Assembly: GCF_900101335.1 (NCBI RefSeq) | Contig: NZ_FNKA01000001.1 | Coordinates: 868,001 to 932,000, forward strand | Length of the DNA stretch: 64,000 nt | From: Quadrisphaera sp. DSM 44207 | GTDB taxonomy: Bacteria > Actinomycetota > Actinomycetes > Actinomycetales > Quadrisphaeraceae | Reading direction: 5' to 3' | Part shown: positions 1-64,000 of the stretch, piece by piece | How the letters are laid out: each line of letters begins with the position of its first letter | Position numbering within the stretch: position 1 is the stretch's first letter | Translations under genes and position numbers: made by a program | The notes under the pieces: generated by a model | What the model saw: only the letters and a program-made list of their open reading frames with translations | The model's database searches: none | Told to the model about the DNA's origin: nothing

Positions 1-269
1 TTGACGCCGACCACGAGCACCGGCGCGGACGCCGCCTGCGCCACGGGCAGCACCGGCACGCCGTAGCGGTCGGCGAGCTCGCGGGCGCGCTGCTCGCGCC
101 GCGCCGTGGCCGCCACCCGGGACGGCGGCGTGCCGGCGCGCAGGACGCCCGCGAGGACGGCCTCGCCCATGACGCCGGTGCCCAGCACCGCCACCTGCAG
201 CCCCGGGGCGGCAGGAGCGGCCGTACCGTCGACGGGCTCGGGCGAGGGCTCGGGCGTGGGCTCGGGCAC
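1..269 (-). CDS. proC: Pyrroline-5-carboxylate reductase, N-terminal part (runs off left edge)
   Basis: Only the first 89 codons lie in the window. ProC reduces 1-pyrroline-5-carboxylate to L-proline with NAD(P)H in the cytoplasm. After a Pro/Glu-rich leader of about 25 residues comes a Rossmann strand and nucleotide loop, AVLGTGVMGEAVLAGVLRAG, then an Arg-rich helix (ATARREQRARELADRYGV) typical of NADP binding in this family. The GTG at 269 is chosen because a TACGCT hexamer (276-281) lies 6 bp upstream with no Shine-Dalgarno, fitting a leaderless start. The gene is divergent from the MFS gene. Another Rossmann dehydrogenase is possible because the C-terminal half is missing. Confidence 0.72.
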   Translation of the reverse strand, partial: MPEPTPEPSPEPVDGTAAPAAPGLQVAVLGTGVMGEAVLAGVLRAGTPPSRVAATARREQRARELADRYGVPVLPVAQAASAPVLVVGV

Positions 270-369
270 CGGCCGAGCGTAGGACGCGCCGGCGCCGCGC
301 CGGAACAGGCGCGCGCACCGGCGCGTTGGCAGGTAGGTTGCTTTCACGAACCAAGAGGAGGTGAGTGCC

Positions 370-2127
370 GTGCCCGCGCGCGAGACGACCACCGCTGCGA
401 CCACCGCTGCGACCACCGCTGCGACCACCGCTGCGACCACCGCTGCGACCACCGACCCCGCCACGGCCGTCCCCGACGGCGAGACGAGCCACCGCGAGAT
501 CCTGGCGGCGCTCACCGGCCTGCTCGCCGCGCTGTTCACCGCCCTGCTCAGCACCACGATCGTCGCCAACGCCCTTCCGCAGATCATCGCGGACCTGCAG
601 GGCACGCAGACCCAGTACGCGTGGGTGATCACCGCGGCCCTGCTGGCCAACGCGGCGTCCACGCCGCTGTGGGGCAAGCTCGCGGACCTGTACGACAAGA
701 AGCTGCTGGTCCAGCTCTCCCTCGTCGTCTTCGTCGTCGGGTCCGCCGCGGCCGGCCTCTCCCAGGACGTGCCGTTCCTCATCGGCGCGCGCGTCGTCCA
801 GGGCATCGGGATGGGGGGGCTGATGGCGCTGGTCGTGGCGATCATCGGCACGGTCATCCCGCCGCGCCAGCGCGGCCGGTACGCCGGCTACACGGGCGCC
901 GTGATGGCCGTGGCGATGTCCGGCGGCCCGCTGCTCGGCGGCGTCATCGTCGACACGCCGTGGCTGGGGTGGCGGTGGACCTTCTACGTCTGCGTCCCCC
1001 TTGCCGTCGTCGCGCTGGGCGTGCTGCAGGCGCGCCTGCAGGTGACCACCGCGCGGCGCGAGGACGTCTCGATCGACTGGCTCGGCGCCCTGCTCCTGAC
1101 CGCCGGCGTCAGCGCCCTGCTGCTGTGGGTCTCCTTCGCCGGGCAGGACGGCGGGTTCCCCTGGCTGTCGTGGCGCAGCGCCGCCCTCGCCGGCGGCGGC
1201 GTCGTGCTCCTGCTCGCCACCGCGGCCGTCGAGCGCGCGGCGAGGGAGCCGGTGATCCCGCCCGCGATCGTCACCGAGCGCACCACGGCCCTGGCCATCG
1301 TCGGCTCCGTCGCGGTCGGCGTCGCCCTGTTCGGCTCGAGCGTCTTCCTGGGCCAGTACTTCCAGACCGCCCGCGGGTACAGCCCCACCGCGGCGGGCCT
1401 GCTCTCCCTGCCGCAGGTGCTCGGCTCCCTCGTGGCCACCGTGGTCTCCGGGCGGCTGATCACCCGCTACGGGCGGTGGAAGCGGTTCCTCGTGCTCGGC
1501 TCGGTGCTGCTGGTCGCGGGCCTGGGCCTGCTCGGCTCCCTCGACCACCTGACCCCGATGTGGGTGGTGGGCCTGGAGATCGCCCTCGTCGGCCTGGGCA
1601 CCGGCATGCTCATGCAGAACCTCGTCCTCGCCGTCCAGAACACCGTGCGCGCGCAGGACGTCGGGGCCGCCAGCGCGTCGATCGCGTTCTTCCGCACCTT
1701 CGGCGGCGCGGTCGGCGTCGCCGTCCTCGGCGCGGTGCTGGCGAACCGGGTGGCCGACCTGTCCTCGCAGGGCCTCGCGGACCTCGGCGTGGTGACGGGC
1801 TCCGGGGACGGCGCCACGCTGGACCTCTCCGCCCTGCCGGCGCCGGTGCAGGAGGTCGTGCGGACGGCGTACGGCGACGCGACTGGCACCGTGTTCGCCA
1901 TCGCCGCCGCCGTCGCGCTCGTCACGCTGGCCTCGGTGCTCCTCATCCGCGAGGTGCCGCTGCGCACGACGATCGACGTCGAGCCGTCGGCGACCCCCGA
2001 GGACGGCGCGACCCCCGAGGACGGCGCGACCACCGGGCCGGGCGCCGGCCGGGGCGGGGAGCCCGCCCCGGCCGGGGCGGTCACTGCTTCTGGTGCCGCA
2101 CCTTCGACGGCTCGATCAGGTAGGTGA
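370..2127 (+). CDS. MFS drug exporter, DHA2 (EmrB/QacA) family
   Basis: A 585-residue membrane protein of the size expected for 14-TM DHA2 proton antiporters that expel drugs. A hydrophobic first helix (LTGLLAALFTALLSTTIVAN) carries the DHA2 motif NALPQIIADL, followed by the MFS motif A region (PLWGKLADLYDKK) and motif C-like glycines (AVAMSGGPLLGGVIVD). The C-tail is Pro/Gly/Ala-rich and holds a duplicated ATPEDG. GTG at 370 is preferred over GTG at 361 because AGGAGGTGA (355-363) is then well spaced. Residues about 7-27 are TTAA repeats encoded by a 12-bp tandem repeat. The 3' end overlaps the convergent PPOX gene by 47 bp. The substrate is unknown. Confidence 0.9.
   Translation: MPARETTTAATTAATTAATTAATTAATTDPATAVPDGETSHREILAALTGLLAALFTALLSTTIVANALPQIIADLQGTQTQYAWVITAALLANAASTPLWGKLADLYDKKLLVQLSLVVFVVGSAAAGLSQDVPFLIGARVVQGIGMGGLMALVVAIIGTVIPPRQRGRYAGYTGAVMAVAMSGGPLLGGVIVDTPWLGWRWTFYVCVPLAVVALGVLQARLQVTTARREDVSIDWLGALLLTAGVSALLLWVSFAGQDGGFPWLSWRSAALAGGGVVLLLATAAVERAAREPVIPPAIVTERTTALAIVGSVAVGVALFGSSVFLGQYFQTARGYSPTAAGLLSLPQVLGSLVATVVSGRLITRYGRWKRFLVLGSVLLVAGLGLLGSLDHLTPMWVVGLEIALVGLGTGMLMQNLVLAVQNTVRAQDVGAASASIAFFRTFGGAVGVAVLGAVLANRVADLSSQGLADLGVVTGSGDGATLDLSALPAPVQEVVRTAYGDATGTVFAIAAAVALVTLASVLLIREVPLRTTIDVEPSATPEDGATPEDGATTGPGAGRGGEPAPAGAVTASGAAPSTARSGR
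388..447 (+). repeat. Five perfect copies of a 12-bp in-frame repeat
   Basis: The unit ACCACCGCTGCG is repeated five times without mismatch and encodes TTAA repeats at the cytoplasmic N-terminus of the MFS exporter. Exact identity at every third base suggests recent slippage rather than selection on the protein alone. Confidence 0.95.
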
Positions 2128-2479
2128 TGCGCTGCTCCCCCTCCTGGCGGAAGGGGTAGGCGTCGGCGTCGAGGTACTTCTTCGCCAGCCGGTCGATGTG
2201 GGCGTCGGCGCCCTCGGTGGTGCCCCGCGCCCGGCCCCTGACCTCGACGTACTCGTAGGGGTTGGACTCGTCGTAGACGACGAGCGTGGCGCGGGGGTCG
2301 CGCTCGAGGTTGTCCGGCCACCGCCGCCCCACCGCGCTGTTGACGGCGGGGCGGCCGTCCCGCAGGTCCACCCACACCACGGTGCTGTGGACCGCCCCGT
2401 CCTCCTCGAGCGTCGAGATGACCGCGTGGTTCCTCTGCTCGAACAGCCTGCGCACCCCTGCGTCGTCCATGCTCGCCAC
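2081..2479 (-). CDS. PPOX-class (split beta-barrel) F420/FMN-dependent protein
   Basis: A 132-residue protein of the pyridoxamine 5'-phosphate oxidase-like fold. Actinobacterial members bind F420 or FMN and reduce varied substrates or bind cofactor. Visible hallmarks are the N-terminal helix with VRRLFEQRNHAVISTLEEDG, the strand VHSTVVWVDLRDGRPAVNSA, then GRRWPDNLERDPRATLVVYD and YEYVEVRGRARGTTEGADAH, a common pattern of the F420-dependent Rv1155-like subgroup. GTG at 2479 is preceded by GAGGGGG at good spacing. The 3' end overlaps the convergent MFS gene by 47 bp. The exact substrate cannot be read from sequence. Confidence 0.85.
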   Translation of the reverse strand: MASMDDAGVRRLFEQRNHAVISTLEEDGAVHSTVVWVDLRDGRPAVNSAVGRRWPDNLERDPRATLVVYDESNPYEYVEVRGRARGTTEGADAHIDRLAKKYLDADAYPFRQEGEQRITYLIEPSKVRHQKQ

Positions 2480-2567
2480 GTGCGGGCCCCCTCGTCAGCT
2501 CGTCCGGCGGTTGACGCGTCTACCGTACGGTCGCCGGACGCAGCGCGCCCGGGAGGCGGGAGGGCGG

Positions 2568-3548
2568 ATGGCGGTGCTGCCCGGGCTCGTGCTCGTCGCG
2601 GTCGCGACGGCGCTCGCGCTCGCCGTCGCGGGCTCCGTGCCGGGCCTGGGCGCCCCGACCGCCGCGGTGCTGCTGGGGGCCGTGGTGGCGAACACCGGGC
2701 TGCACCGGCCGGTGCTGCGCGCGGGCACCCGCTTCGCCGCCTCCCGGCTGCTGCGCACCGCCGTGGTGCTGCTCGGGCTGCAGGTGGCGCTGCCCCAGCT
2801 GGCGGACCTGGGGGCGGCGGGCCTCGCCGTCGTGCTGGTCACGGTCGCGGTCACCTTCACGGGCACGCAGCTGCTCGGGCGGGCGCTCGGGGTGCCGCGC
2901 GGGCGGTCGGTGCTGGTGGCCGCGGGCTTCGCGATCTGCGGGGCGTCGGCCGTGGCGGCGGTGCGGCCGGTGACCGACGCCGACGACGAGGACGCCGCGG
3001 TGGCCGTGGCGCTCGTCGTCCTGTGCGGCAGCCTGGCGATCCTCCTGCTGCCCGCGCTGCGCGCGCCGCTCGGCCTGGACCCGGCGGCCTTCGGCGCCTG
3101 GGTGGGCGCCAGCGTGCACGACGTCGGGCAGGTGGTGGCCACCGCGAGCCGCGTGGACGGCGCCCTGGAGGCGGCCGTGGTGGTCAAGCTGGCGCGCGTG
3201 GTGCTGCTCGCGCCGCTGGTCGCGCTGGTCGCGCTCTCGGCCCGCCGCCGCGTCGCGGCGGCCACCGGCGCGGGCGGCGTCCGGCGCCCGCCCGTCGTCC
3301 CGCTGTTCGTGGCGGGCTTCCTCCTCGCGGTCGCGGTGGCCAGCACCGGTGCGCTGCCCGCCGCCCCGCTGGCCGCGGCCGAGCGGGTGCAGCAGGTGCT
3401 GCTGGTCGCGGCGCTCGTGGGGCTCGGCACGGGCGTGCGCTGGGCGGTGCTGCGCCGCACGGGCGGCCGGGCGCTGGCGCTCGGCCTGGGCTCGTGGGCG
3501 CTCGTGGCGGCCACCGCCTGCGCGGGTGTGCGCCTGACCGGAGGGTGA
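2568..3548 (+). CDS. YeiH/UPF0324 family putative sulfate (anion) exporter
   Basis: A 326-residue membrane protein with about 10 hydrophobic segments. Family features are the repeated LLRTAVVLLGLQVALPQLADLG segment, the conserved FAICGASAVAAVRPV loop, and ASVHDVGQVVATA, both diagnostic of the YeiH (Cons_hypoth698) family. Family annotation as sulfate exporter is tentative. ATG at 2568 follows a GGAGGCGGGAGGGCGG purine-rich stretch. The gene is divergent from the PPOX gene with 88 bp between starts. No operon partner is seen; a short gap leads to the GAF-GGDEF gene. Confidence 0.88.
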   Translation: MAVLPGLVLVAVATALALAVAGSVPGLGAPTAAVLLGAVVANTGLHRPVLRAGTRFAASRLLRTAVVLLGLQVALPQLADLGAAGLAVVLVTVAVTFTGTQLLGRALGVPRGRSVLVAAGFAICGASAVAAVRPVTDADDEDAAVAVALVVLCGSLAILLLPALRAPLGLDPAAFGAWVGASVHDVGQVVATASRVDGALEAAVVVKLARVVLLAPLVALVALSARRRVAAATGAGGVRRPPVVPLFVAGFLLAVAVASTGALPAAPLAAAERVQQVLLVAALVGLGTGVRWAVLRRTGGRALALGLGSWALVAATACAGVRLTGG

Positions 3549-3682
3549 GGGCGATCGGGGGCCGGATGGTCCTTGACACCGCCGCGCCCGGTGCTGCTCA
3601 CTGGCTGCGCCGGTCGCCCGTCGCGGTCGAGGCCTCCAGCCGCTCGACGCGAGCAGGACGGAGCACAGGACGGAGCAGGTCG

Positions 3683-4711
3683 ATGGAGCCCACTTCCCAG
3701 TCCCCCGAGCAGCCCCCGGTGCTCGCCGTCGCCGACGACGCGGGCGTCCGCGGCGCGGACCTCGCGCCGGTGGGCCCGTGGAACGGCTTCGCCGAGGCGG
3801 CGGACGGCGTCCTCGCCCTGCTGCAGGCCCGCCTCGGCATGGAGCTGTGGGCGGTCACGCGCGTGCGCGAGGACCACCAGGAGGTGCTCGTCGCGCGCTC
3901 GACGGGCTTCCCCATCCCCGCCGGGGCGGTGCTGCCCTGGGCGGAGTCGTACTGCGCCCGCATGGTCGCCGGCGCGGGCCCGAGGGTCGCTCCGCGGGCC
4001 CGGCGCGAGCCGGCGTACGCGGCGGCGGAGTTCAACGCCCGCTTCAAGGTCGGGGCGTACGTGGGCGTGCCGCTCCTGGACGAGGACGGCCGGCTGTTCG
4101 GCACCCTGTGCGCGCTGTCCTCGCACGAGCAGCCCGCGACCCTGGCGGCGGAGCTGCCGCTGGTGGAGCTGCTGGCCCGCCAGCTGAGCACGCTGCTGTC
4201 CAAGGAGCGGCTGGCCGCCGAGCGGTCGGCCGCGGCCGCGGCGGCGTACGCCCTGGCCGAGCGCGACGGGCTCACCGGCCTGCTCAACCGCCGCGGCTGG
4301 GACCGCGCCGTGGAGGCGGAGGAGCAGCGCTGCGCGCGCCACGGCACCTCCTGCGCGGTCGCCGTCCTCGACCTGGACGACCTCAAGGCCGTCAACGACG
4401 CCCGCGGCCACGAGGCCGGCGACGAGCTGCTCCTGCTGACGGCGAAGCTGCTCGAGACCGCCAGCCGGCCCCCGGACCACGTGGCGCGCATCGGCGGGGA
4501 CGAGTTCGCGCTCATCGCCACCGAGGCGGCGGCGGACGACACCGCCGCGTGGACGGCGCGCCTGCAGCGCACCCTGCACGCGGCGGGCGTGGCCGCCTCC
4601 ATCGGCGCCGCCGCCCGCGAGGGCGCCGGGACGGTGCGCGCCGCCTGGCGGGTCGCCGACGACGCGATGTACGCCGACAAGCAGGCCCGCGCCGGCAGCC
4701 ACCGCGGCTGA
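3683..4711 (+). CDS. GAF-GGDEF diguanylate cyclase
   Basis: A 342-residue soluble protein that should make cyclic di-GMP from two GTP. An N-terminal GAF sensor (about residues 30-175) includes WAESYCARMVAGAG and VGAYVGVPLLDEDGRLFGTL. A GGDEF domain (about 190-340) shows DGLTGLLNRRGWDRAV, DLDDLKAVNDARGHEAGDEL and the intact catalytic GGDEF at 271-275. RPPD at 262-265, five residues before GGDEF, is a proper RxxD inhibitory site, so product inhibition is expected. No EAL domain and no membrane segment. ATG at 3683 follows GGAGCAGGTCG. It ends 5 bp from the convergent GAF-phosphatase gene. Confidence 0.93.
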   Translation: MEPTSQSPEQPPVLAVADDAGVRGADLAPVGPWNGFAEAADGVLALLQARLGMELWAVTRVREDHQEVLVARSTGFPIPAGAVLPWAESYCARMVAGAGPRVAPRARREPAYAAAEFNARFKVGAYVGVPLLDEDGRLFGTLCALSSHEQPATLAAELPLVELLARQLSTLLSKERLAAERSAAAAAAYALAERDGLTGLLNRRGWDRAVEAEEQRCARHGTSCAVAVLDLDDLKAVNDARGHEAGDELLLLTAKLLETASRPPDHVARIGGDEFALIATEAAADDTAAWTARLQRTLHAAGVAASIGAAAREGAGTVRAAWRVADDAMYADKQARAGSHRG

Positions 4712-4716
4712 CCGGG

Positions 4717-6888
4717 TCAGGACAGGGTCAGCTGGGCCCAGACCGCCTTGCCCTCGCCCTGCGGCGCCACCCCCCACGACTCAGCGAGGACGTCGACGAT
4801 CGCCAGCCCCCGCCCGCCCAGCGCCTCCGGCCCGGCCTCCCGGCGCCGAGGGTGGCGCGTGGAGCCGTCGACCACGCAGATGCGCAGCCACCCGGCGTCC
4901 GGCTCGCGCACCAGCGACAGCTGGGCCGGGTCGCCCGTGTGGGTGACGGCGTTGGTGACCAGCTCGCTGGTGATCAGCTCGGCGTCGTCCCGCGTGCGCC
5001 CGTCGACGCCCCAGTCGGCGAGGGCCCGGCGCAGGAACCGGCGGGCGTCCCCGACCGCGCCCAGGTGCGGCGGCAGGGCGGTGACGAGCTCCTCGCGGCG
5101 CGCCCGCGGCCCGGCGTAGTCGAGCACGAGCAGGGCCGCGTCGTCCGCCAGCCGGTGCGGGATGCCCGCCATCATGCTGTCGGCGAGCTCGTCGCACGTG
5201 CCGTCCCGGTGGGCGAGGGCGGCCTCGCGGACGGCGGCGACGCCCTCCTCGAGGGGGTGCGCCGGTGACTCGACGACCCCGTCGGTGTAGAGCAGCAGCC
5301 GCGTGCGCTCGTCCAGCCGCAGGCGCCGCGTGGAGTACGCGGCGCCCTCGACGATGCCGAGCGGCGGCCCGGCCGGCACCTGCACCTCCGCCACGCGGCC
5401 GTCCGCGACCAGCGCCAGCGGCACCGGGTGGCCGGCGGTGGCCAGGTGCAGCTCCCCCGTCACCTGGTCCAGCTGCGCCAGGCAGCACGTGGCGAACAGC
5501 TCGGCGTCCATGGCCAGGAGCACGGCGCTGGTGCGCGCCAGCGCCGTCGCCGGGTCGTGGCCCTCGGTGACGTAGGCGCGCACGGCGGTGCGCAGCTGGC
5601 CCATGAGGGCGGCGGCGGTGGTGCTGTGGCCCTGCACGTCCCCGATGACGAAGGTGGCCAGCCCGTCCTCGGCCTCGATGACGTCGTACCAGTCGCCGCC
5701 GACCTCGGCGCCGGAGACCGCGGGCTGGTAGCGCACCGCGACCTGCACCCGCTCGAGGCGGGGCAGCCGGCGCGGCAGCAGGCTGCGCTGCAGCGTGCGC
5801 GAGAGGTCGGTCAGGGCCGTGACGGACGCCGCGAGCTCGTCGCGGGCGCGCCGCTCGGCGTCGAACAGGCGCGTGCGCTCGAGGGCCTGGGCGACCTGCC
5901 CGGCCACGGCGAGGAGGAGGTCGGAGACGTCGCCGCCGGCGCCGGCCGCGCCCGCGGCGCCGGCCCAGGTGGTGCTGAGGACGCCGAGGGGGCGGCGCAG
6001 GCGGTCCGTCAGCGGCACGGCGAGCACCGGGCCCTCCAGCACCGGGACCCCCGTCGCCGCGGCGCGGGTGGCGGGATCGCGCACGGCCGCCGGGGCCGCG
6101 GCGAAGGAGCGGGCCGCGGCCTCGACGAGCGCGGGGGTGCGCGCGCCGTCCGGCAGCGGGTCGAGCAGGAGCACGTGGGCGCGGGTGCACCCGAGGGCGC
6201 GCGTGAGCGCCGCCGGCACCCGCCGGGTGATCTGGGCGGTGGACACGGCCGTGGACAGCAGCGCCGTGATCCGCTGCAGCAGCTCCAGGCGGCGGGCGCT
6301 GGCCTCGGCCTCCTCGAGGGCGCGGTGGGCGGAGCCGAGCAGGCGGGCGTTCTCCGCGGCCGTGGCGGCGTGGGAGGCGACCGCGAGGGCCGCCACCTCC
6401 GAGCGCTCGTCGAAGCGGCCCGGCTCGCGGTGCCCGAACAGCAGCGCCCCGATGACCCTGCCCTCGGGGGTGACGACGGGGACGGCGAGGTAGCTGCGCA
6501 CCGGCACGTGCCCGTCGGGGACGCCGCCGGAGGCGTTGCCGCCGTAGCGCGGGTCGGTCAGGACGTCGGCGACCCGCACGGCCCCCCGCCCGGAGAAGGT
6601 CTGCGCGAACAGGGCGGTGTGCCGCACCGGCACCTCGTCCGGGAAGGCGGTGGAGGGCTCCCCGGAGAGCATGAAGACGTCGAGGCGGTCGCCCAGCTCG
6701 TCCTCGCCGCTGTGGAAGAACGCGCCGTACTGGGCGCCGGTCAGGCGCACGCCGGCGTCGGTGACGCTGCGCAGCGCCTCGTGCAGGTCCTGGCGGCCCA
6801 GCCGCGCCGCCATGGCCGCCAGCTCCAGGAGCTCCGCGGCGCCCGCCCCGCCGCCCGCGTCGCTCCGCGCCCCACCGAGCTCGTCCAC
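4717..6888 (-). CDS. GAF-GAF-SpoIIE phosphatase with C-terminal anti-sigma-type ATPase
   Basis: A 723-residue signalling protein combining PP2C-type (SpoIIE/RsbU) serine phosphatase and an RsbW-like kinase fold, typical of actinobacterial partner-switching regulators. Order: GAF 1 (about 30-190, with FGHREPGRFDERSEVAALAV), GAF 2 (about 200-340), SpoIIE/PP2C (about 365-590, with SGAEVGGDWYDVIE, VIGDVQGHSTTAAALMGQLR and LLLYTDGVVE carrying metal-binding Asp residues), then HATPase_c_2 (about 600-723, N-box ELVTNAVTH and GGRGLAIVD). GTG at 6888 follows GAGGGAGGG. Soluble; the input signal and target anti-sigma antagonist are not encoded nearby. Confidence 0.93.
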   Translation of the reverse strand: MDELGGARSDAGGGAGAAELLELAAMAARLGRQDLHEALRSVTDAGVRLTGAQYGAFFHSGEDELGDRLDVFMLSGEPSTAFPDEVPVRHTALFAQTFSGRGAVRVADVLTDPRYGGNASGGVPDGHVPVRSYLAVPVVTPEGRVIGALLFGHREPGRFDERSEVAALAVASHAATAAENARLLGSAHRALEEAEASARRLELLQRITALLSTAVSTAQITRRVPAALTRALGCTRAHVLLLDPLPDGARTPALVEAAARSFAAAPAAVRDPATRAAATGVPVLEGPVLAVPLTDRLRRPLGVLSTTWAGAAGAAGAGGDVSDLLLAVAGQVAQALERTRLFDAERRARDELAASVTALTDLSRTLQRSLLPRRLPRLERVQVAVRYQPAVSGAEVGGDWYDVIEAEDGLATFVIGDVQGHSTTAAALMGQLRTAVRAYVTEGHDPATALARTSAVLLAMDAELFATCCLAQLDQVTGELHLATAGHPVPLALVADGRVAEVQVPAGPPLGIVEGAAYSTRRLRLDERTRLLLYTDGVVESPAHPLEEGVAAVREAALAHRDGTCDELADSMMAGIPHRLADDAALLVLDYAGPRARREELVTALPPHLGAVGDARRFLRRALADWGVDGRTRDDAELITSELVTNAVTHTGDPAQLSLVREPDAGWLRICVVDGSTRHPRRREAGPEALGGRGLAIVDVLAESWGVAPQGEGKAVWAQLTLS

Positions 6889-6960
6889 GCACCCTCCCTC
6901 ACTGGCTGTGCGTCTTCATCATCGCAAAGTGATGCCATCGCGGTGGCCAGACGTGACAAC

Positions 6961-7004
6961 GGCCCGCTGGCGACCGACCCCGAGAGGTCGGCCGCCAGCG
7001 GGCC
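6961..7004 (-). terminator. Hairpin terminator after the amylase gene
   Basis: A 12-bp perfect outer stem (6961-6972 with 6993-7004), one A/C mismatch, and a 6-bp inner stem (6974-6979 with 6986-6991) around a 6-nt loop. It lies 27 bp past the amylase stop on the minus strand. No strong T tract, usual at this GC content. Confidence 0.8.
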
Positions 7005-7030
7005 GGTGCGCGAGCGCGCGGGAACGGGTC

Positions 7031-9817
7031 CTACGGGCTCGTGGTGACCAGGTGCGTGGCGTGGTCGTAGGCGAAGGTGATCGGGCCGCCGCCGTGCTGC
7101 AGCGCGATGTTCGCCCCGTTCCGCGCCCCGCCGGCGCCGTAGTTCTCCTCCCACGCCCCGTCGATCGCCACCTTGTACTCGTAGGAGCCCGCCGGCAGGT
7201 CCGTGGTCAGGGTCCACAGCCCCGAGGCGGGGTCGAGGGTCATCTGCGCCTGCGGGCACTGCGGGTCCCAGTCGGCGGCGCAGCCCATCTCGGTGCCGAG
7301 GCTCCCGGGCACCGAGACGGCGCCGGGCTGGACGGCGGGCTCGGGCGCCGCGGCGGGCTCGGGGCCGACGACGGCCGAGGTGCCGGCCGCGGCGAGGTCC
7401 CCGGAGTGGGTCTGCAGCACGGCCCGGTACTCCAGCACGCTGCCCTGCGGCAGGTCGCGCACGTCGTGGAAGACCCGGTAGGGGGCGTTGTCGTCCGTGC
7501 CGAGCACCGTCCAGTCCTCGGTGCCGGCGGGGCGGTAGGCGAAGGTGACCTCGTCGAACCCGCCGCCGGGCACGTCCACGCCGACCTCGGCGCGCCCGCC
7601 CGCGGTCCCGCCGCTGGTGAACACCGGCTGGGGGGCCGCCTCGGTCTTCGCCAGCGGGGCCGCCGCGCGCCAGACCACCGCGGACAGCGGCGGCACGGTC
7701 ACGGTGACCTCGCCGGTCGCGGTCGAGCGCACCCGAGCCGTGCCCGCGGGCCACAGCCCCTTGAACACCCGGCGCTCGTTGAACGTGTCGAAGGTGACCG
7801 TCTGCGCCTGCTCCGCGTTGTTGACGGCGACGAGGTACTCGCGGTCGTCCGCGTCGTCGATGCGGCTGAAGGCGTACACGCCGGCGCCGTCGCTGGCGTA
7901 CCGGTGCACCTGGGCGCCGTCGGCGAGGGTCGGGTGCGCCTCGCGCAGGGCCGACAGCTCCGCCAGCCACCGGTACATCGGGTGCTCGGGGTCGAAGTTC
8001 GACTGCGCGGTCGTGGCGTCGGTGCCGATCAGGTCGTCGTCGTTGTAGGTCGCGACCTGGGAGGGGAACACGTCCTGGCGCGCGTCCTGGTCGCCGCCGT
8101 CCCCGGTGAAGCCCTGCTCGTCGCCGTAGTAGACGACCGGCTGGCCGCGGGTGAGGTACATCAGGGCGTGCGCCAGCCGGTCGCGCTGCAGCAGCTCCTC
8201 GCCCTCGGCGCCGCCCTCGCGCAGGAACATGCCGATGCGGCCCATGTCGTGGTTGCCGAGGAAGGTCGGCAGCGAGTACGCGTTGGAGTCGGCGTCGGTG
8301 TAGTGGTCGTCGAGCGCGTAGAAGTCCTGCAGCTGCCGCGTGGCCGCGCCGTTGCCGAAGGCCTGCGCCCGCGCCTGGAAGCCGAAGTCCAGCGTCGCCT
8401 GCAGCTGCGCCTCGGTGGTGTACTGGGAGAGGAACTCCGGGTCGGCGTCGTAGACCTCGCCGAAGGCGAAGAAGTCCTCGTTGCCGGCGGCCTCCGCCTG
8501 CTCCTGGATCGCGGGCGCGAACTCCTGCCAGAACTCGGTGTTCACGTGCTTGACGGTGTCGATGCGGAAGCCGTCGATGCCGAAGTCGACCCAGGCCCGG
8601 TAGACGTCCGTCATCCCGTCGACGACCTGCGGGTGCTCGGTGAACAGGTCGTCCAGGCCGACGAAGTCGCCGTACTGGTCCGACTCCCCGCCGTTGAACA
8701 GCGCGTTCCCGCGGTTGTGGTACAGCGTCGGGTCGTTCAGCCAGGCCGGGACCTTCACCTGCGCCTCCGCGGGCGCCACGACCGGCGTGTACGGGAAGGA
8801 GACCAGCGGGTCCAGCGCGGGGAAGACCTCGGTGCCGGCGAAGTCGCGGTCGTCGAAGGGGTTCCCGTCCGCGTCGCGGTAGGGCTCGGCCTGCCTGGTG
8901 ATGTAGTCCGAGCTGCCCTCCGCGTACGAGATCACGTCCGCGGTGTGGTTGGTGATGATGTCGAAGAAGACCTTGATGCCGCGGGCGTGGGCCTGGTCGA
9001 CGAGCTGCTCGAGCTCCTCGTTCGTGCCCAGGTGCGGGTCGATCTGGGTGAAGTCGGTGATCCAGTAGCCGTGGTAGCCCGCGGAGGTGTTCGCGCCCTC
9101 GCCCTGCACCGGCTTGTTCTTGAAGGACGGCGTCAGCCAGATCGCCGTCGTCCCCAGGCCCTCGATGTAGTCGAGGCGGTCGATGATCCCCTTCAGGTCA
9201 CCGCCGTGGTAGAAGCCCTTGTGGGTCGGGTCGTACCCGCTGGTCAGCCGGTCGTCCCCGTAGCCGCCGGTGTCGTTGGCGGGGTCCCCGTTCTCGAACC
9301 GGTCGGCCATGACGAAGTAGAAGCGCTCGCGCGTGAGGTCCTCGCGCAGCGAGTCCCCGGCGAGCGCCGCGTCGCCCGGCTGCAGGCCGGGCTGGCCCTG
9401 CGCGGGCGCGACGGAGACCGCGTGGGCGGCGTGGTCGTACGTGAAGCGCAGGCGGGCGGGGGCCTCGAGGACGAGCGGGGCGTTCTCCTGGCCGCGCCCG
9501 TAGCTCTCCTCCCACGAGCCGTCCAGGCGCACCTTGTACTCGTAGGCGCCGGCCGGCACGTCCTCGACCGTCTCGAAGACGCCCGGCGACCCGGCGAGCG
9601 CGGTCAGGTCGGTGGCGGTGCACGCCTCGTCCCAGTCGGCGGCGCAGCCGAGCTCGGACTGCAGGCTGCCCATCAGGGTCACCCGCGACGGGACGCCGGT
9701 GTGGTCGGCTGCGGCGGGGGCGGTCTGCACCAGCCCCAGGGCGACGGCGGTGGTGGCCAGGCCCGCGAGCGTGCGGCGGGCCGCCGGGCGGGCGGGGGGC
9801 GGCGCGGCTCTGCGCAT
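7031..9817 (-). CDS. Secreted GH13 alpha-amylase with two flanking X25-type domains
   Basis: A 928-residue extracellular starch or alpha-glucan hydrolase. The signal peptide (about residues 1-37) has an Arg-rich n-region and ends in APAAA. An X25-like pullulanase-accessory domain (about 40-140, GAYEYKVRLDGSWEESYG) is repeated at the C-terminus (about 835-928, GSYEYKVAIDGAWEENYG). The GH13 barrel shows VFFDIITNHTADV, GFRIDTVKHV with nucleophile D420, AFGEVYDAD with acid E454, and FLGNHDMGR with D524, so all catalytic residues are present. A further beta-sandwich lies around 740-830. Cys pairs in both X25 copies suggest disulfides. A promoter with a palindromic operator lies just upstream. Exact product specificity is open. 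Confidence 0.95.
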   Translation of the reverse strand: MRRAAPPPARPAARRTLAGLATTAVALGLVQTAPAAADHTGVPSRVTLMGSLQSELGCAADWDEACTATDLTALAGSPGVFETVEDVPAGAYEYKVRLDGSWEESYGRGQENAPLVLEAPARLRFTYDHAAHAVSVAPAQGQPGLQPGDAALAGDSLREDLTRERFYFVMADRFENGDPANDTGGYGDDRLTSGYDPTHKGFYHGGDLKGIIDRLDYIEGLGTTAIWLTPSFKNKPVQGEGANTSAGYHGYWITDFTQIDPHLGTNEELEQLVDQAHARGIKVFFDIITNHTADVISYAEGSSDYITRQAEPYRDADGNPFDDRDFAGTEVFPALDPLVSFPYTPVVAPAEAQVKVPAWLNDPTLYHNRGNALFNGGESDQYGDFVGLDDLFTEHPQVVDGMTDVYRAWVDFGIDGFRIDTVKHVNTEFWQEFAPAIQEQAEAAGNEDFFAFGEVYDADPEFLSQYTTEAQLQATLDFGFQARAQAFGNGAATRQLQDFYALDDHYTDADSNAYSLPTFLGNHDMGRIGMFLREGGAEGEELLQRDRLAHALMYLTRGQPVVYYGDEQGFTGDGGDQDARQDVFPSQVATYNDDDLIGTDATTAQSNFDPEHPMYRWLAELSALREAHPTLADGAQVHRYASDGAGVYAFSRIDDADDREYLVAVNNAEQAQTVTFDTFNERRVFKGLWPAGTARVRSTATGEVTVTVPPLSAVVWRAAAPLAKTEAAPQPVFTSGGTAGGRAEVGVDVPGGGFDEVTFAYRPAGTEDWTVLGTDDNAPYRVFHDVRDLPQGSVLEYRAVLQTHSGDLAAAGTSAVVGPEPAAAPEPAVQPGAVSVPGSLGTEMGCAADWDPQCPQAQMTLDPASGLWTLTTDLPAGSYEYKVAIDGAWEENYGAGGARNGANIALQHGGGPITFAYDHATHLVTTSP

Positions 9818-9830
9818 GAAGTCTCCTCGA

Positions 9831-9878
9831 CGGTGAGCGACTTGCGCTCACCGTAGGTAACCACACGGCTCAGCACAA
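9831..9878 (-). promoter_or_regulatory. Amylase promoter with palindromic operator on the -10
   Basis: Reading leftward: TTGTGC (9878-9873), 17 bp, TACGGT (9855-9850). A perfect inverted repeat, CGGTGAGCG-ACTTG-CGCTCACCG (9831-9853), overlaps the -10 and the start-site region, then the Shine-Dalgarno GAGGAGA and ATG follow. Overlap with -10/+1 suggests repressor binding. The sequence differs from the arabinose-type operators elsewhere in the window. Confidence 0.65.
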
Positions 9879-9974
9879 GACCGCGACCCCGAGAGCGCGG
9901 TCTCGAGGTCGCGGTCTCGGCCCCAGGGGCTGGCTCGTCTGAGCCCGGCCGGTCAGGCCGGGCTCAGACGAGCC
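9879..9974. other. Two strong hairpins between divergent genes
   Basis: In the 341-bp gap between the amylase and the APH-like gene lie two hairpins. The first has a 10-bp arm pair (9879-9888 with 9907-9916) plus a 5-bp inner stem. The second has a perfect 19-bp stem (9932-9950 with 9956-9974) and a 5-nt loop. Both look like terminators but neither flanking gene ends here. The remainder (9975-10158) shows no gene I can support. Confidence 0.8.
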
Positions 9975-10158
9975 CATGGTCGTTCGGCTCGATGCTGGCG
10001 TCCGGGTCCGCGCCCTGGGCCGTCGCTCACGGTCCCTCCTCCTCGCGTCCGCGTCGTGCTCGCCTGGTCCAGGGCCCCGGTGCCCGGGCCGCCGCGCGCC
10101 GTGCGGGCGCGGGGTCGCTCGCGCCGGTTCCCCGGTCCGGTCGTGGCACGGTGGGCGG

Positions 10159-10962
10159 GTGCACCCCCGGGACGGCGAGGACGCGCCGGTGCCGGGCGCC
10201 GTCCGCGCCCTGGCCGGCGGGCAGCCGCTGCGGCTGGTGTGGCTGCACCACGCGGGGGGCCGCACCTGGCAGGTCGGCACCGGCCCGCGGCGCCGCTTCG
10301 CCAAGTGGGCGCCGGCCGGCGGTCCCGTGGACCTCGCCCGCGAGGCCGTGCGCCTGGCGTGGGCCGTGGCGTGGACCCCGGTGCCGCGGGTGCTCGGCTC
10401 CGGCGCCGACGCGCACGGGTCCTGGCTGCTGACCGCCGGCCTGCCCGGCCGCAGCGCCGCCGACCCGCGCTGGGCGGGCGACCCCGCCGTGGCCGTGCCC
10501 GCCGTCGGGGCGGCGCTGCGCGCCCTGCACGACGCGCTGCCGGTGCCCGGGTGCCCGTTCTCGTGGTCCGTGGCCGACCGGATGGCCGACGCGCGCCGGC
10601 GCTCCAGCCTCCGCCTCGTCGACCCCGCTCAGTGGCAGGCCGAGCACCGGTCGCTGACGGTGCCGGCGGCGCTCGCGCTCGCCGCGGACGTCCCGGACGT
10701 CGACCGCCTCGTCGTCTGCCACGGCGACGCGGCCGTGCCGAACACGCTCCTGGACGAGCACGGCCGGTGGACCGGGCACGTCGACCTCGGGCTGCTCGGG
10801 ACGGCGGACCGCTGGGCCGACCTGGCGGTGGCCACGTGGAGCAGCCGGTGGACCCACGGGCCCGGGTGGGAGGAGCGCCTCCTCGAGGCGTACGGCGTCG
10901 AGCCCGACCCCGATCGCACCCGCTACTACCGGCTGCTGTGGGACCTGACCTCCGGCGCCTGA
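10159..10962 (+). CDS. APH(3')-like aminoglycoside phosphotransferase family protein
   Basis: A 267-residue kinase-fold protein resembling APH(3') enzymes, which phosphorylate the 3'-OH of kanamycin-type aminoglycosides. The nucleotide-site Lys is in RRFAKWAP, the following helix in DLAREAVRLAWA; the catalytic loop is VCHGDAAVPNTLLD (HGDxxxxN), and the metal-binding Asp is in HVDLGLLGTADRWADLAVAT, close to the APH(3') pattern GxxDLGxxGxADRxxDxA. GTG at 10159 is chosen because CACGGT ends 6 bp upstream and the protein aligns with family starts. The real substrate is untested; many chromosomal members give no resistance. It precedes menE in the same direction by 43 bp. Confidence 0.82.
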   Translation: MHPRDGEDAPVPGAVRALAGGQPLRLVWLHHAGGRTWQVGTGPRRRFAKWAPAGGPVDLAREAVRLAWAVAWTPVPRVLGSGADAHGSWLLTAGLPGRSAADPRWAGDPAVAVPAVGAALRALHDALPVPGCPFSWSVADRMADARRRSSLRLVDPAQWQAEHRSLTVPAALALAADVPDVDRLVVCHGDAAVPNTLLDEHGRWTGHVDLGLLGTADRWADLAVATWSSRWTHGPGWEERLLEAYGVEPDPDRTRYYRLLWDLTSGA

Positions 10963-11005
10963 GCGCGCCGACCGGCCCCGCCGCCGCGTGCACTAGCGTC
11001 GGGCG

Positions 11006-12223
11006 GTGCGCGGCGTGCGGGTCCTCCCCTCCCCCGCGCCGGACGACGCGCCCCTCCTCCTCGAGGCGCTGGGCCGCGCGCTGGCGGGCACCGGGCCGGC
11101 GCTGCTGCCGGTGCCGGACGGCGCGCCCGGGCGCGCGCTCCTGGACGCGGCCTCCCTCGGCGCGGCGCCCCCCGGCGCGGGCGCGGACGGCGATGCGGAC
11201 GGCGATGGCGGGGTCGCGCTGCTGCTGGCCACCTCGGGCTCGACGGGCGCTCCCAAGCTCGTCGAGCTGGGCGCGGCGGCGCTGCTCGCCTCGGCCCGGG
11301 CGTCGGCGCAGCGGCTGGGCGGGCACGCCCAGTGGCTGCTCGCGCTGCCGCTGCTGCACGTGGCCGGCTGGCAGGTGCTCGTGCGCAGCGCCGCGGCCGG
11401 CACCGAGCCCGTGGCGGTCGGCGAGCGCGAGCGCTCCGACCCGCGGGCCGTCGCGGCGGCGATCGCCCGCATGAGCGGCGAGCGCCGCTGCACCGCCCTG
11501 GTGCCCACGCAGCTGGTGCGCCTGCTCGAGCACCCCGGCGCCGCCGCGGCGCTGGCCGGGCTCGACGCGGTGCTCCTCGGCGGCGCGGCGAGCGCGCCGG
11601 CGCTGCTCGAGCGGGCCCGCGCCGCCGGGGTGCGGGTGGTGACGACCTACGGCGGCACCGAGACCAGCGGCGGCTGCGTCTACGACGGCATCCCGCTGGA
11701 CGGCGTCGCGGTCGCGGTGGAGCCGGACGGGCGGGTCCTGCTCGGCGGGCCGGTGCTGGCCCGCGGGTACCGCGGGGACCCGGCGGGAACGGCCCGCGCG
11801 TTCGTGCGGCGCGAGGGCCGCCGGTGGTTCGCCACGAGCGACCTCGGGCGGGTGGGCCCCGACGGCGCCCTGCGGGTGCTCGGGCGGCTGGACGACGTCC
11901 TCGTCACCGGCGGCGCCAAGGTCGCCCCGGCCGCGGTCGAGGCGGTGCTGGGCGGCCTGCCGGGCGTCGCGCAGGCGCTCGCCGTCGCCGTGCCCGACCC
12001 GGAGTGGGGGCAGCGCGTGGTGGCCCTGCTCGTGCCCGCGCGCGGCGCCCCAGGGCCGCCGGACCTGGCCGCGGTGCGCGCCGCCGTCACCGCGCGGCTC
12101 GGCGCGCCGTCCGCGCCGCGGGAGCTGCTCGTCGTCGACGCGCTGCCCGAGCGGGGCGTCGGCAAGCCGGACCGCGCGGCCGCCGCCGCCCTCGCCGTCC
12201 GGCTGCTGGAGGCGGGCGGTTAG
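11006..12223 (+). CDS. menE: o-Succinylbenzoate-CoA ligase
   Basis: A 405-residue AMP-forming acyl-CoA ligase in menaquinone synthesis, activating o-succinylbenzoate with ATP and CoA. Motifs: P-loop LLLATSGSTGAPK, TTYGGTETSGGCVYDG (A5 region), FATSDLGRVGPDGALRVLGR and the C-terminal Lys in ERGVGKPDR. It is shorter than general acyl-CoA ligases, as expected for actinobacterial MenE. TAGCGT (10994-10999) lies 6 bp before GTG 11006 and no Shine-Dalgarno is present, so a leaderless mRNA is likely. menA follows after 10 bp, supporting the assignment. Confidence 0.92.
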   Translation: MRGVRVLPSPAPDDAPLLLEALGRALAGTGPALLPVPDGAPGRALLDAASLGAAPPGAGADGDADGDGGVALLLATSGSTGAPKLVELGAAALLASARASAQRLGGHAQWLLALPLLHVAGWQVLVRSAAAGTEPVAVGERERSDPRAVAAAIARMSGERRCTALVPTQLVRLLEHPGAAAALAGLDAVLLGGAASAPALLERARAAGVRVVTTYGGTETSGGCVYDGIPLDGVAVAVEPDGRVLLGGPVLARGYRGDPAGTARAFVRREGRRWFATSDLGRVGPDGALRVLGRLDDVLVTGGAKVAPAAVEAVLGGLPGVAQALAVAVPDPEWGQRVVALLVPARGAPGPPDLAAVRAAVTARLGAPSAPRELLVVDALPERGVGKPDRAAAAALAVRLLEAGG

Positions 12224-12233
12224 CGTCGAGTCC
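12221..12233 (+). promoter_or_regulatory. menA -10 hexamer formed by the menE stop codon
   Basis: TAGCGT at 12221-12226 begins with the TAG stop of menE and ends 7 bp before the menA GTG. Spacing fits a leaderless start. No convincing -35 is visible. Confidence 0.5.
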
Positions 12234-13115
12234 GTGGCGTCGGCGGAGGAGTGGGTCGAGGGAGCGCGCCCGCGCACCCTGCCCGCGGCCGTCTCACCCG
12301 TGCTCGTGGGCACCGGCGCCGCGTTCGGCGCCGGTGCCGGCTCCCTGCCGCGGGCGCTGCTGGCGGGCGTCGTCGCGCTCGCGCTGCAGGTGGGCGTCAA
12401 CTACGCCAACGACTACTCCGACGGCGTGCGCGGCACCGACGCCGAGCGGGTCGGGCCGCTGCGCCTGACCGGTTCCGGGCTGGCGCGCCCGGAGGAGGTG
12501 CGCCGCGCCGCCCTGGTCGCCCTCGCCGTCGCGGCCGTCGCCGGCCTCGTGCTCGTGGCGGCGTCCGGGGCGTGGTGGCTGCTGCTCGTCGGCGCCCTGG
12601 CCGTGGTCGCGGCCTGGACCTACACCGGCGGTCCGCGCCCCTACGGGTACGCCGGGCTCGGCGAGGTCTCCGTCTTCGTCTTCTTCGGCCTGGTCGCCAC
12701 GCTGGGGACGGCGTACACGCAGGCGGGCGCGGTGCCGTGGCCGGCGGTGGTCGGCGCCGTGGCGGTCGGGGCGCTGGCCTGCGCGATCCTCGTGGCGAAC
12801 AACCTGCGCGACGTGCCGACCGACGCCGCGGCCGGCAAGCACACCCTCGCCGTGCGCCTCGGGGCGCCGGCGACGCGGTGGCTGTACGCGATGCTCGTGG
12901 GGCTGCCCTTCCTGCTGGCGCTCGCGACGGCGTCGTTCGCGCCCGGTGCGCTCGCGGCCCTGCTGGCCGCGCCGCTGGCGGTGCGGCCGGTGCGCGCGGT
13001 GCTGGGGGGCGCCGGTGGGCGCGCGCTCGTGCCGGTGCTCGGGCGCACCGGGGCGCTGCAGCTGGCGTACGCGCTCCTGCTCGGCGCCGGCCTGGCCGCC
13101 GGCGCGCCGTCCTGA
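12234..13115 (+). CDS. menA: 1,4-Dihydroxy-2-naphthoate polyprenyltransferase
   Basis: A 293-residue integral membrane UbiA-family enzyme that attaches the polyprenyl chain to DHNA, giving demethylmenaquinone. The two Asp-rich motifs are NYANDYSDGVRGTDAERVGP (allylic diphosphate and Mg site, about residues 60-79) and NNLRDVPTDAAAGKHTLAVR (about 188-207). About nine hydrophobic helices follow. GTG 12234 is supported by the TAGCGT hexamer 7 bp upstream. It follows menE, so both late menaquinone steps are together. Confidence 0.95.
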   Translation: MASAEEWVEGARPRTLPAAVSPVLVGTGAAFGAGAGSLPRALLAGVVALALQVGVNYANDYSDGVRGTDAERVGPLRLTGSGLARPEEVRRAALVALAVAAVAGLVLVAASGAWWLLLVGALAVVAAWTYTGGPRPYGYAGLGEVSVFVFFGLVATLGTAYTQAGAVPWPAVVGAVAVGALACAILVANNLRDVPTDAAAGKHTLAVRLGAPATRWLYAMLVGLPFLLALATASFAPGALAALLAAPLAVRPVRAVLGGAGGRALVPVLGRTGALQLAYALLLGAGLAAGAPS

Positions 13116-13173
13116 CCCCGCCGTCCTGGCCCCACCGCGCTGGCCCCACCGCGCTGACCCCGCTCGCGCGGCG

Positions 13174-13452
13174 TCAGCGCTGGTGCGGGCGGCCCTGGCG
13201 CAGCGCCTCGTCCTCGGCGTCCTCCGCGGCGGCGTCCGGGTCCTCCGCGGTGCGGCGGGTCGCGGCGCGCTGCTCGAGGCGGGCGACGACGGCCTGGCGG
13301 GGCCCGGCCAGCAGCACGTACGACAGGCCGGCCGAGATCAGGACGGCCAGCAGGAGCAGCAGGGGGCCCTGCACCCCGGCCAGCAGGAGGACGCCGATCA
13401 CGCCCGCCAGGAGCAGCAGGCGCAGCATGGTGTAGCGGACGAACGGACCCAC
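13174..13452 (-). CDS. DUF4229 small membrane protein
   Basis: A 92-residue protein with two closely spaced hydrophobic helices (MLRLLLLAGVIGVLLLAG and LLLLLAVLISAGLSYVLLAG) and a charged cytoplasmic tail rich in Arg, Glu and Asp, matching the actinobacterial DUF4229 family, whose function is unknown. GTG 13452 (start VGPFVRYTMLR) is preferred over upstream codons because TACCCT (13464-13459 on the minus strand) lies 6 bp before it. In actinobacteria this family often sits near menA and the PLD N-terminal-like protein, as here. Confidence 0.82.
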   Translation of the reverse strand: MGPFVRYTMLRLLLLAGVIGVLLLAGVQGPLLLLLAVLISAGLSYVLLAGPRQAVVARLEQRAATRRTAEDPDAAAEDAEDEALRQGRPHQR

Positions 13453-13518
13453 GCCCCCAGGGTAGGACGGCTCGCCGGGGCCTGTGGAGCGCCCGCGGGC
13501 GGCGCCTAGCATGACGGC

Positions 13519-13824
13519 GTGCGACCACTGCTGGCCCTGCTCGCCCTGGTGCTGGTGGTCTACGCCCTGCTCGACTGCCTGCGCCGTCCCGGCGACCAGG
13601 TGCGCGGGCTGCCCAAGGCGCTGTGGCTGGCGGTCATCGTGCTGCTCCCGGTGGTCGGCGCGGTCGCGTGGCTGCTGGCCGGGCGCGGGCGCGGTCGCGG
13701 CCCCGGCGGCTCCCGCCCACCGCAGCGCCCCGTCGCCCCGGACGACGACCCGGAGTTCCTCTGGCGCCTGGAGCAGGAGCGCCGCCGCCAGGGGCGCGAG
13801 GACCGCGAGGGCCAGGAGGGCTGA
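13519..13824 (+). CDS. PLDc_N-domain small membrane protein
   Basis: A 101-residue protein with two membrane helices joined by a short loop: LLALLALVLVVYALLDCLRR then LPKALWLAVIVLLPVVGAVA. This is the N-terminal pair seen in phospholipase-D nuclease-like proteins (PLDc_N), usually found alone in actinobacteria; function unknown. The tail (about 55-101) is Arg/Gly/Glu-rich and probably cytoplasmic. TAGCAT (13507-13512) stands 6 bp before GTG 13519, indicating a leaderless transcript. Divergent from the DUF4229 gene with 66 bp between starts. Confidence 0.85.
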   Translation: MRPLLALLALVLVVYALLDCLRRPGDQVRGLPKALWLAVIVLLPVVGAVAWLLAGRGRGRGPGGSRPPQRPVAPDDDPEFLWRLEQERRRQGREDREGQEG

Positions 13825-13866
13825 GGCCCGCGCGGGCCCCTGCGGGGTGGCCCCTCGGGCGGCGGG
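13825..13866. terminator. Probable bidirectional terminator between convergent genes
   Basis: A 14-bp palindrome GGCCCGCGCGGGCC (13825-13838) followed by further GC inverted segments (CCCCTGCGGGG) in the 43-bp gap between the small membrane protein and ccsB stops. Confidence 0.45.
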
Positions 13867-13867
13867 C

Positions 13868-14860
13868 TCAGCCGATGCCGGCGTAGGAGTGGTTGCCGGG
13901 GAAGAGGACGTTGACCACCCCGAAGTTGACCAGGATGCAGGCGTAGCCGGCGAGGGCGATCCACGCCGCGCGGGTGCCGCCCCAGCCGCCGGTGGCGCGG
14001 GCGTGCAGGTAGGCGGCGTAGACGGTCCAGATCACGAACGTCCACACCTCCTTGGGGTCCCAGCCCCAGTACCGGCCCCAGGCGACCTCGGCCCAGATCG
14101 CGCCGGCGACGAGCGTGAAGGTCCACAGCGGGAACGAGACGGCGATCAGCCGGTAGCTCGTGCGCTCCAGCTGCTCCGCCGGGGGCAGCGCGTCCAGGAA
14201 GCGCGCGCCCTCCACGCGCCGGCCCGCGGCGCGGCGGCGCTCGCGGCGCTCCTGCACCAGCTGCAGCACCGTGGAGGAGAACGCGATGGTGAACAGCGCG
14301 GAGGAGACGAACGCCACCGAGACGTGGATGACGAGCCAGTAGCTCTGCAGCGCCGGCACCAGCTCGGCGGACTCGGTGTAGAGGACGGCGACCGCGAGCC
14401 CGAGGGTCAGCAGCACCGGACCGACGACGAAGGCGCCGAGGAAGCGCAGGTCGCGGCGCAGCAGCACCGCCGCGAAGACGGCCGTGACGACGGCGGAGCC
14501 GGTGAGCGCGAACTCGTACATGTTGCCCCACGGCGCCCGCGAGGCGGAGACGCCGCGGGCCGCGACGGCGCCGGTGTGCAGCAGCAGGGCCAGCCAGGTC
14601 AGGGACACGGCGATGTTCGCCGCCTTGCGCCGCGCCGGGACCGGCTCACCCGCGGACGGCGGCGCGGCGGCCACCGCGACGGCGCCGCGCCCCTCGCGGA
14701 CGGCGGCGGACGGCGCCCGCCGGGCGGTGTTGCGGGCGCGCACGGCCTCGCCGAGGCCGGCGAGGTCGATCGCGTACGCGCCGAGCGCGATGGTGTAGAC
14801 CGCCATCGCGGAGTACACGAGGTTGTTGCTGACCTGGGCCAGCGTCTCGTCGACGGTCAC
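13868..14860 (-). CDS. ccsB: System II cytochrome c biogenesis protein CcsB (CcsA-like)
   Basis: A 330-residue polytopic membrane protein that with ResB carries heme across the membrane and attaches it to apocytochrome c. The signature WWD region is WGRYWGWDPKEVWTFVIW near residue 260, facing the outside; conserved His residues occur in VIHVSVAF and LLLHTGAVAA. About eight TM helices. GTG 14860 is chosen because AGGAG lies upstream and it overlaps the resB stop by 4 nt (GTGA), showing translational coupling. It is the last gene of the resA-ccdA-resB-ccsB operon. Confidence 0.93.
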   Translation of the reverse strand: MTVDETLAQVSNNLVYSAMAVYTIALGAYAIDLAGLGEAVRARNTARRAPSAAVREGRGAVAVAAAPPSAGEPVPARRKAANIAVSLTWLALLLHTGAVAARGVSASRAPWGNMYEFALTGSAVVTAVFAAVLLRRDLRFLGAFVVGPVLLTLGLAVAVLYTESAELVPALQSYWLVIHVSVAFVSSALFTIAFSSTVLQLVQERRERRRAAGRRVEGARFLDALPPAEQLERTSYRLIAVSFPLWTFTLVAGAIWAEVAWGRYWGWDPKEVWTFVIWTVYAAYLHARATGGWGGTRAAWIALAGYACILVNFGVVNVLFPGNHSYAGIG

Positions 14861-16542
14861 GTGCGGCTCCTGCCTGCGTCGTCGTGCACCTGCTGCTGGT
14901 CGACCGCCCGCCGGACGCCCTCGAGGACGGCCTCGAGGACGGCGTCCGCCTCGGCGGCCAGGCCCGGGTCCTCGCTGCGCGCCAGCGCCCCCACCTCCAG
15001 GAGCGTGCCCTGCGCGCCGGGTGCGGGTGCGCCGGCGCGCACCCACACCCGCCGGCGCGGGACGAACAGGGAGGCCGTCAGCCCGGCGATCGCCAGGAGG
15101 GAGAAGACCAGCGCCGCCCCGCGCGCCGGGTCGGAGCGGATCGTCACGCCCGCGTAGCGGTCCAGGGCGTCGAAGGTGATGCTGCCGCGCCCGTCGGGCA
15201 GCTGCACGCCCTCCCCCGGCGCCAGCGCCGCGCTGAACGGCGCGCCGTCCGCGGTGCTCAGCTGCGTCATCCGGGAGGTGTCGAGCGTGTAGACGTTCTG
15301 CGCCACCCCGGCGTCCACGCCGAGGTCGCCGGCGTAGGCGGTGAGGACGAGGACGGGGTTGCGGGCGTCGGGGAAGGTGGAGACCGGCCCCCGCTCAGGG
15401 TCGAAGACGGCCGTGGGCAGCAGCTGCGCCTGCACGCCGATCTGCTCCGGAACGGCGTCGGCGACCTTGACCACGCCCGTGGAGCTGTAGTTCGCGTCCT
15501 GCGGCAGGAAGGGCACCTGCCCGGAGAAGGCGACCTCGCCCGTGGCGTCGCGCACGGTGATCCGCGGCGCGTAGCCGTTGCCCGCGAGGTAGACCGAGGC
15601 CCCGCCGACGCGCAGCGGCTCGTTGACGCGCAGCTGCTCGGTGCGCGGCGCGGCACCCGGCTCGTCGGTGATCCGCACGGTGGCGCTGAAGTCGCGCGGC
15701 GCCCCGAACTGGTTGCCGCCGGCGGACTCCTCGAAGCGCACCCGCAGGCCGTCGAGGACGAAGCGGAACGGCGGCAGGTCGTCCGGGTCGTACCAGGTGC
15801 CGGGGTCGAAGCTGTCGTAGGCGGCCAGGGAGTTGGCGAACGCCCGGCCCTCGGGCACGACCGCCTGCCCGCGGTAGCCGTACAGGCCCCCCGCGGCCAC
15901 GGCCACGAGCACGCCGACGAGGGAGAGGTGGAAGAGCAGGTTGCCGCTCTCGCGCAGCTCCCCGCGCTGGGCGGCGAGCGAGCCGGGGTGGTCCGCGAGG
16001 CGGTAGCGGCGCGCGCGCAGCACCGACCGGGCAGCGGCGAGCACGGCCTCCGGCTCGGCGGCGACCTCGGCGCGGCGGTGCTCGGGCAGGCGCTCGAAGC
16101 GCGCGGGGGTGCGCGGGGGCGCGGCGCGCAGGGCGCGCGCGTGGTGTCGGGTGCGCGGCAGCACGCACCCGACGAGGCTGATGAACAGCAGCAGGTAGAT
16201 CGCGGAGAACCAGGGCGAGGAGTAGACGTCGTAGACGCCGAGGCGCTCCAGCCACGGGCCGAGGGCCGGGTGCTCGCGCCGGTGCTCGGCGGCGGCGACC
16301 GGGTCGGCGTCGCGCTGCGGCACCAGCGAGCCCGGCACGGCGGCCACCGCGAGCAGCAGCAGCAGGAACAGCGCCGTGCGCATGCTCGTCAGCTGCCGCC
16401 ACGTCCACCGCGCCCACCCGAGCGGGCCCAGGCCGACGGGCGCGCCCTCGGCGCCGTCGCCCGGCGCGTCGCGGTGGCCCTCCGGCAGCCGCGCGGACCC
16501 GCCCGCGCCACCGGGCCGGCCCGAGCGCTCGTCGAGGCTCAC
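14857..16542 (-). CDS. resB: System II cytochrome c biogenesis protein ResB
   Basis: A 561-residue membrane protein, partner of CcsB in heme delivery to c-type cytochromes. Hydrophobic helices near the N-terminus ([20 protein letters not shown] and [18 protein letters not shown]), a third near 190 ([20 protein letters not shown]), a large extracytoplasmic domain, and a last helix near 485 ([19 protein letters not shown]) followed by a cytoplasmic tail match ResB topology. GTG 16542 overlaps the ccdA stop by 4 nt, and its own stop overlaps ccsB by 4 nt. Conserved SLVPQR at the first helix is typical. Confidence 0.93.
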
Positions 16543-17282
16543 ACCGCCACCCAGAAGCCGCTGACGAGGACGCCGAGGTCGCTCGTCCACGCCGACCACA
16601 GGCCGGTGACCAGCAGGAGCCCCAGCGCCACCAGGGCGAGCCCGCCGGCGCGGGTGATGCCCACCCGGTGGCGCCGGACGACGTCCAGCACGCGGGCGCT
16701 GCGCCGCAGACCGAGGGCGACGAGGACGAACGGGGCGCCCAGGCCGAGGCAGTACGCCAGGCTCAGCAGCGCGCCGCGCCAGGCGGAGCCGGCGTCCGTG
16801 GCCAGCGCCAGCACGGCCGAGAGCGTCGGGCCCATGCACGGCGTCCAGCCCAGGCCGAAGACCGCGCCGAGCAGGGGCGCGCCGGCCAGGCCCGCCGCGG
16901 GGCGCCAGCGCACGCGCCGCTCGGTGCGCCCGCCGGGGGCGACGCCGAGGAAGACCAGGCCCATCGCGACGACGAGCACGCCGAGCCAGCGCGCCAGCTC
17001 CGCGTCGTGGCGCTGCAGCAGCCCCCCGAGGCCGCCGAACGCCGCGCCGACGGCGACGAAGACGGCCGAGAAGCCGAGGACGAACAGCACGGCGCCGGCG
17101 ACGACCCGGCTGCGGCGCTGGCGCTGCAGGTCCACGCCGGTCAGGCCGGTGACGTAACCGAGGTAGCCGGGCACGAGCGGCAGCACGCACGGGGAGGCGA
17201 AGCTGACGAGCCCCGCGAGCGCGGCCACCGCGACCGCGAGGACCACGGGGCCGGACAGGGCCGTCTCGGCGAAGCCGCCCAC
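16539..17282 (-). CDS. ccdA: Cytochrome c biogenesis thiol transporter CcdA
   Basis: A 247-residue, six-helix protein that moves electrons from cytoplasmic thioredoxin across the membrane to ResA. The two reactive Cys are visible in [16 protein letters not shown] (helix 1) and [16 protein letters not shown] (helix 4), the CcdA/DsbD pattern. Length is normal. It begins 2 bp after the resA stop and ends overlapping the resB start by 4 nt, so it is translated from the same mRNA. Confidence 0.95.
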
Positions 17283-17284
17283 GC

Positions 17285-17965
17285 TCAGCCGGCCTCCGCC
17301 GGCACCGCGGCGCCCTCGGCGGCCTGGTCGTCCTCGGCCGGGCCGCTCTCCGCCCGCACGTCCTGGACCAGGGCGCTCAGCACCGAGGGGTCCGCGATGC
17401 CGAGCACCCGCGCGGCGGGGCGCCCCTGGGCGTCGAGGACGACGGTGGAGGGCACCGCCTGCGGCGGCACCGTGCCGCGCAGCGCCAGCAGCGCCGAGCC
17501 GTCCCCGGCGTCGAGCAGGCTGGGGTAGGGGGTGGCGAAGGTGCGCTCGAAGGCCTGGGCGGTCGCCGCGTCATCCTCGGTGTTGATGCCGAGGAAGCGC
17601 ACGCCGTCGGTGGCGGTCTCCTGCGCGATCGCCGCGAGGTCGGGCGCCTCCTTGCGGCACGGCGGGCACGCGGCGTACCAGACGTTGAGGACGACGACGT
17701 CGCCGCGCCAGTCGGCCACGTCGACCGTGCTGCCGTCGGTGGTCTCCCCCGCCAGCTCCACGGGCTCCCCGCGCTCCTCGACCGCCACCGTGGCCACGGA
17801 CCCGTCGCCGGCGACGTAGGACCGCGAGTCGCCCTCGCGCGCCTGCTCCCCCGCCTCCTGGCCGAGGCCGCCGCCGGAGCACCCCGCCAGCACCAGCGCA
17901 GCGGCGAGCGCGAGGCTCGCGGCGCGGGCGGGGCGCGGCGTCCGGGACGCGGCGGGGCGCGGCAT
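17285..17965 (-). CDS. resA: TlpA/ResA-like thiol-disulfide oxidoreductase lipoprotein
   Basis: A 226-residue extracytoplasmic thioredoxin-fold protein that reduces apocytochrome c Cys before heme attachment. The N-terminus is a lipoprotein signal with lipobox LAGC. The active site is [20 protein letters not shown] (CPPC), with a cis-Pro loop in [13 protein letters not shown]. The tail of about 30 residues is Ala/Glu-rich. ATG 17965 overlaps the stop of the upstream phosphatase by one base (TGATG), so it is translationally coupled. It feeds on electrons from CcdA encoded 2 bp downstream. Confidence 0.92.
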
Positions 17966-18609
17966 CAGGCGCCCGCGACCTGGTCGGCGCCCGGCAGCAG
18001 GGCGCGCGCCGGCTCGCTGTACTCGACCCCGACGAGGGCGGTGCCGTCGAAGCGCAGGGTGGTGAGGCTGGCGAGGGTGCACTCGCGGCGGCGCGGGTCG
18101 TGCCACAGCCGCCTGCCCTCGGCGCGCCGGCGCGCCACCCAGATCGGCAGCTGGTGGGCGACGAGCACCGACTCGCGGCCGGCCGCGCGGGCCGCGGACT
18201 CGCGGGCCGCGGCCAGCACCCGCTCGGCCTGGACGGCGTACGGCTCGCCCCAGGAGGGCCGGAAGGGGTTGCGCAGCACCCACCAGTGCCGCGGGTGGTG
18301 CAGGGCGCCGTCCCCGACGCCGAAGGTGAGGCCCTCGAAGTGGTTGGCCGCCTCGATCAGCCGCTCGTCGCAGCCGACGGGCAGGCCGAACGCCGCCGCG
18401 ACGGGGCGCGCGGTCTCCTGCGCCCGCTGCAGCGGCGAGGCGATGACCTCCGCGACGTCGCAGCCCCGCTCGACCAGGACGTCCGCGACCCGCTGCGCCA
18501 TCTGCACCCCGAGGTCGGACAGGCCGTAGCCGGCCAGGCGGCCGTAGAGGACGCCGGCCGGGTTGCGCACCTCGCCGTGGCGCAGCAGGTGGACGGCGGT
18601 CAGCGGCAT
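17965..18609 (-). CDS. Histidine phosphatase family protein
   Basis: A 214-residue phosphoglycerate-mutase-like phosphatase. The catalytic motif LLRHGEVRNP at residues about 8-17 contains the RHG; the second His is in VLVAHQLPIW, and the acid is in ASPLQRAQETA. The substrate is unknown; actinobacterial members in this position are conserved upstream of resA. ATG 18609 has GATACT (18616-18621) 6 bp upstream and no Shine-Dalgarno, fitting a leaderless mRNA that would head the res/ccs operon. Confidence 0.9.
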   Translation of the reverse strand: MPLTAVHLLRHGEVRNPAGVLYGRLAGYGLSDLGVQMAQRVADVLVERGCDVAEVIASPLQRAQETARPVAAAFGLPVGCDERLIEAANHFEGLTFGVGDGALHHPRHWWVLRNPFRPSWGEPYAVQAERVLAAARESAARAAGRESVLVAHQLPIWVARRRAEGRRLWHDPRRRECTLASLTTLRFDGTALVGVEYSEPARALLPGADQVAGA

Positions 18610-18684
18610 GCCCCCAGTATCGCGCGCGCGACCGACCGCCCCGCCCGCCCGCGGGGCCGCGGGGGTGTGACGTGCCCCCCACTC

Positions 18685-18759
18685 CCCCGCCCTCCTCGTG
18701 ATCGTGCGCGCCCGGTCGGTCCACCCGACCGGACGTGCGTGATCACGAGGAGGGCGGGG
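18685..18759 (-). terminator. Long hairpin overlapping the 3' end of hemL
   Basis: Arms 18685-18703 and 18741-18759 are perfectly complementary over 19 bp. Inside, 18712-18719 pairs with 18725-18732. The right arm includes the last hemL codons and stop (18743-18745), so the terminator begins within the coding sequence. Confidence 0.85.
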
Positions 18760-20086
18760 TCTGCGCGGCCGCGGCGGCGCGCGCGGCGTGCGGCAGGGCG
18801 TCGAGCACGGTTCCCACGGCCTCGTCGTCGTGCGCGGCGGAGACGAACCAGGACTCGAACGCGCTCGGCGGCAGGTGCACGCCGCGCGAGAGCATCTCGT
18901 GGAAGAACGCGGCGAAGGCGCCCGTGTCCTGGCGGCGCGCGGAGTCGAAGTCCGTGACCGGGCCGTCCGTGAAGAAGATGCTGAACATGCTGCCCGCGCG
19001 GCCGACGGTGTGCGGCACGCCCGCCTCGGCGAGGGCCGCGGAGGCGGCGTCCCGGACCGTGGCGGCGACGGCGTCCACCCGCTCGTAGACCTCGGGGGTG
19101 CAGCCGCGCAGCGTGGCCAGGCCGGCGGCGGTGGCGACGGGGTTCCCGGACAGCGTGCCGGCCTGGTAGACGGGGCCCGCCGGTGCGAGGGAGGCCATGA
19201 CGTCGGCGCGGCCGCCGAACGCCGCGGCGGGGAAGCCGCCGCCCATGACCTTGCCGAAGGTGAACAGGTCCGGGGCGGCGGGCTCGCCGTCCACCTCGTA
19301 CGGGCCCTCGAGGCCGTACCAGCCGCTGCGCGAGAGGCGGAAGCCGGTCATCACCTCGTCGGAGATCAGCAGCGCGCCGTGCTCGCGGGTGGTGCGCAGC
19401 AGCTCCTGCGTGAAGCCGGGCGCCGGCGGGACGACGCCCATGTTGCCCGCGGCCGCCTCGGTGATCACGCACGCGATGCGCTCGCCGTGCTCGGCGAAGG
19501 CCGCGCGCAGCGCCTGCGGGTCGTTGTAGGGCAGCACGAGGGTGTCCGCGGCGCTCGCGCCCGTCACCCCGGGGGTGTCGGGCAGCGCGAAGGTGGCCAG
19601 GCCGGAGCCGGCCGAGGCGAGCAGGGCGTCGACGTGCCCGTGGTAGCAGCCGGCGAACTTCACGACGACGGAGCGGCGGGTGGAGCCGCGCGCCAGCCGG
19701 ATCGCGCTCATGGTCGCCTCGGTGCCGGAGTTGACCAGGCGCACCTCCTGCACCGGCTCCACGCGAGCGACGATCTCCTCGGCGAGGGCGACCTCGCCCT
19801 CGCTGGGGGTGCCGTAGGAGAAGCCGCGCGAGGCGGCGTCCGTGACGGCGGCGAGGACGTCGGGGTGGGTGTGCCCGAGGATCATCGGGCCCCACGAGCA
19901 GATGAGGTCGACGTAGCGGCGCCCGTCGGCGTCCTGCAGGTAGGGGCCCTGCGCGCGGGCGGTGAAGCGGGGCGTGCCGCCGACGGCGCGGAAGGCCCGC
20001 ACGGGTGAGTTGACGCCGCCGGGGAGCACCGCCTGGGCGCGCTCGAACAGGGCCTGGGAGGCGGGGGCCTCGTACGGGTGGGTCAC
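18743..20086 (-). CDS. hemL: Glutamate-1-semialdehyde 2,1-aminomutase
   Basis: A 447-residue PLP enzyme converting glutamate-1-semialdehyde to 5-aminolevulinate, the second step of the C5 heme pathway. Family motifs are [60 protein letters not shown] and the PLP Lys in [21 protein letters not shown] 20086 follows GGAGG at good spacing. It is separated from the other hem genes by the MarR-YceI-TetR-DUF559 segment, which is unusual, since hemL commonly follows hemB directly. Confidence 0.96.
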
Positions 20087-20109
20087 CCCCCCATCCTCCG
20101 CTGCGCCGC

Positions 20110-20571
20110 TCAGCCCTCGCGCAGGTGGTGGGCCACCTTGGCCAGGGCGCGGCCGAGGGCGGCGACCTCCGCGGGCTCCAGGGGGTCGAACAGGTGCTCG
20201 CGCACGCCGCGCACGTGCAGGGGCGCCGCGGCCTCCAGCGCCGCGTACCCGGCGTCCGTCATCACGGCCAGCACACCGCGGCGGTCGTCCGGGCACGCCT
20301 GGCGGCGCACCAGGCCGCGGGCCTCCATGCGGCTGATGCTGTGCGTGAGCCGGCTGCGCGAGTGCACGAGGTGCTCCGCGAGCTCGGACATGCGCAGCGC
20401 CCAGTCCGAGGCCTCGGAGAGGCGCACGAGCACCTCGTACTCGGTCAGGGCCAGGCCGTGGTCGGACTCGTCGAGCTCGCGGCCCAGCCGCTCCCACAGC
20501 AGCTGCGTCGCCTCGAGGTAGTCGCGCCAGACGCGCTGCTCGGCCTCGCTCAGCCACCGGGTCTGCGACAC
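20110..20571 (-). CDS. MarR family transcriptional regulator
   Basis: A 153-residue winged-helix regulator. The DNA-binding region is [20 protein letters not shown] followed by [20 protein letters not shown] and the wing [20 protein letters not shown], classic MarR. GTG 20571 is leaderless in appearance: TAGACT (20583-20578) lies 6 bp upstream. It is divergent from yceI and shares an 88-bp intergenic region, so it probably controls yceI and itself. The ligand is unknown; redox or phenolic effectors are common in the family. Confidence 0.92.
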
Positions 20572-20577
20572 GCCGCC

Positions 20578-20624
20578 AGTCTACCCGGAAGGTAGTTGAA
20601 ACTTGAATCGCTGTGGGGCACCAT
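20578..20624. promoter_or_regulatory. Divergent marR-yceI promoter region with likely MarR operator
   Basis: The yceI promoter reads TTGAAA (20596-20601), 17 bp, CACCAT (20619-20624). The marR -10 TAGACT lies at 20583-20578. The AT-rich AGTTGAAACTTGAA (20595-20608) covers the -35 regions of both and holds AGTT-GA-AACT, an inverted half-site pair, so it is the best operator candidate. Confidence 0.5.
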
Positions 20625-20659
20625 GGTCGGCGATCACCCCGCCCCACCCTGGAGGACGC

Positions 20660-21214
20660 ATGAGCACCACGACCCTGCCCGCGGGCCTGACCGCCGGCAC
20701 CTACGCCGTCGACCCCTCGCACAGCGAGGTCGGCTTCACCGCCCGCCACGCCATGGTGACCAAGGTGCGCGGCAGCTTCTCGGACGTCGAGGGCACCGTC
20801 GTCCTGGACGAGGACGCCAACCTCATCTCGGTGCGCGCGACCGTGCAGATCGCCTCCATCGACACCCGCAACGCCGACCGCGACGCCCACCTGCGCGGCG
20901 CCGACTTCTTCGACGCCGAGCAGTTCCCGACCCTGGAGTTCCGCTCCACGCGCGTCGAGCTCGGCGGCGACGGGTTCGTCGTCACCGGCGACCTGACCCT
21001 GCACGGCGTCACGCAGCAGGTGCAGCTGGACGTCGAGGCGACCGGCGTCGCGACCGACCCGTTCGGCAACGCCCGCGCCGGCTTCTCCGCCGAGACGGAG
21101 ATCAACCGCAAGGACTTCGGCCTGGTGTGGAACGCCGCGCTGGAGACCGGCGGCGTGCTGGTCAGCGAGAAGGTCAAGGTCTCCCTGGACATCTCGGCCA
21201 TCAAGCAGGCCTGA
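20660..21214 (+). CDS. YceI family lipocalin-like protein
   Basis: A 184-residue protein of the YceI fold, a beta-barrel binding isoprenoid or amide lipids. Typical features: [20 protein letters not shown] at the start, [38 protein letters not shown], and the C-terminal [19 protein letters not shown]. No signal peptide is visible, so it should be cytoplasmic, unlike E. coli YceI. ATG 20660 follows GGAGG. Divergent MarR gene suggests control by stress or ligand. A hairpin terminator follows. Confidence 0.93.
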
Positions 21215-21226
21215 GACCTCCCGCGT

Positions 21227-21268
21227 CGCGAGGGCGCGGTGCCGCGGCGGCGGCACCGCGCCCTCGCG
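21227..21268 (+). terminator. Hairpin terminator after yceI
   Basis: Perfect 18-bp arms (21227-21244 and 21251-21268) around a 6-nt loop, 12 bp past the yceI stop. It also lies directly before the TetR remnant, so no promoter-proximal room is left for an intact TetR gene. Confidence 0.9.
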
Positions 21269-21279
21269 CGTTCCGGGCG

Positions 21280-21801
21280 GTGCGCACCGCGGCGAGCACG
21301 CGCGACGAGCTGCTCACCGCCCTCGTCGTCGAGGCCTACGACGGCGTGGGCGCCGCGGTCGAGGAGGGCGCAGCACCGGCCCGGGGGCGCACGGTGCGCG
21401 CGCGCTTCGTCGCCGCGTGCCGGGCGCTGCGCGCGTGGGCGCACGAGCACCCGCACCAGTACGCGCTGCTGCACGGCTCGCCCGGCGGCGGCCGAGGACC
21501 GGAGGCCGCGCCGTCCCGGCCCCTCGCGCCGGCCCTGGCCGAGCAGGCCGCGCAGGTGGCGCAGGTGGCGGAGCACCTGGGAGAGGCGGTCGGCCCCGAG
21601 GTGCTGGTGCGGGCGGTGCGGGTGTGGACGGCGCTGCACGGCCTGGTCTCCTGCGAGCTGTTCGGGCAGCTGGCCCGCACCGTCGACTCGGCGGACGCCC
21701 CCTTCGCCCCTGCCCCCGGACCGCTGTTGTGCGCCCTCCTGCGCTCCTACGCGGTGCTCGACCGCAGGAGGGTGCACGACAGCGGTGCCCCGCGGCGCTG
21801 A
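21280..21801 (+). pseudogene. TetR-family regulator remnant lacking the DNA-binding domain
   Basis: The frame encodes about 173 residues resembling only the ligand-binding part of TetR proteins with a WHG-like C-terminal domain: [20 protein letters not shown], then FVAACRALRAWAHEHPHQYA and LLHGSP, then the helix ending VSCELFGQLAR. The usual 40-50-residue helix-turn-helix is absent; only its last helix appears kept (ASTRDELL). Directly upstream lies the yceI terminator, so the 5' part was probably deleted. GTG 21280 is the first possible start after that hairpin. The last 80 bp hold an inverted repeat related to the 41-bp repeats. A small effector-binding protein without HTH is the alternative. 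Confidence 0.65.
21722..21784. repeat. 22-bp inverted repeat related to the 41-bp repeat family
   Basis: 21722-21743 is complementary to 21763-21784 with two mismatches. The left arm shares CGCTGTTGTGCGCCCT with the tandem repeats at 22772-22879. It lies in the 3' part of the TetR remnant. Confidence 0.75.
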
Positions 21802-21894
21802 GGACCTGCCCGCCCGCTCCGGCGCCACCCCTGCTGTCCACAGGCCGAGGCACGGTCGCCCACGGACGCGCGTCCGGGCGCGACGCTGCAGACC

Positions 21895-22773
21895 ATGGCG
21901 AGACGACGGACGCCGGAGGCGCTCCCCGAGGTCTTCAGAGGCGCGGACGCCGTCGCGGCCGGCCTGCTGACGGCGTCGCAGCTGCGAGGGCCGCACGTGC
22001 GACGGGTGCTGCGCGGCGTGTACCGACCGGCGTGGGTGGAGCTGACGCACCCGCTCGCGTGCCGCGCCGCGGGGCTCGTGGCTCCAGGGACGGCTCGGCT
22101 GACCGGACGCTCCCTCGCCACGGTGCTCGGCGTCGAGCTCGCCCGCCCGACGGACCCCGTGGAGATGGTCCTGCCCCACGCCGAGGTGTTCCGCTCCGGC
22201 GGCATCGCGGTCCGCCGGGCCGTCGCCGGTCCCCTGGGTGACGGCAGCTGGCGAGGGGTGGCCGTAGCGCACCCCCTCCGGATGGCCTTCGACCTCGCGG
22301 CCCGTCGTGACACCCCGACGGCGACGGCCTACCTGGACGCGGTCGTCAGGGCCGGTCTCGTGGACGTCGCGCCTCTGTCCGCGTGGCTCGCGGAGCGGTA
22401 CGAGGCGGACGTGCGAGGAGTGCGCCTCGCCTGCTCGCTCGTCGACCCGAGGGCCGCCTCCGTGCCCGAGTCACGGGTGAGGGTGATCCTCGCCCAGGCG
22501 GGGATCCGGGTCGCGGTCCAGCACGACGTCGTCCACGGCGGCAGGTTCGTCGCGCGCGTGGACCTGGCCGTTCCAGAGCTACAGGTCGCCGTCGAGTACG
22601 ACGGCGCCTGGCACGCCCTGCGCGAGCAGCTCGAGCGCGACCGGAGGCGGTCGAACGCTCTGCAGGCCGCAGGGTGGACCGTCGTCCACGTCACCGCAGC
22701 GATGCTCAAGGACCCGCGGGCCGTGGTCGAAGCCGTGCGCGCCGCCATCGCCCGCGCCCGCGCCGTCCGCTGA
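21895..22773 (+). CDS. DUF559/Vsr-fold endonuclease-like protein
   Basis: A 292-residue protein of an actinobacterial family with an N-terminal AbiEi-like winged-helix part (AVAAGLLTASQLRGPHVRRV and LRGVYRP) and a C-terminal DUF559 restriction-endonuclease-like domain: VARVDLAVPELQVAVEYDGA with the catalytic-type Asp/Glu, then LERDRRRSNALQAAGWTVVH. Function is unknown; links to toxin-antitoxin or DNA repair are only by fold. Its base composition seems slightly less GC-biased than neighbours. GACGCT lies 7 bp before ATG 21895. It sits in the segment separating hemL from hemB and its stop runs into the 41-bp repeats. Confidence 0.8.
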   Translation: MARRRTPEALPEVFRGADAVAAGLLTASQLRGPHVRRVLRGVYRPAWVELTHPLACRAAGLVAPGTARLTGRSLATVLGVELARPTDPVEMVLPHAEVFRSGGIAVRRAVAGPLGDGSWRGVAVAHPLRMAFDLAARRDTPTATAYLDAVVRAGLVDVAPLSAWLAERYEADVRGVRLACSLVDPRAASVPESRVRVILAQAGIRVAVQHDVVHGGRFVARVDLAVPELQVAVEYDGAWHALREQLERDRRRSNALQAAGWTVVHVTAAMLKDPRAVVEAVRAAIARARAVR

Positions 22774-22879
22774 CGCGCTGTTGTGCGCCCTGTTGCGGTC
22801 GAGGAGACCCAGGACGCGCTGTTGTGCGCCCAATTGCGGTCAAGGGGCCCAGGGACGCGCTGTTGTGCGCACAACAGCG
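22772..22879 (+). repeat. 41-bp tandem repeat array ending in a 22-bp palindrome
   Basis: Units begin at 22772, 22813 and 22854, exactly 41 bp apart, each opening GACGCGCTGTTGTGCGC. The third unit turns into a perfect 22-bp palindrome at 22858-22879. The array lies between the DUF559 gene and the hemB stop. A diverged array with the same period occurs at 56665-56788 in opposite orientation. Confidence 0.92.
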
Positions 22880-22905
22880 GCGCGGCGAGCGGACGGAGGG
22901 CGGCC

Positions 22906-23886
22906 TCAGCCGCGGCGCAGGAGGGTGGCCACCTCCGCCGCCCAGTACGTCAGGGTCGCGCTCGCGCCCGCTCGCTGGATCGACAGCAGCGACTCCAGCA
23001 CCGCCCGCTCCCGGTCGATCCACCCGTTGGCCGCCGCGGCCTCGACCATCGCGTACTCCCCCGACACCTGGTACGCCCACACGGGCACGTCGACGGCCGC
23101 CGCGACGTCCGAGAGCACGTCCAGGTACGGCAGGGCGGGCTTGACCATCACGACGTCCGCGCCCTCCGCGACGTCCAGGCGCACCTCGCGCAGGCCCTCG
23201 CGGCGGTTGCCGGGCTCCATCTGGTACGAGCGCCGGTCCCCCGTCAGCGCCGAGTCGACCGCGTCGCGGAACGGCCCGTAGAACGCCGAGGCGTACTTGG
23301 CGGCGTAGGCGAGGAGGACGACGTCGGAGCGGCCCTCGGCGTCCAGCACCGCGCGCACCGCGCCGACCTGCCCGTCCATCATCCCGGACAGGCCCAGCAG
23401 CGACGCGCCCGCCGCCGCCTGGGCGAGCGCCGTGGAGCGGTACCGCTCCAGCGTGGCGTCGTTGTCGACCCGCCCGGCGGCGTCGAGGACGCCGCAGTGC
23501 CCGTGGTCGGTGAACTCGTCCAGGCACAGGTCGGCCATGACCACCGCGGCGTCCCCGACCGCCTGCGCCACCGCGCGCAGCCCGGTGTTGAGGACGCCCT
23601 CGGGGTCGTCCGCGCCCGAGCCGCGCGCGTCGCGCACGGCGGGCACGCCGAAGAGCATCAGCCCCCCGACGCCGGCGGCGACGGCCTCCTCGGCCGCCTC
23701 CACGAGCGAGGGCACGGTGTGCTGGACGACGCCCGGCATGGAGGCGACCGGCGCGGGCGAGCGCAACCCCTCCTTGACGAACAGCGGCAGCACCAGGCGC
23801 GCCGGGTCCAGGCGCGTCTGGGCGGTCAGCGACCGCAGCGCCGGCGTGGCCCGCAGGCGCCGCGGCCGCTCGAGCGGGAAGCCCAC
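22906..23886 (-). CDS. hemB: Delta-aminolevulinic acid dehydratase (porphobilinogen synthase)
   Basis: A 326-residue cytoplasmic enzyme joining two 5-aminolevulinates into porphobilinogen. Key motifs: N-terminal RLVLPLFVKEG, the metal-site loop VVMADLCLDEFTDHGHCGVL with three Cys/His ligand positions, YAAKYASAFYGPFRDA with the first Schiff-base Lys, and VVMVKPALPYLDV with the catalytic Lys. GTG 23886 gives the family-typical start; only 10 bp separate it from the hemD stop, so it belongs to the rex-hemA-hemC-hemD-hemB operon as last gene. Confidence 0.97.
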   Translation of the reverse strand: MGFPLERPRRLRATPALRSLTAQTRLDPARLVLPLFVKEGLRSPAPVASMPGVVQHTVPSLVEAAEEAVAAGVGGLMLFGVPAVRDARGSGADDPEGVLNTGLRAVAQAVGDAAVVMADLCLDEFTDHGHCGVLDAAGRVDNDATLERYRSTALAQAAAGASLLGLSGMMDGQVGAVRAVLDAEGRSDVVLLAYAAKYASAFYGPFRDAVDSALTGDRRSYQMEPGNRREGLREVRLDVAEGADVVMVKPALPYLDVLSDVAAAVDVPVWAYQVSGEYAMVEAAAANGWIDRERAVLESLLSIQRAGASATLTYWAAEVATLLRRG

Positions 23887-23896
23887 GGCGCCCCGC

Positions 23897-25546
23897 TCAG
23901 CGCGAGCGCCGGCGCGCGCCCGTGCGGCGCTCGCTGGGCCGCAGCACCGGCTCCCCCGCCTCCTCCGCGGCGGCGCGCAGCTGCGCGCCGTGCGCGGCGA
24001 GGGCGTCGACGAGCGCGGCGATGCTCGGCTCCTCCGCCCGCACGTCGACGCGCAGCCCCAGCTCCTCCGCGGTCGCGCACGTGGCCGGGCCGATGCAGGC
24101 GACCACGGTCGCCGGGTGCGGCTTGCCGGCGATGCCGACGAGGTTGCGCACCGTCGAGGAGGAGGTGAACAGCACCGCGTCGAAGGCGCCGGCCTTGATC
24201 GCGTCGCGCACCGGCGCGGGCGGCGGGGCCGCGCGCACGGTGCGGTAGGCCGTGACGTCATCGACCTCCCAGCCGATCGCCTGCAGGCCCTCCACGAGGC
24301 TCTCCGTGGCGATGTCCGCGCGCGGCAGGAAGACCCGGTCGATCGGGTCGAGCACCTCGTCGTACGGCGGCCACTCGGCGAGCAGGCCGGAGGCCGACTG
24401 CTCCCCGGAGGGCACGAGGTCGGGCTCGATGCCCCAGTCGCGCAGGGCCTGGGCGGTCACCCCGCCCACGGCGGCGACCTTCAACCCGGAGAACGCCCGC
24501 GCGTCGAGCCCGTACTCGCGGAACTTCTCCCGCACCGCGGTGACGGCGTTGGCGGACGTGAAGCCGACCCACTCGTAGCGGCCGGTGACGAGGCCGCGCA
24601 CGGCCTTCTCCATCTGGTGCGGCGTGCGCGGCGGCTCCACGGCGATGGTGGGCACGACCTCGCTGACCGCGCCGGCCGCGGCGAGCAGCTCCACGGCGGT
24701 GCCGGACTGCTGCTGCGTGCGCGGCACGAGCACCCGCCAGCCGAACAGCGGGCGGTTCTCGAACCACGCCAGCTTCTCGCGCTTGGCGGTGCCGGGGCCG
24801 ACGACGGCGACGAGGGGCTCGGGCAGGGCGTCGCCCTCGGCGGCCAGGACGTCGGCCAGGCTCGCCAGCGTGGCGACCGCGGTGCGCTGGGCGGTCGTGG
24901 TGCCGCGGGAGGTGACGGCGACGTCCTGGTCCCCGGAGCGCCCGGACACCACGAGCGCCTTGGCCGCGCCGACGAGCTCGTCGGCGGTGCCGGTCAGCAC
25001 GACGGTGCCGGGCACCCCGGAGACGGCGTCGACGGGTCCCTCGCCGAGCGCGGCGTCCACGGCGTGGACGTCGGCGGCCCGCGAGGTCGTCGTCGGCACC
25101 CCGGCGTACAGCGGGACGGCGGTGGCCACCGACACGCCGGGCACGACCTCGAAGCGGACGCCGGCCCTGCGGCAGGCGGCCAGCTCCTCGGCCAGCGCCG
25201 GCGTGCTCGCGGCGTCGCCCTCGAACAGGCGCACCACGCGCCGGCCCGCCTTCGCGGGAGCGGTGACGAGCTTGGCGCGCCCGGCCAGCGGCAGCGGCGC
25301 GCCGCCGTCCGCGGCGGTGGTCTCGACGACCTCGGCGTCGGGGCCGGCGTGCCGCTGCGCGGCCGCGCGCGCGGCGCCGGGGCGGGCGCCGTCGAGGACG
25401 ACGACGTCGGCGGCGGCGATCAGCTCGGCGGCCCGCAGGGTCAGCAGCCCGGGGTCGCCGGGGCCCACCCCGACGAAGGCGGCGCCGCCGGCGGTGCGGG
25501 CGGGGGCCGCGGTCGAGGGGGAAGAGGTGGAGCTCGGGGGGGTCAC
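23897..25546 (-). CDS. hemD: Fused uroporphyrinogen-III C-methyltransferase-like / uroporphyrinogen-III synthase
   Basis: A 549-residue fusion typical of actinobacteria. Residues about 20-260 form a SUMT (CobA)-like tetrapyrrole methylase: FVGVGPGDPGLLTLRAAELI and FEVVPGVSVATAVPLYAGVP are kept, but the usual GGDPFVFGRGGEE motif is replaced by EGDAASTPALAEEL, so methylase activity is doubtful. Residues about 270-520 form HemD, which cyclises hydroxymethylbilane to uroporphyrinogen III (VGFTSANAVTAV, AVGGVTAQALRDWG, DAVLFTSSSTVRNL). A basic tail ends the protein. GTG 25546 overlaps the hemC stop by 4 nt. Confidence 0.95.
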   Translation of the reverse strand: MTPPSSTSSPSTAAPARTAGGAAFVGVGPGDPGLLTLRAAELIAAADVVVLDGARPGAARAAAQRHAGPDAEVVETTAADGGAPLPLAGRAKLVTAPAKAGRRVVRLFEGDAASTPALAEELAACRRAGVRFEVVPGVSVATAVPLYAGVPTTTSRAADVHAVDAALGEGPVDAVSGVPGTVVLTGTADELVGAAKALVVSGRSGDQDVAVTSRGTTTAQRTAVATLASLADVLAAEGDALPEPLVAVVGPGTAKREKLAWFENRPLFGWRVLVPRTQQQSGTAVELLAAAGAVSEVVPTIAVEPPRTPHQMEKAVRGLVTGRYEWVGFTSANAVTAVREKFREYGLDARAFSGLKVAAVGGVTAQALRDWGIEPDLVPSGEQSASGLLAEWPPYDEVLDPIDRVFLPRADIATESLVEGLQAIGWEVDDVTAYRTVRAAPPPAPVRDAIKAGAFDAVLFTSSSTVRNLVGIAGKPHPATVVACIGPATCATAEELGLRVDVRAEEPSIAALVDALAAHGAQLRAAAEEAGEPVLRPSERRTGARRRSR

Positions 25547-26577
25547 GGGTGCACCCTCTCCGGCGGCCCTGCGGCCACCGCGTCGTCCTGGTGGGTGGGG
25601 GTCGGTGCCGGCAGGGCGGCCAGGTCGGCCGCCCCCGCGGCGAGGAGGTCGCCGGCCAGCCGCTGGCCGAGGTGCCGGGCGTCCGCCGGCGCGGGGCTGC
25701 TCGCGCGGCCGGAGCGCTCCAGCCGCGCGGCGCCGTCGGGCGAGGCCACGAGGGCGCGCAGCTGCAGCGACCCGTCGGGCCCGGTGCGCGCCAGCGCCCC
25801 CACCGGCGCGGTGCAGCCGGCCTCCAGGGCGGCGAGCAGGGCGCGCTCGGCGGTCACCTCCGCGCGGCTGGCGGGGTGCTCCAGCTGGGCGCACGCGGCC
25901 AGGACCTGCTCGTCGTCGGCGCGGCACTCCACGGCCAGCGCGCCCTGGCCGGGAGCCGGCAGCAGCACGTCGGGCTCGAGGACCTCGCTCGCCTCGTCGG
26001 CGCGCCCGAGGCGCAGCAGACCGGCGCGGGCGAGGACGACGGCGTCGAGCCCGCCGCCCGAGACCATGCGCAGGCGCGTGTCGACGTTGCCGCGCACGTC
26101 CACCACGCGCAGGTCCGGGCGGTGCGCGCGCAGCTGCGCCGCCCGCCGCGGGGAGCCGGTGCCGACGCGGGCCCCGCGCGGCAGGTCGGCCAGGCCGGCG
26201 CCGCCGCGGGCGACGAGGACGTCGCGGGGGTCCTCCCGCTCGGGCACGGCGGCCACCGCCAGGCCGTCGGCGGGGCCGGTGGGCAGGTCCTTGAGCGAGT
26301 GGACGGCGAGGTCCACGCGGCCCTCCAGCAGCGCGTCGCGCAGGGCCGAGACGAACACGCCCGTGCCGCCGATGACCAACAGCGAGGCGCGCGAGACGTC
26401 CCCGGGCGTGGTGACCTCCACCAGCTCCACCGCGCGGCCGGTGCGCTCGCGCAGCGCGCGGGCCACGTGCTCGGACTGGGTGCGGGCCAGGGCGCTGCGG
26501 CGGGTGCCCAGGCGCAGCGCGGGCAGCTGCGCCGGCGCCTGCCCGGGCGTCTGCGCCGGCGTCTGGACGGCGCTCAC
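25543..26577 (-). CDS. hemC: Hydroxymethylbilane synthase (porphobilinogen deaminase)
   Basis: A 344-residue enzyme polymerising four porphobilinogens. Motifs: LRLGTRRSALARTQSEHVA, VDLAVHSLKDLPT, ARVGTGSPRRAAQL, and the dipyrromethane-cofactor Cys in EAGCTAPVGA. An N-terminal extension of about 18 residues is Pro/Gln/Ala-rich (TPAQTPGQAPAQLP), itself a short repeat. GTG 26577 overlaps the hemA stop by 4 nt and its own stop overlaps hemD by 4 nt, indicating tight translational coupling. Confidence 0.97.
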   Translation of the reverse strand: MSAVQTPAQTPGQAPAQLPALRLGTRRSALARTQSEHVARALRERTGRAVELVEVTTPGDVSRASLLVIGGTGVFVSALRDALLEGRVDLAVHSLKDLPTGPADGLAVAAVPEREDPRDVLVARGGAGLADLPRGARVGTGSPRRAAQLRAHRPDLRVVDVRGNVDTRLRMVSGGGLDAVVLARAGLLRLGRADEASEVLEPDVLLPAPGQGALAVECRADDEQVLAACAQLEHPASRAEVTAERALLAALEAGCTAPVGALARTGPDGSLQLRALVASPDGAARLERSGRASSPAPADARHLGQRLAGDLLAAGAADLAALPAPTPTHQDDAVAAGPPERVHP

Positions 26578-28034
26578 GCGGCACCGCCATCGGCGGGCGG
26601 GGCGGGCGGCGCGGTGGGCACCGGCGCCGGCACGGCCGCCAGCACCTGCGCCACGCTCGCGGAGGAGCTGACGTCGGCGGAGGCCAGCGCGCCCACGGCG
26701 CCGGCCCGGCTGTCCAGGGAGCTCTCGCCCTCGAGGCCGAACAGCTCGCGCAGGGCCGCCGCGTAGGAGGCGCCGTGCTCGCCGTCCGCGGCCAGGGCCT
26801 TCACGCGCACGGTGGGGGTGTGCAGGAGCTTGTCGACGACCCGGTGCACCGCGCGCTCGGCCTCGGCGACGGTGCGCGGGTCGGCGTCCGCGCCCAGGCG
26901 CGAGCGCAGGCGCCCGACCTCGGCGTCGACGACGTCGCGGGCCAGGGAGCGCAGCGCCGTGACCGTGGGGGCGACCGCGGCGGCGCGCTGCTCGGCCTGG
27001 TGGGCGAGCACCTCCTCCTCCACGATCGCCCGCGCCAGGGCGAGGCCGGCGCCGAGGCCGGCGCCGGGGGCGGAGGGGGTGCGCGCGAGCCGCTCGCGCA
27101 GCTCGGCGAGGCCGACCACGACGACGCCCTCGAGGGCGGCGACGGCCGGGTCGACGTCGCGCGGCAGCGCGAGGTCGACCACCAGCTGCGGCGCCGGGCC
27201 TGCCCCGCCGCGCCCGGGGCGCTCGGCGCGGGCCGCGGCCACCGCGCGGGCGTCGAGCACGTGCCCGACGGCGCCGGTGCACGAGACGACGACGTCGGCT
27301 GCGGCCAGCGCGGCGCGCAGGGCCGCCTCGTCCGTCAGGGGCACCGCGTCGCCGCCGACGGCCTCGGCCAGGCGCCGGGCGCGGGCGGGCGTGCGGTTGG
27401 CGACCGTCACGCGCGCGACGCCGCGCCGGTGCAGGGTGGTCGCGGCGAGCGCGCTCATCGAGCCGGCGCCGACGACGAGCGCGCGGGCCGCGGCGAGGTC
27501 GCCGACGACGGCCTCGGCGCCGTCCAGGGCGGCCTCGACGAGGGAGTGGCCGGCGCGGTCCAGGCCCGTCTCGGTCTGCACGCGCTTGCCCACGCGCAGC
27601 GCCTGCTGCAGCAGGTGGTCCAGGGTGCGCCCGACCGTGCCGTCCTCCTGCCCGCGGCGCAGGGCGGCGCGCACCTGGCCGAGGACCTGCGACTCGCCGA
27701 CGGCCATGGAGTCCAGGCCGCCGGCGACGGTGAACAGGTGGTCCACGGCGCGCTCGCCGTGGTGGAAGTACAGGTGCTCGCCCAGCTCCTCGACCGGCAG
27801 GCCGGTGCTCCCCGAGATCGCCGCCGCCAGGTCGCGCACGCCGGCGTGGAAGGCGTCGACCTCGGCGTAGACCTCGAGCCGGTTGCACGTGGCGAGCACG
27901 ACGGCCTCGGCGGCCGAGCCGCTCGAGCACGCGGCGGCGGCCAGCTGCCGCGCGCCCGTGCCGTCGAGCGCGGCGCGCTCGAGCACGGAGATCGGGGAGG
28001 TGCGGTGGGACATGCCCACGACCAGCAGGCTCAC
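26574..28034 (-). CDS. hemA: Glutamyl-tRNA reductase
   Basis: A 486-residue enzyme making glutamate-1-semialdehyde from Glu-tRNA with NADPH, the entry step of the C5 pathway. Conserved SLLVVGMSHRTSPISVLERA, catalytic Cys in VLATCNRLEVYAEVD, GESQVLGQVRAAL, Rossmann loop LVVGAGSMSALAA and ANRTPARARRLAEA are all present. The C-terminal 45 residues are Ala/Pro-rich. GTG 28034 overlaps the rex stop by 4 nt. The overlap places heme precursor supply directly under the rex promoter. Confidence 0.97.
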   Translation of the reverse strand: MSLLVVGMSHRTSPISVLERAALDGTGARQLAAAACSSGSAAEAVVLATCNRLEVYAEVDAFHAGVRDLAAAISGSTGLPVEELGEHLYFHHGERAVDHLFTVAGGLDSMAVGESQVLGQVRAALRRGQEDGTVGRTLDHLLQQALRVGKRVQTETGLDRAGHSLVEAALDGAEAVVGDLAAARALVVGAGSMSALAATTLHRRGVARVTVANRTPARARRLAEAVGGDAVPLTDEAALRAALAAADVVVSCTGAVGHVLDARAVAAARAERPGRGGAGPAPQLVVDLALPRDVDPAVAALEGVVVVGLAELRERLARTPSAPGAGLGAGLALARAIVEEEVLAHQAEQRAAAVAPTVTALRSLARDVVDAEVGRLRSRLGADADPRTVAEAERAVHRVVDKLLHTPTVRVKALAADGEHGASYAAALRELFGLEGESSLDSRAGAVGALASADVSSSASVAQVLAAVPAPVPTAPPAPPADGGAA

Positions 28035-28780
28035 CGGGCGCCCCCGATCACGAAGCGGGCCGCGCGCTGGGACTCGCGCTCGGACTCGCGCTCGGCCACG
28101 GCGGCCGCTGCGGCGCGGCGCTGCTCGCGGAAGGCCAGGATCTGCAGCTCGGTGGACAGGTCCACGCGGCGCACGTCCACGCCGTCCGGCACGTGCAGCT
28201 CGGTGGGCGCGAAGCTGAGCACGCTCGTGACGCCGGCGGAGACCATGCGCTCGCACAGGCCCTGCGCCGGGCCGGCGGGCACGGCCAGGACGCCGATGCG
28301 CACGCCGAGCTCGCCCACGACCCGCTCCAGCTCGTCGACGGGGCGCACCACGAGGCCGCCGACGCGGGAGCCGACCACGGCCGGGTCGGCGTCCAGCAGC
28401 GCCACGACGCTCGTGCCGCGCGCGGCGAAGCCGCTGTAGCCGGCCAGGGCGTGGCCCAGGCTGCCGATCCCGACGATCGCCACCCGCCACTGCTGGCTCA
28501 GCCCGAGGCGCCGGCCGATCTGGTGCACGAGGTGCTCGACCTCGTAGCCGACGCCGCGCGTGCCGTAGGAGCCCAGGTGCGAGAGGTCCTTGCGCAGGGT
28601 CGCGGAGTTCACGCCCGTCTCCAGGGCCAGGTCCTCGCTGGACGTCGTCGTCACGCCCCGCTCGAGCAGCACCGTCAGCCCGCGCAGGTACACCGGCAGC
28701 CGCGCCACGGTGGCGTCGGGGATGCCCCGGTCGGCCTCGCGCAGCGGACGCGCGGACAGGGGCGGAGGCGGGGTGCTCAC
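28031..28780 (-). CDS. rex: Redox-sensing transcriptional repressor Rex
   Basis: A 249-residue NADH/NAD+ sensor. The winged helix (about 20-85) has IPDATVARLPVYLRGL and NSATLRKDLSHLGSYGTRGV, and the Rossmann domain has RVAIVGIGSLGHALAGY and the domain-swapped C-terminal helix. Start GTG 28780 is chosen: the further upstream TTG at 28828 falls inside the promoter -10. A Rex operator overlaps the promoter, so autorepression relieved by high NADH is expected. The gene heads the hemACDB operon, linking heme supply to redox state. Confidence 0.96.
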   Translation of the reverse strand: MSTPPPPLSARPLREADRGIPDATVARLPVYLRGLTVLLERGVTTTSSEDLALETGVNSATLRKDLSHLGSYGTRGVGYEVEHLVHQIGRRLGLSQQWRVAIVGIGSLGHALAGYSGFAARGTSVVALLDADPAVVGSRVGGLVVRPVDELERVVGELGVRIGVLAVPAGPAQGLCERMVSAGVTSVLSFAPTELHVPDGVDVRRVDLSTELQILAFREQRRAAAAAVAERESERESQRAARFVIGGAR

Positions 28781-28827
28781 GGGGTGGCCGGGCTCCTGGG
28801 ACAGGATTCGGGTGGTGCGGCCCGACA

Positions 28828-28856
28828 AGGGTAGGCACTTGTGAACGGCGGCACAA
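28828..28856 (-). promoter_or_regulatory. rex-hem operon promoter with Rex operator
   Basis: Leftward promoter TTGTGC (28856-28851), 17 bp, TACCCT (28833-28828). The 18-bp TTGTGAACGGCGGCACAA (28839-28856) matches the Rex consensus TGTGAAnnnnTTCACA except GG for TT in one arm, and covers the -35 and spacer. Confidence 0.82.
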
Positions 28857-28956
28857 AGTGCGCCGGGGCCCTGCGGGCCCGGCGGTGACGGACGTCACCC
28901 GGACGTTCCCCGGACGCCCTCCGGCGGGGCCGCCGGGCGGGGTCCGCCGGGTCGGC

Positions 28957-29214
28957 TCAGCCGCCGAGGGCCGCCCGCAGGCGCTGCTCCTCGATGCGCC
29001 AGTGGTCGTGGTGGTGCCCGTCGACCACGACCACCGGGACGAGGTCGGTGTAGCGCGCGCGCAGCTCCGGGTCGGTGTCGACGTCGACCTCGGACCACCC
29101 GGCGCCCGTCTGGGCGCACACCCGCCGCACGGTCTCGCGGGCGACGTCGCACAGGTGGCAGCCGGCGCGCCCGTACAGCACCACCCGCGGGGCGGTCTCG
29201 GACGGCGCGCTCAC
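28957..29214 (-). CDS. Glutaredoxin-family (DUF836-like) small thiol protein
   Basis: An 85-residue thioredoxin-fold protein with active-site motif YGRAGCHLCDVARETV (CxxC, residues about 15-18) and a cis-Pro loop region DLVPVVVVDGHHHDHWRI. Actinobacterial members near rex/hemA are probable mycoredoxin or glutaredoxin relatives; the partner thiol is unknown. GTG 29214 is supported by TACGGT (29226-29221) 6 bp upstream with no Shine-Dalgarno. Monocistronic by position, 176 bp from rex start. Confidence 0.88.
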   Translation of the reverse strand: MSAPSETAPRVVLYGRAGCHLCDVARETVRRVCAQTGAGWSEVDVDTDPELRARYTDLVPVVVVDGHHHDHWRIEEQRLRAALGG

Positions 29215-29338
29215 GGGCCCACCGTAGGACGGCGCCGCACCGGCGCCGCCGACGGGTCCGCGCCGGCCCCCGGCGCGCCGCAGGCCCGCACCGGCGGTGC
29301 CGGGTGGGCCTGCGCGCGGTGCCGCGGAGCGGCCGCGG

Positions 29339-29437
29339 CTACTTCTTGTTGCGGCGCTGGTGGCGCGTCCTGCGCAGCAGCTTGCGGTGCTTCTTCTTGG
29401 CCATGCGCTTGCGGCGCTTCTTGATGACGGAGCCCAC
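29339..29437 (-). CDS. Small basic ribosomal protein bS22-like (AURKAIP1/COX24 family)
   Basis: A 32-residue, extremely basic peptide: starts VGSVIKKRRKRMAKKKHRKL and ends in RRTRHQRRNKK. This is the AURKAIP1/COX24 domain peptide found as an extra small-subunit protein in actinobacterial ribosomes (bS22 in mycobacteria). GTG 29437 follows GAGGG. It is too short for most gene finders but strongly conserved. A hairpin lies in its 5' untranslated region. Confidence 0.9.
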   Translation of the reverse strand: MGSVIKKRRKRMAKKKHRKLLRRTRHQRRNKK

Positions 29438-29472
29438 GGGTCCCTCGCAGTCGGTCGGTGCTGGTGGTCGGT

Positions 29473-29516
29473 GCTGCCAGGCGGTCCTGGCAGCGGCCCA
29501 CCCCGGCGCACAGGGT
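29473..29516 (-). promoter_or_regulatory. bS22 upstream region: TACCCT -10 and 5'-UTR hairpin
   Basis: TACCCT (29516-29511, minus strand) is a likely -10. Downstream lies a perfect 9-bp hairpin (29473-29481 with 29486-29494, loop CGGT), which would fall about 10-35 nt into the transcript and 36 nt before the start codon. Confidence 0.4.
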
Positions 29517-29560
29517 AGCCGCAGCCGCGCCCGGCCCCGCTCCCTCGCCGGGCAGCGCGA

Positions 29561-29592
29561 GGCCCCGAGCGCTCCTGGGAGCACCCGGGGCC
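29561..29592 (-). terminator. Terminator after the BldC-type gene
   Basis: A near-complete stem between 29561-29574 and 29579-29592 (GGCCCCG arms against CGGGGCC with few mismatches), about 22 bp past the stop at 29615 on the minus strand. Confidence 0.6.
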
Positions 29593-29614
29593 CTCCGGTG
29601 CGGGAGCCGCCGCG

Positions 29615-29821
29615 TCAGGCGGTCTCGGTCTGGATGTAGGAGTGCTGGAGGTACTGGTCCACCGCGGTCTCGGGCACCCGGAAGGAGCGGCCGACGCGCA
29701 CGGCCGGCATCTCCCCCGAGTGCACCAGGCGGTACACCGTCATCTTCGAGACCCGCATCATCGTGGCCACCTCGGCCACCGTCAGGAAGCGGACACCGCT
29801 GAGGTCGCGGTCCGTCGCCAT
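29615..29821 (-). CDS. bldC: BldC-family MerR-like DNA-binding protein
   Basis: A 68-residue single-domain winged helix: FLTVAEVATMMRVSKMTVYR then LVHSGEMPAVRVGRSFRVPE, nearly the entire length of BldC, a developmental regulator in Streptomyces that binds direct repeats cooperatively. In non-sporulating actinobacteria the role is not established. ATG 29821 follows AGGAGGG. The adjacent small basic ribosomal peptide is the usual neighbour in actinobacteria. Confidence 0.93.
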   Translation of the reverse strand: MATDRDLSGVRFLTVAEVATMMRVSKMTVYRLVHSGEMPAVRVGRSFRVPETAVDQYLQHSYIQTETA

Positions 29822-30030
29822 CTGCCCTCCTGGTCAGGCTGCTGGCCCCGGGGGTCCGGAGCTCTGCGGTCGCACGACCACTGTAGGGGCTGTTGTGACT
29901 CTTGGGGAAGGCGTTGCGTCATCCCATGTGCACGGAGAGTGCTCAGACCAGGACTCACCGCTCATCTCGCCCACCCGCCGGGCCGCACCGGACCGCATCG
30001 GAGCGCGCCGGAGCACGCCGGTGGACCGCG

Positions 30031-31212
30031 TCAGTCGAACCAGGGGTCGAGGCCGTGGAGGGGGAAGACCGCCCTGCGCGTGGCCAGCACCGCCTGGTCC
30101 ACGACGGACGCCGGGTCGCACCCGGCCTCCCACGGCTGCCACCGGGCGTCCGCGCCGTCGGTCATCCGCGCCGGCCCGGGCCGCCCCAGCAGCGCCGCCA
30201 CGTGCGCCGTCCAGTCGGGCGGCACGGGCACGACCGGCGCCACGGGCGCGTGCGCGGCCACGCCGAGCAGGTGCGCCCAGGAGCGCGGGACGACGTCCAC
30301 CAGCTCGTACCCGCCGCCGCCGGTGGCCACCCACCGCCCGTCGCACACCTCGTGCGCCAGGTCGTGCAGGGTGGCGGCGACCGCCCGCTGGGCGTCGACG
30401 CTGACCGCCAGGTGCGCCAGCGGGTCGAGGAAGTGGCTGTCGCAGCCGTGCTGGGTCACCAGCACCTGCGGCTCGAAGGCCCGCACCAGCGGCACGGCGA
30501 CGGCGTGGACGGCGCGCAGCCACCCGGCGTCCCCCGTGCCGGCCGGCAGCGCCACGTTCGCCGCGCCGCCCTGGGCGTCGGGCCCGCCGACGTCCGCCGG
30601 CCACCCCGTGCCGGGGAAGAGCGTGCGCCCGGACTCGTGCACGGAGACGGTGAGCACGCGCGGGTCGTTCCAGAAGGCCGCCTCCACGCCGTCCCCGTGG
30701 TGGACGTCGACGTCGACGTAGGCCACCCGGCGGGCGCCGGCGTCCAGGAGGCGCTGGATCGCCGCGGACACGTCGTTGTAGACGCAGAACCCGCTCGCCC
30801 GGTCGCGCATCGCGTGGTGCAGGCCGCCGGCGACGTTGACGGCGTGGGTGCACTCGCCGCTCCAGACGGCGTCGGCGGAGTCGACCGTGGCGGCCACCAC
30901 GCGCGCGGCGGTCTCGTGCATGCCGGCGAAGACGGGGTCGTCCTCCGTGCCGAGGCCGCGCTGCAGGTCCACGAGGCGCGGGTCGGCGGACACGCGCCGC
31001 ACCGCGGTGACGTACTCGCGGTCGTGCACGGTCTCGAGCAGCGCGTCGGGGGCGACGCCGGCGCCGGCGACCACGACGCCCGGCGCGTCGAGCAGGCCGA
31101 GCTCGCGGGCCAGGCGGGCGGTCAGGTCCAGGCGCACCGGGTCCATGGGGTGGCCGGGACCGAAGTCGTGGGCGGTCAGGACGTCGTCCCAGACCACGCG
31201 GGTCAGGCTCAC
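30031..31212 (-). CDS. acuC: AcuC-type histone deacetylase-like deacetylase
   Basis: A 393-residue zinc-dependent class I/II HDAC-fold enzyme; AcuC deacetylates acetyl-CoA synthetase and thereby activates it. Motifs: GPGHPMDPVR, catalytic GGLHHAMRDRASGFCVYNDV, metal-binding YVDVDVHHGDGVEAAFW, TQHGCDSHFLDPLAHL, and the final GGGGY. All zinc ligands (D-x-H and D) are intact. GTG 31212 lies 7 bp after the isomerase stop, so it may be cotranscribed. About 210 bp downstream-free sequence separates it from the BldC-type gene; I see only its promoter region there. Confidence 0.93.
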   Translation of the reverse strand: MSLTRVVWDDVLTAHDFGPGHPMDPVRLDLTARLARELGLLDAPGVVVAGAGVAPDALLETVHDREYVTAVRRVSADPRLVDLQRGLGTEDDPVFAGMHETAARVVAATVDSADAVWSGECTHAVNVAGGLHHAMRDRASGFCVYNDVSAAIQRLLDAGARRVAYVDVDVHHGDGVEAAFWNDPRVLTVSVHESGRTLFPGTGWPADVGGPDAQGGAANVALPAGTGDAGWLRAVHAVAVPLVRAFEPQVLVTQHGCDSHFLDPLAHLAVSVDAQRAVAATLHDLAHEVCDGRWVATGGGGYELVDVVPRSWAHLLGVAAHAPVAPVVPVPPDWTAHVAALLGRPGPARMTDGADARWQPWEAGCDPASVVDQAVLATRRAVFPLHGLDPWFD

Positions 31213-31219
31213 CCCGTCG

Positions 31220-32071
31220 TCACCCCATCACGTCCTGCGCGCCGTCCGGCACCCCGGCGGGAGCCCTCGCGGGTGCGCGCCGCGCCAGCCCGGGCGCCGC
31301 GAGGGAGCGGCGGGTGAAGGCGAGCGCCTCGGCCAGGTCGGCCTCGCGCTCACCGGGGCTGCGGCTGGTGCGCGTGCTCACCTCCACCACGACCGTGCCC
31401 TCCCACGCGCTGTCCACCAGGTGGTCCAGCAGCGCCTCCACCGGCTGGTCGCCGCGACCGGGCAGCAGGTGCTCGTCCTTGGGCGAGCCCGTGCCGTCCG
31501 TCAGGTGCAGGTGGGCGAGCCGGTCGCCCATCCGGCGCGCCAGCTCCAGGCTGTCGACGCCGGCGGTGGAGGCGTGCGAGACGTCGAGCGTCATCGCGTC
31601 GTAGTCGAGCAGGCACGGGTCCCAGCCCGGCGCGTACGCGGCGAACTCCCGCGAGCGCGCCCGCCAGGGGTACATGTTCTCCACGGCGATGACGACGCCC
31701 TCGCGGTCGGCGAGCTCGCGCACGCCGGGCACGAACCCCGCGGCGTACTCGCGCTGCCAGCGGAAGGGCGGGTGCACGACCACGGTGTCCGCCCCGAGGC
31801 GGTGCGCCATCTGAGCCGCGCGGGTGACCTTCGGCCACGGCTCGCGCCCCCACACGCGCTGGGTGAGCAGCAGCGTCGGCGCGTGCACCGACAGGACGGG
31901 CACGCCGTAGTGCTGCACCAGCTCCGCGACCGCGTCGACGTCCTGGCTGACCGGGTCGGACCAGACCATGACCTCGACGCCGTCGTAGCCGAGCCGCGCC
32001 GCCATCTCGAAGGCGTCGGCGCAGCCCTGCGGGTAGGCCGAGGCCGTGGAGAGGGCGACCGGCACCACCAT
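31220..32071 (-). CDS. Xylose isomerase-like TIM-barrel (sugar phosphate isomerase/epimerase)
   Basis: A 283-residue AP-endonuclease-2/xylose-isomerase-like barrel. Metal-site strands are seen in [54 protein letters not shown] and [11 protein letters not shown]. Substrate unknown. ATG 32071 is supported by TAGGCT (32083-32078) 6 bp upstream, whose first three bases are the TAG stop of the upstream esterase. It precedes acuC by 7 bp. Confidence 0.88.
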
Positions 32072-32083
32072 GCCGCCAGCCTA
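32072..32083 (-). promoter_or_regulatory. Isomerase -10 hexamer formed by the esterase stop codon
   Basis: TAGGCT (32083-32078) starts with the esterase TAG stop and ends 6 bp before the isomerase ATG, the spacing of a leaderless start. Confidence 0.5.
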
Positions 32084-33280
32084 GGCCCCGGTCCGCGGGC
32101 TCCTCGCGCCGTGCTCGAGGAAGAACCGCACCATCTGCGCCGAGGCGTCGGGGCCCGACGGGTCCGCGTAGGAGCCGGCCGCGCTGCCCCCGGACCACGC
32201 GTGCCCGGCGCCGCGCACGGCCCACTGCTCGGCGACGACGCGGTCGCGGGCGTCGCGGTGCACGGTGCGCCGGTAGCGGCGCCCGCCGCTCTCGCCGTCC
32301 TCGACCACGGCCGAGCCCCGCTCGCCGAGCGGCGCGCCGTCCGGGCCGGGCGCCGCGAGGCGGGAGGCCACCAGGCGCTCGGCGTTGACGGGGGCGACGG
32401 TGGGGTCCTGGTCGCCGTGGAAGACCACCAGGGGCACCGCCAGCGCGGGGCCGGGCGCGCCGCCGCCGCGCATGGCGGCGAACGCGGACGGCGCGTCGGT
32501 GGCGCTGCCGGCCGCCAGGCCGCTGTGGACCCCGACGGCGGCGAAGAGGTCCGGGTGCGTGGTGCCCAGCACGGCGGCCATGGCCCCTCCGGCGGACAGG
32601 CCCGCGACGAAGACCCGCTCGGGGTCGACGGCGTGGCTGCCCGCCACCTCGCGGACGATCGCGGCGAGCAGCGCGGGCTCGCCGGCGTCGCGCCCCTGGT
32701 CGCCCGGGCGGAACCAGTTCCAGTAGCGGCCGTGGTTGGCCGCGCGGGACTGCTCCGGGTAGGCGACGAGGAAGGTGCGCTGCTCGGCGAGGTGGTCCAT
32801 GCGCGTGCCGGCCACGAAGTCGGCGGCGTCCTGGGTGCCGCCGTGGAGCATCACCACGAGGGGCACGGGCCGCCCGTCGTAGCCGCTCGGGACGTACAGG
32901 TCGTAGGTGCGCGACCCCGCCGGCCCGGTGTGCGTGCGGTGGAGGACCTCGCCGGGCAGGTCGGCGCGGGCGGAGGCGCCACCGCGCCCGTCGCGCCCGG
33001 GCGCCGTCCCGCGGCGGACCGGAGGCAGCCGCGTCGGCAGGCGCGACGACAGGTCCTCGAGCAGCCCGCGCACGCCGCGGGAGCCGCGCGCCGCGCCTCC
33101 TGGGGCCTGCGCCGCGGCGTGCGCCGTCGGGTGCGCCGTCGGGTGCGCCGTCGGGGCGTGCGCCGCGGGGCGCGCTCCCGCACCGCCGAGGCCCCGCTGC
33201 AGCAGGGCGGTGGCCTCGGCCACCCGCCCGCTGCGGGTCAGGTGCAGCGCCTCCACCAGGGTGCTCCGCTGGTCCTCCAC
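32081..33280 (-). CDS. PHB-depolymerase-family esterase (LpqC-like)
   Basis: A 399-residue alpha/beta-hydrolase of the esterase PHB depolymerase family, cleaving polyester or feruloyl-type esters. The catalytic domain (about 130-395) has the oxyanion segment PLVVMLHGGTQDAADF, nucleophile GLSAGGAMA, acid region VFHGDQDPTVAPVNAERL and His in GAGHAWSGG. The first 120 residues form a low-complexity linker with AHPTAHPTAH encoded by three 12-bp repeats (33119-33154). No signal peptide is visible, so intracellular mcl-/scl-PHA or acetylated substrate is possible. GTG 33280 follows GGAGGG. The ribbon-helix-helix gene lies 59 bp upstream. Confidence 0.88.
   Translation of the reverse strand: MEDQRSTLVEALHLTRSGRVAEATALLQRGLGGAGARPAAHAPTAHPTAHPTAHAAAQAPGGAARGSRGVRGLLEDLSSRLPTRLPPVRRGTAPGRDGRGGASARADLPGEVLHRTHTGPAGSRTYDLYVPSGYDGRPVPLVVMLHGGTQDAADFVAGTRMDHLAEQRTFLVAYPEQSRAANHGRYWNWFRPGDQGRDAGEPALLAAIVREVAGSHAVDPERVFVAGLSAGGAMAAVLGTTHPDLFAAVGVHSGLAAGSATDAPSAFAAMRGGGAPGPALAVPLVVFHGDQDPTVAPVNAERLVASRLAAPGPDGAPLGERGSAVVEDGESGGRRYRRTVHRDARDRVVAEQWAVRGAGHAWSGGSAAGSYADPSGPDASAQMVRFFLEHGARSPRTGA
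33119..33154 (-). repeat. Three perfect 12-bp repeats in the esterase linker
   Basis: GTGCGCCGTCGG repeated three times on the plus strand, encoding the AHPT linker repeat. Confidence 0.93.
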
Positions 33281-33339
33281 GCTCGGGTCCCTCCGTCGGG
33301 AGCGGCGCCCTCGGCGCCGCCCTGCTCGTGCGGCCCCGG

Positions 33340-33735
33340 TCATCGCGTCCGGGCCGCCAGGGCGGCCTTGACCGCCCGCGGGGCCCGCAGGGCCCCCAGC
33401 ACCTCGACCGACGCGATCGTCGCGAGCGCGAGCTCGGGCGGGACGTCGTCGGCGATGCTCGCGAGCCCCAGGACGCGCAGGTCGACCGTGCGACCGGCGT
33501 CCCGCAGCTCCTCGAGCTCGCGGCGGGTGACGTGGCGCGTGCCGAGCGCGAGGGTGCGCCGGGCGACGCTCTGGTCCACCGCGCCGGCCCGGGTCTCGAG
33601 CTGGCGGCGGACCGCCGTCCGGATGAAGTCCGTGCGGTTGGCGTAGAAGCCCTCGTCGACCAGCAGGTCGATCTGCCCGAGGTCGACCAGGCCGAGGTTG
33701 ACCGTGATCTTCTCGGTCTTGTCGACCTCCGCCAC
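33340..33735 (-). CDS. Ribbon-helix-helix (CopG/Arc-like) regulator linked to the esterase
   Basis: A 131-residue protein with an N-terminal RHH domain: KITVNLGLVDLGQIDLLVDE as the beta strand and first helix, then FYANRTDFIRTAVRRQLET. The rest (about 60-131) is helical and unassigned. Members of this family are found next to PHB-depolymerase-like esterases. GTG 33735 follows GGGAGG. A perfect palindrome in the promoter spacer is the likely target of autoregulation. Likely cotranscribed with the esterase, 59 bp downstream. Confidence 0.85.
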   Translation of the reverse strand: MAEVDKTEKITVNLGLVDLGQIDLLVDEGFYANRTDFIRTAVRRQLETRAGAVDQSVARRTLALGTRHVTRRELEELRDAGRTVDLRVLGLASIADDVPPELALATIASVEVLGALRAPRAVKAALAARTR

Positions 33736-33766
33736 GCCGCGTCCTCCCGTCCGTGGTGCTGGGACC

Positions 33767-33803
33767 AGCGTACCACCATCCCGCGGGATGGTCTCAGGAT
33801 GGT
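33767..33803 (-). promoter_or_regulatory. RHH gene promoter with 18-bp perfect palindrome operator
   Basis: ACCATCCCGCGGGATGGT (33775-33792) is perfectly palindromic and occupies the spacer between TGAGAC (33796-33791) and TACGCT (33772-33767). A third half-site AGGATGGT lies at 33796-33803. Palindromic half-sites in a spacer suit RHH dimers. Confidence 0.72.
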
Positions 33804-33828
33804 GCGGCGCCCACGGTCGGGCCGGGGC

Positions 33829-35337
33829 TCAGAACCCCTGGCCGAGCCGGTGGTAGGCGGCGTTCCAGCGCAGCTCCTGGCGGAAGCGCCGGGTGCTCGT
33901 GCCGGCGTCGACCAGCGCCAGCTCCGTGCCGACCATGTCGGCGAGGTCGAGCAGCGCCTCGGCGCCGACCTGGGTGCTCAGCACGGTGTGGTGCGGGCCG
34001 CCGGCCTCCAGCCAGCACTCGGTGGAGGTGCGCCAGTCGGGCAGCGGCCGCCACACCGCGCGGGCCACGGGCAGCCGCGGCAGGTCCTGCTCGGGGGCGA
34101 CGACGTCCACCTCGTTGGCCACGAGGCGGAAGCGGTCGCCGAGGTCGGACCAGCCGACGACGACGGCGCGCGCGGCGTCGGCCGTGAACACCATCCGCAC
34201 CGGGTCCTCGCGGTTCCCGATGCCGAGCGGGTGGATCTCGATGCGGGGGCGCTCGCTGGTGATGGTCGGGCACACCTCGAGCATGTGCGCGCCGAGGATG
34301 AGCTCGCGCCCCGGCACCAGGTGGTAGGTGTAGTCCTCCATGAAGGAGGTGCCGCCGGGGAGGCCGTGCCCGGCGACCTTGAGGATCCGCAGCAGCGCGG
34401 AGGTCTTCCAGTCCCCCTCGCCGGCGAAGCCGTACCCGTCGGCCATGAGGCGCTGCACGGCGAGGCCGGGCAGCTGGCGCAGGCCGCCGAGGTCCTCGAA
34501 GTTCGTCGTGAACGCGGTGGCGCCGGTCTCCGCCATGAGCCGGCGCAGCGCCACCTCCTGCCTCGCGCCGTAGCGCAGGGACTCGTGCCGCTCGCCGCCG
34601 CGGCGCAGCTCGGGCGCGACGTCGTAGCGGTCCTCGTACTCGGCGACGACCTCGTCGGCCTCGGCGTCGGCGACGGCGGCGACGGCGGCGACGAGCGCGT
34701 TGACGCCGTAGGCCTCCACGTCGACCCCGAACCGGATCTGGGCGTCGACCTTGTCGCCCTCGGTCACGGCGACCTGGCGCATCGTGTCCCCGAAGCGGGC
34801 CAGGCGCAGCGAGCGGGCCTGCGCCCGACCGGCCGCGGCGCGGGCCCAGGCGCCGACGCGCTCGCCGACCCCCGGGTCGCTGACGTGGCCGGCGACCGTG
34901 GTGCGGGCGGCGCCGAGGCGGGTGAGCACGTACCCGAACTCCCGGTCGCCGTGGGCGGCCTGGTTCAGGTTCATGAAGTCCATGTCGATGCTCGCCCACG
35001 GCAGCTCGGTGTTCAGCTGCGTGTGCAGGTGCAGCAGCGGCACGGTCAGCACCGACAGGCCGGCGATCCACATCCGCGCCGGGGAGAACGTGTGCATCCA
35101 GGCGACGACGCCGATGCACGCGTCGGAGGCGCCGGCCTCGAGCACCAGGCGGCGGATGGCGTCGGAGTCCGTCAGGACCGGCTTCCACACCACGCGCACC
35201 GGCACCTCGGGCCGGGCGTCGAGCTGCTCGTGGATGCGGCGCGACTGCTCCGCCACCTGCTCCAGCACGTCGTCGCCGTACAGCCCCTGGCTGCCCGTGA
35301 GGAACCAGATCTCCAGTGGTGCGTACGGGTCCTTCAT
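33829..35337 (-). CDS. araA: L-arabinose isomerase
   Basis: A 502-residue Mn-dependent enzyme converting L-arabinose to L-ribulose. Hallmarks: [74 protein letters not shown] and [20 protein letters not shown] with metal-binding Glu and His. ATG 35337 follows GAGGAG. The order is araB-araD-araA with an 84-bp gap before araA containing short direct repeats. It is controlled by the promoter and operator before araB. Confidence 0.97.
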
Positions 35338-35356
35338 CTCGCTCCTCGTCCTCGGG

Positions 35357-35410
35357 TGCTGGCTCGGTGCTGGCTCGGTGCTGCTCGGTGCTTGCTCGGT
35401 GCTGCTCGCC
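35357..35410 (-). repeat. Short tandem repeats between araD and araA
   Basis: Five near-identical 10-11-bp units (GCTGGCTCGGT with variants GCTGCTCGGT and GCTTGCTCGGT) fill the araD-araA gap just upstream of the araA Shine-Dalgarno. They may arise from slippage; any effect on araA expression is unknown. Confidence 0.75.
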
Positions 35411-35421
35411 CCGGTGCGGGC

Positions 35422-36117
35422 TCAGTCCGTCGCCAGGGGCTGGCCGTAGGCGTTCTGGTAGCGCTCGTAGAGGCGGTCGACGTCCGCCGGGTCGATGGGC
35501 AGGGGCTCGCCGAGCTGGCGGGAGAGGTGCACGGTGCGGGCGACGTCCTCGGTCATCACGGCGGCCTTGACGGCGGCGCGCGCGCTCGGGCCGATGGCGA
35601 ACACGCCGTGGTTGCGCATCAACACGGCCGGCGAGCGCGACCCGGCGAGGGTCTCGACGATGCCGCGGCCGATCGAGTCGTCGCCGATGAGCGCGAACGG
35701 GCCGACCGGGATCGGGCCGCCGAACTCGTCCGCCATCGCGGTGAGCACGCACGGGACCTCCTCCCCGCGCGCGGCCCACGCCGTGGCGTAGGGGCTGTGG
35801 GTGTGCACCACCCCGCCGACCTCGGGCCTGGCCCGGTAGACGAACGCGTGCGCGGCCGTGTCGCTGGAGGGCGCGAGGAGGCCGTCGACGAGGGCGCCGT
35901 CGAGGTCGCAGACCACGACGCCCTCCCACGTCAGCTCCGCGTACGACACGCCGCTGGCCTTGATGACGAACAGGTCCTCGCCCGGCACGCGGGCGGAGAC
36001 GTTGCCCGACGTCCACGTCACGAGCTGGTAGCGGGTCAGCTCCTCGTGCAGGTCGGCCACGGCCTGCCGCAGGTCGCGGTGGGTGCCCCGCTCGGTCGCC
36101 GTGCTCGTGCTGGTCAT
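35422..36117 (-). CDS. araD: L-ribulose-5-phosphate 4-epimerase
   Basis: A 231-residue zinc class II aldolase-fold enzyme giving D-xylulose 5-phosphate. Motifs: LVTWTSGNVSARVPGEDLFV, IKASGVSYAELTWEGVVVCD, zinc His pair in GVVHTHSPYATAWAARG, and AVLMRNHGVFAIG with the third His. ATG 36117 overlaps the araB stop by 4 nt (ATGA), so it is translationally coupled to araB. Confidence 0.96.
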   Translation of the reverse strand: MTSTSTATERGTHRDLRQAVADLHEELTRYQLVTWTSGNVSARVPGEDLFVIKASGVSYAELTWEGVVVCDLDGALVDGLLAPSSDTAAHAFVYRARPEVGGVVHTHSPYATAWAARGEEVPCVLTAMADEFGGPIPVGPFALIGDDSIGRGIVETLAGSRSPAVLMRNHGVFAIGPSARAAVKAAVMTEDVARTVHLSRQLGEPLPIDPADVDRLYERYQNAYGQPLATD

Positions 36118-37913
36118 GCGGTGGCCTCCTCGCGGGTGCCCTCGGCGGCACCGGACGTCTCGTACTCCTCGTGGTCGCTCGCCGCGCCCGGGCCCCGCCC
36201 GGCGCGCCGCACCGCCGTGCGGCGCACGTCGCGCAGCCGGTGCAGGACGTCCAGCTCGCTGCCGCGCTCGGCGCGGCCGAACAGGTCGTGCAGCCGGCGG
36301 TACTCGGCGTACAGGGCGTCGTAGGCCCGCGCGCGCTCCTCGTCGGGCGTGTGGACGGCGCGGCGCACCCGCCCCATGGCGGCCGCCGCCGCGTGGACGT
36401 CGGGGTGGGCGCCCGCGGCGACGGCGGCGTGGATCGCCGCGCCGAGCGCCGGGCCCTGCTGCGAGACGATCGTGCTGAGCGGGCGGCGGGTGACGTCGGC
36501 GTAGATCTGCATCAGCAGCTGGTTCTTCAGCAGCCCGCCGGCGACGACGAGCTCGGTGACCGGCACGCCGGCCTCCTCGAACGCCTCGACGATCACGCGG
36601 GTGCCGAACGCGGTGGCCTCCAGCAGCGCCCGGTAGGTGTCCTCCGGGCGCGTGGCGAGGGTCTGGCCGACGACGACGCCGGACAGCTCGTGGTCCACCA
36701 GCACCGACCGGTTGCCGCTGTGCCAGTCCAGGGCCACGAGCCCGTGCTCGCCGACCTCCTGGGCCGCGGCCAGCTCCGTCAGGTGCGCGTGCAGGTCGAG
36801 CCCGCGCCGGGCGGCCTCCTCGGCGTACGGGGCCGGGACGGAGGTGTCCACGAACCAGCCGAAGACGTCGCCCACGCCGCTCTGGCCGGCCTCGTAGCCC
36901 CACAGGCCCGGCACGATGCCTCCGTCGACGACGCCGCACATGCCGGGGACCTCGCCGAGCCGGTCCGAGCTCATCACGTGGCAGGTGGAGGTGCCCATCA
37001 CCGCGAGCATCTGGCCGGCCCCGGTGGCCTGGGCGGCCGGCGCGGTCACGTGCGCGTCGATGTTGCCGACCGCGACGGCGATGCCCTCCGGCAGGCCGGT
37101 CCACGCCGCCGCCTGCGCCGTGAGCCCGCCGGCCCGCGCGCCGAGGTCGGCGATGGGCTGCTCGACCTTGTCGGCCACGAAGCCGGCGAAGCCGGGGTCG
37201 AGCGCCGCGAGGAACTCGCGCGAGGGGTACTGCCCGTCCTGGTGGATGGCCTTGTAGCCGGTGGTGCACGCGTTGCGCACGTACGCGCCGCACAGCTGCC
37301 ACACGATCCAGTCGGCGGCCTCCACCCACCGCTCGGTGGCGGCGTAGACCTCCGGGTCCTCCTCGAGCAGCTGCAGGCCCTTGGCGAACTCCCACTCGCT
37401 GGAGATGCGGCCGCCGTAGCGGGCCAGCCACGGCTCCCCGCGCTCGGCGGCCAGGGCGTTGATCCGGTCGGCGTGGGACTGGGCGGCGTGGTGCTTCCAC
37501 AGCTTCACGTAGGCGTGGGGCCTGTCCGCGAACCGCTCCAGCTCGCACAGCGGGGTGCCGTCGGCCAGGGTCGGGACCATGGTGCAGGCGGTGAAGTCGG
37601 TGCCGACGCCGACGACGTCGGCGGCGTCGACGCCGCTGGCGGCGAGCGCCGCGGGCACCGCCTGCTGGAGCACCTCGACGTAGTCCCGCGGCACCTGCAG
37701 CGCCCAGTCCGGCGGCAGCGCCGGGCCCGGGCGCCCGTCGACGTCCAGGGACCGCTCGAGCACCGCGTGCCGGTAGGGGTGGACGGCGCTGCCCAGCTCC
37801 GCGCCGTCGGTCACCCGGACGACCACGGCGCGCCCGGACAGCGTGCCGTAGTCGACGCCGACCACCACCGCGCGGGCGGGGTCGGGGCGGGTCGTGGGGG
37901 CGCTGGCCGTCAT
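36114..37913 (-). CDS. araB: L-ribulokinase
   Basis: A 599-residue FGGY carbohydrate kinase phosphorylating L-ribulose. Motifs: VVVGVDYGTLSGRAVVVRVT, GVGTDFTACTMVPTLADGTP, LKNQLLMQIYADVTRRPL region VAGGLLKNQLLMQIYADV, and the sugar-site ASEWEFAKGLQLLEE-type segment ISSEWEFAKGLQLLEEDP. The C-terminal 40 residues are acidic. ATG 37913 follows GGAGGAG. It is the first gene of araBDA and has an operator-bearing promoter 57 bp upstream. Confidence 0.96.
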   Translation of the reverse strand: MTASAPTTRPDPARAVVVGVDYGTLSGRAVVVRVTDGAELGSAVHPYRHAVLERSLDVDGRPGPALPPDWALQVPRDYVEVLQQAVPAALAASGVDAADVVGVGTDFTACTMVPTLADGTPLCELERFADRPHAYVKLWKHHAAQSHADRINALAAERGEPWLARYGGRISSEWEFAKGLQLLEEDPEVYAATERWVEAADWIVWQLCGAYVRNACTTGYKAIHQDGQYPSREFLAALDPGFAGFVADKVEQPIADLGARAGGLTAQAAAWTGLPEGIAVAVGNIDAHVTAPAAQATGAGQMLAVMGTSTCHVMSSDRLGEVPGMCGVVDGGIVPGLWGYEAGQSGVGDVFGWFVDTSVPAPYAEEAARRGLDLHAHLTELAAAQEVGEHGLVALDWHSGNRSVLVDHELSGVVVGQTLATRPEDTYRALLEATAFGTRVIVEAFEEAGVPVTELVVAGGLLKNQLLMQIYADVTRRPLSTIVSQQGPALGAAIHAAVAAGAHPDVHAAAAAMGRVRRAVHTPDEERARAYDALYAEYRRLHDLFGRAERGSELDVLHRLRDVRRTAVRRAGRGPGAASDHEEYETSGAAEGTREEATA

Positions 37914-37969
37914 CGCGTGGTCTCCTCCGCCGGGCGTGCCGCCCGCGGGGACACCGGCGGCCGACAGCG

Positions 37970-37999
37970 ATTGTGAGCGTTCACATCGTCTCGGGTCAA
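37970..37999 (-). promoter_or_regulatory. araBDA promoter with LacI-type operator
   Basis: Leftward TTGACC (37999-37994), 18 bp, CACAAT (37975-37970). The palindrome TGTGAGCGTTCACA (37972-37985) overlaps the -10. The same motif recurs at the LacI-type gene and before chvE. Confidence 0.8.
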
Positions 38000-38017
38000 G
38001 GCTCCGCCGAGCGGCCC

Positions 38018-38058
38018 GCCGGCCCTGCGGCGCTCGGGCGCCGGCCCTGCGGCGCTCG
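38018..38058. repeat. Two direct 19-bp repeats downstream of the LacI-type gene
   Basis: GCCGGCCCTGCGGCGCTCG occurs at 38018-38036 and 38040-38058, 22 bp apart, in the gap between the LacI-type gene stop and the araB promoter. No function assigned. Confidence 0.85.
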
Positions 38059-38089
38059 TCCGGCGCTCTTGCGCGGCTGCTGCCGCGGC

Positions 38090-39139
38090 TCAGCGGGCGC
38101 CGGGCGCGCGGCGCGGCGGCGCCGTGCTGTCGCGCACCACGAGGGTGGGCGCGACGGGGCGCGCGGCCGGCGCCGCGCCGGCCAGGCGGGCGAGGACGGC
38201 CTGCAGGCAGCGGCGCCCGAGCTCGGCGAAGTCCTGGCGCACGGTGGTCAGCGGGGGCGCGAAGAACGCGGCCTCCGGGACGTCGTCGAAGCCCACCACG
38301 CTCACGTCCCGGGGCACGTCGAGCCCGGCCTCGGCCAGGGCCCGCACGAGGCCCACGGCCATCTGGTCGTTGCCGGCGAAGACCGCCGTCACCGGCTCCG
38401 CCGCGGCCGCCAGCCGCTGCCCGGCGCGGTAGCCGGACAGCGGCGACCAGTCCCCTCCCAGCGGCTGCGGGACGGCGGCGCCGGCCTCGGCGAGCGCGGC
38501 GCGCCAGCCGGAGGCGCGGGCGCGGGCCTCCAGCCAGTCGAGCGGGCCCGTGACGTGGTGGACGGTGGCGTGGCCCAGGGCGAGCAGGTGCCGCACGGCC
38601 AGGCGCGCCCCGGTCTCCTGGTCGACCGAGACGCCGTGGACGCCCCCTGCGGCCGAGACCTCGACCGTCACGAGCGGGACGGCGGCCTCCACGGCGCGCG
38701 CGGCGTCGACCGCGGCGTCCTGGGGCGCGATGACCACCAGGGCGTCGACCGACTGGACCATCAGGTGCTCCACGGCGGCCCGCATCGCCGCCGCGCCGAC
38801 GTCCGCCAGCACGGTGACGCTGACGACGTACCCGGCCGCGCGGGCGGCCTCCTCCAGCCCCAGCAGGGTGCTGGTGGGGCCGTAGTGGGCGGTGGCGGCG
38901 CTGACGACGCCGATGGCGTGCGACTGGCGCGTGACCAGGGCGCGCGCCGCGGTGTTGGGGCGGTACCCGAGGTCGGCGATGGCGCGCTCCACCCGGTCGC
39001 GCGTGGCCGGCCGCACGCTGGGGTGCCCGTTGATCACGCGGGAGACCGTCTGGTGGGACACCCCCGCCCGGGCCGCCACGTCGGCCATCACGGGCGTGCG
39101 AGCCGGCGAGGGGGTGCGCGGGCCAGCGTCGGGCAGCAC
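38090..39139 (-). CDS. LacI family transcriptional regulator (arabinose/pentose)
   Basis: A 349-residue regulator. The helix-turn-helix and hinge (about residues 17-70) show PVMADVAARAGVSHQTVSRV then INGHPSVRPATRDRVERAIA and LGYRPNTAARALVT; the periplasmic-binding-protein-like sensor follows (PDAAVDAARAVEAAVPLVTV, VFAGNDQMAVGLVRALAEAG, VVGFDDVPEAAFFAPPLTTV). GTG 39139 follows GGAGGAGGGG. It lies upstream of araB in the same direction with its own operator, and a matching operator precedes the distant sugar importer, so L-arabinose is the likely inducer. Confidence 0.92.
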   Translation of the reverse strand: MLPDAGPRTPSPARTPVMADVAARAGVSHQTVSRVINGHPSVRPATRDRVERAIADLGYRPNTAARALVTRQSHAIGVVSAATAHYGPTSTLLGLEEAARAAGYVVSVTVLADVGAAAMRAAVEHLMVQSVDALVVIAPQDAAVDAARAVEAAVPLVTVEVSAAGGVHGVSVDQETGARLAVRHLLALGHATVHHVTGPLDWLEARARASGWRAALAEAGAAVPQPLGGDWSPLSGYRAGQRLAAAAEPVTAVFAGNDQMAVGLVRALAEAGLDVPRDVSVVGFDDVPEAAFFAPPLTTVRQDFAELGRRCLQAVLARLAGAAPAARPVAPTLVVRDSTAPPRRAPGAR

Positions 39140-39170
39140 CGTCCCCTCCTCCGCAGCGGCCTCCTGCACG

Positions 39171-39208
39171 GAGGGTACTGGCCGCGCGGCCGGATGTGAG
39201 CGCTCACG
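39171..39208 (-). promoter_or_regulatory. LacI-gene promoter with its operator
   Basis: TGTGAGCGCTCACG (39195-39208) contains the perfect palindrome GTGAGCGCTCAC and sits at the -35 side of a leftward TACCCT (39177-39172). This suggests autoregulation. Confidence 0.72.
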
Positions 39209-39279
39209 CGACCGCCGCCGCGACCCGCCCCGGCTGGTCGCCCGCCGCCCTCGACCCCCGCCCGGCCTACCCTCGCCGC

Positions 39280-39996
39280 GTGCCGCAGGAGCTCGGGGGC
39301 GTGCTGCCCAGCCCCAACGCCTGGTACCACCCCGAGGTCTACGAGCTGGAGGACCGCGTCGTCGACCCGGACGGCGCGGTCGGCGCCGCCGTGCGGTCCC
39401 TGCTCGGGCCGCGCGGCTGGGAGGGCCTGCGGGTCCTCGACGTCGGGTGCGGCGCGGGCGCCGGCCTGGCGCGGTTCGCGACCGGGCCGGGCGCGGCGGC
39501 CCGGGTGGTCGGCGTCGAGCCGCACCCGCCGCTGCTGGAGGCCGCGCGGCGCCGCGCGGCCGGCCTGCCCGGGGCCGGCGCGGTGGCCGGCACCGCCCAG
39601 CGGCTGCCCCTGCCGGACGCCTCGGTCGACCTCGCCCACGCGCGCTGGGCGTACTTCTTCGGCCCGGGCTGCGAGCCGGGCCTGGCCGAGCTCGCCCGGG
39701 TGGTGCGCCCCGGCGGGCTGTCCGTGGTCGTCGACACCGACGCCACCCGCTCCACGTTCGGCGCCTGGTTCCGGCGCGCCGTCCCCCGGCACGACCCCGT
39801 GGCGGTCGAGCGCTTCTGGCGCCGCCAGGGCTGGCGGCGCGAGCAGCTGCTCGTGCGGTGGGCGGCGCCGGACCGCGCCGCCTTCGAGGCCGTCGTCCGC
39901 ATCGAGCCGCCCCCCGCCGCGGCCGACGCCGCGCTCGCCGAGCACCCGGGCACCGAGCTGGACCACGCGCTCGTGCTGCGGTGGCGCCGCTCCTGA
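39280..39996 (+). CDS. Class I SAM-dependent methyltransferase
   Basis: A 238-residue methyltransferase. The SAM loop is LRVLDVGCGAGAGLARFATG (about residues 46-65), the acidic strand end GVEPHPPLLEAARRRAA, motif II-III AGTAQRLPLPDASVDLAHAR and WAYFFGPGCEPGLAELARVV, then RPGGLSVVVDTDATRSTFG. Substrate unknown. GTG 39280 has TACCCT (39268-39273) 6 bp upstream and no Shine-Dalgarno, so leaderless. Upstream GTG codons inside the LacI operator are rejected. A strong terminator follows. Confidence 0.9.
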   Translation: MPQELGGVLPSPNAWYHPEVYELEDRVVDPDGAVGAAVRSLLGPRGWEGLRVLDVGCGAGAGLARFATGPGAAARVVGVEPHPPLLEAARRRAAGLPGAGAVAGTAQRLPLPDASVDLAHARWAYFFGPGCEPGLAELARVVRPGGLSVVVDTDATRSTFGAWFRRAVPRHDPVAVERFWRRQGWRREQLLVRWAAPDRAAFEAVVRIEPPPAAADAALAEHPGTELDHALVLRWRRS

Positions 39997-40003
39997 GCGG
40001 GCG

Positions 40004-40054
40004 CCCGAGCACGTCCCGGGCGCGTCCTCGGCAGGCGCCCGGGACGTGCTCGGG
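40004..40054 (+). terminator. Hairpin terminator after the methyltransferase
   Basis: Perfect 20-bp arms (40004-40023 and 40035-40054) around an 11-nt loop, 7 bp past the stop. Short direct repeats (CGGGTGCGGCC variants) follow to about 40096. Confidence 0.92.
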
Positions 40055-40142
40055 GCGGCCCCGGGTGCGACCTCGGGTGCGGCCCCGGGTGCGGCGGCGC
40101 GCCGGTGTGGCGTCGCGCCGCGCCGCGGAGCACAGTGACCCC

Positions 40143-40511
40143 ATGACCATCCCGGACGCCGCGCAGGCGCACCCGACGGGCCAGCGCTCCGTCGCCCCGA
40201 TCCGCTGGCCCCGCCCGTCGGCGGCGGCCGTCGCGCTGGTCCTGCTCTGGGTCCTCGGCGGCGTCGTCGGGGTCCTCGTGCCCTCGCTCATCGTGCCGCC
40301 GCAGGCGCTGAGCGCGCCCGGCGGCGCGCTGGCGGCGGCCTTCGGCTTCACCGCCCTCGGCGTGGTGCTCATGTGCGTGGCGGGCGTCGCCGGGGCCCGG
40401 CGCGAGGGCCACGCCGGGGTGCTCGTCGCCGCCGTCACCCCGTCGATCGCCCTGCTCATCGGCGGCCTGGCGATGGTCGGCAGCAAGCTCTTCCCCGTCA
40501 CGCCGGTCTGA
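40143..40511 (+). CDS. Uncharacterised small membrane protein
   Basis: A 122-residue protein with three hydrophobic segments: AAAVALVLLWVLGGVVGVLV, AAFGFTALGVVLMCVAGVAG and GVLVAAVTPSIALLIGGLAM. The N-terminal 28 residues are polar (HPTGQRSVAPIRWPRPS). I recognise no family. ATG 40143 has CACAGT ending 6 bp upstream, again leaderless in appearance. It lies alone between the methyltransferase terminator and radA. Confidence 0.72.
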   Translation: MTIPDAAQAHPTGQRSVAPIRWPRPSAAAVALVLLWVLGGVVGVLVPSLIVPPQALSAPGGALAAAFGFTALGVVLMCVAGVAGARREGHAGVLVAAVTPSIALLIGGLAMVGSKLFPVTPV

Positions 40512-40580
40512 CGGCGGGCGGCGTCGAGGGGGCGGGCGCGGCGGCGCCGGACTGTCGGTGCCGCCGCCTAGCGTCGTCCC

Positions 40581-41984
40581 GTGAGCTCCCGAGCAGGCCG
40601 CGCCCGCCCCACCTACCGCTGCGCCGAGTGCGGCTGGACGTCGGCGAAGTGGGTGGGCCGCTGCGGCGAGTGCCAGGCGTGGGGCACGGTGGAGGAGGCC
40701 GCGGCGGCGCCCGGGCGCACCGCGCCGGTGGCCGTGAGCACCCCGGCGCGGCCCATCGCCGAGATCGACGTCGAGCCGGTGCGCGCGCGCCCGACGGGGA
40801 TGGAGGAGCTCGACCGCGTGCTCGGCGGCGGGCTGGTGCCGGGGGCGGTGGTGCTGCTGTCGGGCGAGCCGGGCGTGGGCAAGTCCACCCTGCTGCTCGA
40901 CGTCGCCTCCCGCGCGGCGGCCTCCGGGCGCACGGTGCTGTACGTCACGGGCGAGGAGTCCGCGGGCCAGGTGCGCCTGCGCGCGGAGCGCATCGGCGCG
41001 CTGCGCCCCCGCCTCTTCCTCGCCGCCGAGGGCGACCTCGGCAGCGTCCTCGGGCAGGTGGAGGCGGTGCGCCCCGACCTGCTGGTCGTCGACTCCGTGC
41101 AGACGGTCGCCTCCGCGGACGTCGAGGGCGCCGCCGGCGGGGTCGCGCAGGTGCGCGAGGTCGCGGCCGCGCTCGTGCGCGCGGCCAAGGAGCGCGCGAT
41201 GGCCACGCTGCTCGTCGGCCACGTCACCAAGGACGGCTCGCTGGCCGGCCCGCGGGTGCTCGAGCACCTGGTGGACGTCGTCTGCTCCTTCGAGGGCGAC
41301 CGCCACTCGCGGCTGCGCGTCGTGCGGGCGGTGAAGAACCGGTTCGGCCCCACCGACGAGGTCGGCTGCTTCGACCTGTCCGACACCGGCATCACCGGGC
41401 TGACCGACCCCAGCGGCCTGTTCCTCTCCCGCTTCCCCGGCGAGGACGGCGCGGCCGCGCCCGTGCCGGGCACCTGCGTCACCGTCACCGTCGAGGGGCG
41501 CCGCCCGCTGGTGACGGAGGTGCAGGCCCTCGTCGCCGCCACGAGCGCGGCCAACCCGCGGCGCACCGTCAGCGGCCTGGACTCCAGCCGCGTCGCGATG
41601 GTCGTCGCCGTCCTCACCCGCCGCTGCCGCCTGCCCCTCGCCGGCCAGGACGTCTACGTCGCCACCGTCGGGGGCGTGCGCCTGGGCGAGCCGGCGGCCG
41701 ACCTCGCCACCGCCCTGGCGCTGGTCAGCGCGACCACCGACGTCGCCGTGCCCGCGGGCACCGTGGCGTTCGGCGAGATCGGCCTGGCGGGCGAGGTGCG
41801 GCCGGTGCCGGGCCTGCAGCGCCGGCTGTCGGAGGCCGCGCGCCTGGGCTTCACGACGGCGGTGGTGCCCGCGGGCGCCGTCCAGGAGGCCCCCGACGGC
41901 ATCACGGTGGTGCCGGTCACGGCCGTGTCGCAGGCGGTCACCACGGTGCTCGCGGACTCCGCCGGCGCCTCCGCGCGCCCCTAG
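40581..41984 (+). CDS. radA: DNA repair protein RadA (Sms)
   Basis: A 467-residue ATPase for recombination intermediates. The zinc finger uses C14, C17, C28 and C31 (YRCAECGWTSAKWVGRCGEC). Walker A is SGEPGVGKSTLLLDVAS with Lys 101, Walker B LLVVDSVQTV, the RadA-specific motif VKNRFGPTDEVGCFD follows, and a C-terminal Lon-protease-like domain ends the protein (GEIGLAGEVRPVPGLQRRLS). GTG 40581 has TAGCGT (40569-40574) 6 bp upstream, leaderless. Its TAG stop is part of the disA -10-like hexamer. RadA-DisA pairing is widespread. Confidence 0.97.
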   Translation: MSSRAGRARPTYRCAECGWTSAKWVGRCGECQAWGTVEEAAAAPGRTAPVAVSTPARPIAEIDVEPVRARPTGMEELDRVLGGGLVPGAVVLLSGEPGVGKSTLLLDVASRAAASGRTVLYVTGEESAGQVRLRAERIGALRPRLFLAAEGDLGSVLGQVEAVRPDLLVVDSVQTVASADVEGAAGGVAQVREVAAALVRAAKERAMATLLVGHVTKDGSLAGPRVLEHLVDVVCSFEGDRHSRLRVVRAVKNRFGPTDEVGCFDLSDTGITGLTDPSGLFLSRFPGEDGAAAPVPGTCVTVTVEGRRPLVTEVQALVAATSAANPRRTVSGLDSSRVAMVVAVLTRRCRLPLAGQDVYVATVGGVRLGEPAADLATALALVSATTDVAVPAGTVAFGEIGLAGEVRPVPGLQRRLSEAARLGFTTAVVPAGAVQEAPDGITVVPVTAVSQAVTTVLADSAGASARP

Positions 41985-41993
41985 ACTGGACGG
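41982..41993 (+). promoter_or_regulatory. disA -10 hexamer formed by the radA stop codon
   Basis: TAGACT (41982-41987) begins with the radA TAG stop and ends 6 bp before the disA GTG at 41994. No Shine-Dalgarno is seen. Confidence 0.52.
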
Positions 41994-43076
41994 GTGCCCG
42001 AGGACCGCACCGAAGAGGGCCTGCTGCGCACCACGCTGGCGGCGGTGGCCCCGGGCACCCCGCTGCGCGACGGCCTGGAGCGCATCCTGCGCGGGCGCAC
42101 CGGCGCGCTGATCGTCCTCGGCCACGACCCGACGGTGGAGTCGCTGTGCACCGGCGGCTTCGCCCTCGACGTCGACTTCGCCGCCACCCGCCTGCGCGAG
42201 CTCGCGAAGATGGACGGCGCCATCGTCTGCGACGGCGCCGTCACCAAGATCGTGCGCGCGGCGGTCCAGCTGGTGCCCGACCCGAGCATCGAGACGAGCG
42301 AGTCCGGCACGCGGCACCGCACGGCCGAGCGCGTGGCCAAGCAGACGGGCCTGCCGGTGGTCTCCGTCAGCGCCTCGATGAACATCGTCGCCCTCTACGT
42401 GGGCGGACGGCGGCACGTGCTGGAGGGCTCCGAGGCGATCCTCGCCCGCGCCAACCAGGCCCTGGCGACCCTGGAGCGCTACCGCGCGCGCCTCGACGAG
42501 GTCACCGGCACCCTCTCGGCCCTGGAGATCGAGGATCTCGTGACCCTGCGCGACGTCGCGAGCGTCGTGCAGCGCCTGGAGATGGTGCGGCGCATCTCCG
42601 AGGAGATCGCCGGCTACGTCGTCGAGCTCGGCATCGACGGCAGGCTGCTGTCCCTGCAGCTCGAGGAGCTCGTCGGCGGGATCGGCCCGGACCGCGAGCT
42701 CGTCATCCGCGACTACCTGCCCCCCGGGCGCTCGGACCGCACGGTCGCCGACGTCCTGGCCGACCTGGCCGCGCTCGGGTCCAGCCAGCTCGTCGACCTC
42801 GAGGCCCTGGCCGCGGTGATGGGCCTCGTCGTCGACGGGGAGTCCCTCGACGGCGCGGCGAGCCCGCGCGGCTACCGGCTGCTGTCGAAGGTGCCGCGGC
42901 TGCCCCCGGTCGTCGTGGACCGCCTGGTGGACCACTACGACGGCCTGCAGAAGCTCCTCGCCGCCAGCACGGAGGACCTGATGACGGTCGGCGGCGTGGG
43001 CGAGCAGCGGGCTCGGGCGATCCGCGAGGGCCTGTCGCGGCTGGCGGAGTCCAGCATCCTCGAGCGGTACGTCTGA
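41994..43076 (+). CDS. disA: DNA integrity scanning diadenylate cyclase DisA
   Basis: A 360-residue enzyme making cyclic di-AMP from two ATP while scanning DNA. The catalytic DGA is residues 74-76 ([16 protein letters not shown]) and RHR is 107-109 ([16 protein letters not shown]), matching the family positions almost exactly. A helical linker (about 150-285) and a C-terminal helix-hairpin-helix DNA-binding region ([20 protein letters not shown]) complete the three-domain architecture. GTG 41994 lies 9 bp after the radA stop. Confidence 0.97.
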
Positions 43077-43100
43077 GGGCGCGGGCTCCGCGCCCGACGC

Positions 43101-43140
43101 GCGCGGGCCCGCCACCTCCGAGGAGGTGGCGGGCCCGCGC
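43101..43140. terminator. Bidirectional terminator between disA and the permease gene
   Basis: Perfect 19-bp arms (43101-43119 and 43122-43140) with a 2-nt centre, between convergent stops at 43076 and 43161. Confidence 0.93.
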
Positions 43141-43160
43141 GGTCGCCGCGAGGGGAGGGG

Positions 43161-44414
43161 TCAGCGCGAGCTGCCCGCCCGGCGCTTGGTGTAGACGTCG
43201 AAGGCGACGGCCAGCAGCAGGACGAGGCCGCGGATGATCGACTGCGTGGGCTGCTCCACGTTCAGCAGCTGCATGCCGTTGCTCATCACGGCCATGATCA
43301 GGCCGCCGACCATCGCGCCGACGACCGTGCCGACGCCGCCCGTGACCGCCGCACCGCCGATGAAGGCGGCCGCGATGGCGTCGAGCTCGAACATGTTGCC
43401 GGCGTTCGGCTGGGCCCCGTTGGAGCGCGAGGAGAAGATCACGCCGGCCACGGCGGCGAGGAAGCCCATGTTGACGAAGATCCAGAAGTTGACCTTCCGG
43501 ACGTTGACGCCGGACAGCTGCGCCGCCGACAGGTTGCCGCCGATCGCGTACACCTGGCGCCCGAAGACCGTGCCGCGGGTGACGAGGGAGTAGGCGATGA
43601 TCAGGACCGCGAGGATGATCAGCACGATCGGCAGGCCGCGGCTGTGCGCCAGCTGCCACGCGAAGGCCATGACGACCGCGCCGACGAGCACGATCTTCAG
43701 GGCGAACAGCGGGAAGGACTCCACCACCTGCTGGTAGCGCACCTTCGCCTGCCGGGTGCGGAAGCTCATGACCGCGTACGCCGCCACCGCGAGGGCAGCG
43801 ACGAGCAGCGTGAAGGCGTCGTAGCCGCTGCCGCCGAGCAGGCCGTTGAGGAAGCCGCTCGCGACCTGCTGGTACTCGGCCGGGAACGGCGAGAGGGAGA
43901 CGTTGCCGAGCACCTGCTGCGTCATGCCGCGGAAGAGCAGCATGCCGGCGAGGGTGACGATGAACGCCGGGATGCCGACGTAGGCCACCCAGAAGCCCTG
44001 CCACGCGCCGACGACCAGGCCGACGACGATCGCGGCGACGACGCCGAGCCACCACGGCACGCCCTGCTGGATCACCAGGACGGCGGAGGCGGCTCCCGCG
44101 AGGCCGGCCACCGACCCGACCGACAGGTCGATGTGGCCGGCGATGATGACGATCACCATGCCGATCGCCAGCACGAGGATGTAGGAGTACTGCAGGACGA
44201 TGTTGGTGATGTTGATGGGGCTCAGCAGCACGCCGTCCGTGAGGACGGTGAACAGCGCCACGATCGCCACGAAGGCGATGTAGATGCCGCTCGTGCGCAG
44301 GTTGCGCGTGAACAGGCCCTTGAGGTCGCTCGTGCCGCTGTGCAGGGCGGCCGACGCGCTCCCCTCGGGGCCGCTGGGCGTCGAGCCCGAGGGCCGGGTG
44401 GCGGTGCTGGTCAT
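43161..44414 (-). CDS. mmsB: Sugar ABC transporter permease (MmsB/GguB/XylH type)
   Basis: A 417-residue permease of the multiple-monosaccharide importer family (ChvE-GguAB). About 10-11 TM helices; the signature [20 protein letters not shown] is the conserved loop of the BPD_transp_2 family, and [18 protein letters not shown] is the ATPase-contact segment. ATG 44414 overlaps the ATPase stop by 4 nt. It is the last gene of the operon, followed by a bidirectional terminator. The upstream operator links it to the arabinose regulon. Confidence 0.94.
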
Positions 44415-45949
44415 CGGACGGCGTCCTTCTCCTTGGTCATGAGCTCCATGAGGCTCTCCTGCGTGGCCCGCTCGATGGGCACCTCGCCGGTGATCCTCCC
44501 GGCCGACAGCGTGTAGATGCGGTCGCAGATCCCGAGCAGCTCCGGCAGCTCGGACGAGATGACGACGACGGCCTTGCCCTCGGCGACGAGGCGGTTGATA
44601 ATCGTGTAGATCTCGTACTTGGCGCCGACGTCGATGCCGCGGGTGGGCTCGTCGAGGATCAGCACGTCGGGGTCGGCGTAGATCCACTTCGACAGCACGA
44701 CCTTCTGCTGGTTGCCCCCGGAGAGCTTGCCCACGACGGACATCACGGTCGGGGCCTTGATGTTCATGCTCCGCCGGCTGTCCTCGGCGACCTTGATCTC
44801 CTCGTTGCCGTTGACCCAGCCGCCGCGGGACAGCTTGCCGAGCGCCGCCGCGGAGACGTTGCGCTTGATGTCCTCGATGAGGTTCAGGCCGTACTTCTTG
44901 CGATCCTCGGTGGCGTAGGCGATGCCATGGCGGATCGCCTCCTGCACCGTGCGCGCCTTGATCTCCCGGCCGCGCTTGTACAGGCGCCCGGTGGTGTTGC
45001 GCCCGTAGGAGTGCCCGAAGACGCTCATCGCGAGCTCGGTGCGCCCGGCGCCCATGAGGCCCGCGATGCCGACGACCTCGCCGGCGCGCACGGACAGGTT
45101 CGCGCCGTCGACGACCTTGCGGTCCTGGGTGGGGTGCCACACCGTCCAGTCCTCGATCCGCAGGACCTCCTCGCCCGGGTGCGACTCGCGCTCGGGGTAG
45201 CGGTGCTCCAGGTCGCGCCCGACCATGCCGCGGATGATGCGGTCCTGGGTGACCCCGTCGGCCTTCATGTCCAGGGTCTCGATGGTCCGGCCGTCGCGGA
45301 TGATCGTCACCGAGTCGGAGACCGCCTCGATCTCGTTGAGCTTGTGCGAGATCATGATCGAGGTGATGCCCTGGCCCTGCAGGTGACGCAGCAGCCCCAG
45401 CAGGTGCTCGGAGTCGGTGTCGTTGAGCGCGGCGGTGGGCTCGTCGAGGATCAGCAGGCGCACGTTCTTCGACAGCGCCTTCGCGATCTCCACGAGCTGC
45501 TGCTTGCCGACGCCGAGCTGGCCGATCGGCGTGGTGGGGTTCTCGTCCAGCCCCACGCGGGCGAGCAGCTTGGCCGCCTCGGCGTTGGTGCGGTGCCAGT
45601 CGATCAGGCCGCCCCGGCCGCGCTGCTCGTTGCCGAGGAAGATGTTCTCGGCCACCGACAGGTGGGGCACCAGGGCGAGCTCCTGGTGGATGATGACGAT
45701 GCCCTTGTGCTCGCTGTCGTTGATGCCCGAGAACTCCACGCGCTCGCCGTCGAACCAGATCTCGCCCTCGTAGGAGCCCGCGGGGTAGACCCCGGAGAGC
45801 ACCTTCATGAGGGTCGACTTCCCCGCGCCGTTCTCGCCGCAGATGGCGTGGATCTCCCCGCGGCGCACCGCCAGGGAGACGTCCTGCAGCGCCTTGACGC
45901 CCGGGAAGGTCTTGGTGATGGAGCGCATCTCCAGGATGTGGTCGCTCAT
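44411..45949 (-). CDS. mmsA: Sugar ABC transporter ATP-binding protein with two ABC domains (MmsA/GguA)
   Basis: A 512-residue tandem ATPase. Domain 1 (about 1-245) has Walker [17 protein letters not shown], signature [18 protein letters not shown] and Walker [14 protein letters not shown]. Domain 2 (about 260-505) has the degenerate P-loop [16 protein letters not shown] typical of sugar importers of this class, signature [20 protein letters not shown] and Walker [19 protein letters not shown] 45949 follows AGAGGCGGC. A hairpin separates it from chvE, likely lowering its expression relative to the binding protein. Confidence 0.95.
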
Positions 45950-46012
45950 GCCGCCTCTGCCGTCCTCGTCCAGTGGTGCACAGATGATGCGCGCTCGGGT
46001 CGCCGGGTGCTA

Positions 46013-46065
46013 GCAGGGGCCCGCCCCGGCAGCGGCTGGAGAACCGCTGCCGGGGCGGGCCCTGC
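46013..46065 (-). terminator. Intercistronic hairpin between chvE and mmsA
   Basis: A 22-bp stem with a single bulged G (46013-46035 with 46044-46065) and an 8-nt loop, 22 bp past the chvE stop. Its position between binding-protein and ATPase genes suggests partial termination or mRNA protection. Confidence 0.88.
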
Positions 46066-46086
46066 TCGCCGTGGTGCCGCGGTGGC

Positions 46087-47235
46087 TCAGCCGGCGGACT
46101 GGCCGGACGCCACCTCCTCGGCGGTGTAGTAGCCGGTGTCGATCAGCTGCTGCTGGATCGTGTCCTGGTAGACGGTCTCGATGGGCAGCAGGTAGGCGGG
46201 GACGACCTTGACGCCGTTGTCGTACGTCTCGGTGTCGTTGGCCTCCGGCTCCCCGCCCTCCAGGAACGCCTGCGTGGAGGTGATGGCCTGCTCGGCCAGG
46301 TTCCGCGTGTCCTTGAAGATCGTGGAGCTCTGCACGCCGTCGGCGATGAGCTTGACCGAGGCGATCTCCGCGTCCTGGCCCGTGACGACCGGGATGGGGT
46401 TGCTGCCGCTGCCGTAGCCGGCGTTCTGCAGCGCGGTGATGATGCCGCGGGAGAGGCCGTCGTAGGGCGAGAGGACGCCGTCCACGCGGCTGCCGTCGCT
46501 GTACGTGGAGGTCAGCAGGTCCTCCATGCGGCGCTGCGCCGTCTCCTGCTGCCAGCGCAGCGTCGCGGCCTGCTCGATGGACGTCTGGCCCGACTTCACG
46601 ACCACGGTGCCGTTGTCGATGAAGGGCTGGAGGACCTCCATCGCGCCGCCCCAGAAGAAGTGGGCGTTGTTGTCGTCGAGGGACCCGGCGAACAGCTCGA
46701 CGTTGAACGGGCCGGTGGCCTGCCCCGGCGTGCCGTCGCGGTTGAGGACCCCGAGGCCGGCGAGCAGGGCGGTGGCCTGCTGGCGCCCGACCTCCTCGTT
46801 GTCGAAGGTCACGTAGAAGTCGACGTTCTCGCTGTCGCGGATCAGGCGGTCGTAGGAGATGACGGGGATGCCCGCGTCGGCGGCGGCCTGCAGCTGCCCG
46901 CTCAGCGCCGTGCCGTCGATGGCGGCGACGACGAGGGCGTCGGCGCCCTGCGTGATCATCTGGTCGATCTGCTGCTGCTGCGTGGGGATGTCGTCGTTGG
47001 CGTACTGGAGGTTGACCTCGTAGCCGGCGGCCTCCAGGCCCTCCTCGACGGACGCGCCGTCGGCGATCCACCGCTCCGACGTCTGGGTCGGCATCGCGAC
47101 GCCGATCGTCAGCTCGCTGGGGTCGGCGTTCGCGGTGTCCTGCGTGCTGCCGCCGGCACCCTCGCCGCCGCAGGCGGTCAGGCTGAAGGCCAGGGCGGAC
47201 CCCAGGGCCACCACGCCGAGCTTCTTGCTCACCAT
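46087..47235 (-). CDS. chvE: ChvE-type sugar-binding lipoprotein
   Basis: A 382-residue lipoprotein binding monosaccharides for the MmsA/MmsB importer. The signal has lipobox LTAC followed by GGEG. The mature protein resembles ChvE: TIGVAMPTQTSERWIADGAS, QMITQGADALVVAAIDGTAL, VISYDRLIRDSENVDFYVTF, VELFAGSLDDNNAHFFWGGA, VTGQDAEIASVKLIADGVQS. ChvE in Agrobacterium binds arabinose, galactose, xylose and glucose. ATG 47235 follows GAGGAGGAG. An operator shared with araBDA and the LacI-type gene lies upstream, so L-arabinose is the most likely cargo. Confidence 0.95.
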   Translation of the reverse strand: MVSKKLGVVALGSALAFSLTACGGEGAGGSTQDTANADPSELTIGVAMPTQTSERWIADGASVEEGLEAAGYEVNLQYANDDIPTQQQQIDQMITQGADALVVAAIDGTALSGQLQAAADAGIPVISYDRLIRDSENVDFYVTFDNEEVGRQQATALLAGLGVLNRDGTPGQATGPFNVELFAGSLDDNNAHFFWGGAMEVLQPFIDNGTVVVKSGQTSIEQAATLRWQQETAQRRMEDLLTSTYSDGSRVDGVLSPYDGLSRGIITALQNAGYGSGSNPIPVVTGQDAEIASVKLIADGVQSSTIFKDTRNLAEQAITSTQAFLEGGEPEANDTETYDNGVKVVPAYLLPIETVYQDTIQQQLIDTGYYTAEEVASGQSAG

Positions 47236-47405
47236 GCTCTCCTCCTCGAGAACGTCCGCGGAGCACCGGCGCTCGCCGGCTCTCCGAACCCTCCCGGCAC
47301 GGTGCTCGGTCAGGTGTCGGGTCCTCCTCCGCGACGGTGGAGGACCGCTGGTGGAACTGGCTCGACCCGGCCCACCCGCGCCCGCTGGGCGGCGGGCGAC
47401 AGTCA

Positions 47406-47435
47406 GTGTGAACGTTCACACGCAGTCCGCGTCAA
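47406..47435 (-). promoter_or_regulatory. Proximal chvE promoter with arabinose-type operator
   Basis: Leftward TTGACG (47435-47430) is followed 19 bp on by CACACT. The 16-bp perfect palindrome GTGTGAACGTTCACAC (47406-47421) lies in the spacer and -10, matching the operators at araB and the LacI-type gene. Confidence 0.8.
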
Positions 47436-47544
47436 GCGCGTGCACCCGAAGGAGCGTCACGACTCTGTAACGACTGAGACCTGCACCGGAGCCCGGCCGC
47501 GGCGGGGGCGCGCGGACCACGCCGGCGGCGTTCAGCCTCCAGCA

Positions 47545-47585
47545 GTTCCTTCGGAACCGTACTTACGGCGCTCGAACGGTGTCAA
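47545..47585 (-). promoter_or_regulatory. Distal chvE promoter with two small inverted repeats
   Basis: Leftward TTGACA (47585-47580), 18 bp, TACGGT (47561-47556), the best -35/-10 pair in the window. CCGTACTTACGG (47557-47568) overlaps the -10 and GTTCCTTCGGAAC (47545-47557) covers the start site. The promoter starts 4 bp beyond the ROK stop. The rest of the 353-bp gap (47236-47405, 47436-47544) shows no gene. Confidence 0.65.
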
Positions 47586-47588
47586 GGC

Positions 47589-48860
47589 TCAGGCCGACGG
47601 GGCACCCGCCCGGGCGCCGTCGGCGGTGAGCGGCGCGCCGCAGCGCACGGCCAGGGCCAGGGCCCCGAGGACCTCCGCGCGCTCGCCGAGGGCGGCGGGC
47701 ACGACCGCGACGTCCTGCGCCGCCGAGCGGACGGCGCTGCGCGCCAGGGACTCGCGCAGGGACGGCAGGAGCAGGTCGTCCGCCGCCCCCAGCTCCCCGC
47801 CCACGACCACCAGCCCGGGGTTGAGCAGGTTGCACAGCACCGCCACGGCCTCGCCGATGCTGCGGCCGGAGTCGGCCAGGACCCTGCGGCAGCCGTGGTC
47901 GCCCCGGCGCGCCAGCGCCACGACCTCCCGCAGCCCCAGCTCCCCGTGCGTGAGCCGCAGCGCGGCCAGCACGGCGTCGCCCCCGGCGACGACCTCGAGG
48001 CACCCGCGGTTGCCGCAGCGGCACACCGGCCCGGACGGGTCGACGACGATGTGCCCGATCTCCCCCGCCGTGCCGCCGATGCCGGTGTACGGGCGCCCGT
48101 CCAGGAGCAGGCCCGCCCCGATGCCGGTGGCGATCTTCAGGTAGGCGACCTCCCCGCTCCCCCGCGCCGCGCCCCACGTCCACTCCCCGAGGGCGCCGAG
48201 GTTGGCGTCGTTGTCCACGTGCACCGGCAGGTCGAGCGCGGCGGCGACGGCCGCGGCGGCCTGCACCCCCACCCAGCCGGGCAGGATCGTGGAGTCCCCG
48301 AGCTCGCCGGTGGCGCGCACCGGCCCGGGGATGCCCATGCCGACGCCGATCACCTGGTCGCGCGGCACCCCCGCCCGCCGCAGCAGCACCTCGACGAGGT
48401 CGGCGACGACGGCGATGCCCTCGGCGGCGGGCCAGTCGGCGGGCAGGGGGCGGCTGCCCTCGGCCAGCAGCACGTGCGCGAGGTCCGCCACCGCCACGCG
48501 CACGTGCCGCTTGCCCAGGTCCACGCCGACGGCGACGCCGGCGGAGCGGTGCAGGGCCAGCAGCGTGGCCGGCCGCCCGCCGCGCGCGCCGGTGGCGGGC
48601 ACGGTGCGCCCGGGCATGTCCACGGCCAGCCCGGCGGCGAGGAGCTCGCCCACGACGGTCGAGACCGTGGACGCCGCCAGCCCCGTCTCCCGCACCAGCT
48701 CCGCGCGCGAGACGGCGCCGCGCCGGCTCAGGGCCGCCAGGACGACGTCGCGCGCGTCCGGGCGCGGGGCCGGCGCCGGGAGCCGGCCGCGGCCCGCGGC
48801 CGCGCCGAGGGTCACCACCGCAGGAACGCGGTCGTCCGCGGGGTCGGCTTCGTCCGGCAC
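47589..48860 (-). CDS. ROK family transcriptional regulator
   Basis: A 423-residue regulator. A MarR-like winged helix (about 28-90: AALSRRGAVSRAELVRETGL then AASTVSTVVGELLAAGLAVD) precedes the ROK sugar-kinase fold with VAVGVDLGKRHVRVAVADLA, GVGMGIPGPVRATGEL, HVDNDANLGALGEWTWGAAR and the zinc motif PVCRCGNRGCLEVVAGG (CxCGxxGCxE). GTG 48860 is chosen because CACGAT ends 6 bp upstream and the protein then begins with a polar tail. It precedes the chvE operon in the same direction, with inverted repeats at the distal chvE promoter as candidate targets; xylose or another monosaccharide may be its ligand. Confidence 0.92.
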   Translation of the reverse strand: MPDEADPADDRVPAVVTLGAAAGRGRLPAPAPRPDARDVVLAALSRRGAVSRAELVRETGLAASTVSTVVGELLAAGLAVDMPGRTVPATGARGGRPATLLALHRSAGVAVGVDLGKRHVRVAVADLAHVLLAEGSRPLPADWPAAEGIAVVADLVEVLLRRAGVPRDQVIGVGMGIPGPVRATGELGDSTILPGWVGVQAAAAVAAALDLPVHVDNDANLGALGEWTWGAARGSGEVAYLKIATGIGAGLLLDGRPYTGIGGTAGEIGHIVVDPSGPVCRCGNRGCLEVVAGGDAVLAALRLTHGELGLREVVALARRGDHGCRRVLADSGRSIGEAVAVLCNLLNPGLVVVGGELGAADDLLLPSLRESLARSAVRSAAQDVAVVPAALGERAEVLGALALAVRCGAPLTADGARAGAPSA

Positions 48861-49011
48861 GGACCCATCGTGCGGGATCACCGCCTCCGGGCGCCAGGAC
48901 CGGACGGACCGGGCGCCGCAGACGCGGCGCGCGCGGGAGGCGGGCGGGAGGCTGGCGGGGCGCGGGCGGGGGCGCTGCGGGCGCGGGGCGCGGCGCGCGG
49001 ACACTGGAGGG

Positions 49012-49884
49012 GTGGACGCCGCCGCCCTGCACCGAGCGGTGCTCGACTGGTACGGGACCAGCGCGAGGGACCTGCCGTGGCGGCGTCCGGGCACCGACCC
49101 GTGGGCGGTGCTCGTCAGCGAGGTGATGCTGCAGCAGACGCCCGTCGCGCGCGTGGAGCCCGTCTGGCGCGAGTGGGTGGCGCGCTGGCCGACACCGGCC
49201 TCGCTCGCCGCCGCCGCACCGGGGGACGCCGTGCGGGCCTGGGGCCGCCTGGGCTACCCGCGGCGGGCGCTGCGCCTGCACGCGGCGGCGGTGGCCGTCG
49301 CGCAGCGGCACGGCGGGGTGGTGCCGGACGACGTCGAGCAGCTGCGCGCCCTGCCGGGCGTCGGCGCCTACACGGCGGCGGCCGTGGCGGCGTTCGCCTT
49401 CGGGCGCCGGTGCGCCGTCGTCGACACCAACGTGCGGCGGGTGCACGCGCGGGCGGTCACCGGCGCGGCCTCGCCCGCTCCGGCGCTGACGGCGGCCGAG
49501 ACCGCGCTCGCCGTCGCCCTGCTGCCCGAGGACGCCGCGACCGCGGCCCCGTGGTCGGTGGCCGCGATGGAGCTCGGCGCGCTGGTGTGCACGGCGCGCG
49601 CGCCGCGCTGCGGGTCGTGCCCCGTGCTCGACCTGTGCGCCTGGCAGCGCGCCGGCGCCCCGCCGGAGCAGGGCCCGGCGCGGCGCGGCCAGGCCTGGGC
49701 CGGCACCGACCGGCAGGTGCGCGGGCGGCTGCTCGCGGTGCTGCGCGAGGCCGACGGCGCGGTGCCGGCCGCGGCGCTGGAGGCGGTGGAGGACGACGAC
49801 GCGCAGCGCTCGCGCTGCCTGGCCTCGCTGGTCGAGGACGGCCTCGCCGAGGAGGTGCCCGAGGGCTACCGCCTGCCGGCCTGA
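49012..49884 (+). CDS. mutY: A/G-specific adenine glycosylase MutY
   Basis: A 290-residue base-excision enzyme removing adenine opposite 8-oxoguanine. Features: VLVSEVMLQQTPVARVEPVW, helix-hairpin-helix LRALPGVGAYTAAAVAAFAF with the following catalytic region VVDTNVRRVHARAVTG (Asp), and the iron-sulfur ligands C-x6-C-x2-C-x5-C in CTARAPRCGSCPVLDLC. The NUDIX-like C-terminal domain is absent or very reduced, as in many actinobacterial forms. GTG 49012 follows GACACT by 6 bp. Divergent from the ROK gene. Confidence 0.95.
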   Translation: MDAAALHRAVLDWYGTSARDLPWRRPGTDPWAVLVSEVMLQQTPVARVEPVWREWVARWPTPASLAAAAPGDAVRAWGRLGYPRRALRLHAAAVAVAQRHGGVVPDDVEQLRALPGVGAYTAAAVAAFAFGRRCAVVDTNVRRVHARAVTGAASPAPALTAAETALAVALLPEDAATAAPWSVAAMELGALVCTARAPRCGSCPVLDLCAWQRAGAPPEQGPARRGQAWAGTDRQVRGRLLAVLREADGAVPAAALEAVEDDDAQRSRCLASLVEDGLAEEVPEGYRLPA

Positions 49885-49919
49885 GCGCCCGCGAGCGGCA
49901 CCGCGCCCGTCCGGGCCCA

Positions 49920-50047
49920 GCACGGGGGCGCCCGCGTGCCACTCCTGTGCGCACGGGGCGCCCCCGTGCCACTCCTGTGGGGCACGGGGCGCCCCCGTGC
50001 TCGTCCTACGGGCACTGGGCGCCCCCGTGCTCATCAGGAACGGGCAC
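49920..50047. repeat. Four 30-32-bp tandem repeats with internal palindromes
   Basis: Units start with GCAC at 49920, 49951, 49982 and 50012, with a partial fifth at 50044. Each holds a near-palindrome of the type GCACGGGGCGCCCCCGTGC, then a variable ACTCCTGTG or TCGTCCTACG. The first two units are the most alike. They fill the space between mutY and argA stops (convergent). Confidence 0.9.
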
Positions 50048-50069
50048 AGCGCCGCCCAGTCGGGTAGGG

Positions 50070-50146
50070 GCGGCGGGCCGAGGGGACGGGCCTGCGCGGC
50101 GGGCCAGGGCGGCGGGCCGAGGGCGGCGGGCCAGGGCGGCGGGTCA
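50070..50146. repeat. 13-14-bp GC-rich tandem repeats at the argA 3' end
   Basis: GGGCCAGGGCGGC and GGGCCGAGGGCGGC alternate from about 50070 to the argA stop (50144). Probably replication slippage; no gene content. Confidence 0.7.
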
Positions 50147-50677
50147 GCCGTCCAGGCGCATCAGCATCCGGGTGTTGCCCAGGGTGTTCGGCTTCACGCG
50201 CGCGAGGTCGAGGAACTCCGCGACGCCGTCGTCGTGGGAGCGCAGCAGCTCGGCGTAGACGTCCGGCTCCACCGGCGCCCCGTCGATGACCTCGAAGCCG
50301 TGCGCCGCGAAGAAGGGCACCTCGAACGTCAGGCAGAAGACCCGCCGGACGCCGAGCTCGCGCGCGTCGTCCAGGAGCGCGCGCAGCACCGCCGAGCCGA
50401 CGCCGCGGCCGCGGTGCCCGGCGGCGACGGCGAGGGTGCGCACCTCGGCGAGGTCCTCCCACATCACGTGCAGGGCGCCGCAGCCGGCCAGCTGGGGGCC
50501 GCGCCCGTCGTCGACCTCGGCGACCCGGAACTCCGGCACGCCCTCGTAGTAGGAGACGGCCTCCTTCGCGACGAGCACCCGCTGGTCCGCCAGCGGCGCG
50601 GTCAGCGCGCGGATCGCTCTCACGTCCCTCGTGCGGGCCCGCCGCACCCGCACCGACGCCGGGGACGCGATCGTCAT
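50144..50677 (-). CDS. argA: Amino-acid N-acetyltransferase (actinobacterial ArgA-type GNAT)
   Basis: A 177-residue GNAT enzyme very similar in pattern to the short mycobacterial N-acetylglutamate synthase, which starts arginine synthesis from glutamate and acetyl-CoA. VRTLAVAAGHRGRGVGSAVL is the acetyl-CoA loop (RGxGxG), with VAKEAVSYYEGVPEFRVAEV, GCGALHVMWEDLAEVRTLAV and the conserved tail VAEFLDLARVKPNTLGNTRM. ATG 50677 has CAGGAT ending 6 bp upstream. A non-ArgA GNAT is possible but the tail is characteristic. Confidence 0.88.
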   Translation of the reverse strand: MTIASPASVRVRRARTRDVRAIRALTAPLADQRVLVAKEAVSYYEGVPEFRVAEVDDGRGPQLAGCGALHVMWEDLAEVRTLAVAAGHRGRGVGSAVLRALLDDARELGVRRVFCLTFEVPFFAAHGFEVIDGAPVEPDVYAELLRSHDDGVAEFLDLARVKPNTLGNTRMLMRLDG

Positions 50678-50714
50678 GGGCCCATCCTGCCCGCCCCGCC
50701 CGGGCCGGGACGCG

Positions 50715-50750
50715 CGGAGGGCCCCGGACCAGCTGGTCCGGGGCCCTCCG
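50715..50750 (-). terminator. Perfect palindromic terminator after clpC
   Basis: 36 bp from 50715 to 50750 are a perfect inverted repeat with centre at 50732/50733 (CAGCTG), 54 bp past the clpC stop, between it and argA start. Confidence 0.9.
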
Positions 50751-50803
50751 TCATCGTGCGCCGTCGTCCTGCGCCGTCGCCCACCGCTCGTGGCGGTGGC
50801 GGC

Positions 50804-53302
50804 TCACTCCGTGCCGGCGGTCTCCACCGGCGGGGTGTCCGGCAGCGCGGCCTTCGGCGTGCCCTGGAAGGTGAAGCGGGCGCTCGGCCCCTCGCCCTCG
50901 ACGTCCACGAGCACGATCTCGCCGGCCGACAGCTCGCCGTAGAGGATCTTCTCGCTCAGGGCGTCCTCGATCTCGCGCTGGATCGTGCGCCGCAGCGGGC
51001 GCGCGCCCAGGACGGGGTCGTAGCCGCGGGTGGCCAGCAGCATCTTGGCCGCCGGGGTCAGCTCCAGGCCCATGTCGCGGTCCTTGAGCCGGTCGTCCAC
51101 CTTGGCGATCATCAGGTCGACGATCTGGATGATCTCCTCCTGCGTGAGCTGGGGGAAGACCACCACGTCGTCGACGCGGTTGAGGAACTCGGGACGGAAG
51201 TGCGTCTTCAGCTCCTCGTTGACCTTCGTCTTCATCCGGTCGTAGGACGTCGACAGGTCGCCACCCGCCTGGAAGCCCAGCTGCAGGCCCTTGGCGATGT
51301 CCCGGGTGCCCAGGTTCGTCGTCATGATGATCACGGTGTTCTTGAAGTCCACCGTGCGGCCCTGCGAGTCGGTCAGGCGGCCGTCCTCGAGGATCTGCAG
51401 CAGCGAGTTGAAGATGTCGGCGTGGGCCTTCTCCACCTCGTCGAACAGGACCACCGAGAACGGGCGGCGGCGCACCTTCTCCGTCAGCTGGCCGCCCTCC
51501 TCGTACCCGACGTAGCCGGGCGGGGAGCCGAACAGCCGCGAGACGGTGTGCTTCTCGGAGAACTCGCTCATGTCGAGCTGGATGAGCGCGTCCTCCTCGC
51601 CGAAGAGGAACTCCGCGAGGGCCTTGGCCAGCTCGGTCTTCCCGACGCCGGTGGGGCCGGCGAAGATGAAGGAGCCGCCGGGGCGCTTCGGGTCCTTCAG
51701 GCCGGCGCGGGTGCGCCGGATGGCCTGGGACAGGGCCCGGATCGCGTCGTTCTGGCCGATGACGCGCTTGTGGAGCTCGGCCTCCATGTTGAGCAGGCGG
51801 CTGGACTCCTCCTCGGTCAGGCGCACCAGCGGGATGCCCGTGGCGGTCGCGAGGACCTCGGCGATCAGCTCCTCGTCGACCTCGGCGACCACGTCCATGT
51901 CGCCGGCCTTCCACTGCTTCTCCCGCTCGGCCTTCGCGCCGAGCAGCTTCTTCTCGGAGTCGCGCAGGTTGGCGGCCTTCTCGAAGTCCTGCGCGTCGAT
52001 CGCGGACTCCTTCTCCCGGCGCACGTCGGCGATCTTCTCGTCGAACTCGCGCAGGTCCGGCGGAGCCGTCATGCGACGGATGCGCAGGCGCGCACCGGCC
52101 TCGTCGATCAGGTCGATCGCCTTGTCCGGCAGGTAGCGGTCGTTGACGTAGCGGTCCGCCAGCGTCGCCGCCGCCACCAGGGCGCTGTCCGTGATGGAGA
52201 CGCGGTGGTGCGCCTCGTACCGGTCGCGCAGGCCCTTGAGGATCTCGATGGCGTGCGCCAGCGAGGGCTCGGAGACCAGGATCGGCTGGAAGCGGCGCTC
52301 CAGCGCCGGGTCCTTCTCGATGTGCTTGCGGTACTCGTCCAGCGTCGTCGCGCCGATGGTCTGCAGCTCGCCGCGGGCGAGCATCGGCTTGAGGATGGAC
52401 GCGGCGTCGATCGCGCCCTCGGCGGCACCGGCCCCGACGAGGGTGTGGATCTCGTCGATGAACAGGATGATGTCGCCGCGGGTGCGGATCTCCTTGAGGA
52501 CCTTCTTCAGCCGCTCCTCGAAGTCGCCGCGGTAGCGCGAGCCGGCCACCAGGGCGCCCAGGTCGAGGGTGTACAGCTGCTTGTCCTTCAGCGTCTCGGG
52601 CACCTCGCCCTTGACGACGGCCTGCGCCAGGCCCTCGACGACGGCGGTCTTGCCGACGCCGGGCTCACCGATCAGCACCGGGTTGTTCTTGGTGCGGCGC
52701 GAGAGCACCTGCATGACCCGCTCGATCTCCTTGGGGCGACCGATGACGGGGTCGAGCTTGCCCTCGCGGGCGGCCTGGGTCAGGTTGCGGCCGAACTGGT
52801 CGAGCACCAGCGAGCCGGACGGCGTGCCCTCGGTCGGGCCGCCGGAGGTCGCCGGCTCCTTGCCCTGGTAGCCGCTCAGCAGCTGCAGCACCTGCTGGCG
52901 CACGCGGTTGAGGTCGGCGCCGAGCTTGACCAGCACCTGCGCCGCGACGCCCTCGCCCTCGCGGATGAGGCCGAGCAGGATGTGCTCCGTGCCGATGTAG
53001 TTGTGGCCGAGCTGCAGCGCCTCGCGCAGGCTCAGCTCGAGGACCTTCTTGGCCCGCGGCGTGAAGGGGATGTGCCCGGACGGGGCCTGCTGGCCCTGGC
53101 CGATGATCTCCTGCACCTGCTCGCGGACGGAGTCCAGGGAGATCCCGAGGGACTCCAGCGCCTTGGCGGCGACGCCCTCGCCCTCGTGGATGAGGCCGAG
53201 CAGGATGTGCTCGGTGCCGATGTAGTTGTGGTTGAGCATCCGGGCCTCTTCCTGGGCCAGGACGACAACACGGCGGGCGCGGTCGGTGAACCTCTCGAAC
53301 AT
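50804..53302 (-). CDS. clpC: ATP-dependent Clp protease ATP-binding subunit ClpC
   Basis: An 832-residue Hsp100 unfoldase feeding ClpP. Two Clp-N repeats (about 1-150; [20 protein letters not shown] and [20 protein letters not shown]), AAA1 with [20 protein letters not shown], a UVR/middle domain with [23 protein letters not shown]2 with [20 protein letters not shown] and sensor/arginine-finger segments are all complete. ATG 53302 (start [13 protein letters not shown]) follows GAGGAGCGACTGC. Upstream TAGCAT (53383-53378) is a likely -10. ClpC1 is essential in mycobacteria. Confidence 0.98.
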
Positions 53303-53498
53303 GCAGTCGCTCCTCGCGAGCGGTGGGCGGTGGGGGCGACGACGGCGGGAGCCGCGCGCCGTCCTCACTGACCCGTCGATGCTAGCGCCGGGAGCCGTCG
53401 GCCACGCCGCTCGCGAAGCATCGGCCGCGGTCACCCGGGGGTCTTCGGCGGGTCGGTGACCCGTCGAGGAGTCCAACGGGGACCGCGGGCCCCCTGTT

Positions 53499-53533
53499 CC
53501 GCCCCGTCCGTTCGCCCACGGCGGACGGGGCGG
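53499..53533. terminator. Hairpin between lsr2 and the clpC promoter
   Basis: 12-bp arms CCGCCCCGTCCG (53499-53510) and CGGACGGGGCGG (53522-53533), 11-nt loop. It is the second of two hairpins downstream of lsr2. Confidence 0.7.
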
Positions 53534-53537
53534 ACGG

Positions 53538-53585
53538 CGACGGGCGCCCGGGCAGGTGCCGCAGCACCCGCCCGGGCGCCCGTCG
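53538..53585 (-). terminator. Main hairpin terminator after lsr2
   Basis: 16-bp perfect arms (53538-53553 and 53570-53585) with a 5-bp inner stem, 20 bp past the lsr2 stop. Confidence 0.88.
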
Positions 53586-53605
53586 GGAGCGCCTGGAGCG
53601 GTCGG

Positions 53606-53980
53606 TCAGGAGTTCGCGGCCCGGTAGGCCTCGATCACGCTGGTGGGGATGCGCCCGCGCTCGCTGACGGTGTGGCCGTTCTCCCGCGCCCAGGCGCGGA
53701 TCTCGGCCGTGTCGCCGCCGGAGCCGGACCCCGACCGGCCCGAGCGGCCCGAGCCGCCGGAGCCCCCCGAGCCGCCGCCGCGCCGCGAGCCGCCGCGGCC
53801 GGCGCCGCCGACCTTGCGCGCGTGCCCGACCCACGGGGCGAGCGCGTCGCGCAGCTTCGCGGCGTTCTCCTCGTTCAGGTCGACCTCGTAGGCGACGCCG
53901 TCGAGGGAGAAGGAGACGGTCTCCGCCGCGTCACCGCCATCGAGGTCGTCGATGAGCAGCACCTGCATCTTCTGGGCCAT
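53606..53980 (-). CDS. lsr2: Lsr2 histone-like nucleoid protein
   Basis: A 124-residue actinobacterial H-NS analogue binding AT-rich DNA and silencing foreign genes. N-terminal dimerisation beta-hairpin: [41 protein letters not shown] Gly/Ser/Arg-rich linker (about 63-90) precedes the DNA-binding helix pair [20 protein letters not shown] with the AT-hook-like RGR. ATG 53980 follows AGAAGGACC. The upstream region is noticeably more AT-rich and contains three GAATGC elements. Confidence 0.97.
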
Positions 53981-54065
53981 GGTCCTTCTTCCTCTGCTGT
54001 TCGGAGTCGGTGGGTCCGGGGAGCGCCCCCGCGCTCTCCCGGTAACACCGCGGATCCTCGCACAG

Positions 54066-54093
54066 GAATGCACGAGAATGCGACCCCGCATTC
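54066..54093. promoter_or_regulatory. GAATGC repeats upstream of lsr2
   Basis: GGAATGC (54065-54071), then the inverted pair GAATGCG (54076-54082) and CGCATTC (54087-54093), spacer ACCC. They lie about 90-115 bp upstream of the lsr2 start in a locally less GC-rich stretch, between two minus-strand genes. Possible regulatory site, binding protein unknown. Confidence 0.4.
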
Positions 54094-54134
54094 ACCCGCA
54101 CGGATCGCTCCGGAATGTCGCCGCGCGTTTTCCG

Positions 54135-54329
54135 CTACTGGGGCGGGAGATCGGGCGCCTCGCGCGGCGTCCCCCGCGAGGCCTCGCGCGCGGCCCGCTC
54201 CCGCTCCTGGCGGTCGAGCTCGGCCATGGCGGCGCGCTCGCGGCGGTCTCCCTGCACCATGGCGCGGACCACGAACCAGAAGAGCAGCGCGACGGCGACC
54301 GAGGGGAAGAGGGCCGCGAGCACGTCCAC
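54135..54329 (-). CDS. Small single-helix membrane protein
   Basis: A 64-residue protein: one TM segment (LAALFPSVAVALLFWFVVRA) then a charged, Arg/Glu-rich tail likely forming a helix (RRERAAMAELDRQERERAAR). Similar small proteins are seen between lysS and lsr2 in actinobacteria, function unknown. GTG 54329 is supported by TAGCCT (54341-54336) 6 bp upstream, leaderless. Confidence 0.75.
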   Translation of the reverse strand: MDVLAALFPSVAVALLFWFVVRAMVQGDRRERAAMAELDRQERERAAREASRGTPREAPDLPPQ

Positions 54330-54371
54330 CCCTCGAGGCTACCCGCGCCCGCCGGGCCCGCCGGTGGTGCC

Positions 54372-55874
54372 TCAGCGCTCCGGACGCACCAGGGGGAAGA
54401 GGATCGTCTCGCGGATGCCGAGGCCGGTCAGCACCATGAGCAGCCGGTCGATGCCGAACCCCACCCCGCCGGTGGGCGGCATCCCGTACTCCAGGGCGCG
54501 CAGGAAGTCCTCGTCCAGCGGCATCGCCTCGTCGTCCCCCGCGCCCGCCAGCCGCGCCTGCGCCTCCAGGCGCTCCCGCTGCACGACGGGGTCGTTCAGC
54601 TCGGAGTAGCCGGTCCCCAGCTCCAGCCCCCGCACGTACAGGTCCCACTTCTCCACCACGCGCGGGGAGGACGGGTCGGACTTGGTCAGCGGGGAGGTCT
54701 CGACCGGGAAGCCGCGCACGAACGCGGGAGCGTGCAGCCCGGGGCTGACCAGGTGCTCCCACAGCTCCTCCACGTGCTTGCCGTGGCCGGCGGAGGGCGG
54801 CAGGTCCACCGCCAGCCGCTGCGCGTGCGCGCGCAGGACCGGCAGGGGGGTGTCCGGGGTGACCTCCTCCCCCAGCGCGCCGGAGAGGGAGTCGTACAGG
54901 CCCAGCTGCTCCCACCGCCCGCCCAGGTCGTACTCGCTGCCGTCGGCCAGGACGACGGTGGTGGAGCCCAGCGCGTCGCGCGCGGCCGTCTGCACCAGCT
55001 CGCGCGTGAGGTCGGCCATCGTGTCGTAGTCGGCGTAGGCCTCGTAGAACTCGACGGTGGAGAACTCCGGGGAGTGGGTGGAGTCCACGCCCTCGTTGCG
55101 GAAGATCCGCCCGATCTCGAAGGCCTTCTCCACGCCTCCGACGACGGCGCGCTTGAGGTGCAGCTCGGTGGCGATGCGCAGGTACAGGTCCGTGCCGAGG
55201 GCGTTCGAGCGAGTGACGAACGGCCGGGCGCTGGCACCGCCGTGCAGGGTCTGCAGGATCGGCGTCTCCAGCTCGAGGTAGCCGCGGGCGTGGAACGTCT
55301 CGCGCAGGGAGCGCACGACGGCGGCCCGGGTGCGCAGCACGCGGCGGGCCTCCGGGCGCACGATGAGGTCGGCGTAGCGCTGGCGCACCCGCGTCTCCTC
55401 GCTGGTCTCCCTGTGCAGCACGGGCAGCGGCCGCAGCGCCTTCGCCGCCAGCTGCCACTCGCGCGCCATCACCGACAGCTCCCCGCGGCGGCTGGCCACC
55501 ACGCGGCCGGTCGCGCTGACGTGGTCGCCGAGGTCGACGTCCGACTTCCAGCGCTCGAGGGCCTCCTCGCCCACCTCGGCGAGGCTGAGCATGACCTGCA
55601 GGCGCGTGCCGTCGCCCTCCTGCAGCGTCGCGAACGCCAGCTTGCCGGTGGTGCGCACGAACACCACCCGCCCGGCGACGGAGACGACCTCGTCGGTCTC
55701 CTGTCCCGCCGCCAGGTCCGGGTGGGCCTCGTGGACGGCGCGCAGCGTGGTGGTGCGCGGCACGGAGACCGGGTAGGGGTCGCGGCCCTCGGTGAGCAGG
55801 CGGGCCCGCTTCTCCCGCCGCACCCGCATCTGCTCGGGCAGGTCGGACGGCGTCGCGGTGCTCTGCTCGCTCAC
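54372..55874 (-). CDS. lysS: Lysyl-tRNA synthetase (class II)
   Basis: A 500-residue class II synthetase charging tRNA-Lys. An N-terminal OB-fold anticodon-binding domain (about 60-160, [20 protein letters not shown]) and the catalytic core: motif 1 around [20 protein letters not shown], motif 2 [20 protein letters not shown], motif 3 [19 protein letters not shown] 55874 (start [20 protein letters not shown]) is preferred because TAGCCT (55887-55882) lies 7 bp upstream, rather than the longer reading which adds a low-complexity leader. An essential gene with no paralogue in the window. Confidence 0.97.
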
Positions 55875-56014
55875 GCCCGGGAGGCTAACGGCCGGGCGGC
55901 GCCCCGCCCCCGCGCCGTCCCGCCCACCGTCCGGCCCGCCGATCGGCCCGCCGTCCGGTCGGGGAGGGCGGGAACGAGGGGCGGGGGCGGGGCGTCCTCC
56001 TCCCCGCGGCACTG

Positions 56015-56578
56015 GTGGACGACGAGCGGCGGCGCACCGCGTTCGGCACGGCGGTGGACCCGCTGCGCTACGACGGCCTGCGGCCCGGCTACCGGGCGGA
56101 GGCTGTCGACTGGCTCCTCGGCGGGCCGGCGCGCCCCCTGACCGTGCTCGACCTCGCCGCGGGCACGGGCACGCTCACCCGCGTGCTGCGCCCGGGCGGC
56201 GTCCTGGGCCTGGCGTGGAACAGCGGCGACCCCGCCGTCCCGCTCGGGGCGGCGTTCGAGCGCCTGGTTCCCAGCGGCTACGGCGACGTCGCCGACGACG
56301 GTGCCGGTGGTGGCGGCGCGCGGTCGGACGAGGAGTGGTGGCCCCGCGTGCCGGAGCCCCTGGGCGGGTGCGAGCGCGCAGTGCTGCCGGCGCCGCTGCG
56401 GCTGCCCTCCCCGGACGCCGTCGCGGACGTCGCCTCCACCTACGCCGGCATCGCGATCCGGGAGGACCGCGACGCCGTCCTGGCGCTCGTGCGCTCGCTG
56501 GCGGCCGCGGCGGCGGAGCCCGACGGGTCCGTCGTCCTGCCCCTCGTGTGCCGCTGCTCCCGCTACCGCCGCCCCTGA
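56015..56578 (+). pseudogene. SAM-dependent methyltransferase with a large internal deletion
   Basis: The 187-residue frame starts like class I methyltransferases ([37 protein letters not shown]) but jumps at once from motif I to motif III-IV (RPGGVLGLAWNSGDPAVPLG). About 60-70 residues covering the SAM-binding acidic strand, motif II and the following helix are missing in frame, probably by recombination between the similar LTRVL and ARVLRPGG codons. The C-terminal half looks normal to the end (IREDRDAVLALVRSLAAAAA). Activity is unlikely. It stands next to the second 41-bp repeat array. Confidence 0.72.
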
Positions 56579-56664
56579 GGTCCGCGCCCGCCACGGCGCT
56601 GCGCGGGCGCACGCCCCTGCACGGGCGGCCCCCACCGGCCACCGGACCGGAGCGGACCGCGATC

Positions 56665-56788
56665 GGGCGCACAGATGCGCTCCGAGGGGCCGCTGGAGCG
56701 CAACTGGGCGCACGAATGCGTTCCGAGGGGCCGCTGGAGCGCAACTGGGCGCACGAATGCGTTCCGAGGCGCACGGATGCGCTCGACG
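56665..56788 (-). repeat. Second 41-bp tandem repeat array
   Basis: Plus-strand units begin GGGCGCAC at 56665, 56706 and 56747, again exactly 41 bp apart; units 1 and 2 differ at only a few bases and unit 3 is cut short by a GCGCACGGATGCGCTC variant. Read on the minus strand each unit has GCGCCCAGTTGCGCTC, close to GCGCCCAATTGCGGTC of the array at 22772-22879. It fills the gap between the decayed methyltransferase and panC. Confidence 0.9.
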
Positions 56789-56814
56789 TGCGCCGCCAGA
56801 GGGGCAGGGCGGGC

Positions 56815-57723
56815 TCAGGAGGCCTCGCCCACCGCCAGGGGGGTGTTGTCGATGAGGCGGGTGCCGCCCGCGCCCGCGGCCACGGCGAGCAGCGCCGGGC
56901 CGGTGGCGCCCTCGGGCAGGTCGGCGAGGGAGCCGGGGTCGACGAGGGCGAGGTAGTCCACGCGCAGGGCCGGTTCGGCGTCCAGCACCTCCCGCGCGGC
57001 CCGGCGGACGGCGTCCGCGCCCCGCGGCGCCGCGGCCTCCCCCGCCCGCAGCGCGCGGGAGAGGGCCAGGGCCGCTCGCCGGTCGTCGGCGCTCAGGTGG
57101 GCGTTGCGGCTGGAGAGGGCCAGTCCGTCGGGGTCGCGCACCGTGGGCACCCCCACGACCTCGACGGGCAGGTCGAGGTCGCGCACCATCCGGCGCACGA
57201 GCAGCAGCTGCTGGGCGTCCTTCTGCCCGAACAGGGCCACGTCGGGGTCGACGAGGTGCAGCAGCTTGGTGACGACGGTCAGGACGCCGTCGAAGTGGCC
57301 CGGCCTCGCGGCGCCCTCGAGCACCTCGGCGAGCGGGCCGGCGCTGACGCGCACCAGCGGGTCGCCGTCCGGGTAGACCACCTCGGCGGACGGCGCGAAC
57401 ACCAGGTCGGCGCCCTCGGCGGCGAGGGTGTCGAGGTCGGCCTGGAGCGTGCGCGGGTAGCGCTGCAGGTCGCTCGCGGAGCCGAACTGCAGCGGGTTGA
57501 CGAAGACGGTGACCACCACGCTCGCGGCCCGGCGCCGCGCCTCGCGGACCAGCGCGGCGTGGCCGGCGTGCAGGGCGCCCATGGTCAGGACGACGGCCAC
57601 CGGGCCGGGCAGCGCCGCGCGCGCGGCGGCCAGCTCCGCCCGGGTGCGGGCCAGCACCGGCCGCGCGCCGGCAGCAGCGGCGTCGGCAGCGGCGTCGGCG
57701 GGGTGCGCGGGGGGTCGGATCAC
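56815..57723 (-). CDS. panC: Pantothenate synthetase (pantoate-beta-alanine ligase)
   Basis: A 302-residue ligase making pantothenate from pantoate, beta-alanine and [23 protein letters not shown] (HxGH), [40 protein letters not shown] and the KMSKS-like [20 protein letters not shown] are all present. GTG 57723 overlaps the stop of the DUF2520 gene by 4 nt, so they are coupled. panD is not seen next to it. Confidence 0.96.
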
Positions 57724-58721
57724 GGCGCAGCACCGTACGCGCCGCCGGCGGTGCCGCCGGTGCCGTCGGTGCCGTCAGCGCCGTCGCCGTCCGGACCCCG
57801 CGGGCCCGCCGGGTCCTCGCCGTCCAGCGCGTCGAGGACGGCGCCCGCGCGCTCGGGCCGCAGCCGCCCGGACGCCAGCGCCCGCTGCGCGGTGGCGCGC
57901 GCCAGCGCGCCGTAGGCGGCGAGGACGTCGGCGCCGGCGCGCCCGTCGGCGACCGCGGCCGCCACCTGCTCGCGGTGCGCGGCCACCGTGCCGGCGTCCC
58001 CGCGCGCGACCGGGCCGGTCAGCGCGTCGTCGCCGGAGGCCAGCGCCCCGTCGAGCGCCGCGTGCAGCAGCGGCCCGAGCAGGCGGTCGGTGCGCTCGAC
58101 GCCCGCGGCGCGCAGCAGCTCCGCGGCCTGCGCGACGAGCGTGACGAGGTGGTTCGCGCCGTGCGCGAGCGCCGCGTGGTACAGCGGGCGGGCCTGCTCC
58201 GGCACGACCACGGGCTCGGCGCCCATCTCGACCACGAGGGCCTGCGCGACGGGCAGCACCGGCGCCGGCGCCGTCACCCCGACGCAGCAGTCGGCGAGGC
58301 GGCCGAGGTCGATGCTGGTGCCGGTGAACGTCATCACCGGGTGCAGCGCCAGCGGGATCGCCCCCGCCGCGCGCGCCGGCACCAGGACGCCGACGCCGTG
58401 GCGGCCGCTGGTGTGCACGACGAGCTGGCCCGCCTGCCACGAGCCCGTGGCGGCCAGGCCGGCCACGAGGTCGCCGAGCGCGTCGTCCGGAACGGCGAGC
58501 AGCACCAGCTCGGCGCGCTCGACGACGTCCGGGACGTCGAGGACGGGCACGCCGGGCAGCAGGGCCTCGACGCGGTCGCGGCTGGCCTGCGAGACGGCGG
58601 ACGCACCCACCACGGCGTGGCCGGCGGCGCGCAGGGCGCTGCCCAGCACGGCGCCGACGCGGCCGGCCCCGACCACGCCGACCCCGAGGCGGCCGGGACG
58701 GCGCGCGGGGTGCTCCAGCAC
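57720..58721 (-). CDS. Rossmann/DUF2520 domain protein coupled to panC
   Basis: A 333-residue NAD(P)-binding protein: Rossmann loop [20 protein letters not shown], then [20 protein letters not shown] and [20 protein letters not shown], followed by a helical DUF2520 domain with [20 protein letters not shown] (Lys/His region resembling ketopantoate reductase folds). Function is unproven; coupling to panC suggests a role as ketopantoate reductase or another pantothenate step. The C-terminus is Gly/Asp-rich. GTG 58721 has TAGCCT (58733-58728) 6 bp upstream, leaderless, back to back with the divergent methyltransferase. Confidence 0.86.
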
Positions 58722-58769
58722 CCCGCGAGGCTACGTCGTGACGGGCGGGCGCGCCGGTAGGGTCGCGGG

Positions 58770-59507
58770 GTGGGACGCCACGAGCGGGTCGCCGAGCTCG
58801 CCCGCCTCGACGCCGACGACCTGGTCGTGGCCGACCTCGGCTGCGGCACGGGGCGCACCGTGCGCGCGCTCCTGGCCGCCGGGCGGCCGCCGCGGGTGGT
58901 GCACGCGCTCGACCAGGTCTCCGCCCTCGAGGACGACCTGCTGGCCGACGCCCGCGTGCGCAGCCGCATCATCGACCTCGACGCCCCGCTGCCGCTGCCG
59001 GACGCCGCGCTGGACCGCGCCGTGTCGCTGAACTGCGCCGAGCACCTGGCCGACCCGGTCGCCCACCTCGTCGAGGTCCACCGGGCGCTGGCGCCGGGCG
59101 GGCTGCTGGTGCTGGCCCACTCGGACTGGGACACCGCGCTGTTCACGAGCGCCGACGACGCCCTCACGCGCGCGCTCGTCGACCGCTTCACGGCCGCGGC
59201 GCCCGCCGTGCCGGGGCGCGGGGACGGGTTCATGGGCCGCAAGCTCCTCGCGCTGGCCGCCGCCAGCGGCGCCCGCGGCGCCTCCTACGAGGTCGTCGAC
59301 GCGACCTCGTGGGCCGATCCGCACCGGCGCTTCGACGACGGGTCGCTGGCCTGGAAGGTCGCCACCGGGGTGCTCTCGACGGCGCAGGACGACCCGCGCC
59401 TGGCCGCGCGCGCGGCCGGCTGGCTCGAGGAGCTGCGGGCGCTCGCGGCCGCCGGCCAGTTCCTCTTCACCGTCACGGACGTGGCAGTGGTGCTGCGCCG
59501 CGCGTAG
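58770..59507 (+). CDS. Class I SAM-dependent methyltransferase
   Basis: A 245-residue methyltransferase: VVADLGCGTGRTVRALLAAG (motif I), ALDQVSALEDDLLADARV, LPLPDAALDRAVSLNCAEHL, APGGLLVLAHSDWDTALFTS, and a C-terminal alpha/beta cap. Substrate unknown; the HSDWDT segment resembles small-molecule N- or O-methylases. GTG 58770 has TAGGGT (58758-58763) 6 bp upstream, leaderless. The 3' end overlaps the convergent PH-domain gene by 35 bp. Confidence 0.88.
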   Translation: MGRHERVAELARLDADDLVVADLGCGTGRTVRALLAAGRPPRVVHALDQVSALEDDLLADARVRSRIIDLDAPLPLPDAALDRAVSLNCAEHLADPVAHLVEVHRALAPGGLLVLAHSDWDTALFTSADDALTRALVDRFTAAAPAVPGRGDGFMGRKLLALAAASGARGASYEVVDATSWADPHRRFDDGSLAWKVATGVLSTAQDDPRLAARAAGWLEELRALAAAGQFLFTVTDVAVVLRRA

Positions 59508-60951
59508 CGGCGTCCGGGGGCCGCTCCATCCAGCGCTCCGGGCCCGCCCCCGCGCGGGCGCGGCGCGAGCGCTCGGCCTGCTCGCCGATCAGGCGCACGG
59601 CGACGGCGGTGTCCAGGTGGGCGGCGGTGGGGCGCACCGGCCCCGGGGTGGAGTGCACGGCGACGGTGGCCAGCCCCAGCCGGCGCTGCAGCGGGCCCTG
59701 CTGCAGCCCGAGGGACTGCGGCTTGGCGTGCGGGACGACGTCCAGCTCGCGACGCAGCCGCCCCCGCCGCACGAGGAGCGCCGGGGCGACCACGCGCACG
59801 CCGGAGCGCCGCCAGGCCACCGGGTCCACGCGCCGGGCCCGGCGGGGCGCGCTGGTCCAGCCGCCGTCCTCGCTCGCGCCGTCCAGGCCGCGCTCGAGCG
59901 CGTCGACGGGCAGGTCGGGCACCAGCAGGCCCAGGACCTCCTCGGCCTCGGCGCGCGTGGCCACGGGCACGAGCAGGTTGGTCTGGCCGGCGTCCGCGCC
60001 GGCGGTGGTGCCGTAGCCGGCGACGTTGACCTGCAGGCGCCACCAGTCCGGCCGCCGCCACAGCAGCGGCTGCGCCAGGCGCACCGCCTGCACGCGGCCC
60101 GGCGGCAGCGTCTGGGAGCGGCTCTCCAGCAGCCCGGAGCGCAGCCGCAACCCGTCCGCGGCGATCGCCACGCGCCAGGACGCGGTGCGCGTGAACGACG
60201 TCCACAGCGTCGCCCCCAGGCCGAGCACGGCCGGGGCCGCCGCCAGGAGCACCTCCGGCGAGCGCGTCGCCACGCCGACCACCGCCATGAGGACGGCGCC
60301 GACGACGAGCACGGCGGTGGTGCTGCTGAGCGCGAGGGAGGCCGCCAGCCGCGGCACCGGCACGACCAGGACCTGCCGGTCGACGGCCTCGGGCGCCTCC
60401 TCCCCCGCGGTCGCCAGGCCGGCCGAGCGCGCCAGCAGCAGGTTGCGCAGGCGCTGCGCCTCCGGCTCGCGCAGGTACGCGAGCCGGATGTCCGAGCCGG
60501 ACCCGCCCGCCACCTCCAGGCGCAGCTCGGCGAAGCCGAGCAGGCGCGCCAGCAGCGGCTGGACGACGTCCACGGCCTGCAGGCGGTCCAGGCGCGCGGA
60601 GCGCTGCTGGCGCACGAGCACCCCGCTGTGCAGGCGCACCGCCTCCGCGTCCACCGCGTAGCGCGTCGTGCGCCACGAGACCGCCGAGACCGCCACCGCG
60701 ACGAGCGCCGCCAGCGCCAGGACCCCGAGCGCGACGAGCACCTCCAGGCCGCCCGGCAGCCGCTCGACGCCGCCGACGGCGCCCTGGCCCCGCTGCTGGG
60801 CGTACAGCACGAGCAGGACGACGAGCACCCGCCAGCTGCGCAGCACCGGCGTGACGGGGTGCAGCCGGCGCCAGCCGGGCTCCCGCGGCGGCGCGGGAGC
60901 CGGGACGGGCGCCTGCTCCGGCGGCGCGGGAGCCGGGACGGGCTCGCTCAC
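59473..60951 (-). CDS. Multi-domain bacterial PH membrane protein (YdbT-like)
   Basis: A 492-residue membrane protein with repeated bPH2 domains (about 90-190, 250-350, 400-480), each with the RLDRLQAVDVVQPLLARLLG-type segment; LRSGLLESRSQTLPPGRVQA and PHAKPQSLGLQQGPLQRRLG are the second and third. Hydrophobic helices (about 35-80 and 205-245) precede them. The family sits in pairs in many Gram-positives with unknown role, perhaps in envelope stress. GTG 60951 overlaps the next gene's stop by 4 nt. Convergent overlap of 35 bp with the methyltransferase. Confidence 0.88.
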   Translation of the reverse strand: MSEPVPAPAPPEQAPVPAPAPPREPGWRRLHPVTPVLRSWRVLVVLLVLYAQQRGQGAVGGVERLPGGLEVLVALGVLALAALVAVAVSAVSWRTTRYAVDAEAVRLHSGVLVRQQRSARLDRLQAVDVVQPLLARLLGFAELRLEVAGGSGSDIRLAYLREPEAQRLRNLLLARSAGLATAGEEAPEAVDRQVLVVPVPRLAASLALSSTTAVLVVGAVLMAVVGVATRSPEVLLAAAPAVLGLGATLWTSFTRTASWRVAIAADGLRLRSGLLESRSQTLPPGRVQAVRLAQPLLWRRPDWWRLQVNVAGYGTTAGADAGQTNLLVPVATRAEAEEVLGLLVPDLPVDALERGLDGASEDGGWTSAPRRARRVDPVAWRRSGVRVVAPALLVRRGRLRRELDVVPHAKPQSLGLQQGPLQRRLGLATVAVHSTPGPVRPTAAHLDTAVAVRLIGEQAERSRRARAGAGPERWMERPPDAATRGAAPLPRP

Positions 60952-61454
60952 AGCCCGGCCAGCCGCGCCTCACCGCGGCGCGCCAGCCGGTCCCGCAGCC
61001 GCGCGGCCTCCTCCGGCACCAGCCCCGGGATCGACGCGTCGCTGCTGGCGGACGCCGTGTGCAGCTGCACCGTGGCGATCCCGAGCCACCGGTCGACGGG
61101 CCCGGCGGAGACGTCCACGTACTGCATCCGCCCGTACGGCACCACCACGAGGCTGCGGAAGAGCAGGCCGCGCCGCAGCAGCAGGTCCTCCTCCCGCTCG
61201 GCGTAGCCCAGCGCCCGCACCTGGCGGCCCTGCAGCACCCACAGCCAGGCGCCGATCGCCGCCCACGCGGCGTAGCCGACCACCCACAGCGGCGAGGGCG
61301 CCAGGAGGGTGCCGACGACGAGCGCGGCGAGCGGCACCAGGCCCGGCAGCACGAGCCCGATCCGCCGCGCGGTCACCAGCCGTGGGGACACCGGCGTCCA
61401 CTCCACGTCCGGGAGGTCGAACGGCTCGGGGCCGGACCTCGGATCGGATCTCAT
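60948..61454 (-). CDS. Single bacterial PH-domain membrane protein (YdbS-like)
   Basis: A 168-residue partner with two TM helices (RIGLVLPGLVPLAALVVGTL and WVVGYAAWAAIGAWLWVLQG) and one bPH2 domain (LLLRRGLLFRSLVVVPYGRM, QYVDVSAGPVDRWLGIATVQ, LHTASASSDASIPGLVPEEA). YdbS/YdbT-like pairs occur together in Bacillus. ATG 61454 follows GGAG. It is upstream of the larger protein with 4-nt overlap. Confidence 0.88.
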   Translation of the reverse strand: MRSDPRSGPEPFDLPDVEWTPVSPRLVTARRIGLVLPGLVPLAALVVGTLLAPSPLWVVGYAAWAAIGAWLWVLQGRQVRALGYAEREEDLLLRRGLLFRSLVVVPYGRMQYVDVSAGPVDRWLGIATVQLHTASASSDASIPGLVPEEAARLRDRLARRGEARLAGL

Positions 61455-61510
61455 GTCGCTCCAGCCTGCCGCTGCTCGGCCCGGCGCGCCAGCGGCTGCG
61501 CCCACGCGGC

Positions 61511-62188
<678 letters not shown>

Positions 62189-62271
62189 GCGGAGGACACT
62201 AGGGCCCCGAGGGCACCAGCAGCACCACAACACGCCGTGTGCGTCTTCCACCACTCCAGTCACACGAGTCA

Positions 62272-62306
62272 CAGCCGTCCCAGCGCCGGGACCGCCGGGA
62301 CGGCTG
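62272..62306 (-). terminator. Terminator after the osmoprotectant binding protein gene
   Basis: Perfect 10-bp arms CAGCCGTCCC (62272-62281) and GGGACGGCTG (62297-62306), 15-nt loop, 6 bp past the stop. Confidence 0.78.
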
Positions 62307-62312
62307 CGCGCG

Positions 62313-63299
62313 TCAGCCGCCGACCAGGCCCTGCTCCTCCAGGTAGGCGCGGGCGACGTCCGCGGGCAGCTGGCGCTCGGCGTCCACCTGTGCGTTCAGC
62401 TGCGCGAGGTCGTCGGTGGTGAGCACGGCCGAGAGGCTGTCCAGCGCCCCGGCCAGCTGCTCGTCGTCCGCGAGCTCGCTGGAGACGGCCGGGATGACGT
62501 TGTCCGCCAGCTGCACACCGCGGTCGTCCTCGAGCACGACGAGGTCGAACTGCTCGACGGTGGCGTCGGTGCTGCCGACGAGCGCGAGGTCGGCCTGGCC
62601 CTGCTGCACGGCCTGCTTGGCCGGGATGCTGGAGTACCCCAGCGGCAGCACCTGGGTGATGTCCAGGCCGTAGGTCTGCTCGAGCCCCGGCTCGCACAGC
62701 GGCCGGGTCGGGCACTCCTCCGTCGCGGCCAGGCGGATCGGCCGGCCGAGGGCCGCGAGGTCCGAGAGCGTGGCGAGGCCGTCCGCCTCGGCGGTCGCGC
62801 GGGCCACGGCGAAGGCGTTCTGGGAGGCGGCCTCGGCGGGCTCGAGCACGCTGACCCGCCCGCCGGCCGCCTCCAGCTGCGCCTGCAGCGCCTCGACGGT
62901 CGCGGTGACGTCCGCGGACGCCACCTGCGGGGCGTCGGGCCCGTTCAGGGAGCGGTTGACGAACTCGGCGAGGGTGGCGGCGTACTCGGGGATGACGTCG
63001 ATCTCCCCGGACTGCAGCGCCGGGTAGTACAACTCGCGGTTGTCGGCCGTGACGGTCTCGACGGTGTAGCCGGCGTCCTCCAGCAGCGCCGTGTACATCT
63101 CCTGCAGCACCTGGCTCTCCGTGAAGCCGGCGCCGCCGACGACGACGGTCCCCCCGCCCCCGCCGGCCGCGCTGGAGCTGGACGCCGAGCCGCCCGCCGA
63201 GGGGTCGAGGGGGTCACCGCCGCCGCCGCAGCCGGCCAGGAGCAGCGTCCCGGCGGCGATCAGGGGGAGCGCCCGCAGGCGCGCACGGGTCGAGGGCAT
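62313..63299 (-). CDS. Glycine betaine/choline-type ABC transporter substrate-binding lipoprotein (OpuC/ProX family)
   Basis: A 328-residue lipoprotein with lipobox LLAGC and a Gly/Ser-rich linker. The binding fold is OpuAC-like: VVVGGAGFTESQVLQEMYTA, YYPALQSGEIDVIPEYAATL, and SIPAKQAVQQGQADLALVGS, DNVIPAVSSELADDEQLAGA. An aromatic cage can be inferred but exact ligand (betaine, choline, proline, carnitine) cannot. ATG 63299 begins after GGCGG. It follows the permease gene in the minus direction by 138 bp. A 14-bp palindrome-like CGGATC-AC-GATCCG (63416-63429) lies in that gap. Confidence 0.9.
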   Translation of the reverse strand: MPSTRARLRALPLIAAGTLLLAGCGGGGDPLDPSAGGSASSSSAAGGGGGTVVVGGAGFTESQVLQEMYTALLEDAGYTVETVTADNRELYYPALQSGEIDVIPEYAATLAEFVNRSLNGPDAPQVASADVTATVEALQAQLEAAGGRVSVLEPAEAASQNAFAVARATAEADGLATLSDLAALGRPIRLAATEECPTRPLCEPGLEQTYGLDITQVLPLGYSSIPAKQAVQQGQADLALVGSTDATVEQFDLVVLEDDRGVQLADNVIPAVSSELADDEQLAGALDSLSAVLTTDDLAQLNAQVDAERQLPADVARAYLEEQGLVGG

Positions 63300-63437
63300 G
63301 GCTGCACCGCCTTCTGTGTCCCGCGGCCAGGAGCGACCGCGCGTGTCCGGCGAGCAGCACCGCGCGGCCCGCCCGGCCAGTGAACACACCGGCCACGGTC
63401 GGTGACCACCGGGAGCGGATCACGATCCGGCAACGGA

Positions 63438-64000
63438 TCACCCGCGCGCGACGGACCCCTCGGCGGCCGGGCCGCGCGGCCCCGCGGCCCGGCGCCGGGC
63501 GGCGCGCCGCGCGCGCACCGCCGGGTCCAGGCGGCGGGTGAGCAGCGCCAGGGCGCCCTCGACGAGCAGCGCCAGCACGGTCACGAGCAGGGCTCCGGCG
63601 ATCAGCTGCCCGATGTCCCGGCGGCCCAGGCCCGCGTTGATGATCCGGCCCAGGCCCGGCCCGGCGATGAAGGCGGCGACCGTCGCGGTGGCGACGACCT
63701 CGACCGCCGCCAGGCGCACGCCGCTCATGAGCAGCGGCACCGCGAGCGGCAGCTCCACCTGCGTCAGCACCTGCCGCTCGCTCATGCCGGCGCCGCGCGC
63801 GGCCGCCACGGCGCCCGGGTCCGCCTCCGCGACGCCGGTGTAGGCGCTGGTGACGACGGCGGGCAGCGCGAACAGGACCAGGGCGGTCAGCACGGTCGTG
63901 GTGGAGTACCCGAAGGGCGGCGGCAGCAGGAACAGCACGACGAGGACGGCGAGCACGGGCACGGCCCGGCCGAGGTTGGTCAGGCCGAGCGCGAGGACCC
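63438..64000 (-). CDS. Osmoprotectant ABC transporter permease (OpuB/ProW type), C-terminal part
   Basis: The gene runs off the right edge; at least 187 codons are present. The permease signature is seen in GMSERQVLTQVELPLAVPLL (EAA-like loop) and the frame continues upstream of any candidate start as VLALGLTNLGRAVPVLAVLV, matching the interior of OpuC/ProW permeases, so 64000 is not its start. Multiple TM helices (LLVTVLALLVEGALALL etc.). Ends in a basic tail. It would form one importer with the binding protein at 62313. Confidence 0.85.
   Translation of the reverse strand, partial: VLALGLTNLGRAVPVLAVLVVLFLLPPPFGYSTTTVLTALVLFALPAVVTSAYTGVAEADPGAVAAARGAGMSERQVLTQVELPLAVPLLMSGVRLAAVEVVATATVAAFIAGPGLGRIINAGLGRRDIGQLIAGALLVTVLALLVEGALALLTRRLDPAVRARRAARRRAAGPRGPAAEGSVARG

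Follow-up and report, generated by a model that had tools for sequence, protein, structure and literature searches.

In Quadrisphaera sp. DSM 44207, the TAG stop codon of a gene repeatedly forms the first half of the predicted −10 hexamer of the gene that follows it. This arrangement occurs in excess over expectation, its downstream genes mostly lack a Shine-Dalgarno (SD) sequence and show no enrichment of a −35 element, the −10 is conserved where the stop is absent, and the stop lies at different positions in close relatives. The sharing is real and recurrent, yet it is assembled from known parts. We consider it probable that the leaderless −10 is the older, conserved element and that the upstream frame was captured by its in-phase TAR (TAG or TAA), giving fused junctions.

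The window, a stretch of 64,000 nucleotides (positions 868,001 to 932,000 of contig NZ_FNKA01000001.1), contains three such junctions, each read directly in the DNA. On the plus strand, menE (11006 to 12223; o-succinylbenzoate-CoA ligase, NF005877) ends in a TAG (12221 to 12223) that opens TAGCGT (12221 to 12226), the predicted −10 (TANNNT) of menA. The GTG of menA (12234 to 13115; NF004751/TIGR00751), a predicted leaderless gene, lies at 12234, 7 nt after the hexamer, and both start and −10 are kept in 10 family genomes. Also on the plus strand, the TAG of radA (sms; 40581 to 41984, TIGR00416; our codon-based caller favors a start at 40653) at 41982 to 41984 begins TAGACT (41982 to 41987), a predicted −10 that is kept in relatives and stands 6 nt before the GTG (41994) of disA, the predicted leaderless diadenylate cyclase gene (41994 to 43076; NF010009). 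On the minus strand, a PHB-depolymerase-type esterase gene (32081 to 33343; NF050058/PF10503; start at 33280 favored by the codon-based caller) stops at a TAG (32083 to 32081) within TAGGCT (32078 to 32083), the predicted −10 of a gene for a xylose-isomerase-like TIM-barrel protein (31220 to 32071; PF01261), likewise predicted to be leaderless, whose ATG at 32071 follows 6 nt after the hexamer. Thus all three window junctions read TAGNNT-N6/7-RTG, with TAG as the in-frame stop of the upstream gene. The initial annotation had described the same three junctions, and rereading found all of them correct; the pattern it proposed to count, TAGnnnT, is in the wrong register and misses all three sites, for which TAGNNT is the correct form. 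Family profile searches showed that menE, radA, and the esterase gene each extend 11 to 14 residues past their own family-profile match, which ends at residue 394 of 405, 453 of 467, and 408 of 420, respectively. Elsewhere in the window, a dip in GC content (70.7% across 44 to 48 kb) covers a minus-strand ABC transporter set at 43161 to 47235 (permease, ATPase, and a sugar-type periplasmic binding protein), which was perhaps acquired.

Stops at the shared position were counted in 1.26 Mb of the 3.20-Mb draft assembly of the same genome (1.2 Mb in stretches, plus the window). Gene starts came from our own codon-usage script, with promoters and ribosome sites not used in start choice; the caller allows overlaps of up to 60 nt, so that long read-through overlaps may be undercounted. 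The 1,128 genes called end in TGA (1,014), TAG (111), or TAA (3), and in the 711 adjacent same-strand pairs the upstream stop is TGA in 648 and TAG in 62. A gap of 9 to 11 nt together with T at the sixth base was found for 13 of 62 TAG pairs and 0 of 648 TGA pairs (Fisher p = 5e-15). An excess of TAG over TGA was the outcome on which the initial annotation had staked its proposal, and on this point the claim survives. With the discovery window held out, the counts were 10 of 56 and 0 of 612 (p = 8e-12), and when alternative starts were permitted they were 16 TAG and 1 TGA.

Chance or miscalled start codons are an extremely unlikely source of this pattern. TANNNT is a weak motif and the starts rest on codon scores, but only 0.07 fused pairs are expected under independence, against 13 observed, the excess persists in the hold-out comparison, and the menA and disA starts are conserved in relatives. 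Chance is thereby refuted for the class, although any single junction could still be due to it. Translational coupling, in which ribosomes terminating 9 to 11 nt before a start re-initiate there and TAGNNT is incidental, would suit the short gaps and the missing SD sequence. However, coupling requires neither TAG nor T at position 6, and among pairs with a 9- to 11-nt gap T stands at base six in 13 of 13 TAG junctions (TAGNNT) and 0 of 10 TGA junctions; moreover, the hexamer is conserved at menA and the isomerase gene where no upstream gene adjoins. We therefore regard coupling as very unlikely. In the same genome, overlaps of the ATGA/GTGA type account for 140 of the 648 TGA pairs. A separate minus-strand pair (G000, C1:1-400000; gap 8, TAGGAGGCCCTGTG) has its TAG stop within an SD sequence (TAGGAGG) and is thus an instance of the already described stop/SD overlap.

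Fused junctions were also found in Quadrisphaera sp. INWT6 (3 in 400 kb) and Actinotalea lenta (4); 2 of these 7 use TAA, which fits TANNNT too. Arthrobacter agilis and a further genome from the same class, with 71% GC, gave zero fusions, though leaderless-type −10 boxes occur in both. Pooled over the three positive genomes, 20 of 106 TAR pairs and 0 of 1,082 TGA pairs are fused, and permutation of stop identity gave a mean of 1.8 and a maximum of 9 in 20,000 permutations compared with the 20 observed.

The properties of the hexamer identify it, as far as sequence can, as the known leaderless promoter of Actinobacteria. TANNNT with a spacer of 6 to 8 nt precedes the start of 128 of 1,124 genes (~11%), compared with 2.4 at control spacers (~50-fold). 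Divergent genes, at which no upstream stop is possible, show the same peak 6 to 8 nt before the start (66 of 412, versus about one per position elsewhere). The third base of TANNNT is G in 64% of cases at divergent genes and in 36% of background TANNNT; the usual −10 of this genome therefore already begins with TAG. An SD core is present in 3 of 20 fused genes and 5 of 109 divergent genes with a box, compared with 781 of 1,636 genes without a −10 (48%), in agreement with the initial annotation, which had noted the missing SD. Nor do the shared bases form an SD sequence 5 to 8 nt before the start, since the gap is 9 to 11 nt and 17 of 20 fused genes lack an SD core. No excess of a −35 element was found at fused, unfused, or divergent boxes, as is likewise reported for M. 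tuberculosis (PMC3898074). TANNNT about 12 bp upstream of the start is a mark of leaderless genes (PMC3160421); in M. tuberculosis, 73% of primary transcription start sites have TANNNT and the −35 is not conserved (PMC3898074). The boxes described here end 6 to 8 nt before ATG or GTG, mostly without an SD, and are kept at orthologous starts, which favors the leaderless-promoter reading offered in the initial annotation; from these features we infer promoter activity and leaderless translation of the downstream genes.

Comparison of relatives separated the −10 from the stop. Upstream of disA, three Quadrisphaera-type relatives carry TANNNT at the spacing seen in the window, as do nearly all of the Cellulomonadaceae and Sanguibacter sampled. 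The radA stop coincides with the box in the window itself and in eight of the relatives compared, one of which uses TAA; 22 have an unfused box. The −10 is present with the radA stop elsewhere in L061 to L063 and in many Cellulomonadaceae. Micrococcaceae and Intrasporangiaceae have disA without the −10, mostly with a purine-rich, SD-like stretch instead. The fused state requires at least 4 changes on the DisA tree. Sanguibacter suarezii has TAAGAT before disA where its sisters have TAGGAT, so that stop and −10 both survive a change of the third base. In Sanguibacter suaedae, TGGGAT replaces the disA −10, with no clear substitute.

The shift of a stop can be followed in Actinotalea and one close Cellulomonas, in which five radA-disA junctions align gap-free from stop to start. 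Three of these (L070, L073, and L074) have a TGA or TAG stop and a TAC-type box, while the other two (L066 and L068) have TCG at the place of that stop and the box TAGGAT. The RadA tail is 12 residues long in junctions of the former type and 17 in those of the latter, suggesting that the radA stop of Actinotalea shifted 5 codons onto the −10, presumably from the unfused to the fused state. Longer RadA tails go with fusion (p = 0.006, a statistic that ignores shared descent).

At menA, the menE stop is fused (gap 11) in four family genomes (L148 to L151). In six others (L142 to L147), menA is preceded by TACGCT or TACAGT, and menE is non-adjacent or was not found. Within the genus Quadrisphaera (L142 to L144 and L146), menE and menA lie 0.8 to 1.1 kb apart, and the menA −10 is of the TAC type, not the TAG type. 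All 12 homologues of the isomerase gene that were examined (L153 and L244 to L254) carry TANNNT immediately upstream of a plausible start, and an esterase match upstream was found in 0 of these 12. At all three downstream genes (disA, menA, and the isomerase gene), the −10 is thus retained in relatives that lack the upstream gene or have its stop at another place, which indicates that it is conserved in its own right.

These data bear on the proposal of the initial annotation that stop and −10 are reused as one signal. Joint selection, with termination on the −10 keeping ribosomes off the promoter and insulating the next gene, could account for the sharp spike of boxes at position 0 and for the scarcity of boxes within an upstream frame (3), and selection on the fused state could explain why fusion is kept in the four menE/menA relatives. 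We nevertheless judge it unlikely, since the same boxes are conserved without the stop, TAA can stand in for TAG, and unfused tandem boxes (75) outnumber fused ones (20). The earlier interpretation as a whole is partly supported.

Under capture, which we prefer, the downstream genes would have leaderless promoters whose sole recognizable element is the −10 hexamer TANNNT, usually TAGNNT, ending 6 to 8 nt short of the start codon, with transcription predicted to begin at or next to that codon. The −10 would be the constrained, older element and the stop would have been attached secondarily, an order suggested by the comparison of relatives. An upstream frame arriving in phase would be ended by the first three bases of the box, TAG (or TAA). 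Because stop codons are rare in DNA of 77% GC, loss of the original stop would commonly extend an upstream frame as far as a conserved in-phase TAR. Genes would thereby be packed as closely as is possible without depriving the downstream gene of a promoter of its own, with 9 to 11 nt from stop to start.

The phase of the boxes is consistent with this course of events. Twenty-three boxes touch the upstream frame: 20 serve as its stop, against one-third predicted by random phase (p = 1.6e-7), and the other 3 fall within it. In M. tuberculosis genes, TANNNT is depleted in all frames, and in mycobacteria recoding that creates TANNNT yields spurious transcripts (PMC10653884). Most simply, read-through frames would persist only if a box brings them to an end; frames that cross a box out of phase are rare and have probably been selected against, the selection being our reading of this rarity.

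Through stop/−10 sharing, the choice of stop codon and the length of protein C termini in GC-rich genomes become linked to promoter sequence in a way that can be counted. Gene pairs 9 to 11 nt apart that operon predictors join may be separately transcribed, and TAR usage would reflect more than release factors and base composition. In a bolder and, to us, rather doubtful extension, stop/−10 fusion would be a type of gene junction favored by selection in GC-rich actinobacteria, a promoter counterpart of the ATGA overlap, shaping TAG/TAA usage and letting operon-like pairs be expressed separately at the smallest spacing.

An earlier description of a stop/−10 overlap was not found in the open-access literature searched, which does not prove its absence. 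The closest known systems are the leaderless sigma-A promoters of Actinobacteria (PMC3160421, PMC3898074, and PMC4633059), which share the hexamer, the spacing, the RTG starts, and the lack of an SD, and which may also be similar in the −35, a weak TTGAC in Streptomyces that has no counterpart found in M. tuberculosis (PMC3898074). They differ in that here the first three bases double as the upstream stop, a feature not described in the passages searched in the three reports. The stop/SD overlap (PMC2784483) is similar in that a stop is part of the signal that initiates the following gene on the same strand, and stop codon usage and spacing are shifted. However, the signal shared here would be a promoter element on DNA and not a ribosome site on RNA, and stop/−10 sharing favors TAG/TAA at a gap of 9 to 11 nt, whereas the stop/SD overlap favors TGA/TAG at a gap of 5 to 8 nt. 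ATGA/GTGA overlaps also share bases at a gene junction, but they represent translational coupling on a shared mRNA without a promoter, and in this the stop/−10 junction differs from them.

Follow-up and report, generated by a model that had tools for sequence, protein, structure and literature searches.

A family of dispersed palindromic repeats paired with genes for AbiEi-like/Vsr-like predicted nucleases in Actinomycetes

The window, the whole stretch of 64,000 nucleotides that was analysed, contains a gene for a predicted nuclease of 292 aa that is bracketed on both sides by the same palindromic repeat. On its right lies a tandem array (array 1) and on its left an inverted pair of the repeat of this array, located on the contig at C1:889718-889753 (+) and C1:889757-889788 (-). 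A second array (array 2) is a dispersed copy of the same family. The features are as follows, in positions of the window:

21718-21788, + strand: left bracket, inverted pair of the repeat of array 1, inside the 3' end of the preceding reading frame
21833-21843, + strand: CTGTCCACAGG, the window's variant of a DnaA-box-like motif, role unknown
21895-22773, + strand: gene for the AbiEi-like and Vsr/I-Bth0305I-like protein (MTES_1575/DUF559), 292 aa
22772-22879, + strand: array 1, bracketing the nuclease gene on its right with three 41-bp units
22906-23880, - strand: hemB (ALAD), converging on array 1, given as context only
56655-56788, - strand: array 2, 41-bp units

The preceding reading frame (about 21239-21801) encodes a TetR-like C-terminal part whose start region is apparently lost or frame-shifted, and its last codons run through the repeat element.

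In array 1, unit starts lie at 22772, 22813 and 22854, with a spacing of exactly 41 bp, and a perfect palindrome of 22 bp, CGCTGTTGTGCGCACAACAGCG (22858-22879), is closed by the last unit. TRF reports the array at 22772-22874 with a period of 41 and a score of 155. Array 2, which lies between convergent methyltransferase-like and panC-like genes, is reported at 56665-56769, also with a period of 41 (score 189). The core GTGCGCCCARTTGCGSTC is common to both arrays, on the + strand in array 1 and on the - strand in array 2. It has 8 matches at up to 3 mismatches compared to 1.0 expected, a number reached by none of 100 dinucleotide shuffles. A preliminary description of the window, made from the sequence alone, had claimed the three 41-bp units with their palindrome, the equal period of array 2 and the shared core in opposite orientation, and all of these claims held. 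A core not above chance, which it had named as refuting its reading, was not found. Its claim that neither array lies in a gene held only partly since the ORF at 21895-22773 shares the final two bases of its stop codon with array 1, and the description had missed that this gene is bracketed by the repeats of array 1. Two further GC-rich tandem arrays were found by TRF at 49920-50147, one with a 30-bp period around GCACGGGGCGCCCCCGTGC and one with a 13/27/40-bp period; by eye, they are unrelated to the 41-bp family.

A sequence-only model of the unit was used to search the window's genome (G000; 3.2 Mb in four contigs, 97% complete), counting two or more units as a locus. About 12 such loci were found:

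Contig C1: 213, 523, 889.7, 890.8 (array 1), 924.7 (array 2), 1078 and 1098 kb
Contig C2: 336 kb
Contig C3: 155, 370 and 423 kb
Contig C4: 143 kb

The more than about ten dispersed copies proposed as a check in the preliminary description are thus present, and its claim of an element family instead of slippage held, given these loci and the arrays of the same architecture that occur throughout the sister genus at a period of 41-42 bp. Slippage alone was rejected because of the dispersed loci. The mobility it had suggested is not shown directly, and only indirect evidence of copying is available.

Each unit is an imperfect palindrome of 22-26 bp, repeated with a period of 41 bp, or 42 bp in the sister genus. 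Its main dyad, P1 (CGCTGTTGTGCGCCCAATTGCG), is imperfect and has GCGC at its centre, and a second, weaker dyad, P2, follows near GGGGCCC. The P1 centres are 41 bp apart both in direct repeats and in the inverted pairs at 523 and 1098 kb of C1. In the sister genus, the stem differs (ACCGCAGCCGGGCGCCCGGCTGCGGT), while the GCGC centre and the spacing are kept: among 91 spacings between neighbours, 81 were 42 bp, nine 41 bp and one 43 bp, and a rearranged control motif had no match in the 717 kb of this analysis. Inspection by eye further showed that certain arrays of two units (L136 and L158) form perfect 27-bp inverted repeats, in which changes between species compensate each other. A scan of genome contigs for the exact motif returned only three Streptomyces matches, without a period, and a scan of viral contigs returned none; judged from these scans, the exact motif is lineage-specific. 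No Rfam family matched above its curated gathering score anywhere in the window. A mir-3064 match with 25 bits, compared to a gathering score of 76, was taken as chance.

The placement of the arrays was assessed in 48 arrays of the sister genus, mostly from targeted regions plus one whole 365-kb contig. Genes were called with a simple codon-usage script, for which stops are exact and 5' ends rough. Of these arrays, 22 lie in convergent gaps, 23 in codirectional and two in divergent ones, and one lies inside a called gene. Hence 45 of the 47 intergenic arrays are in non-divergent regions, whereas among 340 background intergenic gaps with a minimum length of 60 bp, 87 are divergent. The arrays lie 3' of the nearest stop codon, mostly at a distance of 5-25 bp. 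In the orientation of the upstream gene, 17 arrays have more G.U than A.C mispairs, 4 have fewer, and 2 are ties. Because of this placement and asymmetry, the arrays are oriented 3'-end elements of genes, and the repeats form a genome-wide family with a dyad-to-dyad spacing of 41-42 bp at gene 3' ends. Arrays also occur at orthologous gene ends in different species, where the number of units differs (in one case, G011 has five and G009 two), and therefore many copies are old and inherited. The 3' end of hemB, whose flanks served as control and ortholog check, carries no such array in the sister genus. One hemB flank used as a control (G008, L206) carries a 42-bp-period array with a score of 0.86.

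The main rival explanation, or else a second role of the arrays, is that they are tandem terminators or hairpins stabilizing mRNA 3' ends, with the nuclease gene adjacent by accident or using them as terminators. It is supported by the short distance to stop codons, the near absence from divergent regions and the excess of G.U over A.C in sense orientation. In addition, arrays 1 and 2 fold better than shuffled sequences (z -2.1 and -3.3). However, a single sequence per genome is not normal for terminators, dozens of loci serve only few of the genome's genes, and no T run follows the arrays. It also leaves unexplained why a gene-specific palindrome brackets the nuclease gene on two sides. As a full explanation it is therefore considered unlikely, although a role in termination or RNA stability agrees with the placement and the G.U results and is possibly the benefit to the host.

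The protein encoded beside array 1 scores above the model cut-off for DUF559 and just under it for MTES_1575 (E 6.7e-9), and the cut-off of the NCBIfam vsr model is not met (20.8 bits compared to 97.85). Its AlphaFold2 model has a pLDDT of 93.4. In this model, residues 187-291 match the homing endonuclease I-Bth0305I best (Z 13.7, rmsd 2.5 over 95 residues) and also Vsr (Z 10.1). Residues 1-184 match the AbiEi antitoxin 6y8q (Z 9.8, rmsd 6.1 over 174 residues) and Rv2827c 1zel (Z 7.5 over 176 residues). Across 34 homologues, E192, D223 and D249 are invariant, and E234 is present in at least 90%. The protein is thus predicted from the model to combine an AbiEi-like N-terminal half with an EDxHD/Vsr-like C-terminal domain, and its binding and cleavage of DNA are inferred. 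The downstream neighbour of the gene is hemB, and no toxin partner (DUF1814/AbiEii) was seen beside it, without a systematic toxin search.

The association between repeats and nuclease genes was assessed for 21 close homologues with at least 50% identity, whose flanks were read in 13 genomes of the family. An array with a 40-42-bp period (score of at least 0.63) was found on at least one flank of all 21 and on both flanks of 15. For 600 random genes from the same genomes, a background that includes real dispersed arrays, these numbers were 61 and 3. The left and right copies of the bracket palindrome agree and are usually inverted. When left/right similarity was required to exceed the 99th percentile of 600 mismatched pairings, 17 of 20 close loci and 18 of 31 distant loci from other actinobacteria passed, compared to none of nine hemB controls; the remaining 13 distant homologues failed. 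The palindrome is specific to each gene, or to each set of orthologues: for instance, it is GCACTCTCCCAGGAGAGTGC for the 63%-identical paralogue at C1:649456 in the window's genome, GCACTTTCCGCGGAAAGTGC in G004, G007 and G009, CGACTTCGCTGCCGAAGTCG in G002, and GGGCGATGTGTGGCCATGTCGCCC in G005 and G010. In this clade, every nuclease gene has its own palindrome on two sides, and homologues elsewhere in Actinomycetes are likewise bracketed. The pairing of repeat and nuclease is shown by these data; binding, cutting and a spread driven by the nuclease are inferred. Homologues of the MTES_1575/DUF559 type occur in 160 of 247 sampled genomes of the class, with up to nine matches per genome.

An alternative for the nuclease is that it is a defence or self/non-self enzyme and that the arrays mark or protect the chromosome. 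Weak PADLOC matches to restriction-type and homing-type nuclease models speak for this. However, no linked methyltransferase or defence genes were noted, albeit without a systematic survey, and gene-specific inverted brackets are a better fit to selfish copying. For these reasons, this alternative is considered very unlikely.

The dispersal of a bracket palindrome was tested out of sample with a 23-mer taken only from the flanks of a distant homologue (38% identity) in G213. At up to 3 mismatches, it has 342 copies in G213 and none in six other genomes, five of them from the same family, and a reversed-pattern control had none. The copies inspected are inverted pairs with a length of 56 bp. 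In 400 kb of G009, which hold the gene of family F, seven sites of this family were found beyond the two brackets at up to 5 mismatches, and family I has three such sites in G002. For families M and N, only bracket copies were found in the sampled DNA, and for family B none in the 464 kb sampled from G000, a sample that does not hold its gene. Since the mismatch-tolerant family matrix counts bracket copies, these were subsequently excluded; families A, E, F and I keep dispersed copies; at 5 mismatches, the results for E, C and O are noisy. An exact 12-mer matrix of the flank motifs across samples was too strict to be informative. Families E and F are both present in G009 and G011, though only one matching gene was found in each, and dispersed copies can therefore outlive their cognate gene. 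Copy numbers outside G000 and G213 rest on models, patterns and samples. In the clearest cases, namely the family of the window, family F in G009, and G213, the bracket palindrome is dispersed in the genome. Another dispersed palindrome family, O, occurs around GTGATCATGGGCG in G000 and relatives (L048, L074, L189, L190), and its palindrome is common to the left and right of other, more distant nuclease homologues.

At orthologous sites, brackets and cassettes differ between species. The galactokinase-like, nrdF-like and DUF2277-like neighbours mentioned here were recognized from their sequences by eye, without a family search. Beside one galactokinase-like gene, G011 and G012 carry E-type arrays, and G004, G007 and G009 carry F-type arrays. 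At the nrdF-DUF2277 locus, the type is C in G009 and D in G001 and G004, so that at the same locus in different species the palindrome type has changed on both sides of the nuclease gene. In these three genomes, the interval with its array-gene-array cassette spans 1352-1395 bp, compared to 305 bp in G007, where the cassette is absent and another palindrome is found. Only filled and empty sites were seen, and gain and loss of the cassette cannot be told apart. Together with the 342 copies as opposed to none, its presence and absence are indirect evidence of copying. At the empty site in G007 (L312), GTGCAGAAGT...ACTTCTGCAC is found, similar to the palindrome that flanks a further nuclease homologue in this genome (L192). 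In G011, the E-type nuclease gene is split, with its C-terminal end about 1 kb downstream beside the right array (L181/L140; C2:564224-566153), and the interrupting DNA resembles an insertion sequence.

The explanation we consider likely is a two-part system consisting of a palindromic repeat family and one AbiEi-like/Vsr-like nuclease gene bracketed by the same repeats. The targets of AbiEi and Rv2827c are inverted repeats of 23 bp, paired or in tandem (PMC7319586), and for this reason it is inferred, without binding data, that the N-terminal AbiEi-like domain would bind the palindromes of about 23 bp (P1). I-Bth0305I is a homing endonuclease which dimerises on a target of nearly 60 bp (PMC3943268). 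Because of the likeness to it, the C-terminal EDxHD/Vsr-like domain is inferred to nick or cut DNA or folded hairpins at or near the palindromes, or at new sites. Through host repair, new copies of the repeats would then arise shortly after stop codons, now and then together with the gene as a complete repeat-gene-repeat cassette, and tandem units might expand later through slippage or recombination. Once in place, the hairpins would probably also shape transcript 3' ends. Against this model stands that no binding, cleavage or transposition has been observed. The presence of families E and F in both G009 and G011, the lack of dispersed copies of M, N and B in the sampled DNA, and the 13 distant homologues that failed the flank test also count against it. 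To our knowledge, strand transfer by Vsr-type nucleases has not been described, and copying would therefore need host repair.

Alternatively, the palindromes could be binding sites of the AbiEi-like domain without any mobility, acting as an autoregulatory operator with a dispersed regulon or as nucleoid sites. In favour of this, members of the AbiEi family recognize 23-bp inverted repeats within the promoters of their own genes (PMC7319586), and the dyad spacing of 41-42 bp is close to four helical turns. However, arrays also lie downstream of the gene, the dispersed arrays are at gene 3' ends and not at promoters, and up to 342 copies occur in one genome, so that this alternative appears unlikely.

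The nearest analogue of the repeat-nuclease system are REPtrons, in which RAYT/TnpA-REP is combined with GTAG-REPs and REPINs (PMC3116915, PMC8266576, PMC3733652). As in REPtrons, a single-copy enzyme gene is bracketed by palindromes of a genome-wide dispersed family, which occur mostly as extragenic singletons, inverted pairs and clusters, and enzyme and repeat differ together between lineages. In contrast to REPtrons, the enzyme is an AbiEi-like and Vsr-like predicted nuclease and not an HUH tyrosine transposase, and the window's clade has strict 41-42-bp tandem arrays. The similar architecture and 3'-end placement could point to classical REPINs driven by a RAYT. However, Y1_Tnp (PF01797), the HUH tyrosine transposase of the RAYT group, was found in none of the 13 family genomes, with controls positive in 5 of 14, and no unpaired GTAG or CGTC tag was seen at palindrome ends in the aligned units. 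This explanation is therefore all but excluded; it could hold only if all 13 genomes had recently lost a RAYT. The partnership works like a REPtron but fails membership due to its unrelated enzyme and the lack of a RAYT.

Other known systems share single features. REPs with a CGTC tag are likewise dispersed palindromes without a known dedicated transposase, but they were described from Proteobacteria, Chlorobi, Bacteroidetes, Spirochaetes and Thermotogae, and no bracketed nuclease gene was reported for them (PMC3733652). The BIME-2 clusters of E. coli are, like the arrays, alternating palindromes in tandem at gene 3' ends, but their sequence is unrelated and they are RAYT-associated. The nuclease resembles the EDxHD homing endonuclease I-Bth0305I in its C-terminal fold and conserved acidic residues, and this group in being multi-domain proteins with long DNA targets. 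However, I-Bth0305I sits in a mobile phage intron, whereas the gene described here is bracketed by palindromes without any sign of an intron (PMC3943268). The N-terminal half shares the two-domain fold of the type IV antitoxins AbiEi and Rv2827c, which differ in that the protein described here has a fused nuclease domain (PMC7319586). Mycobacterial interspersed repetitive units are also short tandem repeats dispersed in intergenic actinobacterial DNA, but neither a palindromic structure nor a link to a nuclease gene is known for them; no sequence comparison was made.

A search of the open-access literature, which mostly does not cover subscription papers and preprints, found no description of the repeat-nuclease pairing, nothing tying DUF559 to repeats, and nothing on this system under REPIN/RAYT in Actinobacteria or Vsr with palindromic repeats. 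The suggested AbiEi-like/Vsr-like partnership of repeat and nuclease is thus probably undescribed, although its novelty remains provisional. A bolder reading, towards which we lean only slightly, is that AbiEi-like/Vsr-like (DUF559/MTES_1575) proteins are enzymes dedicated to copying or maintaining dispersed palindromic repeats in Actinobacteria. The repeats would then form a large, lineage-diverse class and, with their enzymes, an independently arisen counterpart of RAYT/REPIN that relies on a nuclease of the homing endonuclease type, and the specificity of the protein would change along with the sequence of the repeat. If this is true, the common DUF559/MTES_1575-type proteins, a group without an assigned role, gain a partner, and dispersed palindromes in genomes without a RAYT are explained. 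Furthermore, many natural protein-palindrome pairs with jointly changed specificity would be available, making the binding code and the spread directly testable.

A further element accompanies the nuclease genes. Of 51 homologues, 24 have the DnaA-box-like pattern T[TC][AG]TCCACA in the 300 bp upstream (27 matches compared to about 0.2 expected) and one has it downstream; it is also present near one of 48 dispersed arrays. The motif TCGTCCACA is mostly located 50-140 bp upstream of the start of the nuclease gene, at about 100 times the background; the strict pattern does not match the copy in the window. The DnaA-box-like motif belongs to the nuclease gene and not to the repeat.
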